Assembly (NCBI RefSeq): GCF_034120055.1
Contig: NZ_CP139368.1
Location: 1,736,001 to 1,800,000 of the forward strand
From: Microbacterium rhizosphaerae
GTDB lineage: Bacteria; Actinomycetota; Actinomycetes; Actinomycetales; Microbacteriaceae
Direction: 5' to 3'
DNA length: 64,000 nt
The notes under the pieces are model-generated. The model was given only the letters and a program-made list of their open reading frames with translations. It was not told the DNA's origin and searched no databases. This document shows, in pieces, positions 1-64,000 of this stretch; position 1 is the first letter of the stretch, and each line of letters opens with the position of its first letter. Both the position numbers and the translations under genes were made by a program.

Positions 1-381
1 GGTGAGCGTGACGTCGTCGGGGTTCTGCCCGAGACCGGCGACCTCGGTGTAGTAGCCGACCTCGAACTGCAGCGGATCGGCCGCCGTGCCGTACTGGCCG
101 GGCAGGAAGTAGACCGCCTGTCGCTGGGTGCCCATCTCGTTGTTGCGCTGCTGGTCGGCGATGTCGCCCAACGTCGTCTTCACCTCGGACAAGGGAGTGT
201 CCGGCGAGAAGACGGTCACGTTGGGACCGAAATCGGGATGCATCGGGTCGACGCTCTGGGGCGGAGCCGCGGTAGCGGCGCCGGCGGACATCAGCGATGC
301 CGCGACGAGGGCTGCGCCTGCCAGCGCTGCGGTCGCCCATCGGGCGATCCGGCGCGGCCGGGGGTGGGGAGTGGGGGTCAT
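1..381 (-). CDS. Secreted protein, N-terminal part (beta-helix / adenylyl-cyclase-annotated family), cut by window edge
   Basis: Only the first 127 codons lie in the window; the gene continues to the left. The start is an ATG at 381 preceded on the minus strand by a GGAGAGG-like ribosome site. Residues 1-39 look like a Sec signal peptide: Arg-rich N-terminus, an Ala/Leu-rich core and an AxA-type cleavage site. The mature part opens with a segment containing FGPNVTVFSPD and VYFLPGQYGTAADPLQFEVG. I recall this arrangement from secreted actinobacterial proteins often labelled adenylyl cyclase or coagulation factor 5/8 domain protein, which have a right-handed beta-helix. The family assignment is from memory of the motif and the catalytic role, if any, is unknown. 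The signal peptide is the safer statement. Confidence 0.7.
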   Translation of the reverse strand, partial: MTPTPHPRPRRIARWATAALAGAALVAASLMSAGAATAAPPQSVDPMHPDFGPNVTVFSPDTPLSEVKTTLGDIADQQRNNEMGTQRQAVYFLPGQYGTAADPLQFEVGYYTEVAGLGQNPDDVTLT

Positions 382-451
382 GCTGTTCCTCTCCGTCGAG
401 GGATGGCGGACTTACTGACAGGACCGTAACCTACCGCGAAGCACTCCTTCC

Positions 452-530
452 CGGTCGTTGAGTGAGCGAAGCGAGACGAAACGCCCGCCCACCCTTCCCG
501 GTCGTTGAGCGAGCGAAGCGAGACGAAACG
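452..530. repeat. Two direct copies of a 32-bp interspersed repeat
   Basis: A 32-bp unit beginning CGGTCGTTGAG and ending GAGACGAAACG occurs at 452-483 and again at 499-530. The copies differ at one visible base (AGTGAGCG versus AGCGAGCG). The unit contains GAGCGAAGCGAG, a short near-tandem. It lies in the gap between two divergent genes, the usual place for interspersed intergenic repeats in this family. Confidence 0.85.
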
Positions 531-564
531 CCCCACGTCCGACCTCGGCGGTACTCTCGCGTTC

Positions 565-855
565 ATGCTGATCGAGTTCGAGGGGGAGGTCTGGCGTTGG
601 GATGCGCGCACCGATTCCTGGTTCTTCACGTCGCTGCCGCCCGAGTTGAGTGCCGAGATCCGTGAGATCCCGCGGCCGCGGCGGGGGTTCGGATCGGTGC
701 GCGTGCGCGCCCGCATCGGCGCCTCCACCTGGACCACGTCGATCTTCCCCGGGCGGGATGCCTATGTGCTCCCGCTGAAGAGGGCGGTGCGGGATGCCGA
801 GTCCCTCGCGCTCGGCGACATCGCAGTGGTCTCCCTCGAGGTCCTCGACGCGTAG
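565..855 (+). CDS. DUF1905 family protein
   Basis: A 96-residue protein. I chose the ATG at 565 (protein begins MLIEFEGEVWRWD) rather than the in-frame ATG at 505, because the earlier start lies inside the interspersed repeat and the DUF1905 fold begins at this point. The sequence shows the family pattern: an early beta strand with W-R-W, a WFFTSLPPELSAEI stretch, a GFGSVRVRARIG strand and a C-terminal VVSLEVLD. The family is a small beta-barrel of unknown biochemical role, sometimes fused to YdeI-like domains. No clear ribosome site precedes 565, so translation may be leaderless. Its neighbours suggest no operon. Confidence 0.8.
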   Translation: MLIEFEGEVWRWDARTDSWFFTSLPPELSAEIREIPRPRRGFGSVRVRARIGASTWTTSIFPGRDAYVLPLKRAVRDAESLALGDIAVVSLEVLDA

Positions 856-878
856 CCCCCGCCCCCCGAGCCCACTCC

Positions 879-1077
879 CGGTCCCCGAGCTTGTCGAGGG
901 GTCGCCCCCCACCCCCGGTCCCCGAGCTTGTCGAGGGGTCGCCCCCCGGTCCCCGAGCTTGTCGAGGGGTCGCCCCCCCGAGCCCACTCCCGGTCCCCGA
1001 GCTTGTCGAGGGGTCGCCCCCGCCCCCGCCGCCGGTCCCCGAGCCCACTCCCGGTCCCCGAGCTTGTCGAGGGGTCG
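879..1077. repeat. Cluster of five palindromic REP-like repeats
   Basis: A 26-bp unit containing CCCCGAGCTTGTCGAGGGG occurs at 879-904, 916-941, 947-972, 991-1016 and 1052-1077. Each unit is an imperfect palindrome (CCCCGA...TCGAGGGG) able to form a short hairpin. Between copies are C-rich spacers, three of which repeat a CCCGAGCCCACTCCCGGT-like segment. The array fills the gap between the DUF1905 gene and the end of the convergent NmrA-like gene, so it may act as a bidirectional terminator. Confidence 0.9.
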
Positions 1078-1082
1078 CGCCT

Positions 1083-1967
1083 TCAGACGCTGAGGGCAGC
1101 CTCCCCGACCACGTCGTGACACGGCAGCCACGGGTACGCGGCCCGCATGCGCGACGGGTCGAAGGTCAGATCGGCGGTGTCCATGGCGAGGGCCTGTTGC
1201 ATGAGCCGCGCGATCGCGGGGCGCAGAGGAGCGGAAAGGGCCGCGCCGACGCGCAGCATCACTCGCGGGATATGCCGGGGCCTCGTCGACCCCGTCGCCC
1301 ACGTCGCGAGCTCGTTCATGGTGACGTTCCGCGGTCCGCCCACGTCGATCACCGCGCCGATCAGTGCGGGGTCGAGCGCCGCGCGGACGACGGCCACCGC
1401 GACATCCTCGACCGACACGACGTTGATCGGATTCTCACCGCGGCCGAACACGGTGGGCCTCCCGGACCGGCCGGCGGTCTGCCGCAGCACGTCTCGCCAC
1501 AGCTCGGCGAAGGCCGCGGCACGGATGATCGTCCACTCCAGCCCGTCGCCCTCGCGGGCGGCTCGCTCGGCCTCCGCCTTCATCCGGGCGATCTCGATGG
1601 GGCTGTCCTCGCGAGCGCCGATGATCGACATCAGCACGAGGTGCGCCCCGGCATCCCGTGCGGCGGCGATGAGTCGCAGGTTCCCGTCGCGGTCGACGTC
1701 GGCGGGGGACTGGCCCGCCGCGGGGTCGAGGCCGTTGATCGCCGAGATGACGACCGTCGAGCCCGCGACCGCGGCCGCGATCGTCGACGGATCCCGCACA
1801 TCCGCCCTCACGAACTCGACACCGCCGACCTCGAGACCGCCGAACGGGACTCCGTCGCCCCCGGCCGGCCGGTTCCGCGCCACGACGCGTACAGCGAGGT
1901 CCTGTGCAGCCAGTTCGGCGACCACCAGCCGACCGAGCCGGCCGGTGCCGCCGATGATGGTGATCAT
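1083..1967 (-). CDS. NmrA-like NAD(P)-binding SDR-family protein
   Basis: A 294-residue protein starting MITIIGGTGRLGRLVV. The GGTGRLG at residues 6-12 is the glycine-rich Rossmann motif of atypical short-chain dehydrogenases (NmrA / NAD(P)H-binding group). Later segments such as GADVR-type turns, VISAINGLDPAAG and a WTIIRAAAFAELW stretch fit the same fold. The ATG overlaps the stop of the upstream SnoaL-like gene by four bases, so the two are almost certainly co-transcribed and translationally coupled. The pair is divergent from a TetR regulator, which likely controls it. Substrate unknown; the protein may be an oxidoreductase or a redox-sensing non-enzyme. Confidence 0.87.
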   Translation of the reverse strand: MITIIGGTGRLGRLVVAELAAQDLAVRVVARNRPAGGDGVPFGGLEVGGVEFVRADVRDPSTIAAAVAGSTVVISAINGLDPAAGQSPADVDRDGNLRLIAAARDAGAHLVLMSIIGAREDSPIEIARMKAEAERAAREGDGLEWTIIRAAAFAELWRDVLRQTAGRSGRPTVFGRGENPINVVSVEDVAVAVVRAALDPALIGAVIDVGGPRNVTMNELATWATGSTRPRHIPRVMLRVGAALSAPLRPAIARLMQQALAMDTADLTFDPSRMRAAYPWLPCHDVVGEAALSV

Positions 1968-2374
1968 GCTCGTACGCGGCGACGGATGTCCTCGTCGACG
2001 CTGCCGCTGTCGTACTCGACCGTTTCGAGGTAGAACCGGCACGCGCGCGCCCGTTCGTCGTCGCCGTCCTGCGCGACCTCGAAGATCGCCACGCCCCGCA
2101 TGTCATGTGGCGCGCCGTCGCGGCGGGTGCCCCACATCCGCCATTCCGTCCATCGGAGCGGGCCGTCGGTCGCGCGCGCGATGATCTCCGCCCGGATGTC
2201 GGGCACGCCCGCGAAGATCTGCGCCCAGTTGGTGCGCACCTGCGCGTTGCCGCGGAAGTCGCGCGACGGATGCACCGGCATCTCGAGCCGGTAGTCGTCG
2301 GCGAAGCAGTCCACGAGCGCATCCAGGTCATGCGCGTTCGTCGCCGCGCAGATCCGATCGATGACGTCATCCAT
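1964..2374 (-). CDS. SnoaL-like / nuclear transport factor 2 family protein
   Basis: A 136-residue protein starting MDDVIDRICAATNAHDLDALVDCFADDYRLEM. This is the standard opening of the SnoaL-like branch of the NTF2 fold (helix, then NAHDLDAL..F.DD). A strong AGGAGG ribosome site lies just before the ATG at 2374, which excludes the longer reading frame starting at 2506. Members are small cone-shaped proteins, either polyketide-type cyclases or domains of unknown ligand. The gene is first in a two-gene operon with the NmrA-like gene and is transcribed divergently from a TetR repressor gene 43 bp away. Confidence 0.87.
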   Translation of the reverse strand: MDDVIDRICAATNAHDLDALVDCFADDYRLEMPVHPSRDFRGNAQVRTNWAQIFAGVPDIRAEIIARATDGPLRWTEWRMWGTRRDGAPHDMRGVAIFEVAQDGDDERARACRFYLETVEYDSGSVDEDIRRRVRA

Positions 2375-2392
2375 CCGAGACCTCCTATATTT

Positions 2393-2410
2393 GATACAGA
2401 TCCCTGTATC
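2393..2410. promoter_or_regulatory. Perfect palindrome, likely TetR operator
   Basis: GATACAG (2393-2399) and CTGTATC (2404-2410) form a perfect 7-bp inverted repeat with a 4-bp spacer. It sits in the 43-bp gap between the divergent SnoaL-like gene and the tetR gene. An operator here would let one dimer repress both promoters. A TTGATA hexamer at 2391-2396 overlaps the left arm. Confidence 0.85.
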
Positions 2411-2417
2411 TATTATC

Positions 2418-3062
2418 ATGGTGCGCGTGACCGGCAACGAAGTCAAGAGGCGGTATGACGCGAGCCGTCGCCGCGCCGCCGCAGCCGAGCGTCGCGCAGG
2501 CATCATCGCCGCCGCGAGGAAGAGGTTCCTCGCCGAGGGCTACCACGCGACGACGATGGCGCAGATCGCCGCCGACGCCGGCGTCTCACCCGAGACGGTC
2601 TACAAGGCGTTCGGCAGTCGCGCGGGTCTTGTCGAGGCGATTTGGAACACCGCGCTGGCGGGGGAGGGCGACCGCCCCGCCGAGTCGCGCTCGGACGAGG
2701 GGGCGATGGATGCTGCGACCCCCGACGAGATCCTCCGCCACTGGAGCCGCATGGCCATTGAGGTCTCACCGCTCGCCGGCCCCGTGTACCGGCTCGTGCG
2801 CACGGCGGCCGTGTCCGACCCGGATGCGGCGCGGCTGCTCGAGCGGATCGACGCCGCGCGCGCCGACCGCATGGCGCACAACGCCGCGTACCTCGTCGAC
2901 GGCGGTCATCTGCGGCCGGGCGTCACGGCCGATCACGCGCGCGACATCCTGATGGTCGCCACCGCCGACCTCTATCCCGCGTTCGTCGACCGGGCGGGGT
3001 GGGGTCTCGAGGAGTACGCCGAGCTGCTCCACCGGTTCCTGCGGGCGGCACTGCTTCCCTGA
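2418..3062 (+). CDS. TetR family transcriptional regulator
   Basis: A 214-residue protein. Residues about 24-75 carry the TetR helix-turn-helix, with the signature FLAEGYHATTMAQIAADAGVSPETVYKAFGSRAGLVEAIW. The C-terminal part is an all-helical ligand and dimer domain. I prefer the ATG at 2418 (MVRVTGNEV); a GTG at 2427 is an alternative, and the in-frame ATG at 2361 would run through the operator and the neighbouring gene. The palindrome at 2393-2410 lies directly upstream, so autoregulation plus control of the divergent SnoaL-like/NmrA-like pair is the simplest model. A degenerate copy of nucleotides 2654-2745 of this gene flanks the IS256 element downstream. Confidence 0.9.
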   Translation: MVRVTGNEVKRRYDASRRRAAAAERRAGIIAAARKRFLAEGYHATTMAQIAADAGVSPETVYKAFGSRAGLVEAIWNTALAGEGDRPAESRSDEGAMDAATPDEILRHWSRMAIEVSPLAGPVYRLVRTAAVSDPDAARLLERIDAARADRMAHNAAYLVDGGHLRPGVTADHARDILMVATADLYPAFVDRAGWGLEEYAELLHRFLRAALLP

Positions 3063-3066
3063 AGAG

Positions 3067-3096
3067 GGATGCGGGTGCCCGAGGGCGCCCGCATCC
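3067..3096. terminator. Hairpin terminator between convergent genes
   Basis: A 13-bp stem (GGATGCGGGTGCC with GGCGCCCGCATCC, one G-T pair) and a 4-base loop lie five bases after the tetR stop and before the end of the convergent secreted-protein gene. A short TTCAT tail follows on the plus strand. Confidence 0.75.
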
Positions 3097-3113
3097 TTCA
3101 TCGCTCGAACTGG

Positions 3114-3635
3114 TCAGCTCGGAATGTTGCAGGTGAGCCACATCTTGTCGAACGATACGACCGGCTGGTCGGAGACGGCGTTCCAGCCCATGTGCATGGT
3201 CTCGTGACCGATCTCCGTGTAGACGGCTCCCGATTGCGGGTCCGTAGCTGACAGCTTGAACGTGGCCGTGAACGTGTTGTTGTGGTTCTTCTGGTTGACG
3301 TTGAAGTTGCCCCAGATCGTGATCTTGCCGCTCCACGTGAGCCCGTTGATCACCGCTGTCGCCCTGCCCGTCTCGGTGAACGTGCCCCACGCCTCGTCAC
3401 TGCCCGTGAAGTACGTCACGTGGCTCACCTCATTGCCGGTGATGGTGGGCGCGATCGTCTGCCCGGTGCAGAAGTCGGTGTCGCCCGGCTCGACCCAGGT
3501 TCCGTGCTGGTGGAAGGTCTGGGTCACGGTATGGCCCGTTCCGCCCGCCGCGGCGAACGCCGCAGGCCCTGCCATCCCCATTCCCAATGCGAGAGCAGCC
3601 GAAGCCGCGACCACGACGAACTTGCGCGTGTTCAT
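3114..3635 (-). CDS. Small secreted protein of unknown function
   Basis: A 173-residue protein whose first 28 or so residues are a typical Sec signal peptide (MNTRKFVVVAASAALALG followed by an AFA-AAG cleavage region). The mature part is about 145 residues, rich in Thr, His, Asn and aromatic residues. It reads as alternating beta strands (TVTQTFHQHGTWVEP, GRATAVINGLTWSGKITIWGNFN, NTFTATFKLSATD). Two Cys (in DFCTGQ and LTCNIPS, near the two ends of the mature chain) could form one disulfide. I do not recognise a named family, though the pattern resembles secreted beta-barrel proteins common in actinobacteria. It stands alone between tetR and the insertion element. Confidence 0.8.
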   Translation of the reverse strand: MNTRKFVVVAASAALALGMGMAGPAAFAAAGGTGHTVTQTFHQHGTWVEPGDTDFCTGQTIAPTITGNEVSHVTYFTGSDEAWGTFTETGRATAVINGLTWSGKITIWGNFNVNQKNHNNTFTATFKLSATDPQSGAVYTEIGHETMHMGWNAVSDQPVVSFDKMWLTCNIPS

Positions 3636-3853
3636 AAGAACTCCCCAGATTGTGATTCGAGGTCCCCCGACCTCGCGGCCGAGCCATTCGCCGGCTCAGA
3701 CGATTCGGACCCTACGCCGCTGCCGCCGAGAGCACATCGGGCGTTCACCCCATTCAGGATGACGAAAGGTTGTCGTCCGAGCGACTGGCGAGCCCGGCGG
3801 CGGCGGACGCCCGGCTGAGGTTGTATCGTGCGACCCGATGGCGCGATCGCCGT

Positions 3854-3902
3854 GCTGGCGGAGGAGGCGACCGCCCCACTGAGTCACGATCGGACGAGGG
3901 GG
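3854..3902 (+). pseudogene. Decayed tetR fragment, left part
   Basis: These 49 bases align without large gaps to the tetR gene around 2654-2703 (shared blocks GCTGGCGG, GCGACCGCCCC, TCGGACGAGGGGG). Substitutions and a shifted frame make it non-coding. The continuation of the same alignment resumes on the far side of the IS256 element at 6858, so the element inserted into this relic. Confidence 0.75.
3895..3902. repeat. Left copy of 8-bp target site duplication
   Basis: CGAGGGGG here is repeated at 6850-6857 immediately outside the other end of the IS256 element. Eight bases is the usual duplication length for the IS256 family. Confidence 0.85.
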
Positions 3903-4167
3903 GGTCAAGTCCCTTTTCGTGGTGTAACTCGGGCTATGCGGTGAGGATGAGCTCGGCGTGGGGGTGTTCGGTGTCGTCGTGGAGGGTGTGGACGAGCCGG
4001 CGCATGGACGTGTCGGAGAAGTAGCGGCGTTCCCCGTACTGCCATTCCTCGTGCTGCTCCTGCAGGACCGCGCCGATCAGGCGGGTCACGGAGTCGCGGT
4101 CGGGGAAGATCTGCACGACGTCCGCGCGACGTTTGATCTCCCGGTTCAGCCGCTCGGTGGGGTTGTT

Positions 4168-4430
4168 ACCGGGTATGAAAGTCGTGGGTGCCTCACGTGT
4201 TCGTCTGGCTGGCTGGGTCCTCGGGCTTGGTTCTACGGTGAGACCGTCCGGAACAGGGGCTCCTAGGGAAATCGGTATGGGCAGGCCGTTCTTGATCGAT
4301 GGGCTGAGCGCCCGAATTGTTAGATGGCCGCCCTTGCGACTTGTCCGGCTGCGCCGTGAGCGCGAATCCGTAGGTGTCGGTTGCCCAACCCTTTCCCGCC
4401 TCAAAGAACGAGTGGGGAGAGGAACGCATC
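4168..4430 (+). ncRNA. Non-coding left end of IS110 element, candidate bridge RNA region
   Basis: About 263 bp between the left end and the transposase start has no convincing open frame. In characterised IS110-group elements this position gives rise to a structured bridge RNA whose two internal loops pair with target and donor DNA. Local complementary stretches exist, for example around ACGGTGAGACCGTCC and GGTTGCCCAACC. I could not derive the loops or show a match to the target by eye, so the exact RNA ends and fold are unknown. The call rests on position and family knowledge. Confidence 0.5.
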
Positions 4431-5684
4431 ATGCCGAGATTCATCGGTTTGGACGTGCACCGCGACTTCGCGCAGATCGCGATCGTCGAGGCCGGGGTGG
4501 TGGTCGATGCCGGCAGGGTGGATTGCCGGCCGGAAGCGCTGCGGGCGTGGGCTGCTCAGCTGACCGTGGATGATCAGGTCGCTTTGGAGGCGACGGGCAA
4601 CAGTGACGCGATCGCTGGACTGTTGTCACAACACGCGGGACGGGTGGTGGTGTCCAACCCGCTGAAGACGCGTGCGATCGCGGAAGCGAAGATCAAGACC
4701 GACAAGGTCGACGCGAGGATCCTCGCGCAGCTGCTCGCGGTGGACTTCCTGCCACCGGTCTGGCTGCCCGATGATCGCACCGCGATGCTGCGACGGATGA
4801 GCACGGCGAGAGCGAGTCTGGTCAGACAGCGCACGCAGACCAAGAACCGGGTGCATGCGGTGCTGCACCGGAACCTGATGCCGCGGCCACCTGCCACAGA
4901 CCTGTTCGGCAAGACCGGACGGGCATGGCTCGAGACGCTGCCGCTGCCGAAGGACGAGCAGGACGCGGTCACGTCGCTGCTGCGACAGCTCGACTTCCTC
5001 AACACCGAGCTCGCCGCGGCGGACCGGGCGATCGCGCAGCAGGTGGTCGGCGACCAGGCGGTGCGCAGGCTGATGACCATCCCCGGCGTGGACGTGATCG
5101 TCGCGGTATCGATCATCGCCGCGGTCGGCGACTTCTCCCGGTTCGAGTCTCCCGACAAGCTCGTGGCGTATCTCGGGCTGCATCCGAAGGTCCGGCAGTC
5201 GGGGAACTCACCGGCGATCCACTCCCACATCACCAAGACGGGACGTGCGTCGACGAGAGGGATGCTGGTCGAGGCGGCATGGGTCGCGGCGAAAGCACCC
5301 GGACCGCTGCGGGCGTTCTACCACCGCGTCAAGAACCGGCGCGGGTTCCAAATCGCCGTGGTCGCGACCGCGCGCAAGATGCTCGTGCTCGCCTGGCACC
5401 TGGTCACCAAGGACGAGGACTACGCGTTCGCCCGGCCCAGCCTGGTCGCGTTCAAGCGCCGCAAACTCGAGCTGGCCGCCGGCGCCCCGAGAGACTCCCG
5501 CCGCGGAGCGGGCTACGACTACAACGACAAGCAGCTGCGCCGTTTCGAACGAGAACTGGTCCAGAAGAGCGAGCAGGCCTACGAACGCCTCGTCGCAAGC
5601 TGGCAACCATCCCGGCCGGCGGGCGCCGACCGGATCGACTTCCACCCCACCCCCGAGACGGAGACCACACCCGCGAGGACTTGA
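4431..5684 (+). CDS. IS110-family transposase (DEDD recombinase)
   Basis: A 417-residue protein starting at the ATG at 4431 after a GGGGAGAGG ribosome site. The RuvC-like N-terminal domain shows the DEDD residues: D8 in FIGLDVHRD, E53 in ALEATGNS, and D91/D94 in TDKVDARILAQLL. The C-terminal transposase domain (residues about 213-300) contains IPGVDVIVAVSIIA, LVAYLGLHPKVRQSGNS and HITKTGRASTRGMLVEA. The Ser of RQSG (about residue 257) is a candidate for the catalytic serine. Length and motifs are intact, so the enzyme is probably functional. It cuts and rejoins DNA guided by an RNA in the best-studied relatives. It lies on the strand opposite to the interrupted IS256 transposase. Confidence 0.93.
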   Translation: MPRFIGLDVHRDFAQIAIVEAGVVVDAGRVDCRPEALRAWAAQLTVDDQVALEATGNSDAIAGLLSQHAGRVVVSNPLKTRAIAEAKIKTDKVDARILAQLLAVDFLPPVWLPDDRTAMLRRMSTARASLVRQRTQTKNRVHAVLHRNLMPRPPATDLFGKTGRAWLETLPLPKDEQDAVTSLLRQLDFLNTELAAADRAIAQQVVGDQAVRRLMTIPGVDVIVAVSIIAAVGDFSRFESPDKLVAYLGLHPKVRQSGNSPAIHSHITKTGRASTRGMLVEAAWVAAKAPGPLRAFYHRVKNRRGFQIAVVATARKMLVLAWHLVTKDEDYAFARPSLVAFKRRKLELAAGAPRDSRRGAGYDYNDKQLRRFERELVQKSEQAYERLVASWQPSRPAGADRIDFHPTPETETTPART

Positions 5685-6849
5685 CTATTTCATCCGTCGA
5701 CCACACCTTCTGCCAGTGCTCCCGGGGCAGCACCGCGAACCCGGTGAGGTCGGGTTCGGCGGCCTCGAGCATGACGGTGATCTCCGGGAACGAGGAGCGG
5801 AGGCTGTCGGTGACCTGGTGATACTGCGCGACCACCGCCTCGGCGGTGGTCTGCGCGAAGATCGTGGAGATCAGCGCGTTGACCGGCTTGGAGCGTGCAG
5901 AGCCGAGGCGCTGGGTGACGTTGCGGGCGAAATGGACCCGGCATCGTTGCCACCCGGATCCGGGCAGGATCGCTTTGACCGCGTTCTTGATGCCGGCGTG
6001 CGCGTCACTGGTGACCAGCGTCACCCCGAGCGGGTCGGCGTCGGTGGCGACCTTCAACCCCCGGTCGCGGAGGCTGCGGAGGAACTCGGTCCAGAAGTCG
6101 ATCGTCTCCGCGTCGCCGAGCGCCATCCCGAGGATCTCCCGCCGCCCCTCCCCGCTGACCCCGGTGGCCACCACGAGGGCTTGGGAGACGACATGGCCGC
6201 GGACCCGGACATCGAGATAGGTGGCGTCCAGGAACAGGTACGGGAACCAGGTGTGATCGATCCGGCGATGCAGGAACTCGTGCACCGACTCGTCGATCTC
6301 CGCGCAGATCCGGGACACCGTGGACCGGGAGATGCCGGTGTCGTTGCCCAGCGCCCGGACCAGCTGGTCGACTTTGCGGGTGGAGACCCCGTCGATCCAG
6401 GCCTGGCAGATCACCGCGTAGAGGGCCTTGTCGACCCGGCGCCGCGGGGACAGCAGCGACGGGAAGAATGAGCCTTCGCGCGGTTTCGGGATCTGCAGGT
6501 CGACCTCCCCGGCCGGGGTCGCGAGCGTCTTCGGACGCGTCCCGTTGCGGCGGGTGGTCCGCTCCGCAGTGCGTTCGTGCGGGGCGGCACCGATCCTGAC
6601 CGTCGCTTCCGCGTCGATCAGGTCCTGCAGGCCGGCCTGCAGCATCCGCCGGAACACGTCCGAATGCGCGAGGTCGGGGTCGGCGAGAACTTCTGCGATC
6701 AGGGTCGTCAAGGCAGACTGGGTGTGGGTCATCGTGGGATCTCTTCTTGCTTCTTGGCGGAAACAGACAGGGTCCTCCCACGATGACCCATCTACGTCAA
6801 CAACCACGAGGACCCCGCAGGAATTGACACCACGCTAAGAGACGCACCC

Positions 6850-6857
6850 CGAGGGGG
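6850..6857. repeat. Right copy of 8-bp target site duplication
   Basis: CGAGGGGG, identical to 3895-3902, directly after the right inverted terminal repeat of the IS256 element. Confidence 0.85.
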
Positions 6858-6900
6858 CGATGGATGCCGCGACCCCGAGCAGATCCTCCGCCACCCGAGC
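6858..6900 (+). pseudogene. Decayed tetR fragment, right part
   Basis: The sequence CGATGGATGCCGCGACCCCG followed by AGATCCTCCGCCAC matches the tetR gene just after the point (about 2704) where the left fragment stops. Joined across one copy of the duplication, the two pieces give a relic of about 92 bp. The similarity fades after about 6900; the remaining 87 bp to the next gene hold nothing I recognise. Confidence 0.72.
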
Positions 6901-6987
6901 CTCGCTTCGCCGACAGCCTCAGTGTCGCCGTGCCACTTTGGGCCGAACGGCTGAGACGGTCCTAGCGAACTGCTGTTGGCCGAGCCC

Positions 6988-8925
6988 TCAGCCCAGGCTG
7001 CACCCGACGATCTTGTAAAGCGAAGAGTCGCCGACGCGATCGATCAGCTCCATGTTCGGCGAGTTTTCGAGCTGCTTCAGACCTGGGTATTGCGGACGGC
7101 TTGGCAGGGTCTTTCCACCATGCAGTTCGAGGACCCAATCGACGCCGAGCTTCTTTGCGGCCCTGCAGGCGGGTCCATTCGCGCTCGAGGTTGAGATCCC
7201 ATCGAGGAAGACCTTCGTCTGGCCCGTAATCGGCGCGAGCATGTGGGGTACAAGTACCTGGCGTCCGGTGAGGGCAAAAGCGAAGCTCGCCCCCGTCCAT
7301 GGGTCGCCGGCGATCACCGCATTAGCCGGGACTAAAGACGGTATTCGGGCGAGCAGGGTACGATCGTCGGCCGATACACCAACCGGCGATACGTATTGAT
7401 TGTCGGTGGGCGTGAACATCGACTGCATGAACCTGGTCGCATTCTGTGCAGCCCAAGATTGAACCATTGTGCACGACAGTATCAGCGCAGCTGCGACCTC
7501 TGCGATCCGGAATCGTGCGGGGTGCGTGGAGAAGTCCACGTGCCGACAGCTCCATACCCAAAGCCACTCCGCGCCCCGCGCAGCGAGCGGGATAACGGCA
7601 ACGGGTGTGAAGGCTGCGATACGCATCGCGTCCGCATACCAGGGCTCTGTGAAGAGTAGCCGGACGAAGTCATAGTTGCTGGAGGCCGCGATGTAGACGG
7701 CGCATGTAAGCGCCCAGATGCCGGTGGCGACCCAACCCGACAAGCCGCTGAGTCGAATAGCCGCGATGATTCCGACGATTGTCAATACGGACAGAACGAG
7801 CGGGATAGGTTGACCGGCGAACCCTCCAAGGACGGCTTCGCCAATCGCTTGTGCTGTTGATGATTTCCACGTGGTCGACTGCGCAAATCCGGTTCTCGCT
7901 AGAAGGATCACGGCGAAGGCAATGGCCGGGCAAAGGATTGCGACCAGGATCGCGCGACTGGATGTGATTCTCCGCGCGCTACGCTGCGCCCAGAGCGCGC
8001 CGTAGACCATGGGAAGAGCCATCACAATCAGCATGACCACTGCGGATGGGTGCGCGCCCACGATCCCCGGGAGGAAAAGAATCGACAGCGCCAGAGCGAC
8101 TAGCGAAGGAACCGAAACGCGTGCAAGGCCGAGGCATCCCGCGAGAGCTGCGATGGATGCAGGGAGCATCGCTACGGAGAGGAACAAGGGGTAGGTACCC
8201 ATATAGGGAAGGAGGATTAGCGGGTATACGGCGAATCCGCTGCAGATCGCTCCGGCCGCGACAACGAGAACGGTCGCCGCGCCGAATAGCGTGCGCGCCA
8301 ATAAGATGGCGCCAGTGGGCCACACGAGACACGCGACCAGGAGGAGCAACGCGTTCGATGCCACCGGGATCGCCACCCCCGACAGTTGGCAAGCTAGCGC
8401 GACTGTGGCGTGCCACGTCGTGGGGTAAAAGCTCACGACCGAAAGAGGGTCGAGCCCCCGCATGACATGGAGGGGGGAAGCGTCTCCATGATCGAGCACC
8501 CACCTCACCGCGTTGAGGTGGAAGACGTTGTCTCCTGCTTGATCGAATCTATCCGGCTCTCCAATTGCGATGATGAGCCTATACCCGATAAGCGAGGCGC
8601 CAGAGCCGATAGCGACTACCGGGGCCCACCTCCATCCCACTAATGGGGACTTTCTCGTGTCACGGATCGTAAGCATGAACGCGAACGCGACTCCCGCAAT
8701 CACGAGCGCCGTGGCGAGAACCGTCCACCAGGCCCAGCGCACTCCGGTCGCCGCGCTCCAGACGGATGCGACCGCTATGGCGGTGAACCCGAGGAGGGGT
8801 GTTGCCGCGGCTAGCCACAGGCCTCGAAGCCGCAGCGCTACTGCGATGAGGGCACCCGGCAACCCGATCACGATCAGTGCAGCCACGAACGCGAGCAGCA
8901 ATGAACCCCAGTTCGCTGTCCCCAT
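6988..8925 (-). CDS. DUF6541-like polytopic membrane protein
   Basis: A 645-residue protein, with the start taken at ATG 8925 (MGTANWGSLLLAFVAALIV), preceded by AGGATC; a longer frame reaches 9006. It has at least twelve hydrophobic segments over the first 500 residues. A large predicted outside loop carries DRFDQAGDNVFHLNAVRWVLDHGD, and the C-terminal soluble region of about 130 residues follows (ARIPSLVPANAVIAGDPWTGA onward). This layout matches DUF6541 proteins, thought to be related to GT-C type membrane glycosyltransferases acting on lipid-linked sugars. The enzymatic role is inferred, not shown. Base composition is clearly lower in GC than the window average (about 53 % in 7441-7500). 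It diverges from the pilin operon, so a role in pilus or surface glycan modification is possible. Confidence 0.8.
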   Translation of the reverse strand: MGTANWGSLLLAFVAALIVIGLPGALIAVALRLRGLWLAAATPLLGFTAIAVASVWSAATGVRWAWWTVLATALVIAGVAFAFMLTIRDTRKSPLVGWRWAPVVAIGSGASLIGYRLIIAIGEPDRFDQAGDNVFHLNAVRWVLDHGDASPLHVMRGLDPLSVVSFYPTTWHATVALACQLSGVAIPVASNALLLLVACLVWPTGAILLARTLFGAATVLVVAAGAICSGFAVYPLILLPYMGTYPLFLSVAMLPASIAALAGCLGLARVSVPSLVALALSILFLPGIVGAHPSAVVMLIVMALPMVYGALWAQRSARRITSSRAILVAILCPAIAFAVILLARTGFAQSTTWKSSTAQAIGEAVLGGFAGQPIPLVLSVLTIVGIIAAIRLSGLSGWVATGIWALTCAVYIAASSNYDFVRLLFTEPWYADAMRIAAFTPVAVIPLAARGAEWLWVWSCRHVDFSTHPARFRIAEVAAALILSCTMVQSWAAQNATRFMQSMFTPTDNQYVSPVGVSADDRTLLARIPSLVPANAVIAGDPWTGASFAFALTGRQVLVPHMLAPITGQTKVFLDGISTSSANGPACRAAKKLGVDWVLELHGGKTLPSRPQYPGLKQLENSPNMELIDRVGDSSLYKIVGCSLG

Positions 8926-9024
8926 AACTTGCGATCCTAAGCATCGCGGGCTTCGCGACTCACGTCGAGGAGGCGAACTGAGGTTGGCGTCCGGAATGCT
9001 GAGCAAAACTTGAGCCGTCTTGCG

Positions 9025-9054
9025 TTGACCTCATGCGACGTACTCCCCGAGAAT
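9025..9054 (+). promoter_or_regulatory. Probable sigma-70-type promoter of the pilus operon
   Basis: TTGACC at 9025-9030 and GAGAAT at 9049-9054 are separated by 18 bases, close to the housekeeping consensus. Transcription would start near 9061, leaving an untranslated leader of about 144 bases before the pilin ATG. Confidence 0.6.
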
Positions 9055-9060
9055 CCTGTG

Positions 9061-9204
9061 TGGGGATGCGGTCAACCGCTGGGGAAAGCCGCAAATCTCG
9101 TTCTGGGGGGCGAACGACGCATCTGACCACCGGGCTCCGGTGGCCCGATGCGTCGCCACGCCCGCGCGAACGCCATGTTCATCACGTCCTGGGGAGTCAA
9201 GCGA
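9061..9204 (+). promoter_or_regulatory. Structured 5' leader of the major pilin gene
   Basis: The leader holds a long stepped hairpin at 9108-9163. It has GGGC/GCCC at the base, a perfect 9-bp stem CGACGCATC (9115-9123) with GATGCGTCG (9147-9155), a 3x3 internal loop, then a perfect 7-bp stem CCACCGG (9127-9133) with CCGGTGG (9137-9143). A smaller GCGG-TCAA-CCGC hairpin precedes it. The structure ends about 40 bases before the start codon. It could be a riboswitch, a protein site or a stabiliser of the abundant pilin mRNA. It does not show the conserved core I know for the c-di-GMP-I riboswitch. Confidence 0.6.
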
Positions 9205-9564
9205 ATGCTTACCGTCCGCAACTACATCGAAGCCGCCAAGCGGCGCAAGTACGAAGAGACCGGCGAAGAGGGCTTCACCCTCATCGAGCTCATTATCGTC
9301 GTGGTCGTTCTCGGTATCCTTGCCGCGATCGCTATCCCGATCTTCCTGAACATCCAGGACCAGGCCAAGCAGAGCGCCGCTGACACCGCTGCGGCCAACG
9401 CGGCCACCCAGTGGGCTACGGCAACCGCTCAGGGTAGCACTCCGACGTTCACCAACTTCACCAACGAAGGATGGGTTATGAACACCAGCGGTACGACGCT
9501 CGACAACTTCTGTGTCACCGCCTCGAAGGACGGCAAGACCGGCAAGTCGGGCCCGGGCTGCTAG
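9205..9564 (+). CDS. Type IV major pilin (prepilin)
   Basis: A 119-residue prepilin from ATG 9205, preceded by GGGGAG. It has a 23-residue charged leader, then the prepilin peptidase site G23|F24 in EEGFTLIELIIVVVVLG with the conserved Glu at +5. The hydrophobic helix is followed by PIFLNIQDQAKQSAADTAAANAATQWATATAQ and a short C-terminal domain. That domain carries two Cys (NFCVTASKDG and the C-terminal GPGC) that likely form the pilin disulfide loop. The mature protein would be 96 residues. It is first in the operon, has its own structured leader, and is followed by a partial terminator, all consistent with an abundant fibre subunit. Confidence 0.95.
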   Translation: MLTVRNYIEAAKRRKYEETGEEGFTLIELIIVVVVLGILAAIAIPIFLNIQDQAKQSAADTAAANAATQWATATAQGSTPTFTNFTNEGWVMNTSGTTLDNFCVTASKDGKTGKSGPGC

Positions 9565-9582
9565 AGCTCTAGATCCAATTGG

Positions 9583-9618
9583 GGCGGGGGTCCGGTTAGA
9601 CTGGACTCCCGCCCTTTT
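9583..9618 (+). terminator. Hairpin with T-tract after the pilin gene (terminator or attenuator)
   Basis: GGCGGGGGTCCGG (9583-9595), loop TTAGA, then CTGGACTCCCGCC (9601-9613), followed by CTTTT. Only 23 bases separate the end from the next start codon. The likely effect is to reduce read-through so that pilin is made in excess over the downstream assembly proteins. Confidence 0.75.
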
Positions 9619-9640
9619 CCATTCGCAGCTGGGGAGCCGA

Positions 9641-10018
9641 ATGTTGGTGCGCAAGCCCGATGACGAGGGTTTCGGCCTCGTTGAAGTGATCATCGCGTTC
9701 TTCCTGCTCGCGATCATCGCTGTCGCAATCCTTCCCGCCCTTGTCAACGGCATCCGATTCTCCGCCGCGCAGTCGACCGTCGCCACCGCGACGCGACATC
9801 TGAACGGGCTCGTCGAGGAGGCACGAACCACGCCCACCTGCGCGACGCTTGTTTCGGTCGCGACGCCGGCCACGTTCACGGACGGCCGAGGCAAGACCAT
9901 CACGAGTTCTGGCACCGTCGGAACATGTGCGTCCGGCTCCGCAGTTTCACTCGACCTGAAGGCTGCTCAGGGCGGAGTTACGTTGGCTTCCGTAAATGCT
10001 CTGGTCTACGTGCCATGA
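9641..10018 (+). CDS. Prepilin-like minor pilin (PilV-like)
   Basis: A 125-residue protein with an ATG at 9641 preceded by GGGGAG. It has a short leader and the cleavage site G10|F11 in DDEGFGLVEVIIAFFLLAI, with Glu at +5 of the mature chain. The rest is a small Thr/Ala-rich domain with two Cys (TPTCATL, GTCASG). Position after the major pilin and before two larger prepilins marks it as a minor pilin that may prime or modify the fibre. The PilV label rests on size and the GLVEV motif; its stop overlaps the next start (ATGA). Confidence 0.85.
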   Translation: MLVRKPDDEGFGLVEVIIAFFLLAIIAVAILPALVNGIRFSAAQSTVATATRHLNGLVEEARTTPTCATLVSVATPATFTDGRGKTITSSGTVGTCASGSAVSLDLKAAQGGVTLASVNALVYVP

Positions 10019-10554
10019 CCAATCGGCATCATGATCGTGCAGACGAAGCCGGGTTCACCCTGGTTGAACTTGTCGTCGTCATCGTGCTCGTCGGCATCCT
10101 TGGGGGTGCCGTTGCAACGATTCTCGTCAACTCATGGACCACGCAAAACGATGTGACGACGACGAGCCAGGCCACTGATAGAGGTCAGTTGATCGGTCAG
10201 AGCATCGAACGCGCCGTCAGGAACGCGCAGGCGATCGACGTCTCGAGCGACGGCACCATGCTCCGTGTTCACACCACCCAGCCTGGTTCTAAGGCGTGCC
10301 AGGGGTTCTGGTTCACGGGAGGAGCTGTCTACATGACTCAGCGATCTGGCGCGCTTCCGACGACTGACGTGACAACGTGGCCGAAGGCCTGGCAAGGTCA
10401 AGTCGTCCAGCATTCCGGAAATCCATTCTTCTCAACCGACGGGGTGACAGTGACGTACATGTTCGATATCGATACGGATTCGGCGCCTGTCTCTTTCGCG
10501 GGTGAAGCGGCGATGCGCGTGCCGACGACAGGGGTGACGACACCATGTTGGTGA
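10015..10554 (+). CDS. Prepilin-like protein (PilW/GspJ-like)
   Basis: A 179-residue protein beginning MTNRHHDRADEAGFTLVELVVVIVLVGILGG. The cleavage site is G13|F14 with Glu at +5. The C-terminal domain of about 140 residues includes TTSQATDRGQLIGQSIERAVRNAQAIDV, a pattern seen in PilW/GspJ-type minor pilins, and two Cys. The start overlaps the preceding stop by four bases and the gene overlaps the next by ten, so translation is coupled through the operon. It likely contributes to a tip or initiation complex with the neighbouring minor pilins; that role is inferred from other type IV pilus systems. Confidence 0.82.
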   Translation: MTNRHHDRADEAGFTLVELVVVIVLVGILGGAVATILVNSWTTQNDVTTTSQATDRGQLIGQSIERAVRNAQAIDVSSDGTMLRVHTTQPGSKACQGFWFTGGAVYMTQRSGALPTTDVTTWPKAWQGQVVQHSGNPFFSTDGVTVTYMFDIDTDSAPVSFAGEAAMRVPTTGVTTPCW

Positions 10555-12149
10555 TATCGAAGTGGCAGCGAAGCCTGCGAGAAGCCCACGCCGGCGACGA
10601 GGGTATCGCCCTTGTGGCGGTCGTCGTGGTCATGTTGCTCGGATTCATCATCGCCAGCACAATCGCGGCCACGGTCCTGTTCACAATTCAAGCGAATAGT
10701 ACGAATAGGAGCACGACTCAGGCGTTCATTGCGGCCGAATCCGGTCGCGATCAGGTTGTTTCCCAAATTGTCAATGCCTGCAGTGGAATGAGCGCAACGA
10801 GTACATCTCCCCAGTTCACGTCCCAGGCCTATACGACGACGGGTTCCCAGCCATCGTCGCCCACGGGACTCACGAAGACCTGTCCGACGAAGGACACCAC
10901 GTATGTGCTGATCCAATCGACCGGTACGGGCCCGGACGGTTCCACGAGCACGATCAACTCCGTGTATCGATGGTCCGCGACCTATACCAATGTCCCTGGC
11001 GGGGTCGTGACCTACTTCTCCGGGAGCGTCTCGCAGGGCGTCGCGCACTACACCGGGGATCTTGTGCTTCGTAACGGCGACTGGTCATGTCTGCAGAACG
11101 GCATTCTGGACGGCGATCTCTACGTGCTGACCGGAACGGTCAGCTTCAGCAACAACTGCACCATCAACGGCGATGTGTGGTCGAACGGATACGTCTCGAG
11201 TAATTCGCTGGCGTGGAAGGTCAATGCGAACGTCCCGAACGGCAGCACCGGCAGCATCACCACGAACGGCTACGTCGACTTCACGGCCGATGGCAGCCCT
11301 ACGATCGCGGGAAACATCAGCGCCGGTGGCACGGTGACGCTCAAGGCCGGAGGCGGCGGCGCGGGCAAGGTCGGGGGCACCGTCACGTCGAAGACAACGG
11401 CGAGCGTGGCCTCCGCGTGGACCACCGGCGCCGTCACCCAGAACACGGGGACCGACCCTACCTTTGTGCCGACGCTGGACTGGCTCCTCGCAGCGACGAG
11501 GTGGATCGATCTGAACAACACATCGGGGTGGGGCACGATCACCAACGGCGACTGCAGCGCACTCAAGAACGCCGGCACTGCCACGGCATACGTTCAGCCG
11601 CTGATCACCTCGGGCACGACTCCACTCGTACTGGACTTCACGAGCTGTACCAAGGCAACCAATCTCAATCTGTCGACCGCGAGCCCCATTACCCGAGATG
11701 TCGCGATTATCACGGGCCCGAACAACACGATGACGATCAACGTGAGCGGGCTCACCAGTTCGACCGTCCACCAGCTGATGTTCATCCACTCCGATGGCAA
11801 TCTGGACGACCGCGACGCGGACGGAGCCCCTCAGCCCACATGTGGCAGTACGGGGACCATGAATGCGGCCGACGGATTCGGCACTGCTGGGACGATCAGC
11901 CCGAACTTGCACATCATGATCTACTCGCCCTGCGGGCTGAACGGCACTGTGACGGCGAGCTTCTCTGGCCAGCTATACACGAACGACACGACGAATTTCC
12001 ATTCGGGATCGGCGTACACGTGCCAGACGATGTCGTGGCCGAGTGCGCTGCCCAGCCTGGGGTGCAAGATCAAGGGACCAGGCGGCATCGGCAATGACAC
12101 GACGGTCACTCAGAAGCTCGGCTCGCTCATTGTTCAAACGGAGCAGTAG
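10545..12149 (+). CDS. Large pilus-associated protein with prepilin-like N-terminus (PilX/GspK-like)
   Basis: A 534-residue protein, far larger than the other pilins. The N-terminus reads HAGDEGIALVAVVVVMLLGFIIA: a prepilin-type G|I site followed by a hydrophobic helix, but with Ala instead of Glu at +5. PilX- and GspK-type subunits that lack Glu5 are known to sit at the fibre tip. The remaining 480 or so residues are Thr/Ser/Gly/Asn-rich with repeated short beta motifs (NGDLYVLTG-like, TNGYVDFTADGSP, GNISAGGTVTLKAGGGGAG), as in secreted beta-helix or adhesin-like domains. Nine or so Cys are spread through it. A tip adhesin is plausible but unproven. Its start lies inside the end of the preceding gene. 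Confidence 0.75.
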   Translation: MLVISKWQRSLREAHAGDEGIALVAVVVVMLLGFIIASTIAATVLFTIQANSTNRSTTQAFIAAESGRDQVVSQIVNACSGMSATSTSPQFTSQAYTTTGSQPSSPTGLTKTCPTKDTTYVLIQSTGTGPDGSTSTINSVYRWSATYTNVPGGVVTYFSGSVSQGVAHYTGDLVLRNGDWSCLQNGILDGDLYVLTGTVSFSNNCTINGDVWSNGYVSSNSLAWKVNANVPNGSTGSITTNGYVDFTADGSPTIAGNISAGGTVTLKAGGGGAGKVGGTVTSKTTASVASAWTTGAVTQNTGTDPTFVPTLDWLLAATRWIDLNNTSGWGTITNGDCSALKNAGTATAYVQPLITSGTTPLVLDFTSCTKATNLNLSTASPITRDVAIITGPNNTMTINVSGLTSSTVHQLMFIHSDGNLDDRDADGAPQPTCGSTGTMNAADGFGTAGTISPNLHIMIYSPCGLNGTVTASFSGQLYTNDTTNFHSGSAYTCQTMSWPSALPSLGCKIKGPGGIGNDTTVTQKLGSLIVQTEQ

Positions 12150-12152
12150 CGC

Positions 12153-13052
12153 GTGACTGCCGATTCCCCTGCTCTGACAACCTTCGTCGTCCTTTTCGCC
12201 GGCCTCTTCGGGCTCGTGATCGGTTCGTTCCTCAACGTCGTCGCTTACCGCGTGCCGGCAGGGATGTCCATCGTGCCGGGCAGCAGATGTCCGAACTGCG
12301 GTGCACCGATCAAGCCGTGGCAGAACGTCCCTGTTCTCTCGTGGATCGCACTGCGAGGAAAGTGCGCCGAATGCAGCGAGGCGATCTCGCCGCGATATCC
12401 GATCGTCGAACTGGTGACCGGCGTCTCTTTCGCACTCATCGCGTGGGTCGCCATCGGGATCTCGACAGGCTCGATCACCAGGCTGGGCTCGAATGTCGGA
12501 TTGACTGCGAACACAGCCTCGGCGTTTGGCGGCGGAGCCGACAGCATCGCCTTCTGGCTTGTGCTCGTCGCCTTCCTGTATTTCTCGGCGATCTCGATCG
12601 TCCTCACCCTGATCGACCTCGACACAAAGCGGTTGCCGAACGCCATCGTCCTGCCTAGCTACGTGGTTGCCGTCATCCTCTTCGCCGCGGCAGCTACCCT
12701 GACGAACGACTGGGCAGCGCTCGTCCGCGCGGGGGCGGGGATGGTCATCCTGTACGCCTTCTATTTCCTCCTGCGCGTCATCCGCCCCGGCGGCATGGGC
12801 GGGGGAGACGTGAAGCTCGCGGGTGTCGTCGGCATCTATCTGGGATGGCTCGGCTGGGGGGCGCTCATCATCGGATCGTTTGCGGCCTTCGTGCTTGGCG
12901 GACTCTTCGGCATCGGGCTCATGGTCTTCCGCAAAGCCGGGCGCAAGACCGCCATCCCGTTCGGGCCGTGGATGCTCGCCGGCGCATGGGTGGGCATTTT
13001 CTTCGGGCAGCCGATAGCGAATTGGTACGTCGGGATGCTGACGGGCACATGA
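12153..13052 (+). CDS. pilD: Prepilin peptidase / N-methyltransferase (A24 family)
   Basis: A 299-residue integral membrane aspartyl protease with a GTG start at 12153, three bases after the preceding stop. The N-terminal domain has GLVIGSFLNVVAYRVP and the cytoplasmic zinc-type cysteines C46-x2-C49 and C71-x2-C74 (CPNCG, CAEC). This is the methyltransferase form. The catalytic aspartates are seen in LIDLDTKRLPNAIVLP and in GGMGGGDVKLAG. Around seven or eight membrane helices follow. It would cut the leaders of the four prepilins encoded immediately upstream and methylate the new N-terminus. Confidence 0.93.
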   Translation: MTADSPALTTFVVLFAGLFGLVIGSFLNVVAYRVPAGMSIVPGSRCPNCGAPIKPWQNVPVLSWIALRGKCAECSEAISPRYPIVELVTGVSFALIAWVAIGISTGSITRLGSNVGLTANTASAFGGGADSIAFWLVLVAFLYFSAISIVLTLIDLDTKRLPNAIVLPSYVVAVILFAAAATLTNDWAALVRAGAGMVILYAFYFLLRVIRPGGMGGGDVKLAGVVGIYLGWLGWGALIIGSFAAFVLGGLFGIGLMVFRKAGRKTAIPFGPWMLAGAWVGIFFGQPIANWYVGMLTGT

Positions 13053-13121
13053 CTTCGCCCCTCGACATGGTCGAGGTGAGCGATAGTGACAATGGGGAAC
13101 ACGAGACGTGGGGAGGCGCAC

Positions 13122-14270
13122 ATGGCGAAGACCGCTGTGGGCATAGAGATCACCGAGGAGAGCGTGCGCGCCGTCGAGGTCGCCGGCGGACGCAAGCCGC
13201 AGATCGTGGCATACGGCGAGGTACCTCTGCCGCCCGACGCCGCGCGCGACTCCGAGGTCGTCGACCAGGGCGCGGTGGCGGTCGCCATCCGGCAGCTGTG
13301 GTCGGGCGCGGGGATCAAGAGCCGCGACGTGACCCTGGGCGTGGCGAGCCGGCGCATCCTCGTGCGCGAATACTCCACCCAGGCGATGCGTCCTGATCTG
13401 CTGAAGCAGGCGCTGCCCTACCAGGTGCAGGACCTGTTGCCCGTGCCGGTGAGCCAAGCCGTGCTCGACTTCTATCCGCTGGGGCAAGACGGCGACCAGG
13501 TGCACGGCCTGCTGGTTGCCGCGGTCTCCGAGACGATCGAGCAGATCATCACCACCCTCGGTCGCACGAAGCTGCGCGTCGTGGGCGTCGATCTGACGGC
13601 CTTCGGACTGGCTCGCGCGTCGGCGGTGATCGCCAACCCCGGAGCGACGATTGCCATGGTCTACATCGGCGACCACACGACCCAGGTCGTGGTGGCCCGC
13701 GGAGGGGTGCCGCAGTTCGTCCGCCTCATCCCGGTCGATGTGCCGACGGCGGCCGTCCTTCGGACATCCGGCGGAGCGGTCAGCACTCCGGCCGCGCAGG
13801 TCGCTGCCCCGGCGCCCGCGCAGACCAGCGCCGCCGACCTCGAAGCCCTGTTTGCCATGGCGCCTGCCACACCGCCTTCGGAAAAGGGATCTGCAGGGTC
13901 GAATACGGGACTGCCGGCGGACGCGACGGCTGCCGCGCCGCTCTCGACCAGCGGCATCCTTCCCCGCACGAGAGGACAAGCACGGGGATCTGGACCGGAC
14001 CCGTCGATCAACGACGTCGTGGCGCGCGTGCGCTCCACCCTGGCGTTCTACGCCGGTCGCGAGGGCGCGCTTCCTCTCGCCGGCGTGATCGTAAGCGGGG
14101 CAGGCGCGGCCGTTCCCGGCATGGCCGGCGCTCTCGCTGCGGCCATCGATATCCCGGTCCACGCGATCGGGGTGGATGCTGTGGCTCAGGTGCGGGGAGC
14201 AGCCCCGGCCGGTGAGCTCTCGCTGAACCTCGTCTCCACCGTCGGCATCGCACTCGGAGAGGACCGCTGA
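13122..14270 (+). CDS. pilM: Type IV pilus assembly protein PilM
   Basis: A 382-residue actin-like ATPase-fold protein. The ATG at 13122 follows GGGGAGG, which decides against the in-frame ATG at 13086. The family opening is visible (AKTAVGIEITEESVRAVEVAGGRKPQIVAYGEVPLP), along with LPYQVQDLLPVP and VDLTAFGLARA. PilM is cytoplasmic and binds the short N-terminal tail of PilN, linking the motor to the inner membrane complex. A low-complexity insertion of about 80 residues (Ala/Pro/Ser-rich, near residues 220-305) interrupts the C-terminal half, which is unusual. The stop overlaps the pilN start by one base. Confidence 0.9.
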   Translation: MAKTAVGIEITEESVRAVEVAGGRKPQIVAYGEVPLPPDAARDSEVVDQGAVAVAIRQLWSGAGIKSRDVTLGVASRRILVREYSTQAMRPDLLKQALPYQVQDLLPVPVSQAVLDFYPLGQDGDQVHGLLVAAVSETIEQIITTLGRTKLRVVGVDLTAFGLARASAVIANPGATIAMVYIGDHTTQVVVARGGVPQFVRLIPVDVPTAAVLRTSGGAVSTPAAQVAAPAPAQTSAADLEALFAMAPATPPSEKGSAGSNTGLPADATAAAPLSTSGILPRTRGQARGSGPDPSINDVVARVRSTLAFYAGREGALPLAGVIVSGAGAAVPGMAGALAAAIDIPVHAIGVDAVAQVRGAAPAGELSLNLVSTVGIALGEDR

Positions 14271-14920
14271 TGGCCCGCAGACTTGAGCCCGCCTACGCGG
14301 GAGTCCCACGCGTCAACCTCATGCCGCGGTCCGAGACCGACCGCCGCGAACGTGAGGCACTCGGCCGCAAGTGGATGTGGGGCGTGCTCGGCGCGATCCT
14401 CGTGGCCTGCATGATCATCGCGGCCGCGTTCGGCCTGACCTGGGTGGCCAATGAGCGTCTCGCCGCAGAGCAGGCGCAGACCAACCAGCTCGTGACCGAA
14501 CTGGTCGGGCTTTCGGACGTCAGTGGTGCACTCGCCAGCCAGCGCGAGCTCACGCAGTTCCGTGCGCAGGCCATGGGCTCCGACTTCGCGTGGGCGCCCG
14601 TGATCGGTGCTGTCACAAGTGCGCTTCCGGGTGGCACGACGCTCACCGGGTTCGACGTCACCTCGGGCGGTAACCCGGTGACGGGCAGCGACCCGAAGAC
14701 CGCTGTGGGTCTGGTTGGCACGTTCACGGTCAACAGCGCCACTCCTCTGGACATGGCATCAACGGTCCGCGCCGTTCGCGGCGCTTCCGGGGTGATGGCG
14801 GCGGATGGTATGGCCGTGACCGCGAGCAATGTGGTCGTCGGTCAGTACCAGTACGAGCTCAGCGTGACGTTCAACCAGACGATCTACTCGGGCCAGTACG
14901 ACACGAAGGTGGCGAAGTGA
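14270..14920 (+). CDS. pilN: Type IV pilus assembly protein PilN-like
   Basis: A 216-residue protein. The N-terminal tail holds PRVNLMPRSE, the conserved (I/V)NL(L/M)P segment that binds PilM. One membrane helix follows (WGVLGAILVACMIIAAAFGLTWV), then a coiled region (LAAEQAQTNQLVTELVGLSDVSGALASQRE) and an extracytoplasmic ferredoxin-like domain. This is the normal PilN layout and size. It should form a heterodimer with the next gene product. Gene overlaps on both sides (1 bp each) indicate coupled translation. Confidence 0.88.
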   Translation: MARRLEPAYAGVPRVNLMPRSETDRREREALGRKWMWGVLGAILVACMIIAAAFGLTWVANERLAAEQAQTNQLVTELVGLSDVSGALASQRELTQFRAQAMGSDFAWAPVIGAVTSALPGGTTLTGFDVTSGGNPVTGSDPKTAVGLVGTFTVNSATPLDMASTVRAVRGASGVMAADGMAVTASNVVVGQYQYELSVTFNQTIYSGQYDTKVAK

Positions 14921-15663
14921 TGCCGAAGCAGATCATCAATCTCATCGGCATCCTGGTCTCGGTCGCCGTGCTAGCCCTTGGCATCTTCCTCGTCGCGATG
15001 CCGCTGGTCACCCAGGCGCTCGGAGTCAATGCCCAGGCGGACCAGGTTTCGCACACCAACGTGCTGTATCAGGCACAGGTGGATGCGCTGAATAAGGCGA
15101 AACAGAACAAGTCCGCGACGGATGCCGCGGTGGCGACGCTCCGAGTGCAGATCCCGGCCGCGCCGCAGCTCGATGATGTGTTCGACGTGGTGGCGCGTGC
15201 CTCGGAATCGTCCGGAGCCACGATCGCGACCATCACCGCAGGTACCCAGACCGCCTTCGTCGTGCGCACAGGCCCAACGACCCTGAGCGAAGAGAAGGCG
15301 ACCTCGAATCCCACTCCTGCGCCGAGTGCGACCGCGAGTGGAACGGTCGGCGATGCGCAGCAGGCGAAGGACCAGTCGAACGCGCAGACAGCACAGACGA
15401 ATGCGGCAACAGGTGCGACCTCGGCCGCTGGCGGCCAGACTGCGACCGGCCAGACACGGACGCAGATCGATTTCGCGATCACGATCAAAGCCACGGACAT
15501 GAACCAGGTCACCGCGTTCCTTGACGGACTGCGCGCCGGTCCGCGTCTGCTGAGCAACATCACCTCGACGGTGACGCAGAATGGCACCGGCATTCAGGCG
15601 AACGTCACGGCGCTGACCTTCGTCGACGGTGTGACAGCGCCGACCACGAAGGGAGCGAAGTGA
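14920..15663 (+). CDS. pilO: Type IV pilus assembly protein PilO-like
   Basis: A 247-residue protein with one N-terminal membrane helix (INLIGILVSVAVLALGIFLVAMPLV), a coiled segment (VLYQAQVDALNKAKQNKSATDAAVATLRVQIP) and an extracytoplasmic domain. The PQLDDVFDVVARASESSGATI block is typical of PilO-like proteins. An Ala/Thr/Gln-rich linker of about 60 residues (near residues 135-175) is inserted before the last part of the domain. I use the ATG at 14920 overlapping the pilN stop; a GTG one codon earlier is equally possible. PilO aligns the motor with the growing pilus. Confidence 0.85.
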   Translation: MPKQIINLIGILVSVAVLALGIFLVAMPLVTQALGVNAQADQVSHTNVLYQAQVDALNKAKQNKSATDAAVATLRVQIPAAPQLDDVFDVVARASESSGATIATITAGTQTAFVVRTGPTTLSEEKATSNPTPAPSATASGTVGDAQQAKDQSNAQTAQTNAATGATSAAGGQTATGQTRTQIDFAITIKATDMNQVTAFLDGLRAGPRLLSNITSTVTQNGTGIQANVTALTFVDGVTAPTTKGAK

Positions 15664-16796
15664 TCGACTCCGAACTCAATCGGCTCCTCGCCGCCGCCGG
15701 GCGTCGTCGAGCTTCTGACGTCCACCTGACGGCTGACCGGCCACCCCTTATGCGCGTCGACGGCGACCTCATGCCGATCCCGGGGTTCGAAGCAGCGCTC
15801 ACTCTGGAGTGGCTGGCACAGGCAATCTTCTCCGTCATGAGCGAAACGCAGCGCGCCTCACTCGATCGTCACGGTGAAGTCGACCTCGCCTACAACGCGC
15901 CCGGTCTCGCTCGCTTCCGCGTGAACGCGTATCGGCAAGAGGGCTCGCTCGCGGCTGCCCTGCGATTCATCCCCGAGCGCGTCTACACGCTCGAAGAACT
16001 CGGCGCGCCGGAGATCTGCCGAGACCTCGCACTGAAGCCCCGAGGGCTCGTGCTGCTCACCGGCCCGACCGGTTCGGGCAAATCCACGACCCTCACCTCG
16101 ATGGTCGACATCATCAACCACACGCGGCCGGCGCACATCATCACGATCGAGGACCCGATCGAGTTCCACCACGAGAGTGCGATGTCGCTCATCCACCAGC
16201 GAGAGATCGGGGTCGACACGGCATCGTTCTCCGAGGCGTTGCGGCGGGTGCTCCGCCAGGACCCGGATGTGATCCTCATCGGCGAGCTGCGTGATCCCGA
16301 GTCGATCTCCGCAGCCCTCTCCGCCGCAGAGACGGGTCACCTCGTGCTGTCGACACTGCACACGCAGGGCGCGGCGAAGTCGATCAACCGTATCGTCGAC
16401 GTCTTTCCGCATGACCAGCAGGCCCAGATCCGCACGCAGCTCGGCGACACGCTGCAGGGTGTCGTCAGCCAGACCCTGTTGCCGCTCTCACAGAGTGAGG
16501 GCCGCACGATCGCCACCGAGGTTCTCGTCAATACGCCGGCCGTCGCGAACCTCATTCGCGAGGGGCACGTCGCCCAACTGGTGACGGCGATGCAGGCCGG
16601 GTCGGAACTCGGTATGCATACGCTCGACCAAGATTTGAAACGTCTCGTGCAGGACGGTGAGATCGCGGTGCAGGTGGCCCGTGCCTTCGCCGCCGACCCC
16701 AAGACGCTCGACGGTGTGCACATTCGTCCGCAGGAAGTCGACGTGGAAGCGTGGGCCGAGCACGGCGAACGCCAAGTGCCCGTGTGGGGGGTCTGA
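15660..16796 (+). CDS. pilT: Type IV pilus retraction ATPase PilT
   Basis: A 378-residue AAA+ motor of the GspE/PilT superfamily with a GTG start at 15660 overlapping the pilO stop. It has the short PilT-type N-domain (SDVHLTADRPPLMRVDGDLMPI) and Walker A GPTGSGKSTT at about residues 135-144. The Asp box ITIEDPIEFHHE, Walker B (DPDVILIGELRDPESI) and His box (GHLVLSTLHTQGA) follow. The C-terminal AIRE-like region is LIREGHVAQLVTAMQAG. It drives pilus depolymerisation, giving twitching or DNA uptake. Length slightly exceeds classical PilT (about 345), mostly from a C-terminal tail. Confidence 0.93.
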   Translation: MIDSELNRLLAAAGRRRASDVHLTADRPPLMRVDGDLMPIPGFEAALTLEWLAQAIFSVMSETQRASLDRHGEVDLAYNAPGLARFRVNAYRQEGSLAAALRFIPERVYTLEELGAPEICRDLALKPRGLVLLTGPTGSGKSTTLTSMVDIINHTRPAHIITIEDPIEFHHESAMSLIHQREIGVDTASFSEALRRVLRQDPDVILIGELRDPESISAALSAAETGHLVLSTLHTQGAAKSINRIVDVFPHDQQAQIRTQLGDTLQGVVSQTLLPLSQSEGRTIATEVLVNTPAVANLIREGHVAQLVTAMQAGSELGMHTLDQDLKRLVQDGEIAVQVARAFAADPKTLDGVHIRPQEVDVEAWAEHGERQVPVWGV

Positions 16797-16797
16797 A

Positions 16798-18036
16798 ATG
16801 GCTGTGGTCCAGGAGTTCACGTATCGCGCGATCGACCAGTCGAGCGGCACGACCGTCAAAGGCACCCTCGAGGCGCCGACCGAGGCATCGGTCGTCACCA
16901 AGCTGAAGGCGCAGGGCCTCACCCCGTTGGACGTCACTCTTCTGTCCAAGACGGGGCTGCGTCGAGACCTCAACATGCCGAGTCTTAGTGGCACGGTCGG
17001 CGCGAAGTCGTTGGCGGTGTTCGCTCGGCAGATGGCGGCGCTCATCAATGCCGGCCTGCCGCTCATGCGGACGCTTACCATCCTGACCGAGCAGACACGC
17101 GATAAGAGGCTTCAACAGGCGCTGGTGACTGTTGCCGCGGACGTCGAAGGAGGGTCATCGTTTTCGGCGGCGCTCGCGCTGCACCCGAAGGTCTTCCCAC
17201 CCCTGATGGTCTCGATCGTGCGGGTCGGGGAGACGGGCGGCTTTCTCGGGCCTGCGCTCACCTCCATCGCGGAGAACTACCAGAAGGAGGCGGAGCTCCA
17301 TAACAAGGTCCGGTCGGCGGTGACGTATCCGATCATCGTGCTGAGTATCGCGATCATCGGCGTGCTGGTCATGGTCACGTGGGTCGTGCCCGTGTTCGAG
17401 AAAATGTTCAAGGGTCTCGGCTCGTCGTTGCCCTTGCCGACCCAGATCCTCGTCACCATCTCTCACAACATGTTCTGGATCTTGCCGCTCCTCATCGTCG
17501 CATCGCTCCTCTTGTGGATCTGGTACATGCGCAACCGCCACACGGATGCGTTCCGCAAGCGGTGGGATCCGATCAAGCTGAGGCTGCCGGTCTTCGGGCA
17601 GCTGACGACGAAGATGGCCGTCGCACGCTTCACCCGCAACCTCGCGATGATGCTGTCGGCGGGCGTCCCCATCATCCAGGCCCTTTCGATCGTCGGGCAG
17701 GCGTCGAACAACTGGAAGATCGAGGAGGCCGTGCGCGACATCCAGGATTCGATTCGCGCCGGCAAGTCGTTCTCCGGGCCGCTGGCGAACGCCGCCGTGT
17801 TCCCCGCAATGGTGCCGCAGATGGTCGCGGTCGGGGAGGAATCGGGCACCCTGTCGGAGATGCTCGCCAGCATCGCGGACTTCTACGAGGACGAGGTCGA
17901 GACCGCCACCGAGCAGCTTTCGTCCGCCATCGAGCCCATCCTGATCGTGCTCCTCGGCGTCGTCATCGGCTCGATGGTCATCTCGCTGTACCTGCCGATC
18001 TTCACTCTCTACGGCGACCTGGCCAAGCAGCACTGA
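16798..18036 (+). CDS. pilC: Type IV pilus inner membrane platform protein PilC
   Basis: A 412-residue GspF-family protein from ATG 16798, just after the pilT stop. The N-terminal segment (FTYRAIDQSSGTTVKGTLEAPTEASVVTKLKAQGLTPL) is the standard start of the family. Two T2SSF domains follow: FARQMAALINAGLPLMRTLTIL and later FTRNLAMMLSAGVPIIQALSIV. Each is followed by a glycine-marked segment (VGETGGFLG; VGEESGTLSEM). Three membrane helices are visible, including YPIIVLSIAIIGVLVMVTWVVPVF. PilC couples the hexameric motors PilB and PilT to the pilus base. It is the last gene of the plus-strand pilus operon. Confidence 0.93.
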   Translation: MAVVQEFTYRAIDQSSGTTVKGTLEAPTEASVVTKLKAQGLTPLDVTLLSKTGLRRDLNMPSLSGTVGAKSLAVFARQMAALINAGLPLMRTLTILTEQTRDKRLQQALVTVAADVEGGSSFSAALALHPKVFPPLMVSIVRVGETGGFLGPALTSIAENYQKEAELHNKVRSAVTYPIIVLSIAIIGVLVMVTWVVPVFEKMFKGLGSSLPLPTQILVTISHNMFWILPLLIVASLLLWIWYMRNRHTDAFRKRWDPIKLRLPVFGQLTTKMAVARFTRNLAMMLSAGVPIIQALSIVGQASNNWKIEEAVRDIQDSIRAGKSFSGPLANAAVFPAMVPQMVAVGEESGTLSEMLASIADFYEDEVETATEQLSSAIEPILIVLLGVVIGSMVISLYLPIFTLYGDLAKQH

Positions 18037-18383
18037 GGCTCGATCGTGTGCGTGGCTTCGCGCGTGCGCGAAACTGGGTCACATGCGCGCATCATTTTCG
18101 CTCGCGTAGGTGACGCTCGCGTTCGCGGTCGGCCTCGCGGGGTGGTGGCAGCGGATCCCGGCGGCTCGTCGAGGCGCGTTCGGTCGTGCCGTCGCTGCGC
18201 ATCTCGGAGCCGCTGCGTGAAGACGTCCAACACCCCGATGCTCCGGCGTCTCGGCTTCTGGGACGTATGGACTAGTCCAAAAATTCGATATCCGCTTCGC
18301 CGTGTTGACGGCTGATCATCGCGTCCGACCCGGGAAACATGCGATGTGACGGAAGAAATAGAACAAAAATACTAGACAACGGG
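18037..18383. other. Intergenic stretch after the pilus operon
   Basis: About 350 bp without a gene I can support. The left part (18046-18230) is GC-rich. It contains a short frame from GTG 18110 (reads like AFAVGLAGWWQRIPAARRGAFG) that could be a remnant or nothing. The right part (about 18265-18383) is much richer in A and T than the surroundings and probably holds the promoter of the HNH gene. No terminator hairpin with a T-tract was seen after pilC. Confidence 0.5.
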
Positions 18384-18399
18384 TCGAACGTCTGTTTGA
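18384..18399. promoter_or_regulatory. LexA (SOS) box upstream of the HNH endonuclease gene
   Basis: TCGAAC (18384-18389), four bases, then GTTTGA (18394-18399). The actinobacterial SOS box is TCGAAC-N4-GTTCGA, so 11 of 12 conserved bases match. It ends 8 bases before the start codon, where bound LexA would block transcription or initiation. Confidence 0.8.
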
Positions 18400-18407
18400 C
18401 TATAGGC

Positions 18408-19961
18408 ATGACCTCCCGTCCGACCGCAGCCATCGCGCAGGCTTTGGCCGTGCTCGAGGCGGCGTGGGCGGCGGCCCTGCCGGCATCCGGGTGCGGCGAC
18501 CTGCAGCAGGACGTCCATGCGATGACGGATGCCGGCCTCCTTGCCGTGAACGAGGCGCTCGCTGTCGTGCGACGCCAAGCGGACGCGCTGCACGTCAGGG
18601 TCGCCGCAGGTATCGCCGACCGGTCCCGGCCGGAGCTCGGAGCCGACGGACTGTCACGCAAGACCGGGCACCGCACCGCAGTCAAGCTCATCTCGGCGAC
18701 GACGGGTGGGCATGCGGGGGACGCGGCGCGGCTCATCCAGGTCGGGCAGGCGACCGAGGAGCGATCGACGTTCTCCGGCCACCGCGCCCCGTGCAAGCAC
18801 CCCCACGTTCAGCGCGCACTGCAGGCGGGCACGATCAGCATTGCGGCAGCGGCCGCGATCACGGCAATGCTCGACAAGCTCCCGCCACGCGTAACGCGTG
18901 AGAATGTGGATGCCGCCGAGGCGACGCTGGTCGAGCGGGCGCCGCTGCTGGCACTCAGCGAACTGAACCTGTTGTTGCGACGCGCCGAAGCGCACCTCGA
19001 CCCCGACGGCCTCGAACCGCGTCTCGACGATCTACGCGCCGCACGCGGCCTGCGGATCACGCAGAAGACCAACGGTGCGATCCACCTGGATGGTGACTTC
19101 GACCCCGAGACCGGCGCACCGATCGTCGCCGCGCTCGAAGGAATCGTCACGAACATCCTGCGCACCAGCCGTGGTCACAACCACCCCGTAGCCGGTGCCC
19201 CTGGCGCGGACGGTCGCGACGACCGTCACGAGATAGCTGCGGGCGAGAGTGCGGGTGACAGCACCGGAGGGGGCTCGGCCGGCGCGGGATGCAGCGGCGC
19301 CACCAGCGACGCGTCCGCCGTCGGCCCGGTGATGGAGGAGACGCGCACGCTGCCGCAGCTGCGCGCCGATGCGCTCGCCGACCTCTGCCGGCACGCCCTG
19401 GGCTGCGATGAGCCGACCCTGCCGTTGGAGACGACCACGGTGATCGTGCGGGTGCCGTTGGAAGCCTTGACCACCGGGGCAGGGGTGGCGCAGATCGACG
19501 GGATCGCCCAGCCGATCGACGCGGGCGCCGCCCGCCGGCTGGCGGCGAAGGCCGAGATCATCCCGGTGGTGCTCGGGTCCGACAGCGAGGTGCTCGACCT
19601 CGGCCGCGCTTCGCGCGCCTTCACCCGGGCTCAGCGCCGGGCGCTCGAAGAACGCGACGGTGGATGCGCCTCGTGCGGACTCCCGGGCGCGTACGCCGAA
19701 GCGCACCACCTCACGTGGTGGTCGCGAGGCGGCACCAGCGACCTCGACAACGGAATCCTGCTCTGCACCACCTGTCATCACCGTGTGCACAACGACGGGT
19801 GGGAGATCCGGATCGACCCACCACCCGGCGCCCGAGGTGATCGCCCGAATCGACGCCGCACGGGAGGAACCGTCTGGTTCATCCCGCCTGCCCACATCGA
19901 CCCCGCCCGCACGCCCCGCCTCGGCGGCCGTGCCCGATTCGACTGGCGCCTCGCCGCGTGA
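18408..19961 (+). CDS. DUF222 / HNH endonuclease family protein (13E12 repeat family)
   Basis: A 517-residue protein. Residues about 1-320 are the helical DUF222 domain (RQADALHVRVAAGIADRSR, TGHRTAVKLISATTGGHAGDAARLI, VQRALQAGTISIAAAAAITAML). A low-complexity Gly/Ala/Ser linker near residues 275-305 follows. The C-terminal HNH nuclease motif is near residues 418-460: CASCGLPG...EAHHLTWWSRGG.SDLDNGILLCTTCHHRVH. The Cys pairs bind zinc and the two His are catalytic. Such genes occur in several copies in actinobacterial genomes, and some mycobacterial members are LexA-regulated. The LexA box just upstream suggests the same here. Its biological role (mobile element or DNA damage nuclease) is not settled. 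Confidence 0.92.
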   Translation: MTSRPTAAIAQALAVLEAAWAAALPASGCGDLQQDVHAMTDAGLLAVNEALAVVRRQADALHVRVAAGIADRSRPELGADGLSRKTGHRTAVKLISATTGGHAGDAARLIQVGQATEERSTFSGHRAPCKHPHVQRALQAGTISIAAAAAITAMLDKLPPRVTRENVDAAEATLVERAPLLALSELNLLLRRAEAHLDPDGLEPRLDDLRAARGLRITQKTNGAIHLDGDFDPETGAPIVAALEGIVTNILRTSRGHNHPVAGAPGADGRDDRHEIAAGESAGDSTGGGSAGAGCSGATSDASAVGPVMEETRTLPQLRADALADLCRHALGCDEPTLPLETTTVIVRVPLEALTTGAGVAQIDGIAQPIDAGAARRLAAKAEIIPVVLGSDSEVLDLGRASRAFTRAQRRALEERDGGCASCGLPGAYAEAHHLTWWSRGGTSDLDNGILLCTTCHHRVHNDGWEIRIDPPPGARGDRPNRRRTGGTVWFIPPAHIDPARTPRLGGRARFDWRLAA

Positions 19962-20066
19962 CCGGCACTGGCACCGGTCTGCCCGTCGCCGACCTGCGCG
20001 ACGCCGATTCCATACGACACCGACGCTGCCGGCGCCGCGGCCCGACCGCCGCACGGGACAGACCCC

Positions 20067-20182
20067 GACACGCGCAGCTCATCCGGAAACGCGCAACTCA
20101 TCCCAGAACGCGCATCTCAGCCCCCAAACGCGCAACTCACCCCCGAGACGCGCAACCCACCGCGAGCCGCAGCTCACACCGA
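20067..20182. repeat. Imperfect tandem repeats, about 20-bp period
   Basis: About six consecutive units share the core ACGCGCAACTCA or a one- to three-base variant, spaced 17-20 bases apart. They are followed by C-rich tails. They fill the gap between the HNH gene and the end of the convergent pilB. The 3' units drift (AGCCGCAGCTCA). Too short and irregular for CRISPR. Confidence 0.8.
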
Positions 20183-21841
20183 GACGCGCAGCACCTCTTC
20201 GACCGTGGTGAGCCCCTGCGCCGCCTTGGCCCAGCCGTCATCCCGCAACGCGACCATGCCCTGCGCGAGCGCGAGCTCACGCATCTCGGTGCCCGTCGAG
20301 CGCGTCACGATCAGCTGCTCCAGCTCGTCGGTCAGCGGCATGACCTCGTGCAGCGCGAGCCGGCCGCGGTATCCCGTGTTCGAGCACGAGTTGCACCCCA
20401 TCGCGCGGTACAGCTCGTGCCCCTCGAGCATGTGCTCCGGCATCCCGAGGCCACGCAGCACGTCGTACGACTCGCCGAGCGGAGCCCGGCACCGCATGCA
20501 CAGCCGGCGCGCCAGCCTCTGCGCGATCACGGCCGTCAGCGCCGTTGCGACGAGGAACGGCTCGGTGCCGATCTCGGTCAGACGGGTCAGCGCCGACGGC
20601 GCGTCGTTCGTGTGCAGCGTCGACAGCACGAGGTGGCCGGTGAGCGCCGCCTCGATCGAGATGACAGCCGTCTCCTTGTCGCGGATCTCGCCGACGAGCA
20701 CCACATCCGGGTCCGACCGCAGAATCGACCGCAGCGCCGTCGCGAAGGTCAGCCCGGCGCGGTTGTTCACCTGCACCTGGTTGATGCCCGGGATGCGGTA
20801 CTCCACCGGATCCTCGACCGTGATGACGTTGATCCGCGGGTTCGACACCGTCCGCAGCGCCGTGTACAGCGTCGTCGACTTGCCCGATCCGGTCGGGCCC
20901 GTCACGAGCACCATGCCGTGCGGGCGCGTGATCGCGGTGCGGAAGAGCGACTCGTTGTGATCCGAGAACCTCAGGTCGCCCATCGACATCACCTGGCCGG
21001 AGTTGTCCAGGATGCGCATGACGATCTTCTCGCCCCACACCGTCGGCAGCGTCGCCACGCGGAGGTCGACCTGACGGCCCTCGTGCGTCACCGACAGGCG
21101 GCCGTCCTGCGGCCGCCGGCGCTCCGCGATGTCGATCGCCGACATGATCTTCAGGCGCGAGATGATGCCGTCCTGGATCGCGCGGTCCGCCCGCTGCATC
21201 TCGTGCAGTACGCCGTCGATGCGGAAGCGCACCGTGAGGTAGCGCTCGCCCGGCTCGATGTGGATGTCGCTCGCCCGGTCGTTGATCGCCTGCGTGATCA
21301 GCAGGTTCACGAACCGCACGATCGGCGCGTCGGAGTCCTGCTCGTCGAGCGTCTCGGTGAAGGTGACGGTGGATGCGCCGGCCGACTCGCCCATCTGCTC
21401 CGACAGGTCGCTTAGCTCGTCGTCGCTGCGCAGGTAGCGCTCGAACGCCTGCTGCAGCGCATCCGCCGCCGCGACGACCGGGTTGATGCTCAGATCCGTG
21501 ATGCTCGCCACGTCATCGATCGCGATGATGTCGGTCGGATCGAGCATCGCGACCTTCAGCTGGTCGCCCGACCGCTCGATCGGCAGCATCTGATACTTGC
21601 GGCACAGCGTTCCCGGCACGAGCCCGATGACGTCCGGCGGAATCGTCATCACCCCGATGTCGACGTACCGGTGCCCGGTGTTCAGCGCCACCGCCTCCGC
21701 GATCTCGGCATCCGATGCCAGCCCGTTCGACACGAGGACCCGGCTGAGATCCGGTCCGTCGCCCACCTCCGCGAGCACGGCCGACATGTCGGCGGCACGA
21801 ACCGCGCCGGTCAATACGAGCGTCTGTGCAAGTCCACGCAT
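20174..21841 (-). CDS. pilB: Type IV pilus extension ATPase PilB / GspE
   Basis: A 555-residue motor with an ATG at 21841 preceded by GGGGAA. The N-terminal GspE_N domain (RVLVSNGLASDAEIAEAVALNTGHRYVDI) distinguishes it from PilT. The core has SDIHIEPGERYLTVRFRIDGVLHEM, Walker A GPTGSGKSTT, Asp box ITVEDPVEYRIPG, Walker B DPDVVLVGEIRDKETA and His box GHLVLSTLHTND. The zinc tetracysteine is CMRC...CNSC. It powers pilus assembly through PilC. It is transcribed toward the HNH gene and away from the rest of the pilus genes, so its expression is separate. Confidence 0.94.
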   Translation of the reverse strand: MRGLAQTLVLTGAVRAADMSAVLAEVGDGPDLSRVLVSNGLASDAEIAEAVALNTGHRYVDIGVMTIPPDVIGLVPGTLCRKYQMLPIERSGDQLKVAMLDPTDIIAIDDVASITDLSINPVVAAADALQQAFERYLRSDDELSDLSEQMGESAGASTVTFTETLDEQDSDAPIVRFVNLLITQAINDRASDIHIEPGERYLTVRFRIDGVLHEMQRADRAIQDGIISRLKIMSAIDIAERRRPQDGRLSVTHEGRQVDLRVATLPTVWGEKIVMRILDNSGQVMSMGDLRFSDHNESLFRTAITRPHGMVLVTGPTGSGKSTTLYTALRTVSNPRINVITVEDPVEYRIPGINQVQVNNRAGLTFATALRSILRSDPDVVLVGEIRDKETAVISIEAALTGHLVLSTLHTNDAPSALTRLTEIGTEPFLVATALTAVIAQRLARRLCMRCRAPLGESYDVLRGLGMPEHMLEGHELYRAMGCNSCSNTGYRGRLALHEVMPLTDELEQLIVTRSTGTEMRELALAQGMVALRDDGWAKAAQGLTTVEEVLRVSV

Positions 21842-21932
21842 AAAGATTCCCCAATCCCCAGGCTTTCATCTTCGCGCATACCAGGTCCGTGGCGGGCAGA
21901 TCCGCAGCGACACCGCAGCCTGTGCACAAGAA

Positions 21933-21960
21933 ATGGCCGGGTCCCGAAGGACCCGGCCAT
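21933..21960 (-). terminator. Terminator of the glycogen phosphorylase gene
   Basis: A perfect 12-bp stem ATGGCCGGGTCC / GGACCCGGCCAT with a 4-base loop, 13 bases after the stop at 21974. On the minus strand it is followed by TTTCTTG. It also separates this gene from pilB, which is transcribed in the same direction. Confidence 0.85.
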
Positions 21961-21973
21961 GGCGAAGACGGCG

Positions 21974-24529
21974 TCAGGAGGCGAAGGCGATGAGCCCCAG
22001 CTCGACATCCGAGACGAGCTGCGGATGCGCCGGAACGACCCGCACCGTGTAGCCGAACGACCCGGTGGCCGTGAGGGTCCGCGAACCCGTGAACAGCGTC
22101 AGGCCATCCGCGCCGGCCGGTCCCGTGGGCTGCAGCCTGGCGGTGCGCCGGTTGTCGCCGAGGTCGTCATCACCGTCGACGGGTCCGTACACCACCTCGA
22201 CCGCGACATCATCGGGGGAGAGGCCGTCGAGCGCCACGCTCGCCTGGATCTCCAGCACATCGCCCGCCTGCGCCTGCTGGGGGATGCCGCTGCTGTCGAC
22301 GTTCGCGACCCGCACCTTCGGCCACGAGGTCCGCACGCGCTGGATGAATGCGGCGAGCGCGCGCGCCTCCGCGAAGTCGTCCGTGCGCAGCGCGGCGTCG
22401 TGAGCGGCCGCCGGCACGTACATCGTCTGCACGTAGTCGCGGACCATCCGGTCGCTCGTCGCCTTCGAGCCGAGATCGGTCATCGTGTGCCGCACCATCC
22501 CGAGCCAGGTCGTCGGGATGCCGCCCTCGCGCTCGTAGAACGCCGGGACGAGCTGATGCTCGATGAGGTCGTACAGCGCCGCCGCCTCGGCGTCGTCGCG
22601 CTCCTCGTCGTTCGACGCGGTGTCGGCCGTCGGGATCGCCCAGCCGTTGCGGCCGTCGAACCACTCGTCCCACCATCCGTCGAGGATCGAGAGGTTCAGC
22701 GCGCCGTTGAGCGCGGCCTTCATGCCCGACGTGCCGCACGCCTCGAGCGGGCGCAGCGGGTTGTTCAGCCACACGTCGCAGCCCGGGTACAGCGTCTTGG
22801 CGAGCGTGATGTCGTAGTCCGGCAGGAACACGATCCGCCCGCGCACCTTCGGGTCGCGGCTGAATCGCACGAGCTGCTGGATGAGGATCTTGCCCGAGTC
22901 GTCGGCGGGATGCGACTTGCCGCCGATCACGATCTGCACCGGCCGCTCGGGGTCGGTGAGAAGGCGCGTGAGCCGCTGCGGGTCGCGCAGCATGAGCGTG
23001 AGGCGCTTGTATGTCGGCACACGGCGGGCGAACCCGATCGTCAGGACGTTCGTGTCCAGCAGATCGTCGACCCACGCGGGCGTGATGGTGTCGCCGAGGG
23101 ATGCCGCGACCCTCCGTCGCGCCTCGGCGACGAGGTCGGCCTTCATCGCCTGGCGCACGCCCCACAGCTCGGCGTCGCTCACGACACCCCTGTCGGTCCA
23201 GTCGTGCGTCGCCACGTGCGAGTCGCCGAATCGCTCCTCGCTCAGCCCCTTGAGCTTGGCGTGCACCCACGTCGGCGCGTGCACGCCGTTCGTGATCGAG
23301 CCGATCGGCACCTCGTCGGTGTCGACGCCCGGCCACAGCTGGCCGAACATCCCGCGGCTGACCTTGCCGTGCAGCCGCGACACCCCGTTGGCGTGCTGCC
23401 CCAGGTGCAGGCCGAGCACGGCCATGTTGAACACGCCGGGGTCGCCCCCCGGGTAGTCCTCGAGGCCGAGGGCGAGGGCGCGCACCGGGTCGATGCCCGA
23501 GAAGAGGTTGCTCGCGAGGTAGGCCTCGATGAGGTCGCGCGGGAACCGGTCGATACCCGCGGGCACCGGGGTGTGGGTCGTGAAGACAGTGGATGCGCGC
23601 ACCTGCGCCAGCGCCTCGTCGAAGCTCAGCCCGCTGTCCGTCATGAACCCGGCCATGCGCTCGAGGCCCTGGAACCCGGCGTGGCCCTCGTTGGTGTGGT
23701 ACACGTCGGGGGTGGGACGCCCTGTGAGCGCCGCGAACGCGCGGACCGCGCGCACGCCGCCGACGCCGAGCAGCAGCTCCTGCAGCAGGCGGTGCTCGCC
23801 GCCGCCGCCGTAGAGGCGGTCGGTGACGCGGCGCATCTCGTCGGTGTTCGACGGGGTCTCGGCATCCAGGAGCAGCAGCGGGACGCGCCCGATGTCGGCG
23901 ATCCAGATGCGCGCGGAGAGCCGACGGTCGCCGGGGAGGTCGAGCGAGATCTCGACGGGTGCGCCGTCCTCGTCGCGCAGCAGCGTCAGGCCGAGGCCGT
24001 ACGGGTCGAGCAACGGGTAGCTCTCGCGTTGCCACCCGTCGTCGCCGATCGACTGGCGGAAGTAGCCGGACCGGTAGAACAGGCCGACACCGGTCAGCGG
24101 CACGCCGAGGTCGCTCGCGCTCTTCAGGTGGTCGCCGGCGAGGATGCCGAGTCCGCCCGAGTACTGGGGGAGGGAGCCGTCGACGCCGAACTCCGGGGAG
24201 AAGTACGCGATGTGCGCCGGCTTGTCCCCCTCGAGCTGCTGGAACCACCGGTCGCCGGTGAGGTAGCCCCGCAGGCTCTCCGCCTCGGCGTTCACGCGCT
24301 CGACGAACGCCGCATCGGCGGCGAGCTCGTCGAGGCGCTTCTGGCCGATGGCGCCGAGCATCCTCACGGGGTTCTCACCGACCTGCGACCAGAGGGCGGG
24401 GTCCATGGAGGCGAACAGATCGCGTGGCGTGCGCGACCACGACCAGCGGAAGTTGGCCGCCAGCGCATCGAGCGGCGCGAGCGACTCGGCGAGGACGGGG
24501 CGGACGGTGAACGTGCGGATGGCCTTCAC
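21974..24529 (-). CDS. glgP: Alpha-glucan (glycogen) phosphorylase
   Basis: An 851-residue GT35 enzyme releasing glucose-1-phosphate from glycogen or maltodextrin in the cytoplasm. I place the start at the GTG at 24529 (protein KAIRTFTVRPVLAESLAPLDALAANFRWSW), the usual opening of the actinobacterial form. Family blocks are clear: AYFSPEFGVDGSLPQYSGGLGILAGDHLKSASDLGVP near the N-terminus, FTTHTPVPAGIDRF in the middle. The pyridoxal phosphate lysine lies in EACGTSGMKAALNGALN. No ribosome site precedes the GTG, while TAGACT lies 7 bases before it, so the mRNA may be leaderless. It is divergent from a small unknown gene. Confidence 0.93.
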   Translation of the reverse strand: MKAIRTFTVRPVLAESLAPLDALAANFRWSWSRTPRDLFASMDPALWSQVGENPVRMLGAIGQKRLDELAADAAFVERVNAEAESLRGYLTGDRWFQQLEGDKPAHIAYFSPEFGVDGSLPQYSGGLGILAGDHLKSASDLGVPLTGVGLFYRSGYFRQSIGDDGWQRESYPLLDPYGLGLTLLRDEDGAPVEISLDLPGDRRLSARIWIADIGRVPLLLLDAETPSNTDEMRRVTDRLYGGGGEHRLLQELLLGVGGVRAVRAFAALTGRPTPDVYHTNEGHAGFQGLERMAGFMTDSGLSFDEALAQVRASTVFTTHTPVPAGIDRFPRDLIEAYLASNLFSGIDPVRALALGLEDYPGGDPGVFNMAVLGLHLGQHANGVSRLHGKVSRGMFGQLWPGVDTDEVPIGSITNGVHAPTWVHAKLKGLSEERFGDSHVATHDWTDRGVVSDAELWGVRQAMKADLVAEARRRVAASLGDTITPAWVDDLLDTNVLTIGFARRVPTYKRLTLMLRDPQRLTRLLTDPERPVQIVIGGKSHPADDSGKILIQQLVRFSRDPKVRGRIVFLPDYDITLAKTLYPGCDVWLNNPLRPLEACGTSGMKAALNGALNLSILDGWWDEWFDGRNGWAIPTADTASNDEERDDAEAAALYDLIEHQLVPAFYEREGGIPTTWLGMVRHTMTDLGSKATSDRMVRDYVQTMYVPAAAHDAALRTDDFAEARALAAFIQRVRTSWPKVRVANVDSSGIPQQAQAGDVLEIQASVALDGLSPDDVAVEVVYGPVDGDDDLGDNRRTARLQPTGPAGADGLTLFTGSRTLTATGSFGYTVRVVPAHPQLVSDVELGLIAFAS

Positions 24530-24536
24530 GGAGGCG

Positions 24537-24542
24537 AGTCTA
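24537..24542 (-). promoter_or_regulatory. -10 element of glgP (leaderless start)
   Basis: On the minus strand TAGACT lies 7 bases before the GTG start, so transcription would begin at or next to the start codon. Confidence 0.55.
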
Positions 24543-24591
24543 GGGGAAGAGTGGAAACGCTTGCATGCGCAGTAATCCGACCGCCGAACAC

Positions 24592-24597
24592 TACGCT
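24592..24597 (+). promoter_or_regulatory. -10 element of the small gene at 24604 (leaderless start)
   Basis: TACGCT followed by six bases and the ATG at 24604. No ribosome site is present. Confidence 0.55.
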
Positions 24598-24603
24598 GTC
24601 CCC

Positions 24604-24831
24604 ATGGCGATCGCACGACTCTCCGGAGGCCCGCTGGACGGGCAGATCATCCCCCTCGAGCCCGGTGTCACGGATTCGCTCATCGTGCCCTACGGCGAGG
24701 GTCAGCTCATCTACCGCCGGCGCGGTGAGGATGAGCACACGGGGGCGCACGACGGTCCGACCGAGGCGCACTTCATCTACGTCGAGGCGACCGAGGACAT
24801 CGATCCCGATCCCGACGGCAGGGACGAATAA
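24604..24831 (+). CDS. Small conserved-looking protein of unknown function
   Basis: A 75-residue acidic protein reading MAIARLSGGPLDGQIIPLEP and ending in a run of Asp/Glu/Pro (DIDPDPDGRDE). Two beta-rich segments (DSLIVPYGEGQLIYRRRG and TEAHFIYVEA) suggest a compact fold. GGPLDGQ is reminiscent of small uncharacterised actinobacterial and phage proteins. I assign no function. It starts at ATG 24604, apparently leaderless. It is divergent from glgP and 10 bp upstream of the CYTH gene, with which it is likely co-transcribed. Confidence 0.75.
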   Translation: MAIARLSGGPLDGQIIPLEPGVTDSLIVPYGEGQLIYRRRGEDEHTGAHDGPTEAHFIYVEATEDIDPDPDGRDE

Positions 24832-24841
24832 GTCGGCACCG

Positions 24842-25459
24842 TTGAGTGATCCCTCGCACTCCGTAGAGGTCGAGCGCAAGTACGACGTCGACGAGGACAC
24901 GCCGCTTCCTGATTGGATGCGTCTGCCCGGCGTCGCCTCGATCGGCGAGGCCGAGCTGCGCCCACTCGACGCGCAGTACTTCGACACCGTCGACCTCGCG
25001 CTCGCGCGGCAGGCCATCGCGCTGCGCCGCCGCACCGGCGGGCCGGACGAAGGCTGGCACGTGAAGACCTCCGCCGCCGACGGCAGGCACGAGTGGCACT
25101 GGCCGCTGGATGCCCCGGTGTCGGGTGATCAGGACGTGCCGGACGGAGTGGTCAAGGCGCTGGCGCGCTATGCGCAGCCGCCGTTCCTGCCGCTCGCGCG
25201 CCTGCACAACCCGCGCCACGCCTACGCGCTGCGCGACGAGACCGGAGCGCTCGTCGCCGAGGTCGTCGACGACCGCGTGCGCGGGCGCGCCGAGCGCACC
25301 GGCCACGAGGACTCCTGGCGCGAGTGGGAGGTCGAGCTCGGCCCCGCGGCTCCCGACGACCACACGGCGTTCTTCGCCGCGGTCGACGAGCTCGTGCTCG
25401 CCGCCGGCGGGCGGCACGCCGCATCCGATTCCAAGCTCCAGCGCATCCTCGCCTGCTGA
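24842..25459 (+). CDS. CYTH domain protein (triphosphate tunnel metalloenzyme)
   Basis: A 205-residue protein. The EVERKYDV motif close to the N-terminus is the CYTH signature (ExExK-type). It is followed by basic strands IALRRRTGG and WHVKTSA, then RHEWHWPL, LVAEVVDDRV and WREWEVELG, whose acidic and basic residues line the tunnel. Such enzymes bind triphosphates with divalent metal (thiamine triphosphatase, polyphosphatase or class IV cyclase types). Many actinobacterial members carry a C-terminal CHAD domain; this one stops at the CYTH fold. The only plausible start is a TTG at 24842, since the frame has no nearby ATG or GTG before the motif. The exact substrate is unknown. Confidence 0.85.
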   Translation: MSDPSHSVEVERKYDVDEDTPLPDWMRLPGVASIGEAELRPLDAQYFDTVDLALARQAIALRRRTGGPDEGWHVKTSAADGRHEWHWPLDAPVSGDQDVPDGVVKALARYAQPPFLPLARLHNPRHAYALRDETGALVAEVVDDRVRGRAERTGHEDSWREWEVELGPAAPDDHTAFFAAVDELVLAAGGRHAASDSKLQRILAC

Positions 25460-25500
25460 GCCGATACCGAGTGTCCTCACCGGGTTCGGCTCTTAACGGG

Positions 25501-25539
25501 CTCGACGCCGCCCCCGGCTTCGGTCGGGGCGGCGTCGAG
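25501..25539. terminator. Bidirectional hairpin terminator
   Basis: A perfect 14-bp stem CTCGACGCCGCCCC (25501-25514) with its complement at 25526-25539, loop of 11 bases, between the convergent CYTH and lipoamide dehydrogenase genes. Confidence 0.85.
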
Positions 25540-25553
25540 TGCTTCCGTCGAGC

Positions 25554-26951
<1,398 letters not shown>

Positions 26952-27177
26952 ACTCCCAGCCTATCGGTCGGAATCGGCCTCCGAGCGGGCCGGATCACCC
27001 CTCGGAACCCCGTCGTCGCGGCCTGCGCGAACGCGACGTGGACGGCCTCCGGAAACGCCTCGCTGCTCTTCCGTCGACCGGTCCCGCGCGCCTAGCATGG
27101 GCGGCAGCGGCGGACTGCCCGCCGTTGCCAGCGATCGGCCGGAATCGACCCGGTCGGCCGGAGAGAACGGAGAGGGC

Positions 27178-27585
27178 ATGGACGCGATGATGATGGACAT
27201 GATGTCCAAGGACATGATGACGATGCCCGGCATGGACACCGCGATGGACATGGACGTCATGCAGGCCTGTATGGACGCCTGCTCGGCGTGCGAGCAGGCG
27301 GCCACGGTCTGCGCGGTTCAGCTGATGGACGGATGCTCGCCCGCCTGCATGAACTGCGCCGACATGTGCAACACGATGATGCGGGCGATGATGCGGATGC
27401 AGGGCATGACCCCCGCGAGCATGATGGCGATGCTGGATGCCTGCATCGCGATGTGCCAGACGTGCATGGACGAGTGCATGGACCACGCGGACATGAGCGC
27501 CGTCTGCAAGATGTGCGCGCAGGCCTGCAAGGCGTGCATGGACGCCTGCATGGCGGTCAGGACCTCGATGATGTCGGCGGCCTGA
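27178..27585 (+). CDS. Four-helix-bundle copper-storage-like protein (Csp/DUF326-like), Met- and Cys-rich
   Basis: A 135-residue protein from ATG 27178 after GGAGAGAACGGAGAGG. By my count it has 35 Met and 17 Cys, about 39 % of all residues. The Cys fall in heptad-like spacing along predicted helices (MQACMDACSACEQAATVC; LDACIAMCQTCMDECMD; AVCKMCAQACKACMDAC). That is the pattern of Csp-type four-helix bundles, which hold many Cu(I) ions on inward-facing cysteines. There is no signal peptide, so a cytoplasmic Csp3-like role in copper storage or detoxification is expected. The N-terminal 24 residues are a Met-rich tail (MDAMMMDMMSKDMMTMPGMD) that may catch copper; this extension is unusual. Confidence 0.85.
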   Translation: MDAMMMDMMSKDMMTMPGMDTAMDMDVMQACMDACSACEQAATVCAVQLMDGCSPACMNCADMCNTMMRAMMRMQGMTPASMMAMLDACIAMCQTCMDECMDHADMSAVCKMCAQACKACMDACMAVRTSMMSAA

Positions 27586-27599
27586 GCCGCGGTCATCCG

Positions 27600-27953
27600 T
27601 TACGCGTCGCGCAGGACGTTGAACCGGCGACGCCCGTCGGCCAGCACGTGGTAGCGCGCGTGCAGCGCGACCGGCGCGCCGGCCTCGAGTGCGCGCGCCG
27701 CGCCGGCGCCGTTCCAGACGAGGATCGGTGCGGCATCCGCGATGGTGCGCAGCACGATCGTGCCCGCATCCGGGTCCACCGCCTCGACGACCGCGTCGAT
27801 CCAGTCGGACGGCGTGGCCGATGCCAGGCGCGCCTGGATCAGGTGCACGGCGTGGCCGGGCTCGTACGAGGAGCAGGTCGATCCGTGGTCGCACATGCAC
27901 GCCGCACGCTCACGCACCTCGAGGGGCGGAATGCGGCTGTGCGAGGTGGACAC
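27600..27953 (-). CDS. Hypothetical protein with N-terminal CxC...C motif
   Basis: A 117-residue protein convergent with the copper-storage-like gene (15 bp between ends). The N-terminal part reads RAACMCDHGSTCSSYEPG, giving three close Cys and a His able to bind metal. The rest is a small beta-rich domain (VVEAVDPDAGTIVLRTIADAAPILVWN, VALHARYHVLADGRRRFNVLR). I recognise no named family. The start is ATG 27953 (MSTSHSRIPPLEVRER). The metal motif and the neighbour raise the possibility of a copper link, which is conjecture. Confidence 0.72.
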   Translation of the reverse strand: MSTSHSRIPPLEVRERAACMCDHGSTCSSYEPGHAVHLIQARLASATPSDWIDAVVEAVDPDAGTIVLRTIADAAPILVWNGAGAARALEAGAPVALHARYHVLADGRRRFNVLRDA

Positions 27954-28133
27954 GATGTGCTCCTTCTGAATAGGGTCGTTACCCAGATCAGGCTAGGGCG
28001 GCGCGTCATCCGGGTCATCTCGGGCGACACAGACTGAAACACTGCGCCTCGTGTCGATGGACGGACGGATGCCGCGACCCCGCGCTTTCGCCCGCGGATC
28101 GATCCGATAGTCTGAGAGGAGAGGAGGGTGGAC

Positions 28134-28628
28134 GTGGACGAGAACCGCCAGACGGACCGCGGAGGAATCCGCCGTTCGCCCGACCGCCCGGCCGGTCCGC
28201 CGAACGACACGACGCAGACCTTCGGGCACGATTCCGACCTGTCGTTCGTGCCCTTCGGCGCCGATCTCACCGACGCCGAGCTCGAGGCCATCGAGGCCCT
28301 GCCCGGCGGTGCGGCGCTCCTCATCGTGCGCTCGGGTCCCACGGCCGGCGCCCGCTACCTGCTCGATGCCGACGTCACCACGGTGGGCCGGCATCCCGAA
28401 GCGGACATCTTCTTCGACGACGTCACGGTCTCGCGCCGGCATGCCGAGGTCACCCGCGAGGGCGCGGCCTTCGAGATCGTCGACCAGCGCTCGCTCAACG
28501 GGACGTACGTCAACGGCGAGCGGGTCGACCGCGCCGCCCTCGTGAACGGCGCCGAGGTGCGGATCGGAAAGTTCCGCCTCAACTTCTTCGTATCGCCCGT
28601 GGATCTGCAGCAGGCACAAGGCCGCTGA
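28134..28628 (+). CDS. garA: FHA domain protein, GarA/OdhI-like
   Basis: A 164-residue protein. The FHA domain spans about residues 60-155: TVGRHPEADIFFDDVTVSRRHAEV and SLNGTYVNGERVD hold the phosphothreonine-binding Arg, Ser-Arg and Asn. The N-terminal tail has NDTTQTFGHDSDLSF, corresponding to the threonine pair phosphorylated by PknB/PknG-type kinases in GarA and OdhI. In those relatives the unphosphorylated protein inhibits 2-oxoglutarate dehydrogenase and activates glutamate synthase. I prefer GTG 28134, since the ribosome site GAGGAGG runs into the earlier GTG at 28128. Its stop overlaps the next start. The PASTA kinase encoded at 41947 is a candidate partner. Confidence 0.88.
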   Translation: MDENRQTDRGGIRRSPDRPAGPPNDTTQTFGHDSDLSFVPFGADLTDAELEAIEALPGGAALLIVRSGPTAGARYLLDADVTTVGRHPEADIFFDDVTVSRRHAEVTREGAAFEIVDQRSLNGTYVNGERVDRAALVNGAEVRIGKFRLNFFVSPVDLQQAQGR

Positions 28629-29326
28629 TGACGGCGATGCAGGCAGGCGGCCGCTCGGCGGCGGCCGGCGGTCGCAGCACCCTTCTCAGCATCGGACAGG
28701 TGCTCGCGCGGCTCGGGCCGGAGTTCCCGAAGCTCACCAGCAGCAAACTGCGCTTCCTCGAGGTGCAGGGCATCGTCACCCCGCGGCGCACCGAGTCGGG
28801 CTACCGCAAGTTCACGCACGAGGATGTCGAGCGCCTGCGTCTCGCCCTCACGCTGCAGCGCGACCACTACCTTCCGCTCGTCGTCATCCGCGAGTACCTC
28901 GACGACCTCGATGCCGGACGCGATCCGGCGCCGCTGTCCCCGCCGCCGTCGATCGTCCCCGCGCCGCGCCGGTACCGTCGCGACGAGCTGCTCGCGGTCG
29001 CCGGCGCCTCCGCTCAGCTGCTGAACGACGCCGTGAGCACCGGCATCCTTCCCGCCACCGACGCGTACGACGAGCAGCACCTTGCGACCCTGCGCGTGCT
29101 CGTGGCTCTCGACCGGCACAGCATCGAGCCCCGTCATGTGCGCACGCTCGTGCAGTCCGCGGAGCGGCAGGCGGCGCTCGTGGCCTCGGCGCTCGCGCCG
29201 TTGCTGCGACGGACGGATGCCGCGTCCCGCGCGCGGGCGAGCGAGCTGGCGCCGGAACTGTCACACCGCCTCGACGAGCTGCGCGGGATCTTCGTCCGTG
29301 CGGCCGTCGACAGGATGCTCGGCTGA
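28628..29326 (+). CDS. ftsR: MerR-family regulator FtsR
   Basis: A 232-residue protein whose ATG overlaps the upstream FHA gene's stop. Residues about 18-70 give a MerR winged helix: LLSIGQVLARLGPEFPKLTSSKLRFLEVQGIVTPRRTESGYRKFTHEDVERLRLALTL. The LRFLEVQGIV...R...GYR pattern is that of the Rv1828/FtsR group. The C-terminal 150 residues are helical and lack metal-binding Cys. In Corynebacterium glutamicum FtsR activates ftsZ. The FHA-FtsR-MerR gene order matches Rv1827-Rv1828-(Rv1829)-Rv1830 of Mycobacterium. A palindrome before ftsZ at 60804 is a candidate target. Confidence 0.9.
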   Translation: MTAMQAGGRSAAAGGRSTLLSIGQVLARLGPEFPKLTSSKLRFLEVQGIVTPRRTESGYRKFTHEDVERLRLALTLQRDHYLPLVVIREYLDDLDAGRDPAPLSPPPSIVPAPRRYRRDELLAVAGASAQLLNDAVSTGILPATDAYDEQHLATLRVLVALDRHSIEPRHVRTLVQSAERQAALVASALAPLLRRTDAASRARASELAPELSHRLDELRGIFVRAAVDRMLG

Positions 29327-29436
29327 GCCGTCCGGGGCTCGAGTCCGACGACACGCCGACGGGCGGGGTCGTTGTCGGAGGGGCAGGGCTCCTCTACCGT
29401 TGACAGAGTCGAATCCAGTGGGGGGAGGAGCACGCG

Positions 29437-29982
29437 ATGGGCGCAGATGACGAATCGGGCGAGCCGCAGTTCGTGGACGATCTCCTCTTCACCGACGGTC
29501 TGCCGCTGATGGACGACGAGGTCGGCTACCGCGGCGCGGTGGCGGCCAAAGCCGCGGGCATCACCTACCGCCAGCTCGACTACTGGGCCCGCACGGAGCT
29601 CGTCGAGCCGACCGTGCGCGGGGCGAAGGGCTCGGGATCCCAGCGCCTGTACGGCTTCCGCGACATCCTCGTGCTCAAGCTCGTCAAGCGCCTCCTCGAC
29701 ACCGGCATCTCGCTCCAGCAGATCCGCGTGGCGGTCGAGCAGCTGCGGGCTGCCGGCATCCGCGACCTCACCGGCACCACGCTCATGAGCGACGGCGCCT
29801 CGGTGTACCTGTGCACGTCGAACGACGAGGTGATCGATCTGGTCAGCCGCGGTCAGGGCGTGTTCGGCATCGCGGTCGGCAAGGTGCTCCACGAGGTCGA
29901 GACGAGTCTCATCGACATCGAGCCGCAGATGGTCGACGCCGTGGACGAACTCGCCGCGCGCCGCGCCAAGCGCTCCGCCTGA
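29437..29982 (+). CDS. MerR-family regulator, Rv1830-like
   Basis: A 181-residue protein with an ATG at 29437 after a GGGGGGAGG ribosome site. The winged helix is at about residues 35-90: AAKAAGITYRQLDYWARTELVEPTVRGAKGSGSQRLYGFRDILVLKLVKRLLDTGISLQQIRVAVEQLR. This group (second MerR gene of the garA cluster) has a C-terminal DTGIS/LQQIR dimer helix and a domain with TTLMSDGASVYLCTSNDEVIDLVSRGQGVFGIAVGKV. The target is unknown to me; the mycobacterial homologue has been linked to growth and drug tolerance control. It follows ftsR after 110 bp and may have its own promoter. Confidence 0.87.
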   Translation: MGADDESGEPQFVDDLLFTDGLPLMDDEVGYRGAVAAKAAGITYRQLDYWARTELVEPTVRGAKGSGSQRLYGFRDILVLKLVKRLLDTGISLQQIRVAVEQLRAAGIRDLTGTTLMSDGASVYLCTSNDEVIDLVSRGQGVFGIAVGKVLHEVETSLIDIEPQMVDAVDELAARRAKRSA

Positions 29983-29997
29983 ATCCGGAAAGACGAC

Positions 29998-30021
29998 GCC
30001 CCGAGAGTGGACTCTCGGGGC
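29998..30021. terminator. Hairpin terminator between convergent genes
   Basis: A perfect 10-bp stem GCCCCGAGAG / CTCTCGGGGC with loop TGGA, between the ends of the MerR gene and the ParA gene. Confidence 0.8.
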
Positions 30022-30040
30022 CTCACCATGTCGTGGGGTC

Positions 30041-30853
30041 TCAGGCGCCGGTCGGAGCCTCGGGGGCCGGGATGCGCCCGGTGCGCATCACACGGTCGAG
30101 CAGGGCGTCGAAGTCGCCCGCGAGCTCCTGGGCGGAATCGCCGGGCCAGATGTGCAGCGGCTTCGCGGCCCCCTGTGCCTGCTGCAGCGAGGTGCGCTCG
30201 GGCAGCTGCGGCGCGAGGACGAGCGGGCCGAACATGTCGCGCAGCTCCTTGATGCGGAACTGGTGCTCGATCGACTGCGGGCGCACGCGGTTCACGACGA
30301 TGCCGAGCGGCTGGAGGCGAGGGGAGAGACCGCGGCGGATCTCCTCGATCGCGCGCAGCGCGCGGTCGGCCGCGGCGACGGAGAACAGGCCGGGCTCGGT
30401 CACGACGACCACACGGTCGCTCGCCGCCCACGCGGTGCGCGTGAGGGCGTTCAGCGACGGTGCGCAGTCGATGAGCACGAGGTCGTAGTCCGCCTCGACG
30501 GCGGCGAGCGCCTCCTCGAGCTTCCACACGTCGCGGACGCTCGGATGCGGGCCGTCGAAGTTGATGGCGGAGGGGCTCCCGATCATGACGTCGATGGTCC
30601 CCGGATGCACCTTGGTCCAGCCGCTGGAGGTGATGGCCTGGCGGACCGTCTTCTCCTTCGGATTCGCGAGAACGTCAGCGACGTTCAGGCGACCGGCCAC
30701 TTGGATGTCCATTCCGGTGGACACGTCGGACTGCGGGTCGAGGTCGACGACGAGCGTGCGGACACCGCGGGCGAATGCCGCTGACGCGAGTCCGAGAGTC
30801 ACGGTCGTCTTGCCGACCCCGCCCTTGAGCGAGCTGACGGAAAGGACGTGCAC
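30041..30853 (-). CDS. ParA-family ATPase
   Basis: A 270-residue P-loop ATPase. It begins [25 protein letters not shown], with the deviant Walker A KGGVGKTT at residues 10-17, then VVDLDPQSDVSTGMD (switch/A' motif) and YDLVLIDCAPSLNALTRTAWAASDRVVVVTEP (Walker B). No N-terminal DNA-binding extension is present and no ParB gene lies alongside, so it is probably an orphan ParA that positions some cargo rather than the chromosome partition protein. The start is GTG 30853. It is divergent from pyruvate carboxylase. Confidence 0.88.
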   Translation of the reverse strand: MHVLSVSSLKGGVGKTTVTLGLASAAFARGVRTLVVDLDPQSDVSTGMDIQVAGRLNVADVLANPKEKTVRQAITSSGWTKVHPGTIDVMIGSPSAINFDGPHPSVRDVWKLEEALAAVEADYDLVLIDCAPSLNALTRTAWAASDRVVVVTEPGLFSVAAADRALRAIEEIRRGLSPRLQPLGIVVNRVRPQSIEHQFRIKELRDMFGPLVLAPQLPERTSLQQAQGAAKPLHIWPGDSAQELAGDFDALLDRVMRTGRIPAPEAPTGA

Positions 30854-30926
30854 GGTCGTCTACGTTACCGTCCCCTAGGCTGTGAGCACACTCAGCGTCC
30901 GCCCCCACGCCAGCTGTGAGGTCTGC

Positions 30927-33900
30927 ATGTTCCGCAAGATCCTGGTCGCGAACCGCGGCGAGATCGCGATCCGCGCCTTCCGAGCCGCCTTCGAACTCGG
31001 AGCCCGAACGGTGGCCGTCTACCCGTACGAGGACCGCTATTCGCTGCACCGGCTGAAGGCGGACGAGGCCTATCAGATCGGCACCGAGGGCCATCCTGTG
31101 CGGGCCTACCTCGACGTCGACGAGATCATCCGCGTCGCCCGGGAGGCCGGCGCAGACGCGATCTACCCGGGCTACGGCTTCCTGTCCGAGAATCCGGACC
31201 TCGCCGCCCGCGCGGCCGAGAACGGCATCGTCTTCATCGGGCCGCCGGCATCCGTCCTGGAGATGGCGGGCAACAAGGTCACCGCGAAGCACCACGCGAT
31301 CGCGGCCGGCGTGCCCGTGCTGCGCTCGACCGAGGCCTCCGACGACGTGGATGACCTGGTGGCGCAGTCCGACGACATCGGCTTCCCGCTGTTCGCGAAG
31401 GCCGTCGCCGGCGGCGGCGGGCGCGGCATGCGCCGCGTCGAGTCGAAGGCCGAGCTTCCCGCGGCGCTGGCCGCCGCCATGCGGGAGGCAGACAGCGCCT
31501 TCGGCGACCCGCGGATGTTCCTCGAGCAGGCCGTGCTGCGGCCCCGACACGTCGAGGTGCAGATCCTCGCGGATGCGACCGGGCACACCGTTCACCTCTT
31601 CGAGCGCGACTGCTCGGTGCAGCGCCGTCATCAGAAGGTGATCGAGATCGCGCCCGCGCCCAACCTCGACCCCGACGTGCGCGACGCGCTCCACCGGCAC
31701 GCCGTCGCCTTCGCACGCTCCATCGGCTACCAGAACGCGGGAACGGTCGAGTTCCTCCTCGAGACCGCCGGCCCGCGGACCGGGGAGGTCGTCTTCATCG
31801 AGATGAACCCGCGCATCCAGGTCGAGCACACGGTGACCGAGGAGGTCACCGACGTCGACCTCGTGCAGTCCCAGATGCGGATCGCGGCCGGTCAGACGCT
31901 CGCCGAGCTGGGTCTGCAGCAGGATGCGATCCGCCTGCGCGGAGCGGCCCTCCAGTGCCGGATCACGACGGAGGACCCGAGCCAGGCCTTCCGCCCCGAC
32001 ACCGGCAAGATCACCACCTACCGGTCGCCGGGCGGCGCGGGCATCCGTCTCGACGGCGGCACGACGGCCGCCGGCGCCCAGGTGAGCCCGCACTTCGACT
32101 CGATGCTCGCCAAGCTCACGTGCCGCGGACGCGACTTCGGCGCCGCGGTCACCCGGGCGCGTCGCGCACTGGCCGAGTTCCGCATCCGCGGGGTCTCGAC
32201 CAACATCCCGTTCCTGCAGGCCGTGCTCGATGACCCGGCCTTCCTCGCCGGAGACATCAGCACGTCGTTCATCGACGAGCGCCCCGAGCTGCTGCGCGGC
32301 CGCGAATCGAAGGACCGCGGCACGAAGGTGCTCACGTGGCTCGTCGAGACGACGGTGAACAAGCCCCATGGCGACAACCCCCTGACGACGGAGCCGCGAC
32401 TGAAGCTCCCGAAGATCGACGTGGCGACGCCGGCCCCGGCCGGTTCGCGCGACCGGCTGCTCGCTCTCGGCCCGACCGGTTTCGCAGCCGACCTTCGCGC
32501 CCGCACGGAGCTGGCCGTGACCGAGACCACGTTCCGGGATGCGCATCAGTCGCTGCTGGCCACACGCGTGCGCACGAAGGATCTCGTCGCGGTCGCGCCC
32601 TACGTGGCGCGGCTGACCCCGCAGCTGCTGTCGGTCGAGGCGTGGGGCGGCGCGACGTACGACGTCGCACTGCGCTTCCTCGCCGAAGACCCGTGGGAGC
32701 GGCTCGACAAGCTCCGTGCGACGCTTCCGAACATCGCGATCCAGATGCTGCTGCGCGGCCGCAACACCGTCGGCTACACGCCGTACCCGACGGCGGTGAC
32801 CGACGCGTTCGTGCACGAGGCCGCGGCATCCGGGATCGACATCTTCCGCATCTTCGACGCGCTCAACGACGTCTCGCAGATGCGTCCCGCCATCGACGCC
32901 GTCCTCGCGACCGGCACCTCGGTGGCCGAAGTGGCCATCTGCTACACGGGCGACCTCCTCGATCCCCGCGAGGAGCTCTACACGCTCGACTACTACCTGC
33001 GTCTCGCGGAGCAGATCGTCGACGCCGGCGCCCACATCCTCGCGATCAAGGACATGGCGGGACTGCTGCGGCCCGGCGCCGCATCCCGTCTCGTCTCCGC
33101 TCTGCGCGAGCGCTTCGACCTGCCCGTCCACGTGCACACGCACGACACGGCGGGCGGCCAGCTCGCGACCCTCCTCGCGGCGAGTGCGGCGGGGGCGGAT
33201 GCGGTGGATGCCGCGGCCGCCCCGATGTCGGGGACCACGAGCCAGCCCTCCCTGTCGGCGCTCGTCGCCGCCCTCGCGCACACCGAGCGCGACACCGGAC
33301 TCTCGCTCGACGCCGTGTCGGACCTCGAGCCGTACTGGGAGGCGGTGCGCCGGCTGTACCGTCCGTTCGAATCGGGCCTGCCCGGCCCCACCGGCCGGGT
33401 GTACCACCACGAGATCCCGGGCGGGCAGCTGTCGAACCTCCGCCAGCAGGCGATCGCCCTCGGCCTCGCGGACGACTTCGAGCTCATCGAGGACATGTAC
33501 GCCGCCGCCGACCGCATCCTGGGCCGCGTCCCGAAGGTGACGCCCTCGTCGAAGGTCGTGGGCGACCTCGCCCTCGCGCTCGCGGCGGTGCGCGCCGACC
33601 CGGCCGACTTCGCCGCCCACCCCGAAAGGTACGACGTGCCGGACTCCGTCGTCGGCTTCATGGCAGGCGAGCTCGGCGACCTGCCGGGCGGCTGGCCCGA
33701 GCCGTTCCGCACGAAGGTGCTGCAGGGCCGCGACGTCCGCATCGGGACGACCCCGCTCACGGCTCCGGAGGAGGAGGCGCTCGACGGCGACTCGACCACC
33801 CGCCGCGCGATGCTCAACCAGCTGCTGTTCCCCGTGCCGACGCACACGTTCGCGCAGGCGCGCGAGACCTACGGCGACCTCAGCGTGCTCGACACCGCCG

Positions 33901-34334
33901 ACTACCTGTACGGGCTCGCACCCGGCACGGAGCATGTCGTCGAGATCGAGCGGGGCGTGCAGCTCTACGTCGGGCTGGAGGCCATCGGCGAGGCCGACAC
34001 GAAGGGCATGCGGACCGTCATGACCACGCTGAACGGCCAGCTGCGCCCGGTGGTCGTGCGCGACCGCTCCATCGACGTCGAGGTGCGTCAGGCCGAGAAG
34101 GCGGACTCGTCGGTTCCGGGCCACGTGGCGGCGCCGTTCTCCGGCGCGGTGACGGTCAAGGTCTCCGTCGGAGACCACGTCGCCGCCGGCCAGGCGGTGG
34201 CATCCATCGAGGCGATGAAGATGGAGGCGTCCATCAACGCCACCGTCGCGGGCGTCGTCGAGCGGGTCGTCACCACGGGAACGCAGCAGGTGGATGCCGG
34301 CGACCTTTTGGTCGCCATCCGCAATGCGCAGTAG
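30927..34334 (+). CDS. pyc: Pyruvate carboxylase
   Basis: A 1135-residue biotin enzyme converting pyruvate, bicarbonate and ATP to oxaloacetate (anaplerosis). Domains in order: biotin carboxylase (residues 1-450; MFRKILVANRGEIAIRAFRAAFELG, GGGGRGMRRV, EMNPRIQVEHTVTEEVTDVDLV). The carboxyltransferase domain follows from about residue 530 (TFRDAHQSLLATRVRTKD, IFRIFDALNDV, HTHDTAGGQ). The biotin carrier domain is at the C-terminus with K1098 in IEAMKMEA. The ATG at 30927 is preceded by GTGAGG, and this start aligns with the family. An in-frame GTG at 30882 is possible. All catalytic elements look intact. Confidence 0.96.
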   Translation: MFRKILVANRGEIAIRAFRAAFELGARTVAVYPYEDRYSLHRLKADEAYQIGTEGHPVRAYLDVDEIIRVAREAGADAIYPGYGFLSENPDLAARAAENGIVFIGPPASVLEMAGNKVTAKHHAIAAGVPVLRSTEASDDVDDLVAQSDDIGFPLFAKAVAGGGGRGMRRVESKAELPAALAAAMREADSAFGDPRMFLEQAVLRPRHVEVQILADATGHTVHLFERDCSVQRRHQKVIEIAPAPNLDPDVRDALHRHAVAFARSIGYQNAGTVEFLLETAGPRTGEVVFIEMNPRIQVEHTVTEEVTDVDLVQSQMRIAAGQTLAELGLQQDAIRLRGAALQCRITTEDPSQAFRPDTGKITTYRSPGGAGIRLDGGTTAAGAQVSPHFDSMLAKLTCRGRDFGAAVTRARRALAEFRIRGVSTNIPFLQAVLDDPAFLAGDISTSFIDERPELLRGRESKDRGTKVLTWLVETTVNKPHGDNPLTTEPRLKLPKIDVATPAPAGSRDRLLALGPTGFAADLRARTELAVTETTFRDAHQSLLATRVRTKDLVAVAPYVARLTPQLLSVEAWGGATYDVALRFLAEDPWERLDKLRATLPNIAIQMLLRGRNTVGYTPYPTAVTDAFVHEAAASGIDIFRIFDALNDVSQMRPAIDAVLATGTSVAEVAICYTGDLLDPREELYTLDYYLRLAEQIVDAGAHILAIKDMAGLLRPGAASRLVSALRERFDLPVHVHTHDTAGGQLATLLAASAAGADAVDAAAAPMSGTTSQPSLSALVAALAHTERDTGLSLDAVSDLEPYWEAVRRLYRPFESGLPGPTGRVYHHEIPGGQLSNLRQQAIALGLADDFELIEDMYAAADRILGRVPKVTPSSKVVGDLALALAAVRADPADFAAHPERYDVPDSVVGFMAGELGDLPGGWPEPFRTKVLQGRDVRIGTTPLTAPEEEALDGDSTTRRAMLNQLLFPVPTHTFAQARETYGDLSVLDTADYLYGLAPGTEHVVEIERGVQLYVGLEAIGEADTKGMRTVMTTLNGQLRPVVVRDRSIDVEVRQAEKADSSVPGHVAAPFSGAVTVKVSVGDHVAAGQAVASIEAMKMEASINATVAGVVERVVTTGTQQVDAGDLLVAIRNAQ

Positions 34335-34387
34335 CCTGGAGGGCGGCCCCATTCCCGACGGCCCCGACCCTTCTGGAGAACTCACCA

Positions 34388-36349
34388 GTGAGTCCTGACC
34401 GCATTGACAACACGCCTGATGCCGACGACGACGAACAGAACGGCGTTCTGAGCGATACCGCCAGCATCGACACGACCGGCATCGCGATCTTCGGATCGAC
34501 CGCTCACGTCAGCGTGAGCATGCCGGTCGGCTCCGAGGACGACGACCTCGACAGCGACGATGTCGTCGACGACATCGTCGCCGACGAGATCGCCGTGGAG
34601 CACATCCACCTCGACGCCGCGGCGCTGCCCGCCCTCGCCGGATCCGACGATGCGTCGGATGAGGCCGAATTCCAGGCGGAAGACGCAGAGGTCGTCGTGG
34701 CCGAGATCATGTCCGAGGACGAAGTCTTCGAAGCCGTGGTCGTCGAGGACGTCGACACCGTCGAGCAGGGCGAGCAGGTCGAGCAGGTCGAGCACGCCGA
34801 TGAGCTCCAGGATGCCGGGCAGGAGGCGGTCGCCGAGTCCGTCGACGCTGAGCCTGCCGCGTCCGAGCCCGTCGAGTCCGAGCCCGTCGAGTCCGAGCCC
34901 GTCGACGCCTACGCCGCCTTCGCCGCGGCGGGCTTCGACGTGAGCGGACTCACGGACGAGCCCCTCGAGCCCGAGGTGCTCGACGACGCAGAGGACGGCG
35001 AGGACGTCATCGACGTGGACGCCCCGGCCGAAGAGCCGGCGGACCTCGCGCCGGTCGGCGATGCCGAGGATCTGGACGAGCTGGACGTCCACCTCGAAGA
35101 TGAGATCAGCAAGACCGACGCCGTCGATGGGGATTCGACGCAGGGGGACGAACTCGAGCCGGCAGATGAGGCGCCGGCGGAGGACGCCGTCCAGGACGAG
35201 GGGGATGCCGTGGACGAACAGAAGCCGACCACTGATTCGTTGACGCGCTCGGCGTTGCGCCAGGCGACGGGCGCTGTGCCGGTCCAGCCGGCCGCCGCGG
35301 CTCCCGGCGATGTCGAGCGCGTGCACCAGACCGAGCGCGTCGCGGTGCACCCGACCGAGATCTCGCTGACCTCGAAGCGCGTCGGCGAGTTCGAGCCCGA
35401 CCGCGAGAGCGCCGACCTGCTGACCGCCGATCGCCTTCTCGACCACACGAAGGTGGGACGCACCGAGCCCGAGGGCACGTGGCAGCAGTTCGTGTACTCG
35501 ATCTCGGGACGTCGTATCAACCTCGGCGACGGCAAGCGCGCCCGCGCGCGCAAGGAGCTCGACCGTCGCATCGCCGCGCCGCTGGCCGGCGGCGCCCGCT
35601 TCGTGCCGGTCGTGTCCCGCAAGGGCGGCGTCGGCAAGACGACGATCACGACGCTGCTCGGGATGGCGCTCGCCGACGCCCGCGACGACCGGGTGATCGC
35701 GATCGACGCCAACCCGGACCGGGGCACGCTGGCCGAGCGCATCGCGCGCACGAGCGGCCGGACGGTCCGCGACCTCGCACGCCTGAGCGGCGCGGTCAAC
35801 GGCTTCAACGACATCTCGACGATCGTCGCCCGCGACGAGACGCGCCTCGACATCATCTCGTCGGATTCCGACCCGCACGTCTCCGAGGCGTTCAGCGACC
35901 ACGACTACCGAGATGTCGCGGCCGTCGCCGCGCACTACTACTCGATCGTGCTCACCGACACCGGCACCGGCATCGTGCACTCCGTCATGGGGGCGACCCT
36001 CGACATGGCCGATGAGCTCGTCATAGTGGCCGGTCTGAGTGTCGACGAGGCGCGACTGGCGTCCGAGACCCTGACGTGGCTCGAGGCGAACGGCTTCGCC
36101 GACAAGGTGCGCCGCGCGGTCGTCGTCCTGAACAACGCGCGTCCCGGCTCGCCGCTCGTGCTCCCGAACGAGCTCGAGGCGCACTTCCGCTCGCGCGTGC
36201 GCGCCGTCGTGCGCATGCCCTACGACCCGCACATCGGCGCCGGCACCGCGATCTCGTACCGAGAGCTGCAGCCTGCGACGCGGGAGGCGGCGCGCCAGCT
36301 CGCGGCGACGATCATCGAGGGACTGCGTTCGCTCGACGCGGCGGCCTGA
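34388..36349 (+). CDS. MinD/ParA-like ATPase with long acidic N-terminal region
   Basis: A 653-residue protein from GTG 34388. The first 290 or so residues are strongly acidic and low in complexity, rich in Asp, Glu, Val and Ala. They include short repeats near residues 158-173 (SEPVE three times) and EQVEQVEH. A linker with [18 protein letters not shown] follows. The ATPase domain begins near residue 405: [40 protein letters not shown], then [54 protein letters not shown]. This resembles the MinD/ParA-type ATPases found in actinobacterial secretion or positioning systems (EspI-like arrangement), but no ESX genes are nearby. It lies between pyc and def. Its cargo is unknown. Confidence 0.85.
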
Positions 36350-36353
36350 CGCC

Positions 36354-36842
36354 ATGGCGGTCCGCCCCATCCGTGTCTTCGGCGACCCCGTCCTGCGCTC
36401 GGCGAGCGCGCCCGTGGCGAGCATCGACGACGGCGTGCGCGCGCTCGTGCGCGACCTCGTCGACACCGTGGAGCTGCCGGGGCGTGCCGGAGTCGCGGCG
36501 CCGCAGATCGGCGTCGGCGTGCGCGCCTTCAGCTACAACATCGACGGCGACATCGGCTACGTGCTGAACCCCGTGCTCGTCGAGGTCGGCGGCGAGCCGA
36601 CGCTGACGGGCGAGGGGTGCCTCTCCGTCCCGGGTCTGTGGCATGACGTGATGCGCTACCCCCACGCCAAGGTCATCGGCATCGATCTGGACGGCAACGA
36701 GGTCATCCTCGAGGGCGAAGGCCTGTTGGCGCAGGCGCTCCAGCACGAGACCGACCATCTCGACGGCAAGCTGTACCTCGACCGACTCGACCCCGAGCGC
36801 CGCCGCGTGGCGATGCGCGAGATCCGCGAGGCGAGCTGGTGA
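36354..36842 (+). CDS. def: Peptide deformylase
   Basis: A 162-residue metalloenzyme removing formyl groups from nascent proteins. All three motifs are present: GVAAPQIG (residues 47-53 region, family form GxGLAAxQ), EGCLS with the metal ligand C89, and QHETDH with H131, E132 and H135. Start ATG 36354, four bases after the preceding stop, so co-expression with the ATPase gene is likely. The [10 protein letters not shown] form (Val for Leu) is normal in actinobacterial type I enzymes. Confidence 0.95.
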
Positions 36843-36860
36843 CCACGCGCGAATGAGCGA

Positions 36861-36887
36861 ACGGCGGTCGGCTCGGCCGACCGCCGT
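36861..36887. terminator. Bidirectional hairpin terminator
   Basis: A perfect 12-bp stem ACGGCGGTCGGC / GCCGACCGCCGT with a 3-base loop, between the convergent def and acyl-CoA synthetase genes. Confidence 0.8.
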
Positions 36888-36901
36888 CCTCGTCGGCGGA
36901 C

Positions 36902-38734
36902 TCAGCCGACGGCGTTGTTGGTCGTCTTGACCGGGACGTTGTAGAGCTCGTCGACGGCGCCCGAGTAGTCCGACAGGATCACGTGGCGCTTGATGCTCAT
37001 CTTCGGCGTGAGGTGGCCGCTGGCCTCGGTCCACTGCGTCGGCAGGATCGTGAACTTGCGGATCGACTCGGCGCGCGACACGAGCTTGTTCCCCTCGTCG
37101 ACGGCGCGCTGCACCTCGGCGCGGACCTGCGCATTGGTCGCACAGTCGTCGAGCGGCATATCGGCGGGCAGTCCGTTGTTGGCGAGCCACGTGGGAAGCA
37201 TCTCGGCGTCGAGCGTCACGAGCGCGCCGATGAACGGTCGCTGATCACCGACGACGACGACCTGGCCGACGACCGGGTTCGCGCGGATCGCGTCCTCCAG
37301 CAGGGCGGGCGAGACGTTCTTCCCGCCGGCGGTGACGATGATCTCCTTCTTGCGACCGATGATCGTGAGGAAGCCCTCGTCGTCGAACGAGCCGAAGTCG
37401 CCGGTCCGGAACCATCCGTCGTCCATCGCGTCCGCGGTCGCGGCCTCGTTGTGCCAGTACTCGCGGAAGACGTTGATGCCGCGCACCTCGATCTCACCGT
37501 CCTCGGCGAGACGGATGCCGACGCCCGGCAGCACCGGACCGACGGTGCCGATCTTCGACTTGGTCGGCAGATTGACCGTCGCTGGCGCCGTGGTCTCGGT
37601 GAGGCCGTAGCCCTCGAGCACGGTGATGCCGAGCGAGTGGTAGAAGTGCCCCAGGCGCGCGCCGAGCGGCGCCGAGCCGGAGACCGCGTACGAGACGTTG
37701 CCGCCCATCGCCGCGCGCAGCGTCTTGTAGACGAGGCGATCGAAGAGAGCGAACCTGAGCTTGAGCATGAGCGGGATGCGGCGCCCCTCCTGCAGCCGGG
37801 TCGAGTGCTCGACCGCCGTGTTCGCCGCCGCGCGGAAGATCTTGCCCTTGCCGCCGGACTCCGCCTTCTGCTCGGCGGAGTTGTAGACCTTCTCGAACAC
37901 GCGCGGGACCGCGAGCAGGAACGTCGGCTTGAACGAGCCGAGCGCGGGCAGCAGGCGGCTCGTGTCCGGCTGATGCCCGGTCTTCACGCCGGCGTGGATG
38001 GCGAGCACCGAGATGAACCGGGCGAAGACGTGCGCCGTCGTGATGAACAGGAGTGTCGAGGCGCCGGGCACCTGCACGACCTCGGACAGCGCGACCGCGG
38101 AGTTGCGCGAGAGCTCGACGAAGTTGGCGTGCGTGAGCACGCAGCCCTTCGGACGCCCGGTCGAGCCCGACGTGTAGATGAGGGTGGCGATGTCGGCACC
38201 GTTCGCGATGGTGCGGCGGCGCTCGATCTCGGCGTCGGGCACGTCCGTGCCGGCCGCGACGAGCTTCTCGAGCGCGCCGTCCGCCATCGACCACGTCGTG
38301 CGCAGAAGCGGAAGGTCGACGGCGGCCTCGGCGAGACGCTCGGCGTGCGACGGCAGCTCGGTCATGCACGCCACGGCGCCGGAGTCGGACAGGCACCACG
38401 TGATCTGCGCGGTGGAGCTCGTCTCGTAGATCGGCACCATCACCGCACCCGCGTAGAAGAGCCCGAAGTCGACGAGCGACCACTCGTAGGTCGTGCGGGC
38501 GATGAAGCCGACCTTGTCGCCGGGCTCGATCCCGGCAGCCGCGAACCCCTTGGCCAGCGCGATGACCTGCCGCTGGAACTCGGCGGCCGACACGTCCTTC
38601 CAGCCGTCGCCGTCCGGCACGGCGAACAGGGCCCGGTCCGGCGTCTCCTTCACCCGCTCGGAGAGCAGGTCGGTGATGTTGGCGCTCGGGTCGGCCGGGA
38701 CGACAGCGGGCACTTCGAACTGGACGGCGCTCAC
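36902..38734 (-). CDS. Long-chain fatty acyl-CoA synthetase (AMP-binding)
   Basis: A 610-residue adenylate-forming enzyme that activates fatty acids to CoA esters. Motifs: IATLIYTSGSTGRPKGCVLTHANF (P-loop), YGLTETTAPATVN, GWFRTGDFGSFDDEGFLTIIGRKKEIIVTAGGKNVSP (hinge and A8 core) and the C-terminal lysine region LTPKMSIKRHVI. This is the FadD15-like class, about 600 residues, common upstream of the division cluster in actinobacteria. The start is GTG 38734 with AAGGAG in front. It is divergent from the ROK kinase gene. Confidence 0.93.
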   Translation of the reverse strand: MSAVQFEVPAVVPADPSANITDLLSERVKETPDRALFAVPDGDGWKDVSAAEFQRQVIALAKGFAAAGIEPGDKVGFIARTTYEWSLVDFGLFYAGAVMVPIYETSSTAQITWCLSDSGAVACMTELPSHAERLAEAAVDLPLLRTTWSMADGALEKLVAAGTDVPDAEIERRRTIANGADIATLIYTSGSTGRPKGCVLTHANFVELSRNSAVALSEVVQVPGASTLLFITTAHVFARFISVLAIHAGVKTGHQPDTSRLLPALGSFKPTFLLAVPRVFEKVYNSAEQKAESGGKGKIFRAAANTAVEHSTRLQEGRRIPLMLKLRFALFDRLVYKTLRAAMGGNVSYAVSGSAPLGARLGHFYHSLGITVLEGYGLTETTAPATVNLPTKSKIGTVGPVLPGVGIRLAEDGEIEVRGINVFREYWHNEAATADAMDDGWFRTGDFGSFDDEGFLTIIGRKKEIIVTAGGKNVSPALLEDAIRANPVVGQVVVVGDQRPFIGALVTLDAEMLPTWLANNGLPADMPLDDCATNAQVRAEVQRAVDEGNKLVSRAESIRKFTILPTQWTEASGHLTPKMSIKRHVILSDYSGAVDELYNVPVKTTNNAVG

Positions 38735-38830
38735 TTCGGCAACTCCTTCGGTACCGCTCCATGCGGTGGCGTATCGAGTCTATGGCAGGCGCTCGGAGGC
38801 CCTGAGGCGGGCCGCCGACGGCCGCGCCAC

Positions 38831-38836
38831 TAGACT
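38831..38836 (+). promoter_or_regulatory. -10 element of the ROK kinase gene (leaderless start)
   Basis: TAGACT followed by six bases and the GTG start at 38843; no ribosome site. Confidence 0.6.
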
Positions 38837-38842
38837 TCAGCG

Positions 38843-39778
38843 GTGCTCACAGTCGGAATCGACATCGGCGGAACGAAGATCGCAGGAGGCGTCGTAGACG
38901 CAGGCGGCAGCATCCTGGAGAAGCTTCGCGTCGACACCCCTGCAGACCCGGATGCGCTGACGGATGCCGTGGCCGCCATGGTGCGCCACTTCGGCGAGCA
39001 CCACGAGATCGCCGCCGTCGGCGTCGCTGCGGCCGGGTTCATCGACCGCGATCGGGCCGTCATCCTGCACGCCCCGAACATCGACTGGCACGACACCCCG
39101 CTGCGCGACCAGCTGCAGGACCGGCTGTCCATGCCGATCACGCTCGAGAACGACGCGAACGCGGCGGGGTGGGCCGAGTTCCGGTTCGGTGCCGGCCGCC
39201 GCACCCACGACATGGTGATGCTCACGATGGGAACGGGCGTCGGCGGTGCGATCGTCACGGGCGGCAAGCTCTTCCGCGGCGGCAACGGCATCGCCGGCGA
39301 GCTCGGCCACGTGCGGCACGTGCGCGACGGACTGCTGTGCGGCTGCGGTCAGCGCGGCTGCATCGAGATGTACGCATCCGGTCGCGCCCTGCAGCGCGAG
39401 GCGAACGAGATCGCGGATGCCGGCGGCATCGGCGCCCGCCTCGCCCAGGTCCGCGCGGAGAAGGGCGAGATCCCGGGCACCGCGGTCTCGCGGCTCGTGC
39501 TCGAGGACGACCCGGGTGCGATCGAGGCGATCACGCGCGTCGCGAGCGCGCTGGGCGAGGCCTGCGCGAGCTTCACCGCGGTGCTCGACCCCGAGCTGTT
39601 CGTGATCGGCGGGGGAGTGGCGCAGCTCGGCGACGCGCTGCTCGATCCCATGCGAGCCGCCTACGAGGAGACGCTGCCGGGCGCCGGCGAGCGCCCGAGC
39701 GCGTCGTTCGCGATCGCGCAGCTCGTCAACGACGCGGGGCTCATCGGGGTGGCGGACCTCGCCGCCCAGACCGACTGA
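38843..39778 (+). CDS. ROK-family glucokinase
   Basis: A 311-residue sugar kinase. The ATP site is LTVGIDIGGTKIAGGVVD at the N-terminus. The sugar site includes LENDANAAGWAEFRFGAG and EGGIAGELGH-type sequence (GNGIAGELGHVRHV). The ROK zinc motif is CGCGQRGCIE near residue 170, followed by the ROK signature. Length and motifs match actinobacterial GlkA (glucose to glucose-6-phosphate), which also mediates carbon control in Streptomyces. Other hexoses or N-acetylmannosamine cannot be excluded by eye. The GTG start at 38843 follows TAGACT by six bases, suggesting a leaderless mRNA. Confidence 0.9.
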   Translation: MLTVGIDIGGTKIAGGVVDAGGSILEKLRVDTPADPDALTDAVAAMVRHFGEHHEIAAVGVAAAGFIDRDRAVILHAPNIDWHDTPLRDQLQDRLSMPITLENDANAAGWAEFRFGAGRRTHDMVMLTMGTGVGGAIVTGGKLFRGGNGIAGELGHVRHVRDGLLCGCGQRGCIEMYASGRALQREANEIADAGGIGARLAQVRAEKGEIPGTAVSRLVLEDDPGAIEAITRVASALGEACASFTAVLDPELFVIGGGVAQLGDALLDPMRAAYEETLPGAGERPSASFAIAQLVNDAGLIGVADLAAQTD

Positions 39779-39802
39779 GCAGACACCGAGCGGAGCACCG
39801 CC

Positions 39803-40525
39803 ATGGCCTACTGGATCTTCAAGTACATCATCATCGGGCCGATCGTGAAGGCGATCTTCCGTCCGTGGATCGTGGGGCGGCGCAATGTCCCGGTGGAGGG
39901 CGCCGCGATCCTGGCCAGCAACCACCTGTCGTTCTCCGACTCGATCTTCCTTCCGCTCCTCATCGACCGCCCGATGGCGTTCCTCGCGAAGAGCGACTAC
40001 TTCACCGGCAAGGGCATCAAGGGCTGGGCGACCCGGCTGTTCCTCGAGGGCACCGGTCAGCTGCCGATCGACCGCTCGGGCGGCAAGGCGTCGGAGGCGT
40101 CACTCAACGCGGGTCTGCAGGTGCTCGGCCGTGGTGAGCTGCTGGGGATCTACCCGGAGGGCACGCGCAGCCCCGACGGCAAGCTGTACCGCGGACGCGT
40201 GGGCATCGCGCGCATGGCGCTCGAGGCGCAGGTGCCCGTCGTCCCGGTCGTGATGGTCGACACCGGCGAGGTCATGCCGATCGGCAGGCGGGTGCCCCGC
40301 ATCGGCCGCGTCGGGATCATCATCGGCGAGCCGATCGACTTCAGCCGCTTCCAGGGCATGGAGGGCGATCGGCACGTGCTGCGCTCCGTGACCGACGAGA
40401 TCATGGTCGCGCTGCAGCGCCTGGGCGCGCAGGAGTACGAGGACGTGTACGCCTCCACAGTGAAGTCGCGCGCGACGGCGACGGCTTCGGCGACGCGCTC
40501 CCCGAGCACCGGGTCCGCGTCGTAG
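39803..40525 (+). CDS. 1-acyl-sn-glycerol-3-phosphate acyltransferase-like (PlsC family)
   Basis: A 240-residue membrane-associated acyltransferase. The catalytic NHLSFSD box gives H41-x4-D46, and EGTRSPDGKLYRGRVGIARMAL is the substrate-binding block near residue 119. A hydrophobic start (MAYWIFKYIIIGPIVKAIF) anchors it to the membrane. It transfers acyl chains in phospholipid or glycolipid synthesis. The homologous position in Mycobacterium is Rv2182c. It follows the ROK gene after 24 bp and may share its transcript. The last 25 residues are Ser/Ala/Thr-rich and probably disordered. Confidence 0.9.
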   Translation: MAYWIFKYIIIGPIVKAIFRPWIVGRRNVPVEGAAILASNHLSFSDSIFLPLLIDRPMAFLAKSDYFTGKGIKGWATRLFLEGTGQLPIDRSGGKASEASLNAGLQVLGRGELLGIYPEGTRSPDGKLYRGRVGIARMALEAQVPVVPVVMVDTGEVMPIGRRVPRIGRVGIIIGEPIDFSRFQGMEGDRHVLRSVTDEIMVALQRLGAQEYEDVYASTVKSRATATASATRSPSTGSAS

Positions 40526-40554
40526 CACGGCGCTGGCGCCGGGTGTCTCCCCGA

Positions 40555-40560
40555 TAGACT
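40555..40560 (+). promoter_or_regulatory. -10 element of the DAHP synthase gene (leaderless start)
   Basis: TAGACT followed by six bases and the ATG at 40567; no ribosome site in between. Confidence 0.65.
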
Positions 40561-40566
40561 GGCCGG

Positions 40567-41904
40567 ATGCTTCAGCAGCTGGATCCCCTCGACCACTGGC
40601 GCACTCTGCCCATCAAGCAGCAGCCGCAGTGGCCCGACGCCGATGCCGTCGCTGCCGTCTCCGCGGAGCTTGCGACGCTCCCGCCGCTGGTGTTCGCGGG
40701 CGAGGTGGACAACCTGCGCGACAAGCTCGCGCGCGCCGCATCCGGTCGCGCCTTCCTGCTGCAGGGCGGCGACTGCGCCGAGACGTTCGCCGGCGCCACG
40801 GCGGAGCAGATCCGCAACCGCATCAAGACCGTGCTGCAGATGGCCGTCGTGCTCACGTACGGCGCGTCGATGCCGATCGTGAAGATGGGCCGCATGGCGG
40901 GCCAGTTCGCCAAGCCCCGCTCGAGCGACACCGAGACGCGCGGCGACGTCACCCTTCCGGCGTACCGCGGCGACATCGTCAACGGATACGACTTCACCGA
41001 GGGCTCTCGCCGGGCCGACCCGGCGCGGCTGCTGAAGGGCTACCACACCGCCGCATCCACGATCAATCTGATCCGCGCGTTCACACAGGGCGGCTTCGCC
41101 GACCTGCGCGAGGTGCACTCGTGGAACCGGGGCTTCGCGCAGAACCCGGCGAACCAGCAGTACGAGCGCCTGGCAACCGAGATCGACCGTGCCATCAAGT
41201 TCATGGAGGCCGCAGGCGCCGACTTCGACGAGCTCAAGCGCGTCGAGTTCTACACGGGCCACGAGGGCCTGCTGATGGACTACGAGCGCCCGATGACGCG
41301 CATCGACTCGCGCACCGGCACGCCGTACAACACGTCGGCTCACTTCCTGTGGGTCGGCGAGCGCACACGCGAGCTCGACGGCGCGCACGTCGACTACTTC
41401 TCGAAGATCCGCAACCCCATCGGCGTGAAGCTGGGCCCTGCGACGTCGCCCGACACCGCCCTCGCCCTGATCGACAAGCTCGACCCCGAGCGCGAGCCCG
41501 GCCGCCTGACCTTCATCACGCGCATGGGGTCGGGCAAGATCCGCGACGCGCTTCCGCCCCTCCTGGAGGCGGTGAAGGATGCGGGCGCCACCCCGCTGTG
41601 GGTCACCGACCCCATGCACGGCAACGGCATCACGACGCCCACCGGCTACAAGACGCGTCGCTTCGACGACGTCGTGGACGAGGTGCGCGGGTTCTTCGAG
41701 GCGCACCGCGCCGTCGGCACGTTCCCGGGCGGCATCCACGTCGAGCTCACGGGCGACGACGTGACCGAGTGCCTCGGCGGCTCGGAGCAGATCGACGAGG
41801 CGACCCTCGCGACGCGCTACGAGTCGCTGTGCGACCCGCGCCTGAACCACATGCAGTCGCTCGAGCTCGCCTTCCTCGTGGCCGAGGAGCTCGAGAAGCG
41901 CTGA
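40567..41904 (+). CDS. aroG: 3-deoxy-7-phosphoheptulonate synthase, class II
   Basis: A 445-residue enzyme joining phosphoenolpyruvate and erythrose-4-phosphate, the first step of the shikimate pathway. It is the plant-like class II form, recognisable from LDHWRTLPIKQQPQWPD at the start, FLLQGGDCAETFAG (metal-binding Cys), VKMGRMAGQFAKPRS, YHTAASTINLIRAFTQGGFADL, LLMDYERPMTR, VKLGPATSPDTAL, LWVTDPMHGNG (metal His) and GIHVELTGDDVTECLGG. Length is slightly below Mycobacterium tuberculosis AroG. No N-terminal regulatory extension is seen, so aromatic feedback regulation may be reduced; that is an inference. Confidence 0.96.
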   Translation: MLQQLDPLDHWRTLPIKQQPQWPDADAVAAVSAELATLPPLVFAGEVDNLRDKLARAASGRAFLLQGGDCAETFAGATAEQIRNRIKTVLQMAVVLTYGASMPIVKMGRMAGQFAKPRSSDTETRGDVTLPAYRGDIVNGYDFTEGSRRADPARLLKGYHTAASTINLIRAFTQGGFADLREVHSWNRGFAQNPANQQYERLATEIDRAIKFMEAAGADFDELKRVEFYTGHEGLLMDYERPMTRIDSRTGTPYNTSAHFLWVGERTRELDGAHVDYFSKIRNPIGVKLGPATSPDTALALIDKLDPEREPGRLTFITRMGSGKIRDALPPLLEAVKDAGATPLWVTDPMHGNGITTPTGYKTRRFDDVVDEVRGFFEAHRAVGTFPGGIHVELTGDDVTECLGGSEQIDEATLATRYESLCDPRLNHMQSLELAFLVAEELEKR

Positions 41905-41946
41905 GTCCGGGCGCGCTCGCGGCGCGTTCCCCGCGATGGGGGAGGC

Positions 41947-43899
41947 TCAGTAGCCGCTCGACTTCACCTTCACGCTCGTGCCCGGCGGCACCTGGGTGCC
42001 CGCCTTCGGATCCGTCCCGTTCGCGGTGAAGAAGCCCCACAGGGCTTCGGGGATGGAGCTCTGCGGGTTGAGACCGGCCTTCGTCAGCGCCGCCATGGCC
42101 TTGTCGAGCGACTGTCCGGAGATGTCGGGGATCGCGATGGGCTGCGGGCCCTTCGAGACGATCAGGGTCACCGTCTCGCCGGGAGCCCAGTTGCCGCCGC
42201 CGTCGCGCGGTGCGACGCCGATGACCTTCTTCTTGTCGACCGTGCTGCTGTACTGCTCGGTCGTCTTGCCCGAGACCTTCAGCCCGACGCCCTCCAGCTC
42301 GCGCGTCGCGTCGTCGACGGTCTCGCCCGAGACGTCCGGGAGGCGCCCCGCCGACACCACGAGCGCGCCGGAGTCGCCTTCGTGGACCGTGCAGCCCTTC
42401 GAGCAGTCGATCGCCTTGCCGTCGGAGCGCTGCGTGATGGATGCCGACACCACGATGCCCTTGTCGGCATCCGTGAAGACCTGCGCATCCTGACCGACGC
42501 TGACCTTCGCGTCCTCGAGCACCGTGCGCGCCGCGTCCGAGCTCTGGCCCGCGAGCGCAGGGATGTCGTGCGGAGCCGGGCCCTTGGAGACGATGACGGC
42601 CACAGTCTTGTTCTTCGCCACGGGCGTGCCCGCTGCCGGGTCGGTGCCGATGACGATCCCGAGGGCGATCGCCTCGCTGTAGGCGTCCTGTTGGGTCGCC
42701 TTGAGCGACCGGTCTGCCAGTGTCGCCTGCGCCTGCGCGAAAGTCTGCCCCGAGACGGCCGGGACGGGGATGAGGGAGCCGGGGCCGGAGCCGAACCACC
42801 ATCCTGCGGCCCCTGTCAGTGCGGCGGCCAGGACGACCAGCACGAGGATCCACGCGCCGCGGGCGGCACGCCGCTTCGTCGCTGTGCGCAGGCGTGAGGC
42901 GTTGTCGGCCTCGGGCATGGACGGCAGCGCCAGGGGGGCGGCGGGCAGGGCACCGGTGGCCGGCATGATCGCGGTCACGTCGGTGGAGTCCAGCCGCGCG
43001 ACCGGAGTGGTCACCGCCGGGACGGCGAGCGTCCGTGCGACCTGGGCGCCGAGCCCGAGCTGGTCCTCGATCTCGCGGAGCCGGTCGAGCATGACGCCGG
43101 CGTCGGCCGGGCGATCGTCCGGGGCCTTCTCGGTCGCCCACAGCACGAGCTCGTCGAGCTGCTCGGGCACGCCGGGATTCTTCACGCTCGGCCGCGGCAC
43201 CGAGTCCGTCGCATGCTGATACGCGATCTGCATCGGCTGCTCGCCCTTGTACGGCTGCTCGCCGGTGAGCATCTCGTAGAGCATGATGCCGAGCGCGTAG
43301 ATGTCGCTCCGCGCATCCGCCGTGCCGCGCGTCACGAGCTCGGGCGCGAGGTACGCGATCGTGCCGAGCAGCAGCTGCCCGGTCGCGGTGTTGGCGCTCG
43401 TCGCCCGCGCGAGGCCGAAGTCACCGATCTTGATGCGGCCGTCCTCGGCGAGAAGGACGTTCTCGGGCTTGACGTCGCGGTGCACGATGCCGGCGCGGTG
43501 CGCGGCCGACAGGCCGGAGAGCACCGCATCCATGATCGTCACCGCCTGCGGCACGGTGAGCCGGCGCTGGTCGCGCAGCAGCTCGCGCAGGGTGATGCCC
43601 GGCAGGTACTCCATGACGAGGTACGCCATGTCCTCGTCCTGCCCCTGGTCGAAGACGTTGACGACGTGAGGATCGGCGAGGCGCGCCGCGGCGCGGGCCT
43701 CCTGGATGAAGCGCCCCTGGAAGACGGCGTCGTCGCTGAGGTGCCCATGCATGACCTTGAGCGCGACCCGGCGCTCGAGCCGGAGGTCGGTGGCCACGTA
43801 CACGGTCGCCATCCCGCCGCGCGCGATGCGCGCGCGCACCCGGTACCGGCCGTCGACGAGGCGGCCGATCAGCGGGTCGAACGGCTGACTCGTGCTCAC
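41947..43899 (-). CDS. Serine/threonine protein kinase with PASTA repeats
   Basis: A 650-residue receptor kinase. The kinase domain covers residues about 10-280: GRYRVRARIARGGMATVY, VALKVMHG (ATP lysine), HRAGIVHRDVKPENVLL (catalytic loop), IGDFGLARATSAN and GTIAYLAPELVTRGTADARSDIYALG. A linker of about 80 residues and one membrane helix (GAWILVLVVLAAALTGAAGWWFG) lead to four extracytoplasmic PASTA domains, each marked by phrases such as VPAVSGQTFAQAQATL and IPDISGQSLDKAMAAL. PASTA domains sense muropeptides or lipid II. Position next to an Rv2175c-like gene and aroG corresponds to Mycobacterium PknL; PASTA repeats recall PknB. It likely phosphorylates division and FHA proteins. Confidence 0.94.
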   Translation of the reverse strand: MSTSQPFDPLIGRLVDGRYRVRARIARGGMATVYVATDLRLERRVALKVMHGHLSDDAVFQGRFIQEARAAARLADPHVVNVFDQGQDEDMAYLVMEYLPGITLRELLRDQRRLTVPQAVTIMDAVLSGLSAAHRAGIVHRDVKPENVLLAEDGRIKIGDFGLARATSANTATGQLLLGTIAYLAPELVTRGTADARSDIYALGIMLYEMLTGEQPYKGEQPMQIAYQHATDSVPRPSVKNPGVPEQLDELVLWATEKAPDDRPADAGVMLDRLREIEDQLGLGAQVARTLAVPAVTTPVARLDSTDVTAIMPATGALPAAPLALPSMPEADNASRLRTATKRRAARGAWILVLVVLAAALTGAAGWWFGSGPGSLIPVPAVSGQTFAQAQATLADRSLKATQQDAYSEAIALGIVIGTDPAAGTPVAKNKTVAVIVSKGPAPHDIPALAGQSSDAARTVLEDAKVSVGQDAQVFTDADKGIVVSASITQRSDGKAIDCSKGCTVHEGDSGALVVSAGRLPDVSGETVDDATRELEGVGLKVSGKTTEQYSSTVDKKKVIGVAPRDGGGNWAPGETVTLIVSKGPQPIAIPDISGQSLDKAMAALTKAGLNPQSSIPEALWGFFTANGTDPKAGTQVPPGTSVKVKSSGY

Positions 43900-43987
43900 C
43901 CTGCGAGTCTACGGACGACCGGATGCGCGGCCGGGCAGCGCCTCGCCCGCAGGGGCCGGGATGCGGCAGGTCCTCAGGATCTGGCCG

Positions 43988-45160
43988 TCACCCGAGAGCG
44001 GCGAGCCAGCGGGCGGCGGGAGCCTCCCACGGCGCGTAGGCGTCGGGGTAGGCGGAGTTCTGCACCGCCTGGGCGGCCTGCGTGAACGTCATCGACTGCC
44101 AGCCCGGGACGTCGAGCAGGCCGCGGGTCGTGCTGCCGTTCGGGTCGCGGGGACCCCCGTAGAAGACGCGCGTCGAGCGCTCGGCATCCGCGATCTGGGC
44201 AGGAGTGCCCCATCCGTAGCTCGGACGCTGCTGGAACAGGCCGACCGAGTCGCGGTCGCCGTGGGCGAGGTTGCGGAGGGAGGACTCCTGCATCGCGGTG
44301 CCGAGGGCGATCGTGATGCCGCGATCGGACACTCCCAGCTGGCGGCCGACTCTGATGATGAGCTTCGCGTTCGCGATCTGCTCGGTGGTCAGGCCCGTGG
44401 GGCTCGGGATCGCCAGACGCTGCCCGGGATAGATGATCGACGAGCGGGAGAGGCCGTTGGCCGTGAGCACCGCGGCGACGGTCACTCCGAACCGGTTCGC
44501 GATGCCCGTGACGGTGTCGCCGGTGCGGACCGTCCACGTGGTCGCCGCAGGGGCGCGCGTGGGCGCCTGTGCCACCGGGGCCTGTGCCAGCGGGGCCTGT
44601 GCCACCGGGGCCTGTGCGGCGGCGGGCACCATGCGGCCCGGGATGGTGAGGCGCTGTCCGGGGTAGATGATCGACGACGCCGAGAGGCCGTTCGCCTGCA
44701 GCACGGCGGCGACGCTGACACCGAACGCCCGCGCGATGCGGGAGATCGTGTCGCCCTGGGCGATCGTGTAGGCGGCGGATGCGGGGGACGGCGACGATGC
44801 CGGCGGCGCGGCGGCCGGCGCGGCCCCTGGGGCCGAGAGCCGCAGGACACGGCCGGGCTGGATGACGCTGTTCCAGCCGAGCCCGTTCCACGACAGCAGG
44901 CTCGCCGTGTTCAGCCCGTACCTGCGCGCGATCGCGCTCACGGTGTCGCCCTGCTTCACGGTACAGGTCGCAGGAACGGCGGCCGCGGCCGCACGCGCCG
45001 TCGTCACCGGGTGGGCGGCGAGCCGCACGGCGACGTCGGTGTGAGGCTGTACGGCCCGCTCGACGGGAGCGGCATGCGCAGGCAGCGCGCTCAAGGTGAG
45101 CGCCAGCGAGCCGGCGATCGTGGTCGGCACCGCCACGGCGGCGCGAATCGGATTCCACAC
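43988..45160 (-). CDS. Secreted LysM protein with lytic-transglycosylase-like C-terminus
   Basis: A 390-residue protein with a signal peptide (residues 1-30, ending ALPAHAAP). Three LysM domains follow, each with the xVKQGDTVSAIARRYGLN / NGL...IxPGxxLxL pattern at about residues 72-115, 133-175 and 210-253. They are separated by Ala/Pro/Gln linkers, one made of AQAPVAQAP repeats. The last 130 residues (IIRVGRQLGVSDRGITIALGTAMQESSLRNLAHGDRDSVGLFQQRPS) resemble transglycosylase-like domains, with the Glu of QESS as candidate catalytic residue. It probably binds and trims peptidoglycan. The GTG start at 45160 has a GGGGGGAAA ribosome site. Location beside the PASTA kinase supports a cell wall role. 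Confidence 0.87.
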   Translation of the reverse strand: MWNPIRAAVAVPTTIAGSLALTLSALPAHAAPVERAVQPHTDVAVRLAAHPVTTARAAAAAVPATCTVKQGDTVSAIARRYGLNTASLLSWNGLGWNSVIQPGRVLRLSAPGAAPAAAPPASSPSPASAAYTIAQGDTISRIARAFGVSVAAVLQANGLSASSIIYPGQRLTIPGRMVPAAAQAPVAQAPLAQAPVAQAPTRAPAATTWTVRTGDTVTGIANRFGVTVAAVLTANGLSRSSIIYPGQRLAIPSPTGLTTEQIANAKLIIRVGRQLGVSDRGITIALGTAMQESSLRNLAHGDRDSVGLFQQRPSYGWGTPAQIADAERSTRVFYGGPRDPNGSTTRGLLDVPGWQSMTFTQAAQAVQNSAYPDAYAPWEAPAARWLAALG

Positions 45161-45309
45161 GGTTTCCCCCCGTTCGACCGGAATCAGGTCCTTGCCACCG
45201 TGTCATGCGGTGTGATTGATGTCAACCAGTGCTATTGGAGCGGTCGATGTGGTTTCTGTGACAGAAGTGGTGTCGACTCGACTCCCGGCGCAGGTGAGAT
45301 AGTGGCTGT

Positions 45310-45660
45310 GTGACCGGATCGATCCCCGCACGCACAGAGACCGACTGGCTGACGATGCCCGACCTCGTGGAGGCCTTGGGCCAACCGCTGGGACGGGTCC
45401 GACGCCTCCTCGACGAGCACCACCTGGTCGGCAGCCGCCGCGACGGCACGTTCAAGGTTCCGGCCGTCTTCATCGTCGACGGGCATCCGCTCTCGTCGTT
45501 GCACGGCACGCTGATCGTGCTGCAGGACGCGGGGTTCGACGACGACGAGGCGATCGACTGGCTGCTCGAACCCGAGGACACGATCGGGATCTCGCCGATC
45601 GACGCCCTCCTGATGGGTCGCAAGAGCGAGGTCCGCCGCGTCGCTCGCGCGCTCGCCTGA
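45310..45660 (+). CDS. Rv2175c-like winged-helix DNA-binding protein
   Basis: A 116-residue protein. It shows the family core WLTMPDLVEALGQPLGRVRRLLDEHHLVGSRRDGTFKVPAVFI (N-terminal helix-turn-helix) and LHGTLIVLQDAGFDDDEAIDWLLEPEDTIGISPIDALLMGRKSEVRRVAR. In Mycobacterium tuberculosis Rv2175c binds DNA and is phosphorylated by the adjacent kinase PknL, which abolishes DNA binding. Here a PASTA kinase lies two genes away, with the LysM gene between them. The N-terminal tail has Thr residues (TGSIPARTETDW) that could be the phosphosite. The GTG start at 45310 lies in a short divergent promoter region shared with the LysM gene. Confidence 0.88.
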   Translation: MTGSIPARTETDWLTMPDLVEALGQPLGRVRRLLDEHHLVGSRRDGTFKVPAVFIVDGHPLSSLHGTLIVLQDAGFDDDEAIDWLLEPEDTIGISPIDALLMGRKSEVRRVARALA

Positions 45661-45671
45661 CAGCGTCCGCG

Positions 45672-46751
45672 TCAGGCGACCCGGACGGTGGATGCCCGCG
45701 CCAGATCGCGCAGCTCGCCGACCGCCGCGTTGTCGAGCCGAGCACCCGACAGCGCTCGGTCGGCCTCGCGCGCATAGTCGGCGATGAGCGCCTCGACCCG
45801 GTCGAGCGCACCCGTCTGGACGATGGTCTCCTGGAGCGAGGCGATCTGCTCGGCATCCAGCTCGGGATCGCCGAGCAGTTCGTCGAACACCCGCCGCGCG
45901 CCCGTCGGCATCGCCTCGCGTGCGAAGGCGACGAGCACGGTGCGCTTGCCCTCGCGCAGGTCGTCTCCCGACGGCTTCCCGGTGACCGCTTCGTCGCCGA
46001 AGACGCCGAGCACGTCGTCGCGGAGCTGATACGCCATCCCGAGCGGATGCCCGAAGGCCGAGAGCGCATCACGCTGCCCCGCATCCGCCCCGCCCAGCGC
46101 AGCGCCGATCAGCAGCGGCTGCTGGACGCTGTACCGGGCCGACTTCAGGGATGCCACGCGCAGCGCGCGCTCGGCGTGCCTGTCGTCGGGCTCGGTGCGG
46201 AACGCGGACTCCTCGGCGATGTCGAGGAACTGGCCGATCGTCACCTCCCGGCGCATGGTCGCATATTCCGCGCGCGCCGCGGAGGCGGTGTCGACGGATG
46301 CCTCGACCAGCCCCTCCTCGAAGAGATCGTCGCTCCACGCGACGAGCAGGTCGCCGAGCAGCACGGCGCCCGCGCGGCCGAAGGACTCGGCATCCCCCTC
46401 CCACGTCGCGGCCCGGTGATGGGTCTCGAGCGCCCGGTGCGCGGCGGGCTTGCCGCGCCGCGTGTCGGAGTTGTCGATCACGTCGTCGTGCACGAGAGCG
46501 GCGGCGTGGAACAGCTCCAGAGCGGCTGCCGCGGCGACGGCCGCCGGACTCGGCGGCGAGCCTGTGACGCACTGCCAGCCGGCGAGGAGGAAGCGGGCCC
46601 GAAGGCGCTTTCCGCCGGCGACGGATTCGGCTCCGGCAGCGGTGATCAGAACCGCTTCCGGCCCGAGCGGAACCGCGTGATCACGCTGAATCCGGAGGAA
46701 ATTGTCGAGTCGCTGGGAAACCGCCGCGATCGCGTCCGGAGCAGGTGCCAC
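45672..46751 (-). CDS. Polyprenyl (geranylgeranyl-type) diphosphate synthase
   Basis: A 359-residue trans-isoprenyl diphosphate synthase. The first Asp-rich motif is VHDDVIDNSDTRRGKPAAHR and the second is QLRDDVLGVFGDEAVTGKPSGDDLREGKRTVL; KRLRAR near the N-terminus contacts diphosphate. The two small residues before the first motif (ALVHDD preceded by ELFHAA) suggest a product longer than farnesyl. The product could feed carotenoids or menaquinone. Its position between the Rv2175c-like gene and the division cluster parallels idsA2 (Rv2173). Start GTG 46751, with TAGGCT six bases upstream on the minus strand and no ribosome site. Confidence 0.9.
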   Translation of the reverse strand: MAPAPDAIAAVSQRLDNFLRIQRDHAVPLGPEAVLITAAGAESVAGGKRLRARFLLAGWQCVTGSPPSPAAVAAAAALELFHAAALVHDDVIDNSDTRRGKPAAHRALETHHRAATWEGDAESFGRAGAVLLGDLLVAWSDDLFEEGLVEASVDTASAARAEYATMRREVTIGQFLDIAEESAFRTEPDDRHAERALRVASLKSARYSVQQPLLIGAALGGADAGQRDALSAFGHPLGMAYQLRDDVLGVFGDEAVTGKPSGDDLREGKRTVLVAFAREAMPTGARRVFDELLGDPELDAEQIASLQETIVQTGALDRVEALIADYAREADRALSGARLDNAAVGELRDLARASTVRVA

Positions 46752-46757
46752 GGGCCT

Positions 46758-46763
46758 AGCCTA
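46758..46763 (-). promoter_or_regulatory. -10 element of the polyprenyl synthase gene (leaderless start)
   Basis: On the minus strand TAGGCT is followed by six bases and the GTG start. Confidence 0.55.
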
Positions 46764-46817
46764 ATAAGGAATCGCGCGCGTAGAATCGTCGCACCCGGCA
46801 CAACTCTAGGGGGATGA

Positions 46818-47186
46818 ATGCCACTCTCCGAACAGGAGCAGCGTCTGCTCGACGAGATGGAACGGCATCTCATGCAGAACGACGCGGACGTCGTATCCGC
46901 GCAGCGCGACGGTCGCTCCCTCAGCTATCGCAACATCGTCTACGGCACGATCCTCGTGCTCGTCGGAATCGGCGGACTGCTCGGCGGTGTCGTGACGCAG
47001 CTCGTCATCGTCGGGGTGGTCGGCTTCGTCGCCATGCTCGCCGGCGTCATCCTCGCCGTGACTCCCATCCGCGCCGAGGCTCCCGAGGCCAAGAAGAAGA
47101 AGGAGCCGACGCCCAAGGGCTCGTCATCCGGATCGTTCATGGACCGCATGAACGACCGATGGGATCGACGCCAGGGCGATCACTGA
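46818..47186 (+). CDS. DUF3040 membrane protein
   Basis: A 122-residue protein. The start [24 protein letters not shown] is the DUF3040 hallmark. Two membrane helices follow ([18 protein letters not shown] and [18 protein letters not shown]), and the tail is charged ([11 protein letters not shown]...[12 protein letters not shown]). The family is restricted to actinobacteria, commonly encoded just before mraZ, and its function is unknown. An efficient terminator follows the gene, so it is not part of the mraZ operon. Confidence 0.92.
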
Positions 47187-47210
47187 CTCCACTTTCCTCC
47201 ACGTCTGCGA

Positions 47211-47237
47211 CACCGGCCCTCGGGCCGGTGTTTTTTT
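47211..47237 (+). terminator. Strong intrinsic terminator
   Basis: CACCGGCC / GGCCGGTG stem with loop CTCG, followed by seven T (47231-47237), 24 bases after the DUF3040 stop. It isolates the division cluster from upstream transcription. Confidence 0.95.
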
Positions 47238-47343
47238 GTGCCCTGACGCGGTTCCTCCGGCGGCGGCGAACACGCCGCGGGGGCTCATCGGCGCGCCCGG
47301 AGCGGGCCGAACCCTGAGAAAACGACGCGCGGGGGAGGCGAAG

Positions 47344-47368
47344 TGGAGGAAAGTGGAGTACGGTGGGG
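47344..47368 (+). promoter_or_regulatory. MraZ-binding repeats (three TGGRG boxes at 10-bp period)
   Basis: TGGAG at 47344, TGGAG at 47354 and TGGGG at 47364, each separated by exactly five bases. This is the arrangement known for MraZ operators (TGGGN-N5 repeats), and it lies about 40 bp before mraZ, so the cluster is probably autoregulated by MraZ. Confidence 0.88.
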
Positions 47369-47409
47369 GAAAACCTCACGGGGGGCCGGACAAAGGGGGT
47401 GGTTTGGCG

Positions 47410-47841
47410 ATGCTGTTGGGCACGCACACTCCCAAGCTCGATGACAAAGGCCGGGTGATCCTCCCCGCGAAGTTCCGCGACGACCTCGGCAAGGGCGTCG
47501 TCGTCACGCGAGGTCAGGAGCGCTGTCTGTACGTCTTCAGCACGGCGGAGTTCGAGCGCGTCCATGAGCGCATCCGCGAGGCTCCGCTGAGCAACAAGCA
47601 GGCACGCGACTTCATGCGCATGTTCCTCGCCGGCGCGAGCGCCGAGACCCCCGACGGCCAGAACCGCATCACCATCCCTCCGCAGCTTCGTCAGTACGCC
47701 GGGCTCGACCGCGAACTCGTGGTCACGGGCGTCGGGGCGCACGCGGAGATCTGGAACGCCGACGCGTGGAACGCCTACGCCGAGGAGAACGAATCCGGTT
47801 ACGCAGAACTCGAGCAGGAGGTGATTCCGGGCCTGTTCTGA
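47410..47841 (+). CDS. mraZ: Transcriptional regulator MraZ
   Basis: A 143-residue protein with two tandem SpoVT/AbrB-like half-barrels: [26 protein letters not shown] and, at about residues 80-105, [21 protein letters not shown]. Each holds the DxxGR/NRITIP motif. The ATG at 47410 follows GGTTTGG without a strong ribosome site. MraZ octamers bind spaced TGGG repeats and repress the division cluster. Such repeats occur at 47344-47368. It is followed by rsmH after 101 bp. Confidence 0.95.
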
Positions 47842-47942
47842 TCCTGGGCTGTGATCTCCACCCGCTCACGCCCTGACGCCACTTCCCCGGCGCCAGGTCG
47901 GGACGGTGGGGGATCAGGGTTCAGGATCCCGCCCCGACGCCG

Positions 47943-48914
47943 ATGAGCCTCCGCGACATCCACACCCCGGTCATGCTCGAGCGCTGCGTCGAGCTGCTCG
48001 CCCCCGCGCTCGAGCGCGACGACGCCGTGCTCGTCGACGCGACCCTCGGCATGGGCGGCCACACCGAGGCGTTCCTCGAGCGCTTCCCGCGCCTGCACGT
48101 GATCGGCCTCGACCGCGACACCGACGCCCTCCGCATCGCGGGGGAGCGGCTCGCCCCCTTCGCCGACCGCGTGACCTTCGTGCACACGGTCTACGACGGC
48201 ATCGCCGACGCGGTCGCGGCCCACGCCCCGGGGGGACGGGTGGACGGCATCCTCTTCGATCTGGGCGTCTCGTCGCTGCAGCTCGACGTCGCCGATCGCG
48301 GCTTCGCGTACGCGCAGGATGCGCCGCTGGACATGCGCATGGATCAGACGACGGGGATGACGGCGGCCGACGTGCTCGCGACGTACGGCGAGGGCGACCT
48401 GCGCCGCATCTTCGAGCGCTACGGCGAGGAGAAGCTCGCCGGGCGGTACGCGCGGGCGATCATCGCCGCACGGGCGACGCAGCCGATCGAGCGCTCCGGC
48501 CAGCTCGTCGACATCCTGCAGGCGGCGACACCGGCTGCCGTCCAGAGGGCGGGTCACCCCGCCAAGCGCGTCTTCCAGGCTCTGCGCATCGAGGTCAACG
48601 CCGAGCTGACCGCGGTCGAGCGGGCGATCCCTGCGGCGCTCGGATCGCTGCGGGTCGGCGGGCGGATCGTCGTGCTGTCGTACCAGTCGCTGGAGGACCG
48701 CATCGTCAAGCGCGAGCTCGCGGATGCGTCGACGTCCACAGCACCGGCAGGACTGCCCTTCGAGCCACCGGAGCATGCGCCACGGTTCCGCCTGCTCGTG
48801 CGAGGAGCGGAGCTGGCGAGCGACGAGGAGCAGGCCCGCAACCCGCGGGCCAAGCCCGTGCGGCTGCGCGCGGCTGAACGAGTCAGAGACGAGCAGGCGG
48901 GGGAGGCATCATGA
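47943..48914 (+). CDS. rsmH: 16S rRNA (cytosine(1402)-N(4))-methyltransferase
   Basis: A 323-residue SAM-dependent enzyme. Motifs: [34 protein letters not shown] (SAM site), [53 protein letters not shown], and [13 protein letters not shown] with [18 protein letters not shown]. It methylates the ribosomal P-site and is the usual second gene of the cluster. Start ATG 47943; the stop overlaps the ftsL-like start by four bases (ATGA). Confidence 0.96.
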
Positions 48915-49531
48915 CGATCGCGACGACCGCGGCGGCGGCGCGCACAGCGCCCGCGCCGCGGCGGGAGACCGGGCAGACGCGCCTCCGGGCGATCGAGAGC
49001 CGAGCGCGCCGCCGCCGGCCGCGCCTGGCGTACGCCCTCGTCGCCATCGCCGGTGTCCTCGCCATCGGCGCCGCGCAGATGACGCTCTCGATCATGACGA
49101 CGCAGAGCTCCTTCGCCCTGTCGCAGCTGACACAGCAGCAGCGCACGCTGACCCTGCAGAAGCAGGTGCTCTACGACGACGTCGCCGGCCTCAGCTCGCC
49201 CCAGTACCTCGCGGCCAACGCATCCGCCCTCGGCATGATCGTCGCGGAATCACCGTCCTATCTGCGTCTCAGCGACGGCGCGGTGCTCGGAACCGGAGCG
49301 CCCGCGACGGGCGCCTCGAGCGTCGACGTCACCTCGCGCGGCTCGGTGCCCAACGCGCTCATCGCGAAGACGCCGCTCGTGACCGATCCCGCGGCGACGG
49401 TGGGAGGCGACACGTCCGCGGCGACGCCCGCGTCCGGCGCGGACGGCACGACGGCGACCGGCGCGACTCAGCCCGATCCGGCGACACCCCCGCCGCTGAC
49501 CGACGGACTGCCGTCGCCGAGCACACACTGA
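48911..49531 (+). CDS. ftsL: FtsL-like division protein
   Basis: A 206-residue bitopic protein. A basic cytoplasmic tail ([20 protein letters not shown]) precedes one membrane helix ([20 protein letters not shown]). A coiled segment follows ([43 protein letters not shown]), as in FtsL, then a long Ala/Thr/Pro-rich tail. Sequence conservation in this family is low, and position between rsmH and ftsI is the main support. It should bind FtsQ and activate the FtsW-FtsI synthase. The disordered C-tail of about 100 residues is longer than in classical FtsL. Confidence 0.85.
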
Positions 49532-49535
49532 AGCC

Positions 49536-51323
49536 ATGACGACGAGAAGCACGCGAAGCCCCCGTCGCCGAACGGTCGTCGTCCTCGCCGTGGTCCTGGC
49601 CGTCCTCACCGGGTTCATCATCCGGCTCGTCGACATCCAGGTCGTCAACGCGCGCGAGCACATCGCCGACTCCATGTCCCTCGGCCTCGGCGACGCGAAG
49701 AAGCTGTACGGCACACGGGGATCGATCGTGGATGACTCGGGCACGACGCTGGCCACGAGCGTCCTGCAGTACGACTGCCAGCTCGATCCGAAGAATGCGG
49801 GCAAGGTCGAACGCCGCACTGCGGACGGCACCAAGGTCACCACGAGCTGGCCGGACGTCGCCGACGAGATCGGGGCGATCACGGGTCAGGCCGGCGCCGA
49901 CGTGCAGAAGATCGTCGCGGATGCCAAGGCGATCGATCCGAACTCCCGCTTCGCGTACCTGAAGAAGGGGCTGTCGACCGAGCAGTACCGCAAGCTGATG
50001 GAGCTCGGCACGGGCTTCGTCGCGTGCGTGCCCGCGCAGAAGCGCGCCTATCCCAACGGCGCGGTGGCGGGCAACCTCCTCGGCTTCATGGGCACGGACG
50101 GCACCGCCCTCGGCGGACTCGAGCTCGCCGAGAACCAGTGCCTGACGGGCAAGGACGGCACACTGACCTTCGAGAAGGGCAAGGACGGCGTCATCATCCC
50201 GGGCACCGAGTCCGAGGTCCCGGCGGTCGACGGCGGCACCGTGAAGCTCACGATCGATTCCGACCTGCAGTGGTACATGTCGCAGCTGATCTCCGAGCAG
50301 GTGCAGGACACGCAGGCCGTGCGCGGCACGATCACCGTCGTCGACATCAAGACGGGCAAGATCAAGGCCGCGGCCGAGTATCCGACCGTCGACCCCAACG
50401 ACGTGACCGCCTCGAAGCCCGACGACCGGCGCAGCCATATCTTCACCGACACGTTCGAGCCCGGCTCGACCTTCAAGGGCCTCACCGCGTCGTCCCTCAT
50501 CGACGGCGCCGGACAGTCGCCCACCTCCACGGTGCAGGTGTCGGATCACATGCGGTTCGCCAACGGTGCGGTCGTGAGCGACGCCACGTCGCACGGGCTG
50601 GTCGACTACACGCTCGCCGGCGTCCTCATCGACTCGTCGAACGCCGGAATCTCCAAATTCAGCGAGCGGATCGACCCGAACCTCCGGTACGACTACCTGA
50701 AGAAGTTCGGGATCGGCACCGGCAGCGCTGTGGCCTTCCCCGGTCAGGCGAAGGGCCTCATCCACCCGGTGTCGAAATGGGACAACCAGATGCTGTACGA
50801 CACCGCGTACGGCCAGGGCCTCACCACCACCGTGCCCGAGCTCATGAGCGCGTACACGGCCATCGTCGACGGCGGGATGAAGATGCCGCTGCGGCTCGTC
50901 GAATCGTGCACGAAGGCGGACGGCACCGTGGTGACCCCCGAGACGCCCGCGCCCACCCGCGTCATCTCCGCGCAGACCTCGGCCGAGATGCGCGAGATCC
51001 TCGAGAACGTCGCGATGCAGGCGTCGTACTCCAAGCTCGTCAAGATCCCCGGCTATCGCATCGCCACGAAGACCGGAACGGCGCAGCAGGTCGACCCGGG
51101 AACGGGCCGCTACCGCGCCGGCCTCTACTTCACCACGATGATCGGCTTCGCCCCGGCGGACGACCCCCAGTACCTGGTCGCGGTGACCCTCGATTCGCCC
51201 TCTACGGTAAGGTCGTCTTCGGCCAACGCCCCCGCGTTCCAGAAGGCGATGACGCAGGTCTTGAAGACTTACCGCGTCATGCCGTCGACGACGGCGCCGA
51301 CCGTTCTGCCGAAGTTCGGCTGA
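49536..51323 (+). CDS. ftsI: Septal peptidoglycan transpeptidase (penicillin-binding protein 3)
   Basis: A 595-residue class B PBP. A short tail and membrane helix (TVVVLAVVLAVLTGFIIRLVDIQVV) are followed by the pedestal domain (GTRGSIVDDSGTTLATS). The transpeptidase domain has the active-site Ser311 in EPGSTFKG, the SSN motif (IDSSNAGISKF) and K512-T-G in IATKTGTAQQ. It crosslinks septal wall with FtsW. It starts 4 bp after the ftsL-like stop. There is no C-terminal PASTA domain. The next gene is murF, not murE. Confidence 0.95.
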   Translation: MTTRSTRSPRRRTVVVLAVVLAVLTGFIIRLVDIQVVNAREHIADSMSLGLGDAKKLYGTRGSIVDDSGTTLATSVLQYDCQLDPKNAGKVERRTADGTKVTTSWPDVADEIGAITGQAGADVQKIVADAKAIDPNSRFAYLKKGLSTEQYRKLMELGTGFVACVPAQKRAYPNGAVAGNLLGFMGTDGTALGGLELAENQCLTGKDGTLTFEKGKDGVIIPGTESEVPAVDGGTVKLTIDSDLQWYMSQLISEQVQDTQAVRGTITVVDIKTGKIKAAAEYPTVDPNDVTASKPDDRRSHIFTDTFEPGSTFKGLTASSLIDGAGQSPTSTVQVSDHMRFANGAVVSDATSHGLVDYTLAGVLIDSSNAGISKFSERIDPNLRYDYLKKFGIGTGSAVAFPGQAKGLIHPVSKWDNQMLYDTAYGQGLTTTVPELMSAYTAIVDGGMKMPLRLVESCTKADGTVVTPETPAPTRVISAQTSAEMREILENVAMQASYSKLVKIPGYRIATKTGTAQQVDPGTGRYRAGLYFTTMIGFAPADDPQYLVAVTLDSPSTVRSSSANAPAFQKAMTQVLKTYRVMPSTTAPTVLPKFG

Positions 51324-51347
51324 ACGGGGCGCCCGCCCCAGGAAGTC

Positions 51348-52760
51348 ATGATCGCGCTCACCCTCACCGAGATCGCCGCGGCCGTCCGCGGCACCATCCG
51401 CCTCGCCGGCGACGACACCCCCGAGACGATCGTCTCCGGAGAGGTCGACACCGATTCGCGCGCGATCGCCCCCGGCGGGATCTTCGTCGCCAAGCCGGGC
51501 GAGACCACCGACGGGCACCTGTTCGTCGGCCGTGCGATCGAGGCGGGCGCCGTCCTCGCGATCGTGGAGCACCCGGTCGACGAAAGCGTCACGCAGATCG
51601 TCGTCGACGACGTCGTGGTCGCGCTCGCCGACCTCGCCCGTGACGTCGTCGCCCGCGTGCGCGCGCACGGGCGCCTGCGCGTCGTGGGGATCACCGGATC
51701 GAACGGCAAGACGACCACGAAGAACATGCTCGCCCGCATCCTGCAGGACGAGGGCGAGACGATCGCCCCGCGCGGCTCGTACAACAACGAGGTCGGTGCG
51801 CCGCTCACGATGCTGCGGGTGACGGATGCCACGGCCTTCCTCGTGAGCGAGTTCGGCGCGAGCGGCCCGGGCGAGATCGCGCGCCTCGCGGGACTCGTCA
51901 CACCCGACATCGGCGTCGTCCTGATGGTCGGGATGGCGCACGCGGGCGGCTTCGGCGGCATCGAGGCGACGACCGTCGCGAAGTCCGAGCTGGTCCGCGC
52001 CGTCGGCGCGGGCGGCCTGGCGGTGCTCAACGCCGACGACGGCCGCGTCGCGTCCATGGCCGCGATCGCCGAGGAGCGCGGTGTGCGCGTCCGCTGGTTC
52101 GGCCAGGGCGCGTCGGCGGATGTCCGCGGGAGCGACATCGAGGTCACGGCATCCGGCACGCGCCTGACCGTCACCGCCGACGGCGAGAGCCTGCCGCTGC
52201 ACCTGCGCGTGCTCGGGGCCCATCACGTCGGGAACGCCCTCGCGTCGATCGCCACCGCGACGGCTCTGGGCGTGTCCCTGGCGAACGCCGTCGCACGGCT
52301 CGAGACCGTCGAGCTCGCGGAGCGCTGGCGCATGCAGCCTCTGGGCTCCGACCGCGTGCGCATCATCAACGATGCGTACAACGCGAGCCCCGACTCCATG
52401 GCGGCGGCGCTGCGCACCCTGGCGCAGATCGTCGGCCCGGGCGAGCGCACTGTGGCGGTCCTCGGCGCGATGAGCGAGCTCGGCGAGTACGCGGGGGAGG
52501 AGCACGACCGGATCGGCGAGCTCGCGGTGCGCCTGCGCATCCAGCGCATCGTGATCGTCGGCACCGGCGCGCGGCGGATGTTCCTCGCCGCCGTCGGCGA
52601 GGGCTCGTGGGACGGCGAGGCCGTCTTCTTCGCCACCGCCGACGAGGCGTACGACTATCTGCTCGGAGAGCTGCGGGACGGCGACCGCGTCCTCGTGAAG
52701 TCGTCGAACTCCGCGGGGCTCCGCTTCCTGGGGGATCGTCTGGGAGAATCGTTCTCGTGA
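51348..52760 (+). CDS. murF: UDP-N-acetylmuramoyl-tripeptide--D-alanyl-D-alanine ligase
   Basis: A 470-residue Mur ligase adding D-Ala-D-Ala. It has the N-terminal nucleotide domain (VSGEVDTDSRAIAPGGIFVAKPGETTDGH) and ATP site GITGSNGKTTTKNM near residues 114-125. The MurF-specific IINDAYNASPDSMAAALRTL and AVLGAMSELGEYAGEEHDRIG blocks separate it from MurE. The C-terminal end KSSNSAGLRFLGDRL is typical. It starts 25 bp after ftsI with AGGAAG in front and its stop overlaps the mraY start. The murE gene normally found before it is absent here. Confidence 0.95.
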   Translation: MIALTLTEIAAAVRGTIRLAGDDTPETIVSGEVDTDSRAIAPGGIFVAKPGETTDGHLFVGRAIEAGAVLAIVEHPVDESVTQIVVDDVVVALADLARDVVARVRAHGRLRVVGITGSNGKTTTKNMLARILQDEGETIAPRGSYNNEVGAPLTMLRVTDATAFLVSEFGASGPGEIARLAGLVTPDIGVVLMVGMAHAGGFGGIEATTVAKSELVRAVGAGGLAVLNADDGRVASMAAIAEERGVRVRWFGQGASADVRGSDIEVTASGTRLTVTADGESLPLHLRVLGAHHVGNALASIATATALGVSLANAVARLETVELAERWRMQPLGSDRVRIINDAYNASPDSMAAALRTLAQIVGPGERTVAVLGAMSELGEYAGEEHDRIGELAVRLRIQRIVIVGTGARRMFLAAVGEGSWDGEAVFFATADEAYDYLLGELRDGDRVLVKSSNSAGLRFLGDRLGESFS

Positions 52761-53860
52761 GGTCCATCCTTTCCGCAGCGGCGATCTCGCTCGCGTTCAC
52801 GCTGTTCCTCACGCCGGTCTTCCTGCGCATCTTCCGCAAGTGGGGATGGGGGCAGGTCATCCGCACGCCGGAGGACATCCGCAACCCCAGCCACGGCGCC
52901 AAGCGCGGCACGCCCACGATGGGCGGCACGATCTTCATCGTCGGCACGATCGTCGGCTACGTCATCGGCTGCTACACGGGCAACAATCCGCCCACTCTCT
53001 CCGGATGGCTCGTCATCTGGATGATGGTCGGGTTCGGGGTCGTCGGCTTCATCGACGACTTCATGAAGCTTCGGCAGCAACGCAGCCTGGGCCTGAGCGG
53101 CTGGCGCAAGATCATCGGCCAGCTCATCGTGATCGTGCCGTTCGGCATCGTCGCGCTGAACTTCCCGAACCGGGACAACCAGACCCCGGCCTCGCCGTTC
53201 GTCTCCTTCTTCCGCGACATCCCCGCGCTCTACTTCTTCGCGGCGGGCGCCATCCTGGGCTGGATCCTCTACCTGCTGTGGATCTCGCTCATCGGCCTGG
53301 CCACCTCGAACGGTGTCAACCTCACCGACGGTCTCGACGGCCTCGCCGCCGGCAGCGGCGTCTTCGTGATCGGCGCTTACAGCCTCATCTCGTTCTGGCA
53401 GTGGAACGAGTCCTGCCGTCGCGCCAGTGCCGACATCTTCTCGGCGTGCTACTCGACACCCAATCCCTTCGACCTCGCCATCGTGTCGGCGTCGTTCGTC
53501 GGCGCGCTCGTCGGCTTCCTCTGGTGGAACTCGCCGAAGGCCGAGGTCTTCATGGGAGACGTCGGCTCGATGGCCATCGGCGGTGTGCTCGCCGCCATGG
53601 CCATCCTCACCCGCACCGAGCTCCTCCTCCTCGTCGTCGCGGGCGTCTACGTGATCGCCCCGGGCTCGGTCATCCTGCAGCGCGCCTACTTCAAGCTCAC
53701 GCGAGGCAAGCGCATGTTCCTCATGAGCCCGTTCCATCACCACCTCGAGATGCGCGGCTGGCCGGAGGTCACGATCGTCGTGCGCATGTGGCTGATCGCC
53801 GGGATGCTGGCGGTCACGGGCGTCGGTCTCGTCTACGTCGAATGGCTGTCCGCCGTATGA
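52757..53860 (+). CDS. mraY: Phospho-N-acetylmuramoyl-pentapeptide-transferase
   Basis: A 367-residue polytopic membrane enzyme making lipid I on undecaprenyl phosphate. The GTG at 52757 overlaps the murF stop by four bases (GTGA). Key sequences: HGAKRGTPTMGGTIFI, FGVVGFIDDFMKLRQQRSLGLS (Asp pair), GVNLTDGLDGLAAGSGV, NSPKAEVFMGDVGSMAIGG and the cytoplasmic FHHHLEMRGWPE loop. About ten membrane helices. An extra segment with two Cys (WQWNESCRRASADIFSACYSTPNPFD) lies between helices; such loops occur in actinobacterial MraY. Confidence 0.95.
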   Translation: MRSILSAAAISLAFTLFLTPVFLRIFRKWGWGQVIRTPEDIRNPSHGAKRGTPTMGGTIFIVGTIVGYVIGCYTGNNPPTLSGWLVIWMMVGFGVVGFIDDFMKLRQQRSLGLSGWRKIIGQLIVIVPFGIVALNFPNRDNQTPASPFVSFFRDIPALYFFAAGAILGWILYLLWISLIGLATSNGVNLTDGLDGLAAGSGVFVIGAYSLISFWQWNESCRRASADIFSACYSTPNPFDLAIVSASFVGALVGFLWWNSPKAEVFMGDVGSMAIGGVLAAMAILTRTELLLLVVAGVYVIAPGSVILQRAYFKLTRGKRMFLMSPFHHHLEMRGWPEVTIVVRMWLIAGMLAVTGVGLVYVEWLSAV

Positions 53861-55434
53861 GCCGGGAGGGGAACGCGGGAGGCCGCGCCGAGGAGGCCGC
53901 CGAGCGCCTCGACGCTCTGCGCAGCTGGTACGCGGACTGGCGCGGGCTCCGCGTCGCCGTGCTGGGACTGTCGATGACGGGCTTCGCCGCGGCGGACACT
54001 CTCGCCGAGCTCGGCGCCGACGTGTTCGTGGTCACGGAGTCGGCCGACCCCGAGTACGAGCGGCTGCTGCCCGTCATCGGCGCGAGGCTGCGCGTCGGAG
54101 CGCTGGACGCCGTCCCCGACGAGCTCGTCGCCTTCGACCCCGAGGTGGTCGTGGCGTCGCCGGGCTTCGCGCCGCACCATCCGGTCATCGAATGGACGCA
54201 GCGCGAGCACATCGCGCTGTGGGGCGATGTGGAGCTCGCATGGCGCGTGCGCGACAAGGTCGTGCGCGCCGACGGCAGCCCGGCCGAGTGGGTGCTGATC
54301 ACGGGCACGAACGGCAAGACCACGACGACCCGGCTCGCCGCGACGATGATCGCGGCCGGTGGCAGGCGCGTCGCACCATGCGGCAACATCGGCGTGCCCG
54401 TGCTCGACGCCGTCCGCGATCCCGGCGGCTTCGACGTCCTCGTCGTCGAGCTCTCGAGCCACCAGCTCTGGTACCTCGGTCTGCAGACGGACGGCCCCGC
54501 CCCGCTCTCGCCGTGGGCGAGCGTGTGCCTCAACCTCGCGGACGACCACCTCGAGTGGCACGGCTCGGCCGAGGCGTATCGCGCAGCCAAGGCCGTCGTC
54601 TACGAGAACACGCGCATCGCGTGCGTCTACAACAAGGCGGATGCCGCGACCCGGCGCATGGTCGAAGACGCAGAAGTCGTCGAGGGGGCGCGAGCGATCG
54701 GGTTCGACCTCGGGGTCCCCGGTCCGAGCGACCTGGGGGTCGTCGAGGGCATCCTCGTCGATCGAGCCTTCCTCGAGGATCGCCGCACGAGCGCCCTCGA
54801 GCTCACGACGCTCGAGGACCTCGCGGCGCAGGGGCTCGCGGCGCCGCACGTCGTCGCGAACATCCTCGCAGCGGCCGCCCTCGCGCGTTCGCTCGACATC
54901 GAGCCGCACGCCATCCGCGCCGCCCTCGAGGACTTCCGCCTGGACCCCCACCGCATCGAGATCGTCGCCGTCGAGGCCGGCATCACCTGGGTGGACGACT
55001 CGAAGGCGACCAACCCGCACGCGGCCGCGTCGTCGCTCGCCGCGTATCCCGGCGCGGTCTGGGTCGTCGGGGGACTGCTCAAGGGCGTCGACATCTCGGA
55101 GCTCGTCGCCGACCGCGGGCCTTCCGCCAAGGCGGCGATCGTCATCGGGGTGGAGCGAGGCGACATCGTCGCGGCGTTCGCGCGACACGCGCCCGCGGTG
55201 CCCGTGTTCGAGGTCGACCACGGCGAGACTGAGGACGTCATGGCGCGGGTCGTCGAGCTCGCGTCCGGGATCGCGCAGGACGGCGACGTCGTCCTGCTGG
55301 CCCCGGCCGCAGCATCCTTCGACCAGTTCGCGTCGTACGCAGACCGCGGCCGGCGCTTCGCCGAGGCCGTGCGGGATCGAATCGGAGGGGGGACCGGTGA
55401 CGACCACGACGACCCGGCCCACCCGTCCGGCTGA
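53857..55434 (+). CDS. murD: UDP-N-acetylmuramoylalanine--D-glutamate ligase
   Basis: A 525-residue Mur ligase adding D-Glu. Motifs: RVAVLGLSMTGFAAADTLAELGADVFV (N-domain), ITGTNGKTTTTRLAATM near residues 149-157, VVELSSHQLW, LNLADDHLEWHG and WVDDSKATNPHAAASSLAAYPGAVWVVGGLLKG. The start overlaps the mraY stop by four bases. The C-terminus extends about 25 residues beyond the usual end and overlaps ftsW by 38 bp in another frame. Length is slightly above average (family about 450-500). Confidence 0.95.
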   Translation: MSREGNAGGRAEEAAERLDALRSWYADWRGLRVAVLGLSMTGFAAADTLAELGADVFVVTESADPEYERLLPVIGARLRVGALDAVPDELVAFDPEVVVASPGFAPHHPVIEWTQREHIALWGDVELAWRVRDKVVRADGSPAEWVLITGTNGKTTTTRLAATMIAAGGRRVAPCGNIGVPVLDAVRDPGGFDVLVVELSSHQLWYLGLQTDGPAPLSPWASVCLNLADDHLEWHGSAEAYRAAKAVVYENTRIACVYNKADAATRRMVEDAEVVEGARAIGFDLGVPGPSDLGVVEGILVDRAFLEDRRTSALELTTLEDLAAQGLAAPHVVANILAAAALARSLDIEPHAIRAALEDFRLDPHRIEIVAVEAGITWVDDSKATNPHAAASSLAAYPGAVWVVGGLLKGVDISELVADRGPSAKAAIVIGVERGDIVAAFARHAPAVPVFEVDHGETEDVMARVVELASGIAQDGDVVLLAPAAASFDQFASYADRGRRFAEAVRDRIGGGTGDDHDDPAHPSG

Positions 55435-56644
55435 CGCCTTCGACGCTCCTTCCGCCGATGCCCGTCGCGGCCTCGCCGCACGCATCTCGCTGGGGCGCGT
55501 GTTCGCTCCGGTGCCCGTGGAGTTCCTGCTGATCGCATCCACGGCGCTGCTGCTGACGACGTTCGGCCTCGTCATGATCCTCTCCGCCACCTCGGCGACG
55601 ACCCCCTCGGCGCCGCTCGAGACGGTGATGAAGCAGGGCGTCTTCGCGATGATCGGCATCCCGCTGATGCTCATCGGCAGCCGCATGCCCGTGGCGTTCT
55701 GGAAGCGCATCGCGTGGCCCGCGCTCATCGTCGCCACCGTGCTGCAGCTGCTGGTGTTCACGCCGCTGGGCCACACGTTCGACGGCAACCGCAACTGGAT
55801 CGTCGTCGCCGGCGTGCAGGCGCAGCCGGCGGAGTTCCTCAAGCTCGCCCTCGCGCTGTGGCTCGGGTTCGTCCTGTACCGCAAGCAGACGCTCCTCGGA
55901 CTGTGGCGCCACGTGTACATCCCGGTCGTCCCCGTGGCCGCGGCGGTCATCGCGACCGTCATGGCCGGCAACGACCTGGGCACGGCGATGATCCTGACGC
56001 TCGTCGTCCTCGGTGCGCTCTTCTTCTCCGGTGTGCGCCTGCGGGTCTTCATCCTGCCGCTGCTCGCCGGTATCGGCTTCGTCGCGTTCTACGCGGTGAA
56101 GAGCCCCGACCGGATGCGGCGCATCCTGAGCTTCATGGACACCAGCTGCCTCGACACCTACTACAGCGACTGCTACCAGCCGCTGCACGGGATCTGGGCG
56201 CTCGCCGGCGGCGGACTGTTCGGCCTGGGCCTGGGCAACTCGAAGGAGAAGTACGGCTGGCTGCCCGCGGCATCCAGCGACTACGTGTTCGCGATCGTCG
56301 GCGAGGAGCTGGGGCTCATCGGATGCGCCGTGCTGCTCACGCTGTTCGCGATCTTCGCGGTCGGCGTCTTCCATATCATCCGCAAGACGAACGACCCCTT
56401 CGTGCGCATCGTCTCCGGCGGCATCGTCATCTGGATCGTCGGGCAGGCCCTCATCAACATCGCCGTGGTGCTGCGGCTGTTCCCCGTGCTCGGCATCCCG
56501 TTGCCCTTTGTCTCACAGGGCGGCACCTCGCTGCTCTCGGTGCTGATGGCGACCGGCGTGCTCCTCTCCTTCGCGCGCACGCTGCCGCGCAGGGAAGCCG
56601 TGCCGCAACGGCAGCCCGCGCGATCGCGCGCCGCCGCACGCTAG
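55397..56644 (+). CDS. ftsW: Peptidoglycan glycosyltransferase FtsW
   Basis: A 415-residue SEDS-family polymerase that links lipid II at the septum with FtsI. Start GTG 55397, inside the end of murD; GGAGGGGGG lies just upstream. About ten membrane helices. Signature parts: GNRNWIVVAGVQAQPAEFLKLALALW, GNDLGTAMILTLVVLGALFFSG, PDRMRRILSFMD, and GLGLGNSKEKYGWLPAASSDYVFAIVGEELGLIG with LPFVSQGGTSLLSVLMATGVLLS. The catalytic Asp is expected near the fourth loop. A CLDTYYSDCYQ segment with two Cys sits in an outside loop. Confidence 0.95.
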   Translation: MTTTTTRPTRPADAFDAPSADARRGLAARISLGRVFAPVPVEFLLIASTALLLTTFGLVMILSATSATTPSAPLETVMKQGVFAMIGIPLMLIGSRMPVAFWKRIAWPALIVATVLQLLVFTPLGHTFDGNRNWIVVAGVQAQPAEFLKLALALWLGFVLYRKQTLLGLWRHVYIPVVPVAAAVIATVMAGNDLGTAMILTLVVLGALFFSGVRLRVFILPLLAGIGFVAFYAVKSPDRMRRILSFMDTSCLDTYYSDCYQPLHGIWALAGGGLFGLGLGNSKEKYGWLPAASSDYVFAIVGEELGLIGCAVLLTLFAIFAVGVFHIIRKTNDPFVRIVSGGIVIWIVGQALINIAVVLRLFPVLGIPLPFVSQGGTSLLSVLMATGVLLSFARTLPRREAVPQRQPARSRAAAR

Positions 56645-56672
56645 TCGCCCAGGAGCGTCGATCACGGCCCGA

Positions 56673-56678
56673 TAGGGT
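56673..56678 (+). promoter_or_regulatory. -10 element of murG (leaderless start)
   Basis: TAGGGT followed by six bases and the GTG start at 56685, with no ribosome site. This suggests an internal promoter within the division cluster. Confidence 0.6.
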
Positions 56679-56684
56679 CGGACG

Positions 56685-57761
56685 GTGACGACTTACCTCC
56701 TCGCCGGCGGCGGTACGGCCGGGCATGTGAACCCGCTCCTCGCGGTCGCGGACGGTCTGCGCGACCGGGATCCGGATGCCTCGGTGCTGGTGCTCGGCAC
56801 GAAGGAGGGACTGGAGGCGCGACTCGTGCCCGAGCGCGGCTACGAGCTGCTGATCGTCGACAAGGTCCCTTTCCCGCGCCGGCCGGGTCGTGCGGCGGCG
56901 ACCTTCCCGCGGCGCTACCGCACGGCCATCGCGCAGGTGCGCGACCACATCCGGACGCACGGCGTCGACGTCGTCATCGGCTTCGGCGGGTACGCGTCGG
57001 CGCCGGCATACGTCGCGGCGCGCCGCGAAGGCATCCCGTTCGTCGTGCACGAGGCGAACGCGAAGCCGGGTCTCGCGAACGTCCTGGGCGCGCGCAGCGC
57101 GGCTCGCGTGGGCGTCGCGTTCCCCGGCACGCGCCTGCGGGGCGCCCGCGTCGTCGGGATGCCGCTGCGCCGCGAGATCGTCGACCTCGATCTCGCCGCC
57201 GCGCGCGCGCAGGCGGCCGAGCACTTCGGGCTGGATGCGACGAGCCGCACCCTGCTCGTCTTCGGCGGCTCGCTGGGTGCGCAGCGCCTCAACGAGGCCT
57301 TCGCCGCATCCTGGCGGGACGTGCTGGATGCCGGGTGGCAGCTGCTGCACGTGACAGGGGAGCGGGCCGACCTCGCCGACCCGGAGGTCGCCGGCTATGC
57401 GATGCGGCGGTACGTCGACCGGATGGACCTCGCCTACGCCCTCGCCGACCTCATCGTGTCGCGCTCGGGAGCGGCGACCGTGAGCGAGATCTCGGCGCTC
57501 GGCATCCCCGCGGTGTTCGTGCCCTATGCCGTCGGCAACGGCGAGCAGGCGCTCAACGCGGCCGCCGAGGTGGAGGCGGGAGCGGCGATCATCCTGCCCG
57601 ACGCCGCCTTCACCCCGGATCGCGTGCGGAGCGAGGTCGTTCCGCTGCTGCACGACGAGAAGCGGCTGGAGCGGATGCGGCAGGCCGCCGCCGGCGTCGG
57701 GACCCGGCGCGGCACGGAGAACGTCATCGAGCTCATCGACGAGGCGCTCGCGTCGCGGTAG
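56685..57761 (+). CDS. murG: Lipid II synthase (UDP-GlcNAc transferase) MurG
   Basis: A 358-residue GT28 enzyme adding GlcNAc to lipid I at the membrane face. It opens TTYLLAGGGTAGHVNPLLAVADGL (GGTGGH-type loop with Ala in place of Gly). IGFGGYASAPAYVAARREGIPFVVHEANAKPGLAN follows, then LVFGGSLGAQRLNEAF and VSRSGAATVSEISALGIPAVFVPYAVGNGEQALNAA (UDP-GlcNAc site). Start GTG 56685, 40 bp after ftsW, with a -10-like element six bases upstream. The gene ends next to a GntR gene on the opposite strand. Confidence 0.95.
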   Translation: MTTYLLAGGGTAGHVNPLLAVADGLRDRDPDASVLVLGTKEGLEARLVPERGYELLIVDKVPFPRRPGRAAATFPRRYRTAIAQVRDHIRTHGVDVVIGFGGYASAPAYVAARREGIPFVVHEANAKPGLANVLGARSAARVGVAFPGTRLRGARVVGMPLRREIVDLDLAAARAQAAEHFGLDATSRTLLVFGGSLGAQRLNEAFAASWRDVLDAGWQLLHVTGERADLADPEVAGYAMRRYVDRMDLAYALADLIVSRSGAATVSEISALGIPAVFVPYAVGNGEQALNAAAEVEAGAAIILPDAAFTPDRVRSEVVPLLHDEKRLERMRQAAAGVGTRRGTENVIELIDEALASR

Positions 57762-57764
57762 CGA

Positions 57765-58136
57765 TTACACGAGCTTCGCGGGGCCGGAGCGCAGCGCGGC
57801 TGCGGCGAGGGCGAGCGCTTCGTCGGCATCGAGGTGCAGGGTGCGGATCTGCTGCGCGAAGGCCTCCGCGGCCTGTCGTGCCTGCTCACGGACCGGGTCG
57901 TCGCCGCCGCGCACGAAGCTGCCGTTGCGGCCTCGCGTCTCGATGACCCCGGCGGTCTCGAGCTCGCGGTACGCGCGCGCCACGGTCCCGGGGGCGACGC
58001 CGAGCTCCTCGGCGAGCCGCCGCACCGTCGGCAGACGATCCCCGGGCGCAAGCTCGCCCGATGAGACCGCATCCGCGAGCTGCGCGCGCAGCTGCTCGAA
58101 CGGCGGCGCACTCGAGGTCGCATCGATGACGATCAC
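57765..58136 (-). CDS. GntR-family (YtrA-type) transcriptional regulator
   Basis: A 123-residue protein. Start GTG 58136, seven bases after AGGGAGG. The winged helix spans residues about 10-75: PPFEQLRAQLADAVSSGELAPGDRLPTVRRLAEELGVAPGTVARAYRELETAGVIETRGRNGSFV. The short C-terminal tail (about 45 residues) with two helices is of the YtrA type, which usually controls an adjacent transporter. No such transporter is here: the gene is inserted on the minus strand between murG and murC, so its target is unknown. Insertion here splits the plus-strand cluster and leaves a 125-bp divergent region before murC. Confidence 0.9.
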   Translation of the reverse strand: MIVIDATSSAPPFEQLRAQLADAVSSGELAPGDRLPTVRRLAEELGVAPGTVARAYRELETAGVIETRGRNGSFVRGGDDPVREQARQAAEAFAQQIRTLHLDADEALALAAAALRSGPAKLV

Positions 58137-58260
58137 CCGGACACCTCCCTGTGCGCACGACGGATGCCTCCATGCTGCCGCATCGACGTGCCGGTGCGCC
58201 GCAGCGCGGCGGGCGCGCCGGGGCCGGCGCATCCCGACCCCGACCTAGACTCGTAGGGCC

Positions 58261-59673
58261 ATGATCAGACCCGACCTGAGCCTTCCCATCCCCGACGAGA
58301 TCCGTTCCGCGCACTTCATCGGCATCGGCGGCTCCGGCATGTCCGGCCTTGCCGGCATGTTCCTCGACCGCGGCATCGCGGTCTCCGGGTCGGACCGCGC
58401 CGACAGCGCGGCGCTGCAGGGCCTCGCGGCCCGCGGCGCCCGCGTGCACGTGGGCCACGACGCCGCCAACCTCGCCGACGCCGACACCGTCATCCACACG
58501 GGCGCGATCTGGCCGGAGAACCCTGAGTACGTCACCGCGAAGGAGCGGGGGATGCCGGTCATCCACCGTTCGCAGGCGCTCCACTGGCTGATCGGCGGAC
58601 GTCGCCTCGTGTCCGTCGCAGGCGCCCACGGCAAGACGACCTCGACCGGCATGATCGTGACAGCCCTGAAGACCCTCGGCGCCGACCCGAACTTCGTCAA
58701 CGGCGGCGTGATCTCCCAGCTCGGCGTCTCGAGCGGCAGCGGCTCGGACCCGCTGTTCGTCATCGAGGCCGACGAGTCCGACGGCACGTTCCTGCTGTAC
58801 GACACGTCGATCGCCCTCATCACGAACGTCGACCCCGACCACCTCGACCACTACGGCAGCCACGACGCCTTCGTCGACGCGTTCGCCCGCTTCGGCGACG
58901 GGGCGCGCGAGGCCGTGGTGATCTCCGCGGACGACGCGGGCGCGATCGAGGTCACCAAGCGCATGACGCACCCGCGCATCGTGACGTTCGGCGAGGCCGA
59001 AGGTGCCGACGTGCGCGTGGTCGACATCCGCACCGACGGCCCGGTCTCGTTCGCCGTCGAATACGAGGGCCGACGCGTCGAGGCGCAGCTGCCCGTCCCC
59101 GGCGCGCACAACGCCGTCAACGCCACCGGCGCCGTCGCCGTGCTGCTCCTTCTCGGCCGGGGGCTCGAGGAGGCCGTCCGCGCGGTCGAGGAGTTCACGG
59201 GCACCATCCGCCGCTTCGAGCTGCACGGCGTGCAGCGCGGGGTCAGCGTCTTCGACGACTACGCGCACCACCCGACCGAGGTCGCCGCCGCTCTCGCCGC
59301 CGCGCGCACGGTGGTCGGCGACGGCCGGATCATCGCCATCCAGCAGCCCCACACGTACTCGCGCACCCAGCTGATGGCCGGTGAGTTCGCCGAGGTCCTC
59401 GAGAGCCACGCCGACCACACCGTGATGCTCGACGTCTACGGCGCGCGCGAGGACCCGATTCCGGGCGTCACGGGCGAGACGGTGGCCGCGCGCTTCGCCG
59501 ACCCGTCGCACGTGCACTACGTGCCGGACTGGCAGGATGCCGCGGACTACACCGCGTCGATCGCCCGACCGGGCGACTACGTCATCACGCTCGGCTGCGG
59601 CAACGTGTACCAGATCATCCCGCAGGTGCTCGCGGCACTGGGCGACGGCGCGGACGCGGCGGACGAGGCCTAG
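58261..59673 (+). CDS. murC: UDP-N-acetylmuramate--L-alanine ligase
   Basis: A 470-residue Mur ligase, the first amino acid-adding enzyme. Motifs: [28 protein letters not shown] (UDP-sugar domain), [15 protein letters not shown] at about residues 120-130, [27 protein letters not shown] and [19 protein letters not shown]. Family variants in organisms with B-type wall may use glycine in place of alanine; the sequence alone does not tell. A TAGACT element nine bases before the ATG at 58261 suggests a local promoter, in keeping with the inserted divergent regulator. Confidence 0.95.
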
Positions 59674-59676
59674 CCC

Positions 59677-60675
59677 ATGCAGCGCCCCACTCCGCTCCCG
59701 CCGCAGGCCGAGAAGCCGGCGCCGAGGAGCGCGGCCGAGGCGCCGACGCCGTCGAAGGCCCGCGCGTCGAAGGCGCGCGCAGCGAAGGGCGAGCTGCCGC
59801 CGGAGGAGCTCCGGACTGCGCAGGTCGGCGCCGAGCCGCTGGCCCCCGTCACCCCGATCTCGTCCGACGGCCATGACCCTGATCGGGCGGAGGGCGAAGC
59901 GGCGGATGCCTCTCCGATCGGCGTGCGGGACGTGTGGCGCGCAGCGCGTGCCCGCCGCAAGGCGCTGCGCGCCGAGGTGCGCCGCTTCACGGGCCGCCAG
60001 CGGCGCAGGCGCGCGCTGTGGATCGGGGCCGCGGCATCCATCGGCATCCTCGCCCTGGTGACCCTCGGCGCCGCGTACAGCCCGCTGTTCGCGGTCGAGC
60101 GCGTGGAGGTCGTCGGCACGTCGCAGTTGAAGGCGTCCGCGGTGGTCGACGCGCTGCAGGCCCAGATCGGCAAGCCCCTGCCGCTCGTCGACGAGAGCGC
60201 CGTGAAGGCCGCCCTCGTGCGCTTCCCCCTCGTGGAGTCGTACACGCTCGAGGCGCGGCCGCCGCACGAGCTCGTGGTGCGGATCGTCGAGCGCACGCCG
60301 GTGGGCGTCATCCAGGGACCGGCCGGATACACGCTGGTGGATGCGGCGGGCGTCGCCCTCTCGACCACCTCGACGGCGCCTCCGGGTGAGCCGATCGTCA
60401 CGGTGCCCGGCGTGCACTCGTCGGCGTTCGCCTCGCTCGGCCAGGTGATGCGCGCCCTTCCGGCGGCCATCCGCACGCAGGTGACGGCGGCATCGGCCAC
60501 GACGCCGGACGACGTCACGCTCACCCTCGGCGGCACGCGCACGCAGGTCGAATGGGGGAGCGCGGACCAGTCCGCACTCAAGGCGCTCGTGCTCGAGGAG
60601 GCCATGAAGGCGAAGCCGCCGGCATCCGTCAGCGCATACGACGTGTCGACTCCGACGTCCGTCGTCTTCCGCTGA
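59677..60675 (+). CDS. ftsQ: Cell division protein FtsQ
   Basis: A 332-residue bitopic protein. A long Ala/Pro/Lys-rich cytoplasmic tail (residues 1-110) leads to one membrane helix (ALWIGAAASIGILALVTLGAAY). A POTRA domain follows (FAVERVEVVGTSQLKASAVVDALQAQIGKPLPLVDESAVKAALVRFPLVESYTLEARPPHELVVRIVERTPVGVI), then the FtsQ domain (YTLVDAAGVALSTT...). It links early and late divisome proteins. The ATG at 59677 is three bases after the murC stop. The C-terminus (DVSTPTSVVFR) is a standard end. Confidence 0.92.
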   Translation: MQRPTPLPPQAEKPAPRSAAEAPTPSKARASKARAAKGELPPEELRTAQVGAEPLAPVTPISSDGHDPDRAEGEAADASPIGVRDVWRAARARRKALRAEVRRFTGRQRRRRALWIGAAASIGILALVTLGAAYSPLFAVERVEVVGTSQLKASAVVDALQAQIGKPLPLVDESAVKAALVRFPLVESYTLEARPPHELVVRIVERTPVGVIQGPAGYTLVDAAGVALSTTSTAPPGEPIVTVPGVHSSAFASLGQVMRALPAAIRTQVTAASATTPDDVTLTLGGTRTQVEWGSADQSALKALVLEEAMKAKPPASVSAYDVSTPTSVVFR

Positions 60676-60803
60676 GTCGTCGCGCCGAGCTCGTCCCTCC
60701 ACCGGCGAACGCCGACTTGCGCGACACGCCCAGGCGAATGCGGGCCCCGCGAGGGGGTCCGCATACCTTCGAGATCAGGAATTGCATACCGGGCAATTCT
60801 TTA

Positions 60804-60820
60804 AACCTCTACGTGAGGTT
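60804..60820. promoter_or_regulatory. Palindrome in the ftsZ promoter region, candidate FtsR site
   Basis: AACCTC (60804-60809), five bases, GAGGTT (60815-60820) form a perfect 6-bp inverted repeat, embedded in TTAAACC...GGTTGAAGG. A second inverted repeat AATTGC / GCAATT lies at 60780-60798. Both lie in the 185-bp gap between ftsQ and ftsZ, which is locally AT-rich and surely holds the ftsZ promoter. MerR-type factors such as FtsR bind similar short palindromes. Confidence 0.6.
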
Positions 60821-60860
60821 GAAGGTTTAGGACGCGGTTCGGGACGATACGGAGGCCGGC

Positions 60861-62027
60861 ATGAGCCAGAACCAGAACTACCTCGCGGTGATCAAGGTCG
60901 TCGGGGTCGGCGGCGGCGGCGTCAACGCCGTGAACCGCATGATCGACCTGGGGCTGCGCGGTGTCGAGTTCATCGCGATCAACACCGACGCGCAGGCCCT
61001 GCTCATGAGCGACGCCGACGTCAAGCTCGACGTCGGCCGGGAGCTCACACGCGGGCTCGGCGCCGGCGCCGATCCCGAGGTCGGTCGTCGCGCGGCGGAA
61101 GATCACGCGGAGGAGATCGAGGAGGCCCTCGCGGGCGCCGACATGGTCTTCGTCACGGCCGGCGAGGGCGGCGGCACGGGCACGGGCGGCGCACCGGTGG
61201 TCGCCCGCATCGCCAAGTCGATCGGCGCGCTGACGATCGGTGTGGTCACGAAGCCGTTCTCGTTCGAGGGCCGCCGCAGGCAGAGCCAGGCCGAAGCCGG
61301 CGTCGCGAAGCTGAAGGAAGAGGTCGACACCCTCATCGTCGTCCCGAACGACCGGCTGCTGCAGATCAGCGACCGCGGGATCTCCATGATCGAGGCGTTC
61401 GCCACGGCCGACCAGGTGCTCCTCGCCGGTGTCCAGGGCATCACCGACCTCATCACCACGCCCGGTCTCATCAACCTCGACTTCGCCGACGTCAAGTCGG
61501 TCATGCAGGGCGCCGGATCCGCACTCATGGGCATCGGATCCGCCCGCGGCGCGGATCGTGCGATCAAGGCCGCGGAACTGGCGGTCGAATCGCCGCTGCT
61601 CGAGGCCTCGATCGAGGGGGCGCACGGCGTGCTGCTGTCCATCCAGGGTGGATCGAACCTCGGCATCTTCGAGATCAACGACGCGGCTCAGCTGGTCAAG
61701 GAGGCCGCGCACCCCGAGGCGAACATCATCTTCGGCACGGTGATCGACGACACGCTCGGCGACGAGGTGCGCGTCACGGTCATCGCGGCCGGCTTCGACG
61801 GCGGTGAGCCCACCCTGCGGATCGACACGGTGCACGATGCGCGGCACGTCCCGTCCGCGTCGAGCGTCGCCGCGGCGATCGGCCAGAGCACGAGCGAGCC
61901 GACCGCCGAGATGGCCGAGCGCCAGGAGAAGATCGAGCGCGTCCCGGTCACCGTCAGCGTCCCGGAATCGGGCTACGAGTCGGCGTTCGGCGACGACGAC
62001 CTCGACATCCCCGAATTCCTGAAGTAG
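60861..62027 (+). CDS. ftsZ: Cell division protein FtsZ
   Basis: A 388-residue tubulin-like GTPase forming the division ring. It shows [24 protein letters not shown] at the start and the GTP signature [15 protein letters not shown]. The T7 loop is around [19 protein letters not shown]. The variable linker is short and the C-terminal peptide is [11 protein letters not shown], the site for SepF and other partners. The ATG at 60861 follows GGAGG. It has its own upstream region separate from ftsQ. Confidence 0.97.
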
Positions 62028-62074
62028 CCCCGCGACAGGCTCGCGGACCGCTGGAGAAACGAGCTCTCATCACC

Positions 62075-62761
62075 ATGGACGACCTCGCCGCGCGCCTCGC
62101 CGCGGTCGACGCCCGTATCGTCGACGCGGCGCGGGCGGCGGGTCGGGACCCGTCGGAGCTCACGCGCATCGTCGTGACGAAGTTCCACCCGGCGCAGCTC
62201 GTGGCGAGCCTCTACGATCTCGGCGTCCGCGACGTCGGCGAGAACCGCCAGCAGGAGCTCAGCGCGAAGAGCGTCGAGGTCGGGCCCCGCGAGGGGCTGA
62301 CGTGGCACTTCATCGGGCAGGCGCAGACCAACAAGGCGCGTGCCGTGCGGGCCGCGGCATCCGTCGTCCACTCCGTCGATCGCGCACGTCTCGCGGACGC
62401 TCTCGACGCCGCCGCAGACGACGACTCGCCGATGCTCGACGTTCTGCTGCAGATCAACCTGACCGACGACCCGACCCGCGGCGGAGTCGCCCCCGGCGGC
62501 ATCGAGGCGCTCGCCGAGCACGTGACGGGATGCCGCACCCTGCGTCTGCGCGGCGTCATGGCGGTCGCCCCGCTCGACGAGCCGCCGGCACCCGCCTTCG
62601 AGCGGCTCGCCGCGTACTCCGAGCGCGTGCGGGCCGTCCTTCCCGACGCATCCTGGATCTCCGCGGGCATGACCGGCGACTTCGTCGAGGCCATCGCCTG
62701 CGGTGCGACACACCTGCGGATCGGGTCCGCAATAACCGGACCGCGGCCCACCCGCGGTTAA
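62075..62761 (+). CDS. yggS: YggS-family pyridoxal phosphate homeostasis protein
   Basis: A 228-residue PLP-binding protein of the alanine-racemase-like barrel fold. The PLP lysine is K36 in TRIVVTKFHPAQLV. Other blocks: LGVRDVGENRQQEL, WHFIGQAQTNKARAV, LLQINLTDDPTRGGV, LRLRGVMAVAPL and WISAGMTGDFVEAIACGATHLRIGSAITGPR (phosphate site). It buffers PLP levels. Position between ftsZ and sepF is conserved in actinobacteria (Rv2148c in Mycobacterium). The YfiH/laccase-domain gene often found between ftsZ and yggS is not present here. Confidence 0.95.
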   Translation: MDDLAARLAAVDARIVDAARAAGRDPSELTRIVVTKFHPAQLVASLYDLGVRDVGENRQQELSAKSVEVGPREGLTWHFIGQAQTNKARAVRAAASVVHSVDRARLADALDAAADDDSPMLDVLLQINLTDDPTRGGVAPGGIEALAEHVTGCRTLRLRGVMAVAPLDEPPAPAFERLAAYSERVRAVLPDASWISAGMTGDFVEAIACGATHLRIGSAITGPRPTRG

Positions 62762-62794
62762 CCTCGGATCAGACGAGCAATCGGGAGGAATGCG

Positions 62795-63259
62795 ATGTCG
62801 AACCCGCTGAAGAAGACCATGGTGTACCTGGGCCTGGCCGATGAAGAAGAGGCCTACGAGGAGCCGGCGCCCCAGCCTGCTCCGCGCAAGTCGACGACAG
62901 CGGTCGAGAAGCCCGCGGCGCCGGTGACGCCGATCCGCCGCCCCGAGGTCGTCCGCCAGCCGGTCGCCTCCGCGGTCAGCGAGATCCTCACCGTCCACCC
63001 CAAGCAGTACCGGGACGCGCAGGTCATCGCCGAGAATTTCCGCGACGGCATCCCGGTCATCATCAACCTCTCCCAGATGAGCGACTCGGATGCCCGTCGC
63101 CTGATCGACTTCGCCAGCGGGCTGTCGATGGGCCTGTACGGCCGCATCGAGCGGGTGACGAGCAAGGTTTTCCTGCTCTCGCCGGAGAACGTGGCCGTGT
63201 CCGGCGACGGCGCGGTCGCTCAGGCGGACGCCGAGGCGACGCCGTTCAGCCAGCCGTGA
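62795..63259 (+). CDS. sepF: Cell division protein SepF
   Basis: A 154-residue protein. It begins with a membrane-binding amphipathic helix ([19 protein letters not shown]). A Pro/Ala-rich linker follows, then the SepF fold at residues about 62-145: [70 protein letters not shown]. It anchors FtsZ to the membrane, important in actinobacteria, which lack FtsA. A GGGAGG ribosome site precedes ATG 62795. Confidence 0.96.
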
Positions 63260-63278
63260 CCCGCGGGCGGTAGCGTCT

Positions 63279-63578
63279 ATGGTCGTGATCTCCCTCATCG
63301 CGACCGTCATCAATACGTTGCTCCTCATCTACGTGTTCGTGATGCTCGCGCGCATGGTCCTCGACTTCATGCCCATGCTCAACCGTGAATGGCGTCCCCG
63401 CGGCGCCGGCCTCATCGCGGCTGAGCTCGTCTACACCGTGACGGACCCCCCGATCCGTCTCTTCCGCCGCTTCATCCCGCCGTTGCGGCTGGGCCCGGTC
63501 GCGTTCGACCTGGCCTTCAGCCTGACGCTGCTCCTGTGCTTCATCCTCATCGGGGTGACGCGCTCCCTCGCGGGGTGA
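63279..63578 (+). CDS. YggT-family membrane protein
   Basis: A 99-residue protein with two membrane helices (VVISLIATVINTLLLIYVFVMLARMVLDF and LAFSLTLLLCFILIGVTRSL). The conserved connecting segment is ELVYTVTDPPIRLFRRFIPPLRLGPVAFDLA. YggT proteins sit between sepF and divIVA in many Gram-positives (Rv2146c) and their function is unknown. ATG 63279 or the GTG at 63285 could be the start; TAGCGT lies just upstream. Confidence 0.92.
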   Translation: MVVISLIATVINTLLLIYVFVMLARMVLDFMPMLNREWRPRGAGLIAAELVYTVTDPPIRLFRRFIPPLRLGPVAFDLAFSLTLLLCFILIGVTRSLAG

Positions 63579-63667
63579 AAGAGCGGCAGGTATGCTTTCT
63601 TGGGCGAGCCGACATCCGGTTCGCCACCCCAGACATCGGCCAGCCCCGAGCCCCGAAAGAGGAAACC

Positions 63668-64000
63668 ATGGCATTGACTCCGGATGACGTCGTCACCAAG
63701 CAGTTCCAGCACGTTCGCTTCAAGGAGGGCTTCGACCCGGACGAGGTCGATGACTTCCTCGACGAGATCGTCGTGGAGTGGCGCAAGACCATCGCGGAGA
63801 ACGACGAGCTGAAGGCCAGGGTCTCCTCGCTCGAGTCGGGCGCCTCGAGCGCGCCGGCCGTCGCCGCGGCTCCGCAGGCCTCCGTCAACGAGGGCCAGCC
63901 CGCGGCCGCGAGCGCCGGCATCATCGAGCTCGCGCAGCGCCTGCACGACGAGCACATCGCCGAGGGCAAGGCGAAGCGCGACCAGCTCATCTCCGATGCG
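63668..64000 (+). CDS. wag31: DivIVA/Wag31 polar growth protein, N-terminal part (cut by window edge)
   Basis: The first 111 codons are present from ATG 63668, preceded by AAAGAGGAAA. The DivIVA membrane-binding domain is clear: MALTPDDVVTKQFQHVRFKEGFDPDEVDDFLDEIVVEWRKTIAENDELKARVSSLE, with the first coiled coil beginning. An Ala/Ser/Pro linker and a second coil (GIIELAQRLHDEHIAEGKAKRDQLISDA) follow. Wag31 marks cell poles and directs tip growth. The region 63579-63667 holds TATGCT at 63591 as a likely -10 element. The end of the gene lies outside the window. Confidence 0.95.
   Translation, partial: MALTPDDVVTKQFQHVRFKEGFDPDEVDDFLDEIVVEWRKTIAENDELKARVSSLESGASSAPAVAAAPQASVNEGQPAAASAGIIELAQRLHDEHIAEGKAKRDQLISDA

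Follow-up and report, generated by a model that had tools for sequence, protein, structure and literature searches.

The bridge-RNA or seekRNA mechanism has been published for IS621 and ISEc21 (PMC11208160, PMC11187229; both papers are cited throughout from the excerpts available), and RNA-guided IS110 elements are already known, as is the targeting by ISEc21 of the catalytic codons (second Asp) of certain IS3 transposases. According to the excerpts of PMC11187229, the complement of the top strand comes first in IS1111 elements and the order is the reverse in the IS110 element ISEc21, and exceptions in RNA placement are mentioned with ISMtsp17. In the window, by which we mean the whole stretch of 64,000 nucleotides of Microbacterium rhizosphaerae DNA that was analysed, an IS110-family element covers positions 4168-5697 on the forward strand, a net insertion of 1530 bp. 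The original prediction was that its long left end likely encodes a bridge RNA, and sequence comparison supports this: the left end very probably makes a guide RNA that directs the element to one spot in the transposase genes of other elements. Comparative evidence that the element belongs to an RNA-guided recombinase is strong, and beyond the known kind of RNA it is the guide layout and the choice of target that appear unusual.

The ends of the element could be fixed from copies and from empty sites. Three copies are present in the 4.06-Mb genome, with no differences within the element, and it leaves 263 bp before the recombinase ATG (4431) and 13 bp after the stop (the gene ends at 5684), in exact agreement with the approximate figures given before. 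At the left junction the TT of the target is retained as core (4166-4167), and at the right junction the core is GT (5696-5697), which is also encoded by the donor loop. When ten other loci with an IS256-type relative (L121-L130) were compared against both window flanks, nine (L121-L127, L129 and L130) matched both, with a spacing that fits the junction 4167|5698 in all nine; the flank matches abut exactly in four, leave one base unaligned beside the junction in three and, in the two more distant sites, leave four bases unaligned by the junction with the number still right, while L128 matched neither flank. Four of these empty sites (L123, L124, L126, L127) read GG(A/G)TTG-TT-CGACCA. The pre-insertion sequence had been deduced earlier from the disrupted IS256 frame, and L124 and L127 indeed read GGGGTTGTTCGACCA, the same empty site. 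The window copy and the copy at L005:5220 split two different IS256-type genes at the same place, as the C-terminal part in the window starts at model position 300 and the N-terminal part at L005:5220 ends at 299. The two further copies in the window's genome (at L005:1562 and L005:5220, within L005:700-3091 and L005:4360-6749) lie 3.66 kb apart and have identical open frames and a common left flank including an IS256 end; their right flanks differ, and the IS256 gene continues only beside the second, which looks like a rearrangement at the right end of the element.

The recombinase gene (4431..5684, forward strand) encodes 417 aa with the domains DEDD_Tnp_IS110 (PF01548, 71.2 bits) and Transposase_20 (PF02371, 82.3 bits), both above cut-off. 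The protein is related to IS621 and ISCro4, both of which it matches among PDB proteins, and was aligned to IS621; in an alignment of 18 sequences that includes the window's, D8, D91, D94 and S257 are invariant and E53 is nearly so. A protein-database search gave E <= 1e-60 for 6971 of 8000 scored candidates. We take ATG 4431 as the start because of the alignment and a ribosome-binding-like sequence, a likely Shine-Dalgarno found by eye at about 4414-4422 of the same strand, and rejected GTG 4374, which would open a frame of 436 aa overlapping the donor loop. In a protein tree of IS621, one further Rhodococcus IS110-type protein and the relatives found here, built without an IS1111 reference, IS621 forms a long branch and the clade is assigned to neither the IS110 nor the IS1111 group.

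Relatives were collected from tblastn hits with E <= 1e-40 that start within the first 12 query residues and have a left end of at least 150 bp; left ends identical over their last 150 bp were counted once, which removed further copies, for example in L005, L007 and L100. From 71 rows, 16 without a recognisable target loop and six without a usable left-end start (the second place in L014, L019, L026, L047, L140 and L152) were removed, leaving 49 elements, 33 of them with a right end. In 18 of the 49 the start of the left end was assigned by hand, after guide and flank were seen, and the right ends of L099, L106 and L176 were picked by hand; the guide tests gave the same result without hand-set ends. 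A genus-wide search of 149 genomes found the element in the window's genome only, with short matches in 45 others, and at 1e-60 a class-level search of 394 genomes again returned only the window's genome. Across the phylum (396 genomes) three others joined it at 1e-90, the class of G554 (385 genomes) gave one at 1e-100, and viral contigs gave one relative, which was left out of the element set. A more distant branch (L033, L035, L036, L038, L039, L040, L046) has left ends of about 140-165 bp, which start near (T/C)ATGNAA and are without the target-loop pattern used here.

Comparison of the left ends points to a putative bridge RNA in which an outer stem (5' strand 4266..4283, 3' strand 4381..4397, all on the forward strand) closes over two stem-loops, a target-binding one (4284..4333, an outer stem plus an inner hairpin at 4301-4314), delineated by RNAalifold and a pairing-conservation test, and a less certain donor-binding one (4336..4379), whose guides are invariant or weakly covarying. 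Among 26 aligned left ends, the window's included, 23 pairs in four helices (stem and hairpin of each loop) are paired in 99.8% of cells, with changes on both sides in six of the 23. None of 500 shuffles was as high on four of five measures; on the fifth, which counts further pair types, 111 of the 500 were. Sliding the partner by 1-3 columns lowered the pairing to 33-49%. The outer stem, in the window GGGAAA..GGT.TGGGCA with TTGCCC.ACC.TTTCCC, was assessed with own against swapped partners in the 46 of 49 elements in which both strands were locatable: the mean duplex energy was -31.85 kcal/mol with the own partner against -29.22 with swapped ones (z -5.2, 0 of 5000 permutations), the own partner being the very best in one element only, with a median rank of 8.5 of 46. 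A single-sequence fold of 4236-4405 was no better than shuffles (z 0.26), and the claim of a structure therefore draws on the comparison. Covariance folding across homologous left ends, proposed together with the original prediction, thus found a conserved secondary structure and not the lack of one that had been named as contrary evidence. An RNAalifold run on the whole left end paired the first bases of the element with its 3' part and missed the outer stem, and these pairs were not used. Rfam 15 gave no match within the left end up to E = 1; elsewhere in the window it matched mraW RNA at 47836-47936 (55.2 bits, gathering 50).

Directly beside the inner hairpin of the target loop lie two candidate guides, TTGATCG on its 5' side (4292..4298) and AATTGTT on its 3' side (4315..4321). 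The latter has the same sense as the left flank plus core, GGTTGTT (5/7), and so would pair with its bottom strand; in the window element both guides match at 5/7, one mismatch falling in a Trp codon. Across the family, the left end was scanned with a 7-nt frame whose offsets were counted from the target hairpin, in both senses and with flanks permuted among elements; the left junction was defined in 49 elements and the right one in 33, and up to 185-200 offsets were covered in each of the two senses. For the left flank plus core, the same-sense match peaks directly 3' of the hairpin (4.78/7 against 3.44; z 9.3, 0/2000, n=49), and for the right flank the reverse-complement match peaks just 5' of it (4.15 against 2.27; z 9.1, 0/2000, n=33). 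The next best offsets have z < 4, and as some of these (z 3.3-3.7) also reach 0/2000, relatedness inflates the permutation test and it is by their size alone that the two peaks stand out. The expectation that one loop is complementary to both flanks of the target is thus borne out across the family, with z about 9 on each side. Single elements may deviate, with L010 (an element without the Glu motif described below) at 5/7 left and 3/7 right, and L013 at 1/7 left in the fixed register, where by eye the guide sits two bases off. Upstream of the IS110 gene in L168 (reverse strand), the unit of 5' guide, hairpin and 3' guide is tandemly duplicated, possibly a snapshot of guide duplication or change.

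The interrupted gene in the window is an IS256-family transposase gene on the reverse strand. Its C-terminal part (3937..4167; PF00872 profile positions 335-378, NF033543 from 300) begins N-N-P-T-E with the Glu codon at 4153-4155, and its N-terminal part (5698..6732; PF00872 profile positions 19-334) ends ..HWQKVWS, the start codon near 6732 being chosen by eye. Read antisense from the junction into the left flank, the fifth codon is a Glu in 31 of the 49 elements, and within the first 12 codons of either strand no other codon or frame has a Glu in more than 8. When the C-terminal parts of all 31 were scanned against NCBIfam with E up to 0.01, 30 matched a transposase family model (IS256, IS6, IS66, IS481 or IS21), the 28-residue piece of L177 giving no match at this limit. 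Within each family the alignment always starts at the first residue of the piece and enters the model at a single position, namely 300 for IS256 (18/18), 161 for IS6 (5/5), 229 for IS481 (4/4, with weaker IS3 matches too), 330 for IS66 (2/2) and 227 for IS21 (a single case); as fragments, none of the pieces reaches its curated cut-off, and among the IS256 matches there are five weak ones (E 0.0007 to 0.008). Beside L005:5220, the N-terminal part matches IS256 above cut-off. A Pfam scan, in which one member may match several models, covered 42 of 49 C-terminal parts (at least 30 residues) and 25 of 33 N-terminal parts, with Transposase_mut 12, DDE_Tnp_IS240 5, rve_3 4, rve_2 3, IS66_C 2, IS66 2 and three singles for the former, and Transposase_mut 14, MULE 9, rve 4, IS66 3, IS240 3 and then smaller counts for the latter. 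Lys or Arg occurs at Glu+7 in 26 of the 31, a spacing typical for the catalytic Glu of DDE transposases. Together with what is known of DDE transposases, this motif makes the Glu in register the putative catalytic one of each family. The target as an IS256 frame, as first proposed, therefore holds for the window and not as the sole target, the clade using one codon position in several transposase families.

The remaining 18 elements have no Glu in register. They include L183, by eye an IS256-type site with one base missing, L168, which sits in an IS3-type gene ahead of the point where its match ends, and the relatives from planctomycetes and acidobacteria, with T-rich or other left flanks. Relatives from Planctomycetota and Acidobacteriota (L014-L023) form a sister branch with the same kind of target loop, and several of them carry 3' guides rich in T (CTTTTTTAAC or the like), matching left flanks that are T-rich too and lie outside the Glu motif. 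Position by position, the left guide matches at 3, 81, 100, 87, 29, 87 and 100% for positions 1-7 (31 elements; third codon positions are 2 and 5) and the right guide at 56, 76, 72, 40, 72, 64 and 8% (25 elements; third codon positions are 1, 4 and 7). Matching is poor at four of the five third codon positions but good at left 2, and the lowest value of all falls on left 1, which is no third codon position; left 1 and right 7 are taken as outside the guide. A register four codons before the Glu, together with several of the poor matches lying at third positions, could mean that the guide in effect follows a protein motif and not one gene. As regards the target preference only, the Glu register might instead be a by-product of a fixed GTT-rich core that the recombinase favours and that happens to occur there, with insertions in transposase genes simply tolerated, which would agree with the GTT or GTTNNT kept in most guides and with the planctomycete relatives whose T-rich guides sit outside such motifs. 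We regard this as less likely than not, although more probable than the other two alternatives; it sits poorly with the exactness of the register (codon 5 in 31 of 49 against 8 at most elsewhere), with the single model position at which each transposase family is entered, and with the match of the 5' guide to the codons before the junction, which is found within IS256 targets too.

Agreement between guides and flanks might also be inherited, related elements sitting in related transposase genes by shared descent and not by pairing. Guides and target classes are common to many elements, the permutation leaves relatedness in, some unrelated offsets also gave 0/2000, and with IS256 targets alone the left-flank test was not significant (2162/20000, n=18). 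Nevertheless, the agreement peaks exactly beside the hairpin, and it holds in 18 elements with dissimilar guides (left z 6.7, right z 8.3; 0/20000 each), in elements without the Glu motif (left z 5.4, n=18; right z 5.2, n=8; 0/20000 each), for the right flanks within IS256 targets (z 3.4, 15/20000, n=16) and, to a lesser degree, in the remaining targets with the Glu motif (left z 2.4, 246/20000, n=13; right z 3.1, 54/20000, n=9), so that we consider descent as the sole cause very improbable. Computer-assigned ends alone gave left z 6.1 (n=31) and right z 9.6 (n=30), and the right flank with both ends computer-assigned gave z 6.9 (n=20), with 0/20000 in each case. Slightly less probable still is that the left end, which lies directly before the gene and has strongly conserved stems, serves as a protein-binding recombination site or cis-regulatory mRNA leader while the protein chooses the target, as neither gives a reason why, on either side of the target hairpin and in the sense expected for each, the letters should vary with the flanks of the element itself.

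The second loop is likely the donor loop. Its 3' guide ATCCGT (4366-4371) equals the right end ATCC|GT, and its 5' guide TCCGG (4344-4348) faces the left end ACCGGG. The donor hairpin was recognised in 40 of the 49 elements, nine being without it, which allowed the left end to be analysed in 40 and the right end in 29. The right-end match (mean 5.97/8 over 29 elements) is invariant, with z 0 and no covariation, and the left-end match (4.70/6 over 40 elements) reaches z 3.3 (5/3000), with other offsets giving higher z. A further loop complementary to the element ends, as anticipated, is therefore likely, and as its complementarity is mostly invariant it gives weaker support than the target guides. 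In the predicted circle junction the core GT would lie between TTTCATCC and ACCGGG. Such a closure would bring the -35-like TTGACT of the right end (5681..5686) in front of the -10-like TATGAA (4174..4179, both on the forward strand), which then precedes the RNA; the resulting promoter-like arrangement TTGACT-17-TATGAA across the presumed junction of right and left end recurs in 22 of 33 elements.

The observed ends, empty site, gene family, conserved structure, guide-flank covariation, guide order and target genes are best explained as a whole, with a probability of about 0.88, by a bridge RNA with reversed guides that leads the element to an IS256 site here and mostly to Glu-codon sites across the clade. 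After excision and circle closure, the junction promoter TTGACT-17-TATGAA would drive transcription of the left end and then of the recombinase gene, and the transcript would be processed to a bridge RNA of roughly 130-200 nt, whose outer stem closes a multi-branch loop holding the target-binding and donor-binding stem-loops. Bound to the DEDD recombinase, the target loop would pair with the two strands of its site in an IS256-family transposase gene, its 5' side with the top strand of the right flank and its 3' side with the bottom strand of the left flank, while the donor loop would pair with the joined element ends, and strand exchange would take place at the two-base core. Within the clade the guides differ and would mostly lead to the codons that directly precede what appears to be the catalytic Glu of DDE transposases. 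We see about even odds for the more far-reaching proposal that this is a large clade, with IS110 layout and IS1111 guide order, specialised in disabling transposons and retargeted among at least five DDE families in one register with third-position mismatches.

Among open PubMed Central papers, viewed as titles and abstracts, neither a clade keeping a Glu register across several transposase families nor upstream RNAs with reversed guides was found described, and the available parts of PMC12500396 and PMC2516522 likewise contain no description of either. The analysis offers a worked guide-target assignment for a clade whose guides are opposite to those of IS621, so that the reading rules of IS621 would swap left and right. 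It is a sign that bridge RNAs may be retargeted in nature and suggests that the guides of some insertion sequences are directed to a conserved segment of competing transposases, a site that the host cell can presumably spare. As the clade has many relatives, further sequence-based testing is feasible.

As a control for the guide order, an IS621 copy was fetched and its guides were read. In its target loop, ATCGGGCCT on the 5' strand corresponds in sense to the left flank ATCAGGCCT, and the reverse complement of the right-junction sequence ATCTACGCA occurs on the 3' strand, an order in agreement with the excerpts of PMC11208160. The order in the clade of the window element is the opposite of that in IS621, where the left flank is matched by the 5' and the right flank by the 3' loop strand. 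As in the IS110 group, the RNA lies in the left end, upstream of the gene (263 bp left against 13 bp right), but the 5' strand of the target loop does not show the pairing with the bottom strand of the left flank found in that group. The complement of the top strand lies 5' of the bottom-strand match, as in the IS1111 group by the definition excerpted from PMC11187229, but no downstream RNA fits into a right end of only 13 bp, and in place of subterminal inverted repeats of 7-17 bp the longest shared word is ATGAAA (6 bp). The element thus combines IS110 placement with IS1111 guide order. It has both domains, the DEDD residues and C-terminal serine, and probably the long structured non-coding end with target and donor loops, the donor part being weaker, that mark the broad family; as it departs from the IS110 group in one feature and from the IS1111 group in two, we file it only in the IS110 family at large.

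Among the known systems, IS621 shares with the window element the DEDD recombinase with Transposase_20, an upstream RNA in the left end, a target loop before the donor loop and a two-base core, and differs, beyond the guide order, in that its consensus RNA has a 5' stem-loop and two further stem-loops (excerpts of PMC11208160), whereas in the window's clade an outer stem closes both loops. ISEc21, as far as the excerpts of PMC11187229 describe it, resembles the element in its upstream non-coding region and in a target inside a DDE transposase gene at catalytic codons, there for the second Asp of certain IS3-family transposases; it differs in having one target family and an Asp, whereas the window's clade has a Glu, and its guide order, reported as opposite to that of IS1111, is hence opposite to that of the window element. 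The IS1111 group (ISEc11, ISKpn4, ISPa11) shares the guide order (excerpts of PMC11187229 and PMC11208160), and the closed multi-branch layout resembles the multi-loop reported there for many IS1111 RNAs, whereas those RNAs usually lie downstream and the terminal repeats measure 7-17 bp, against an upstream RNA and 6 bp in the window. ISMch4 (a name taken from the annotation of plasmid pAMS5b, L119) falls into the same clade by protein and RNA and is inserted in an IS481-type gene before its Glu codon, a target family that differs from that of the window.
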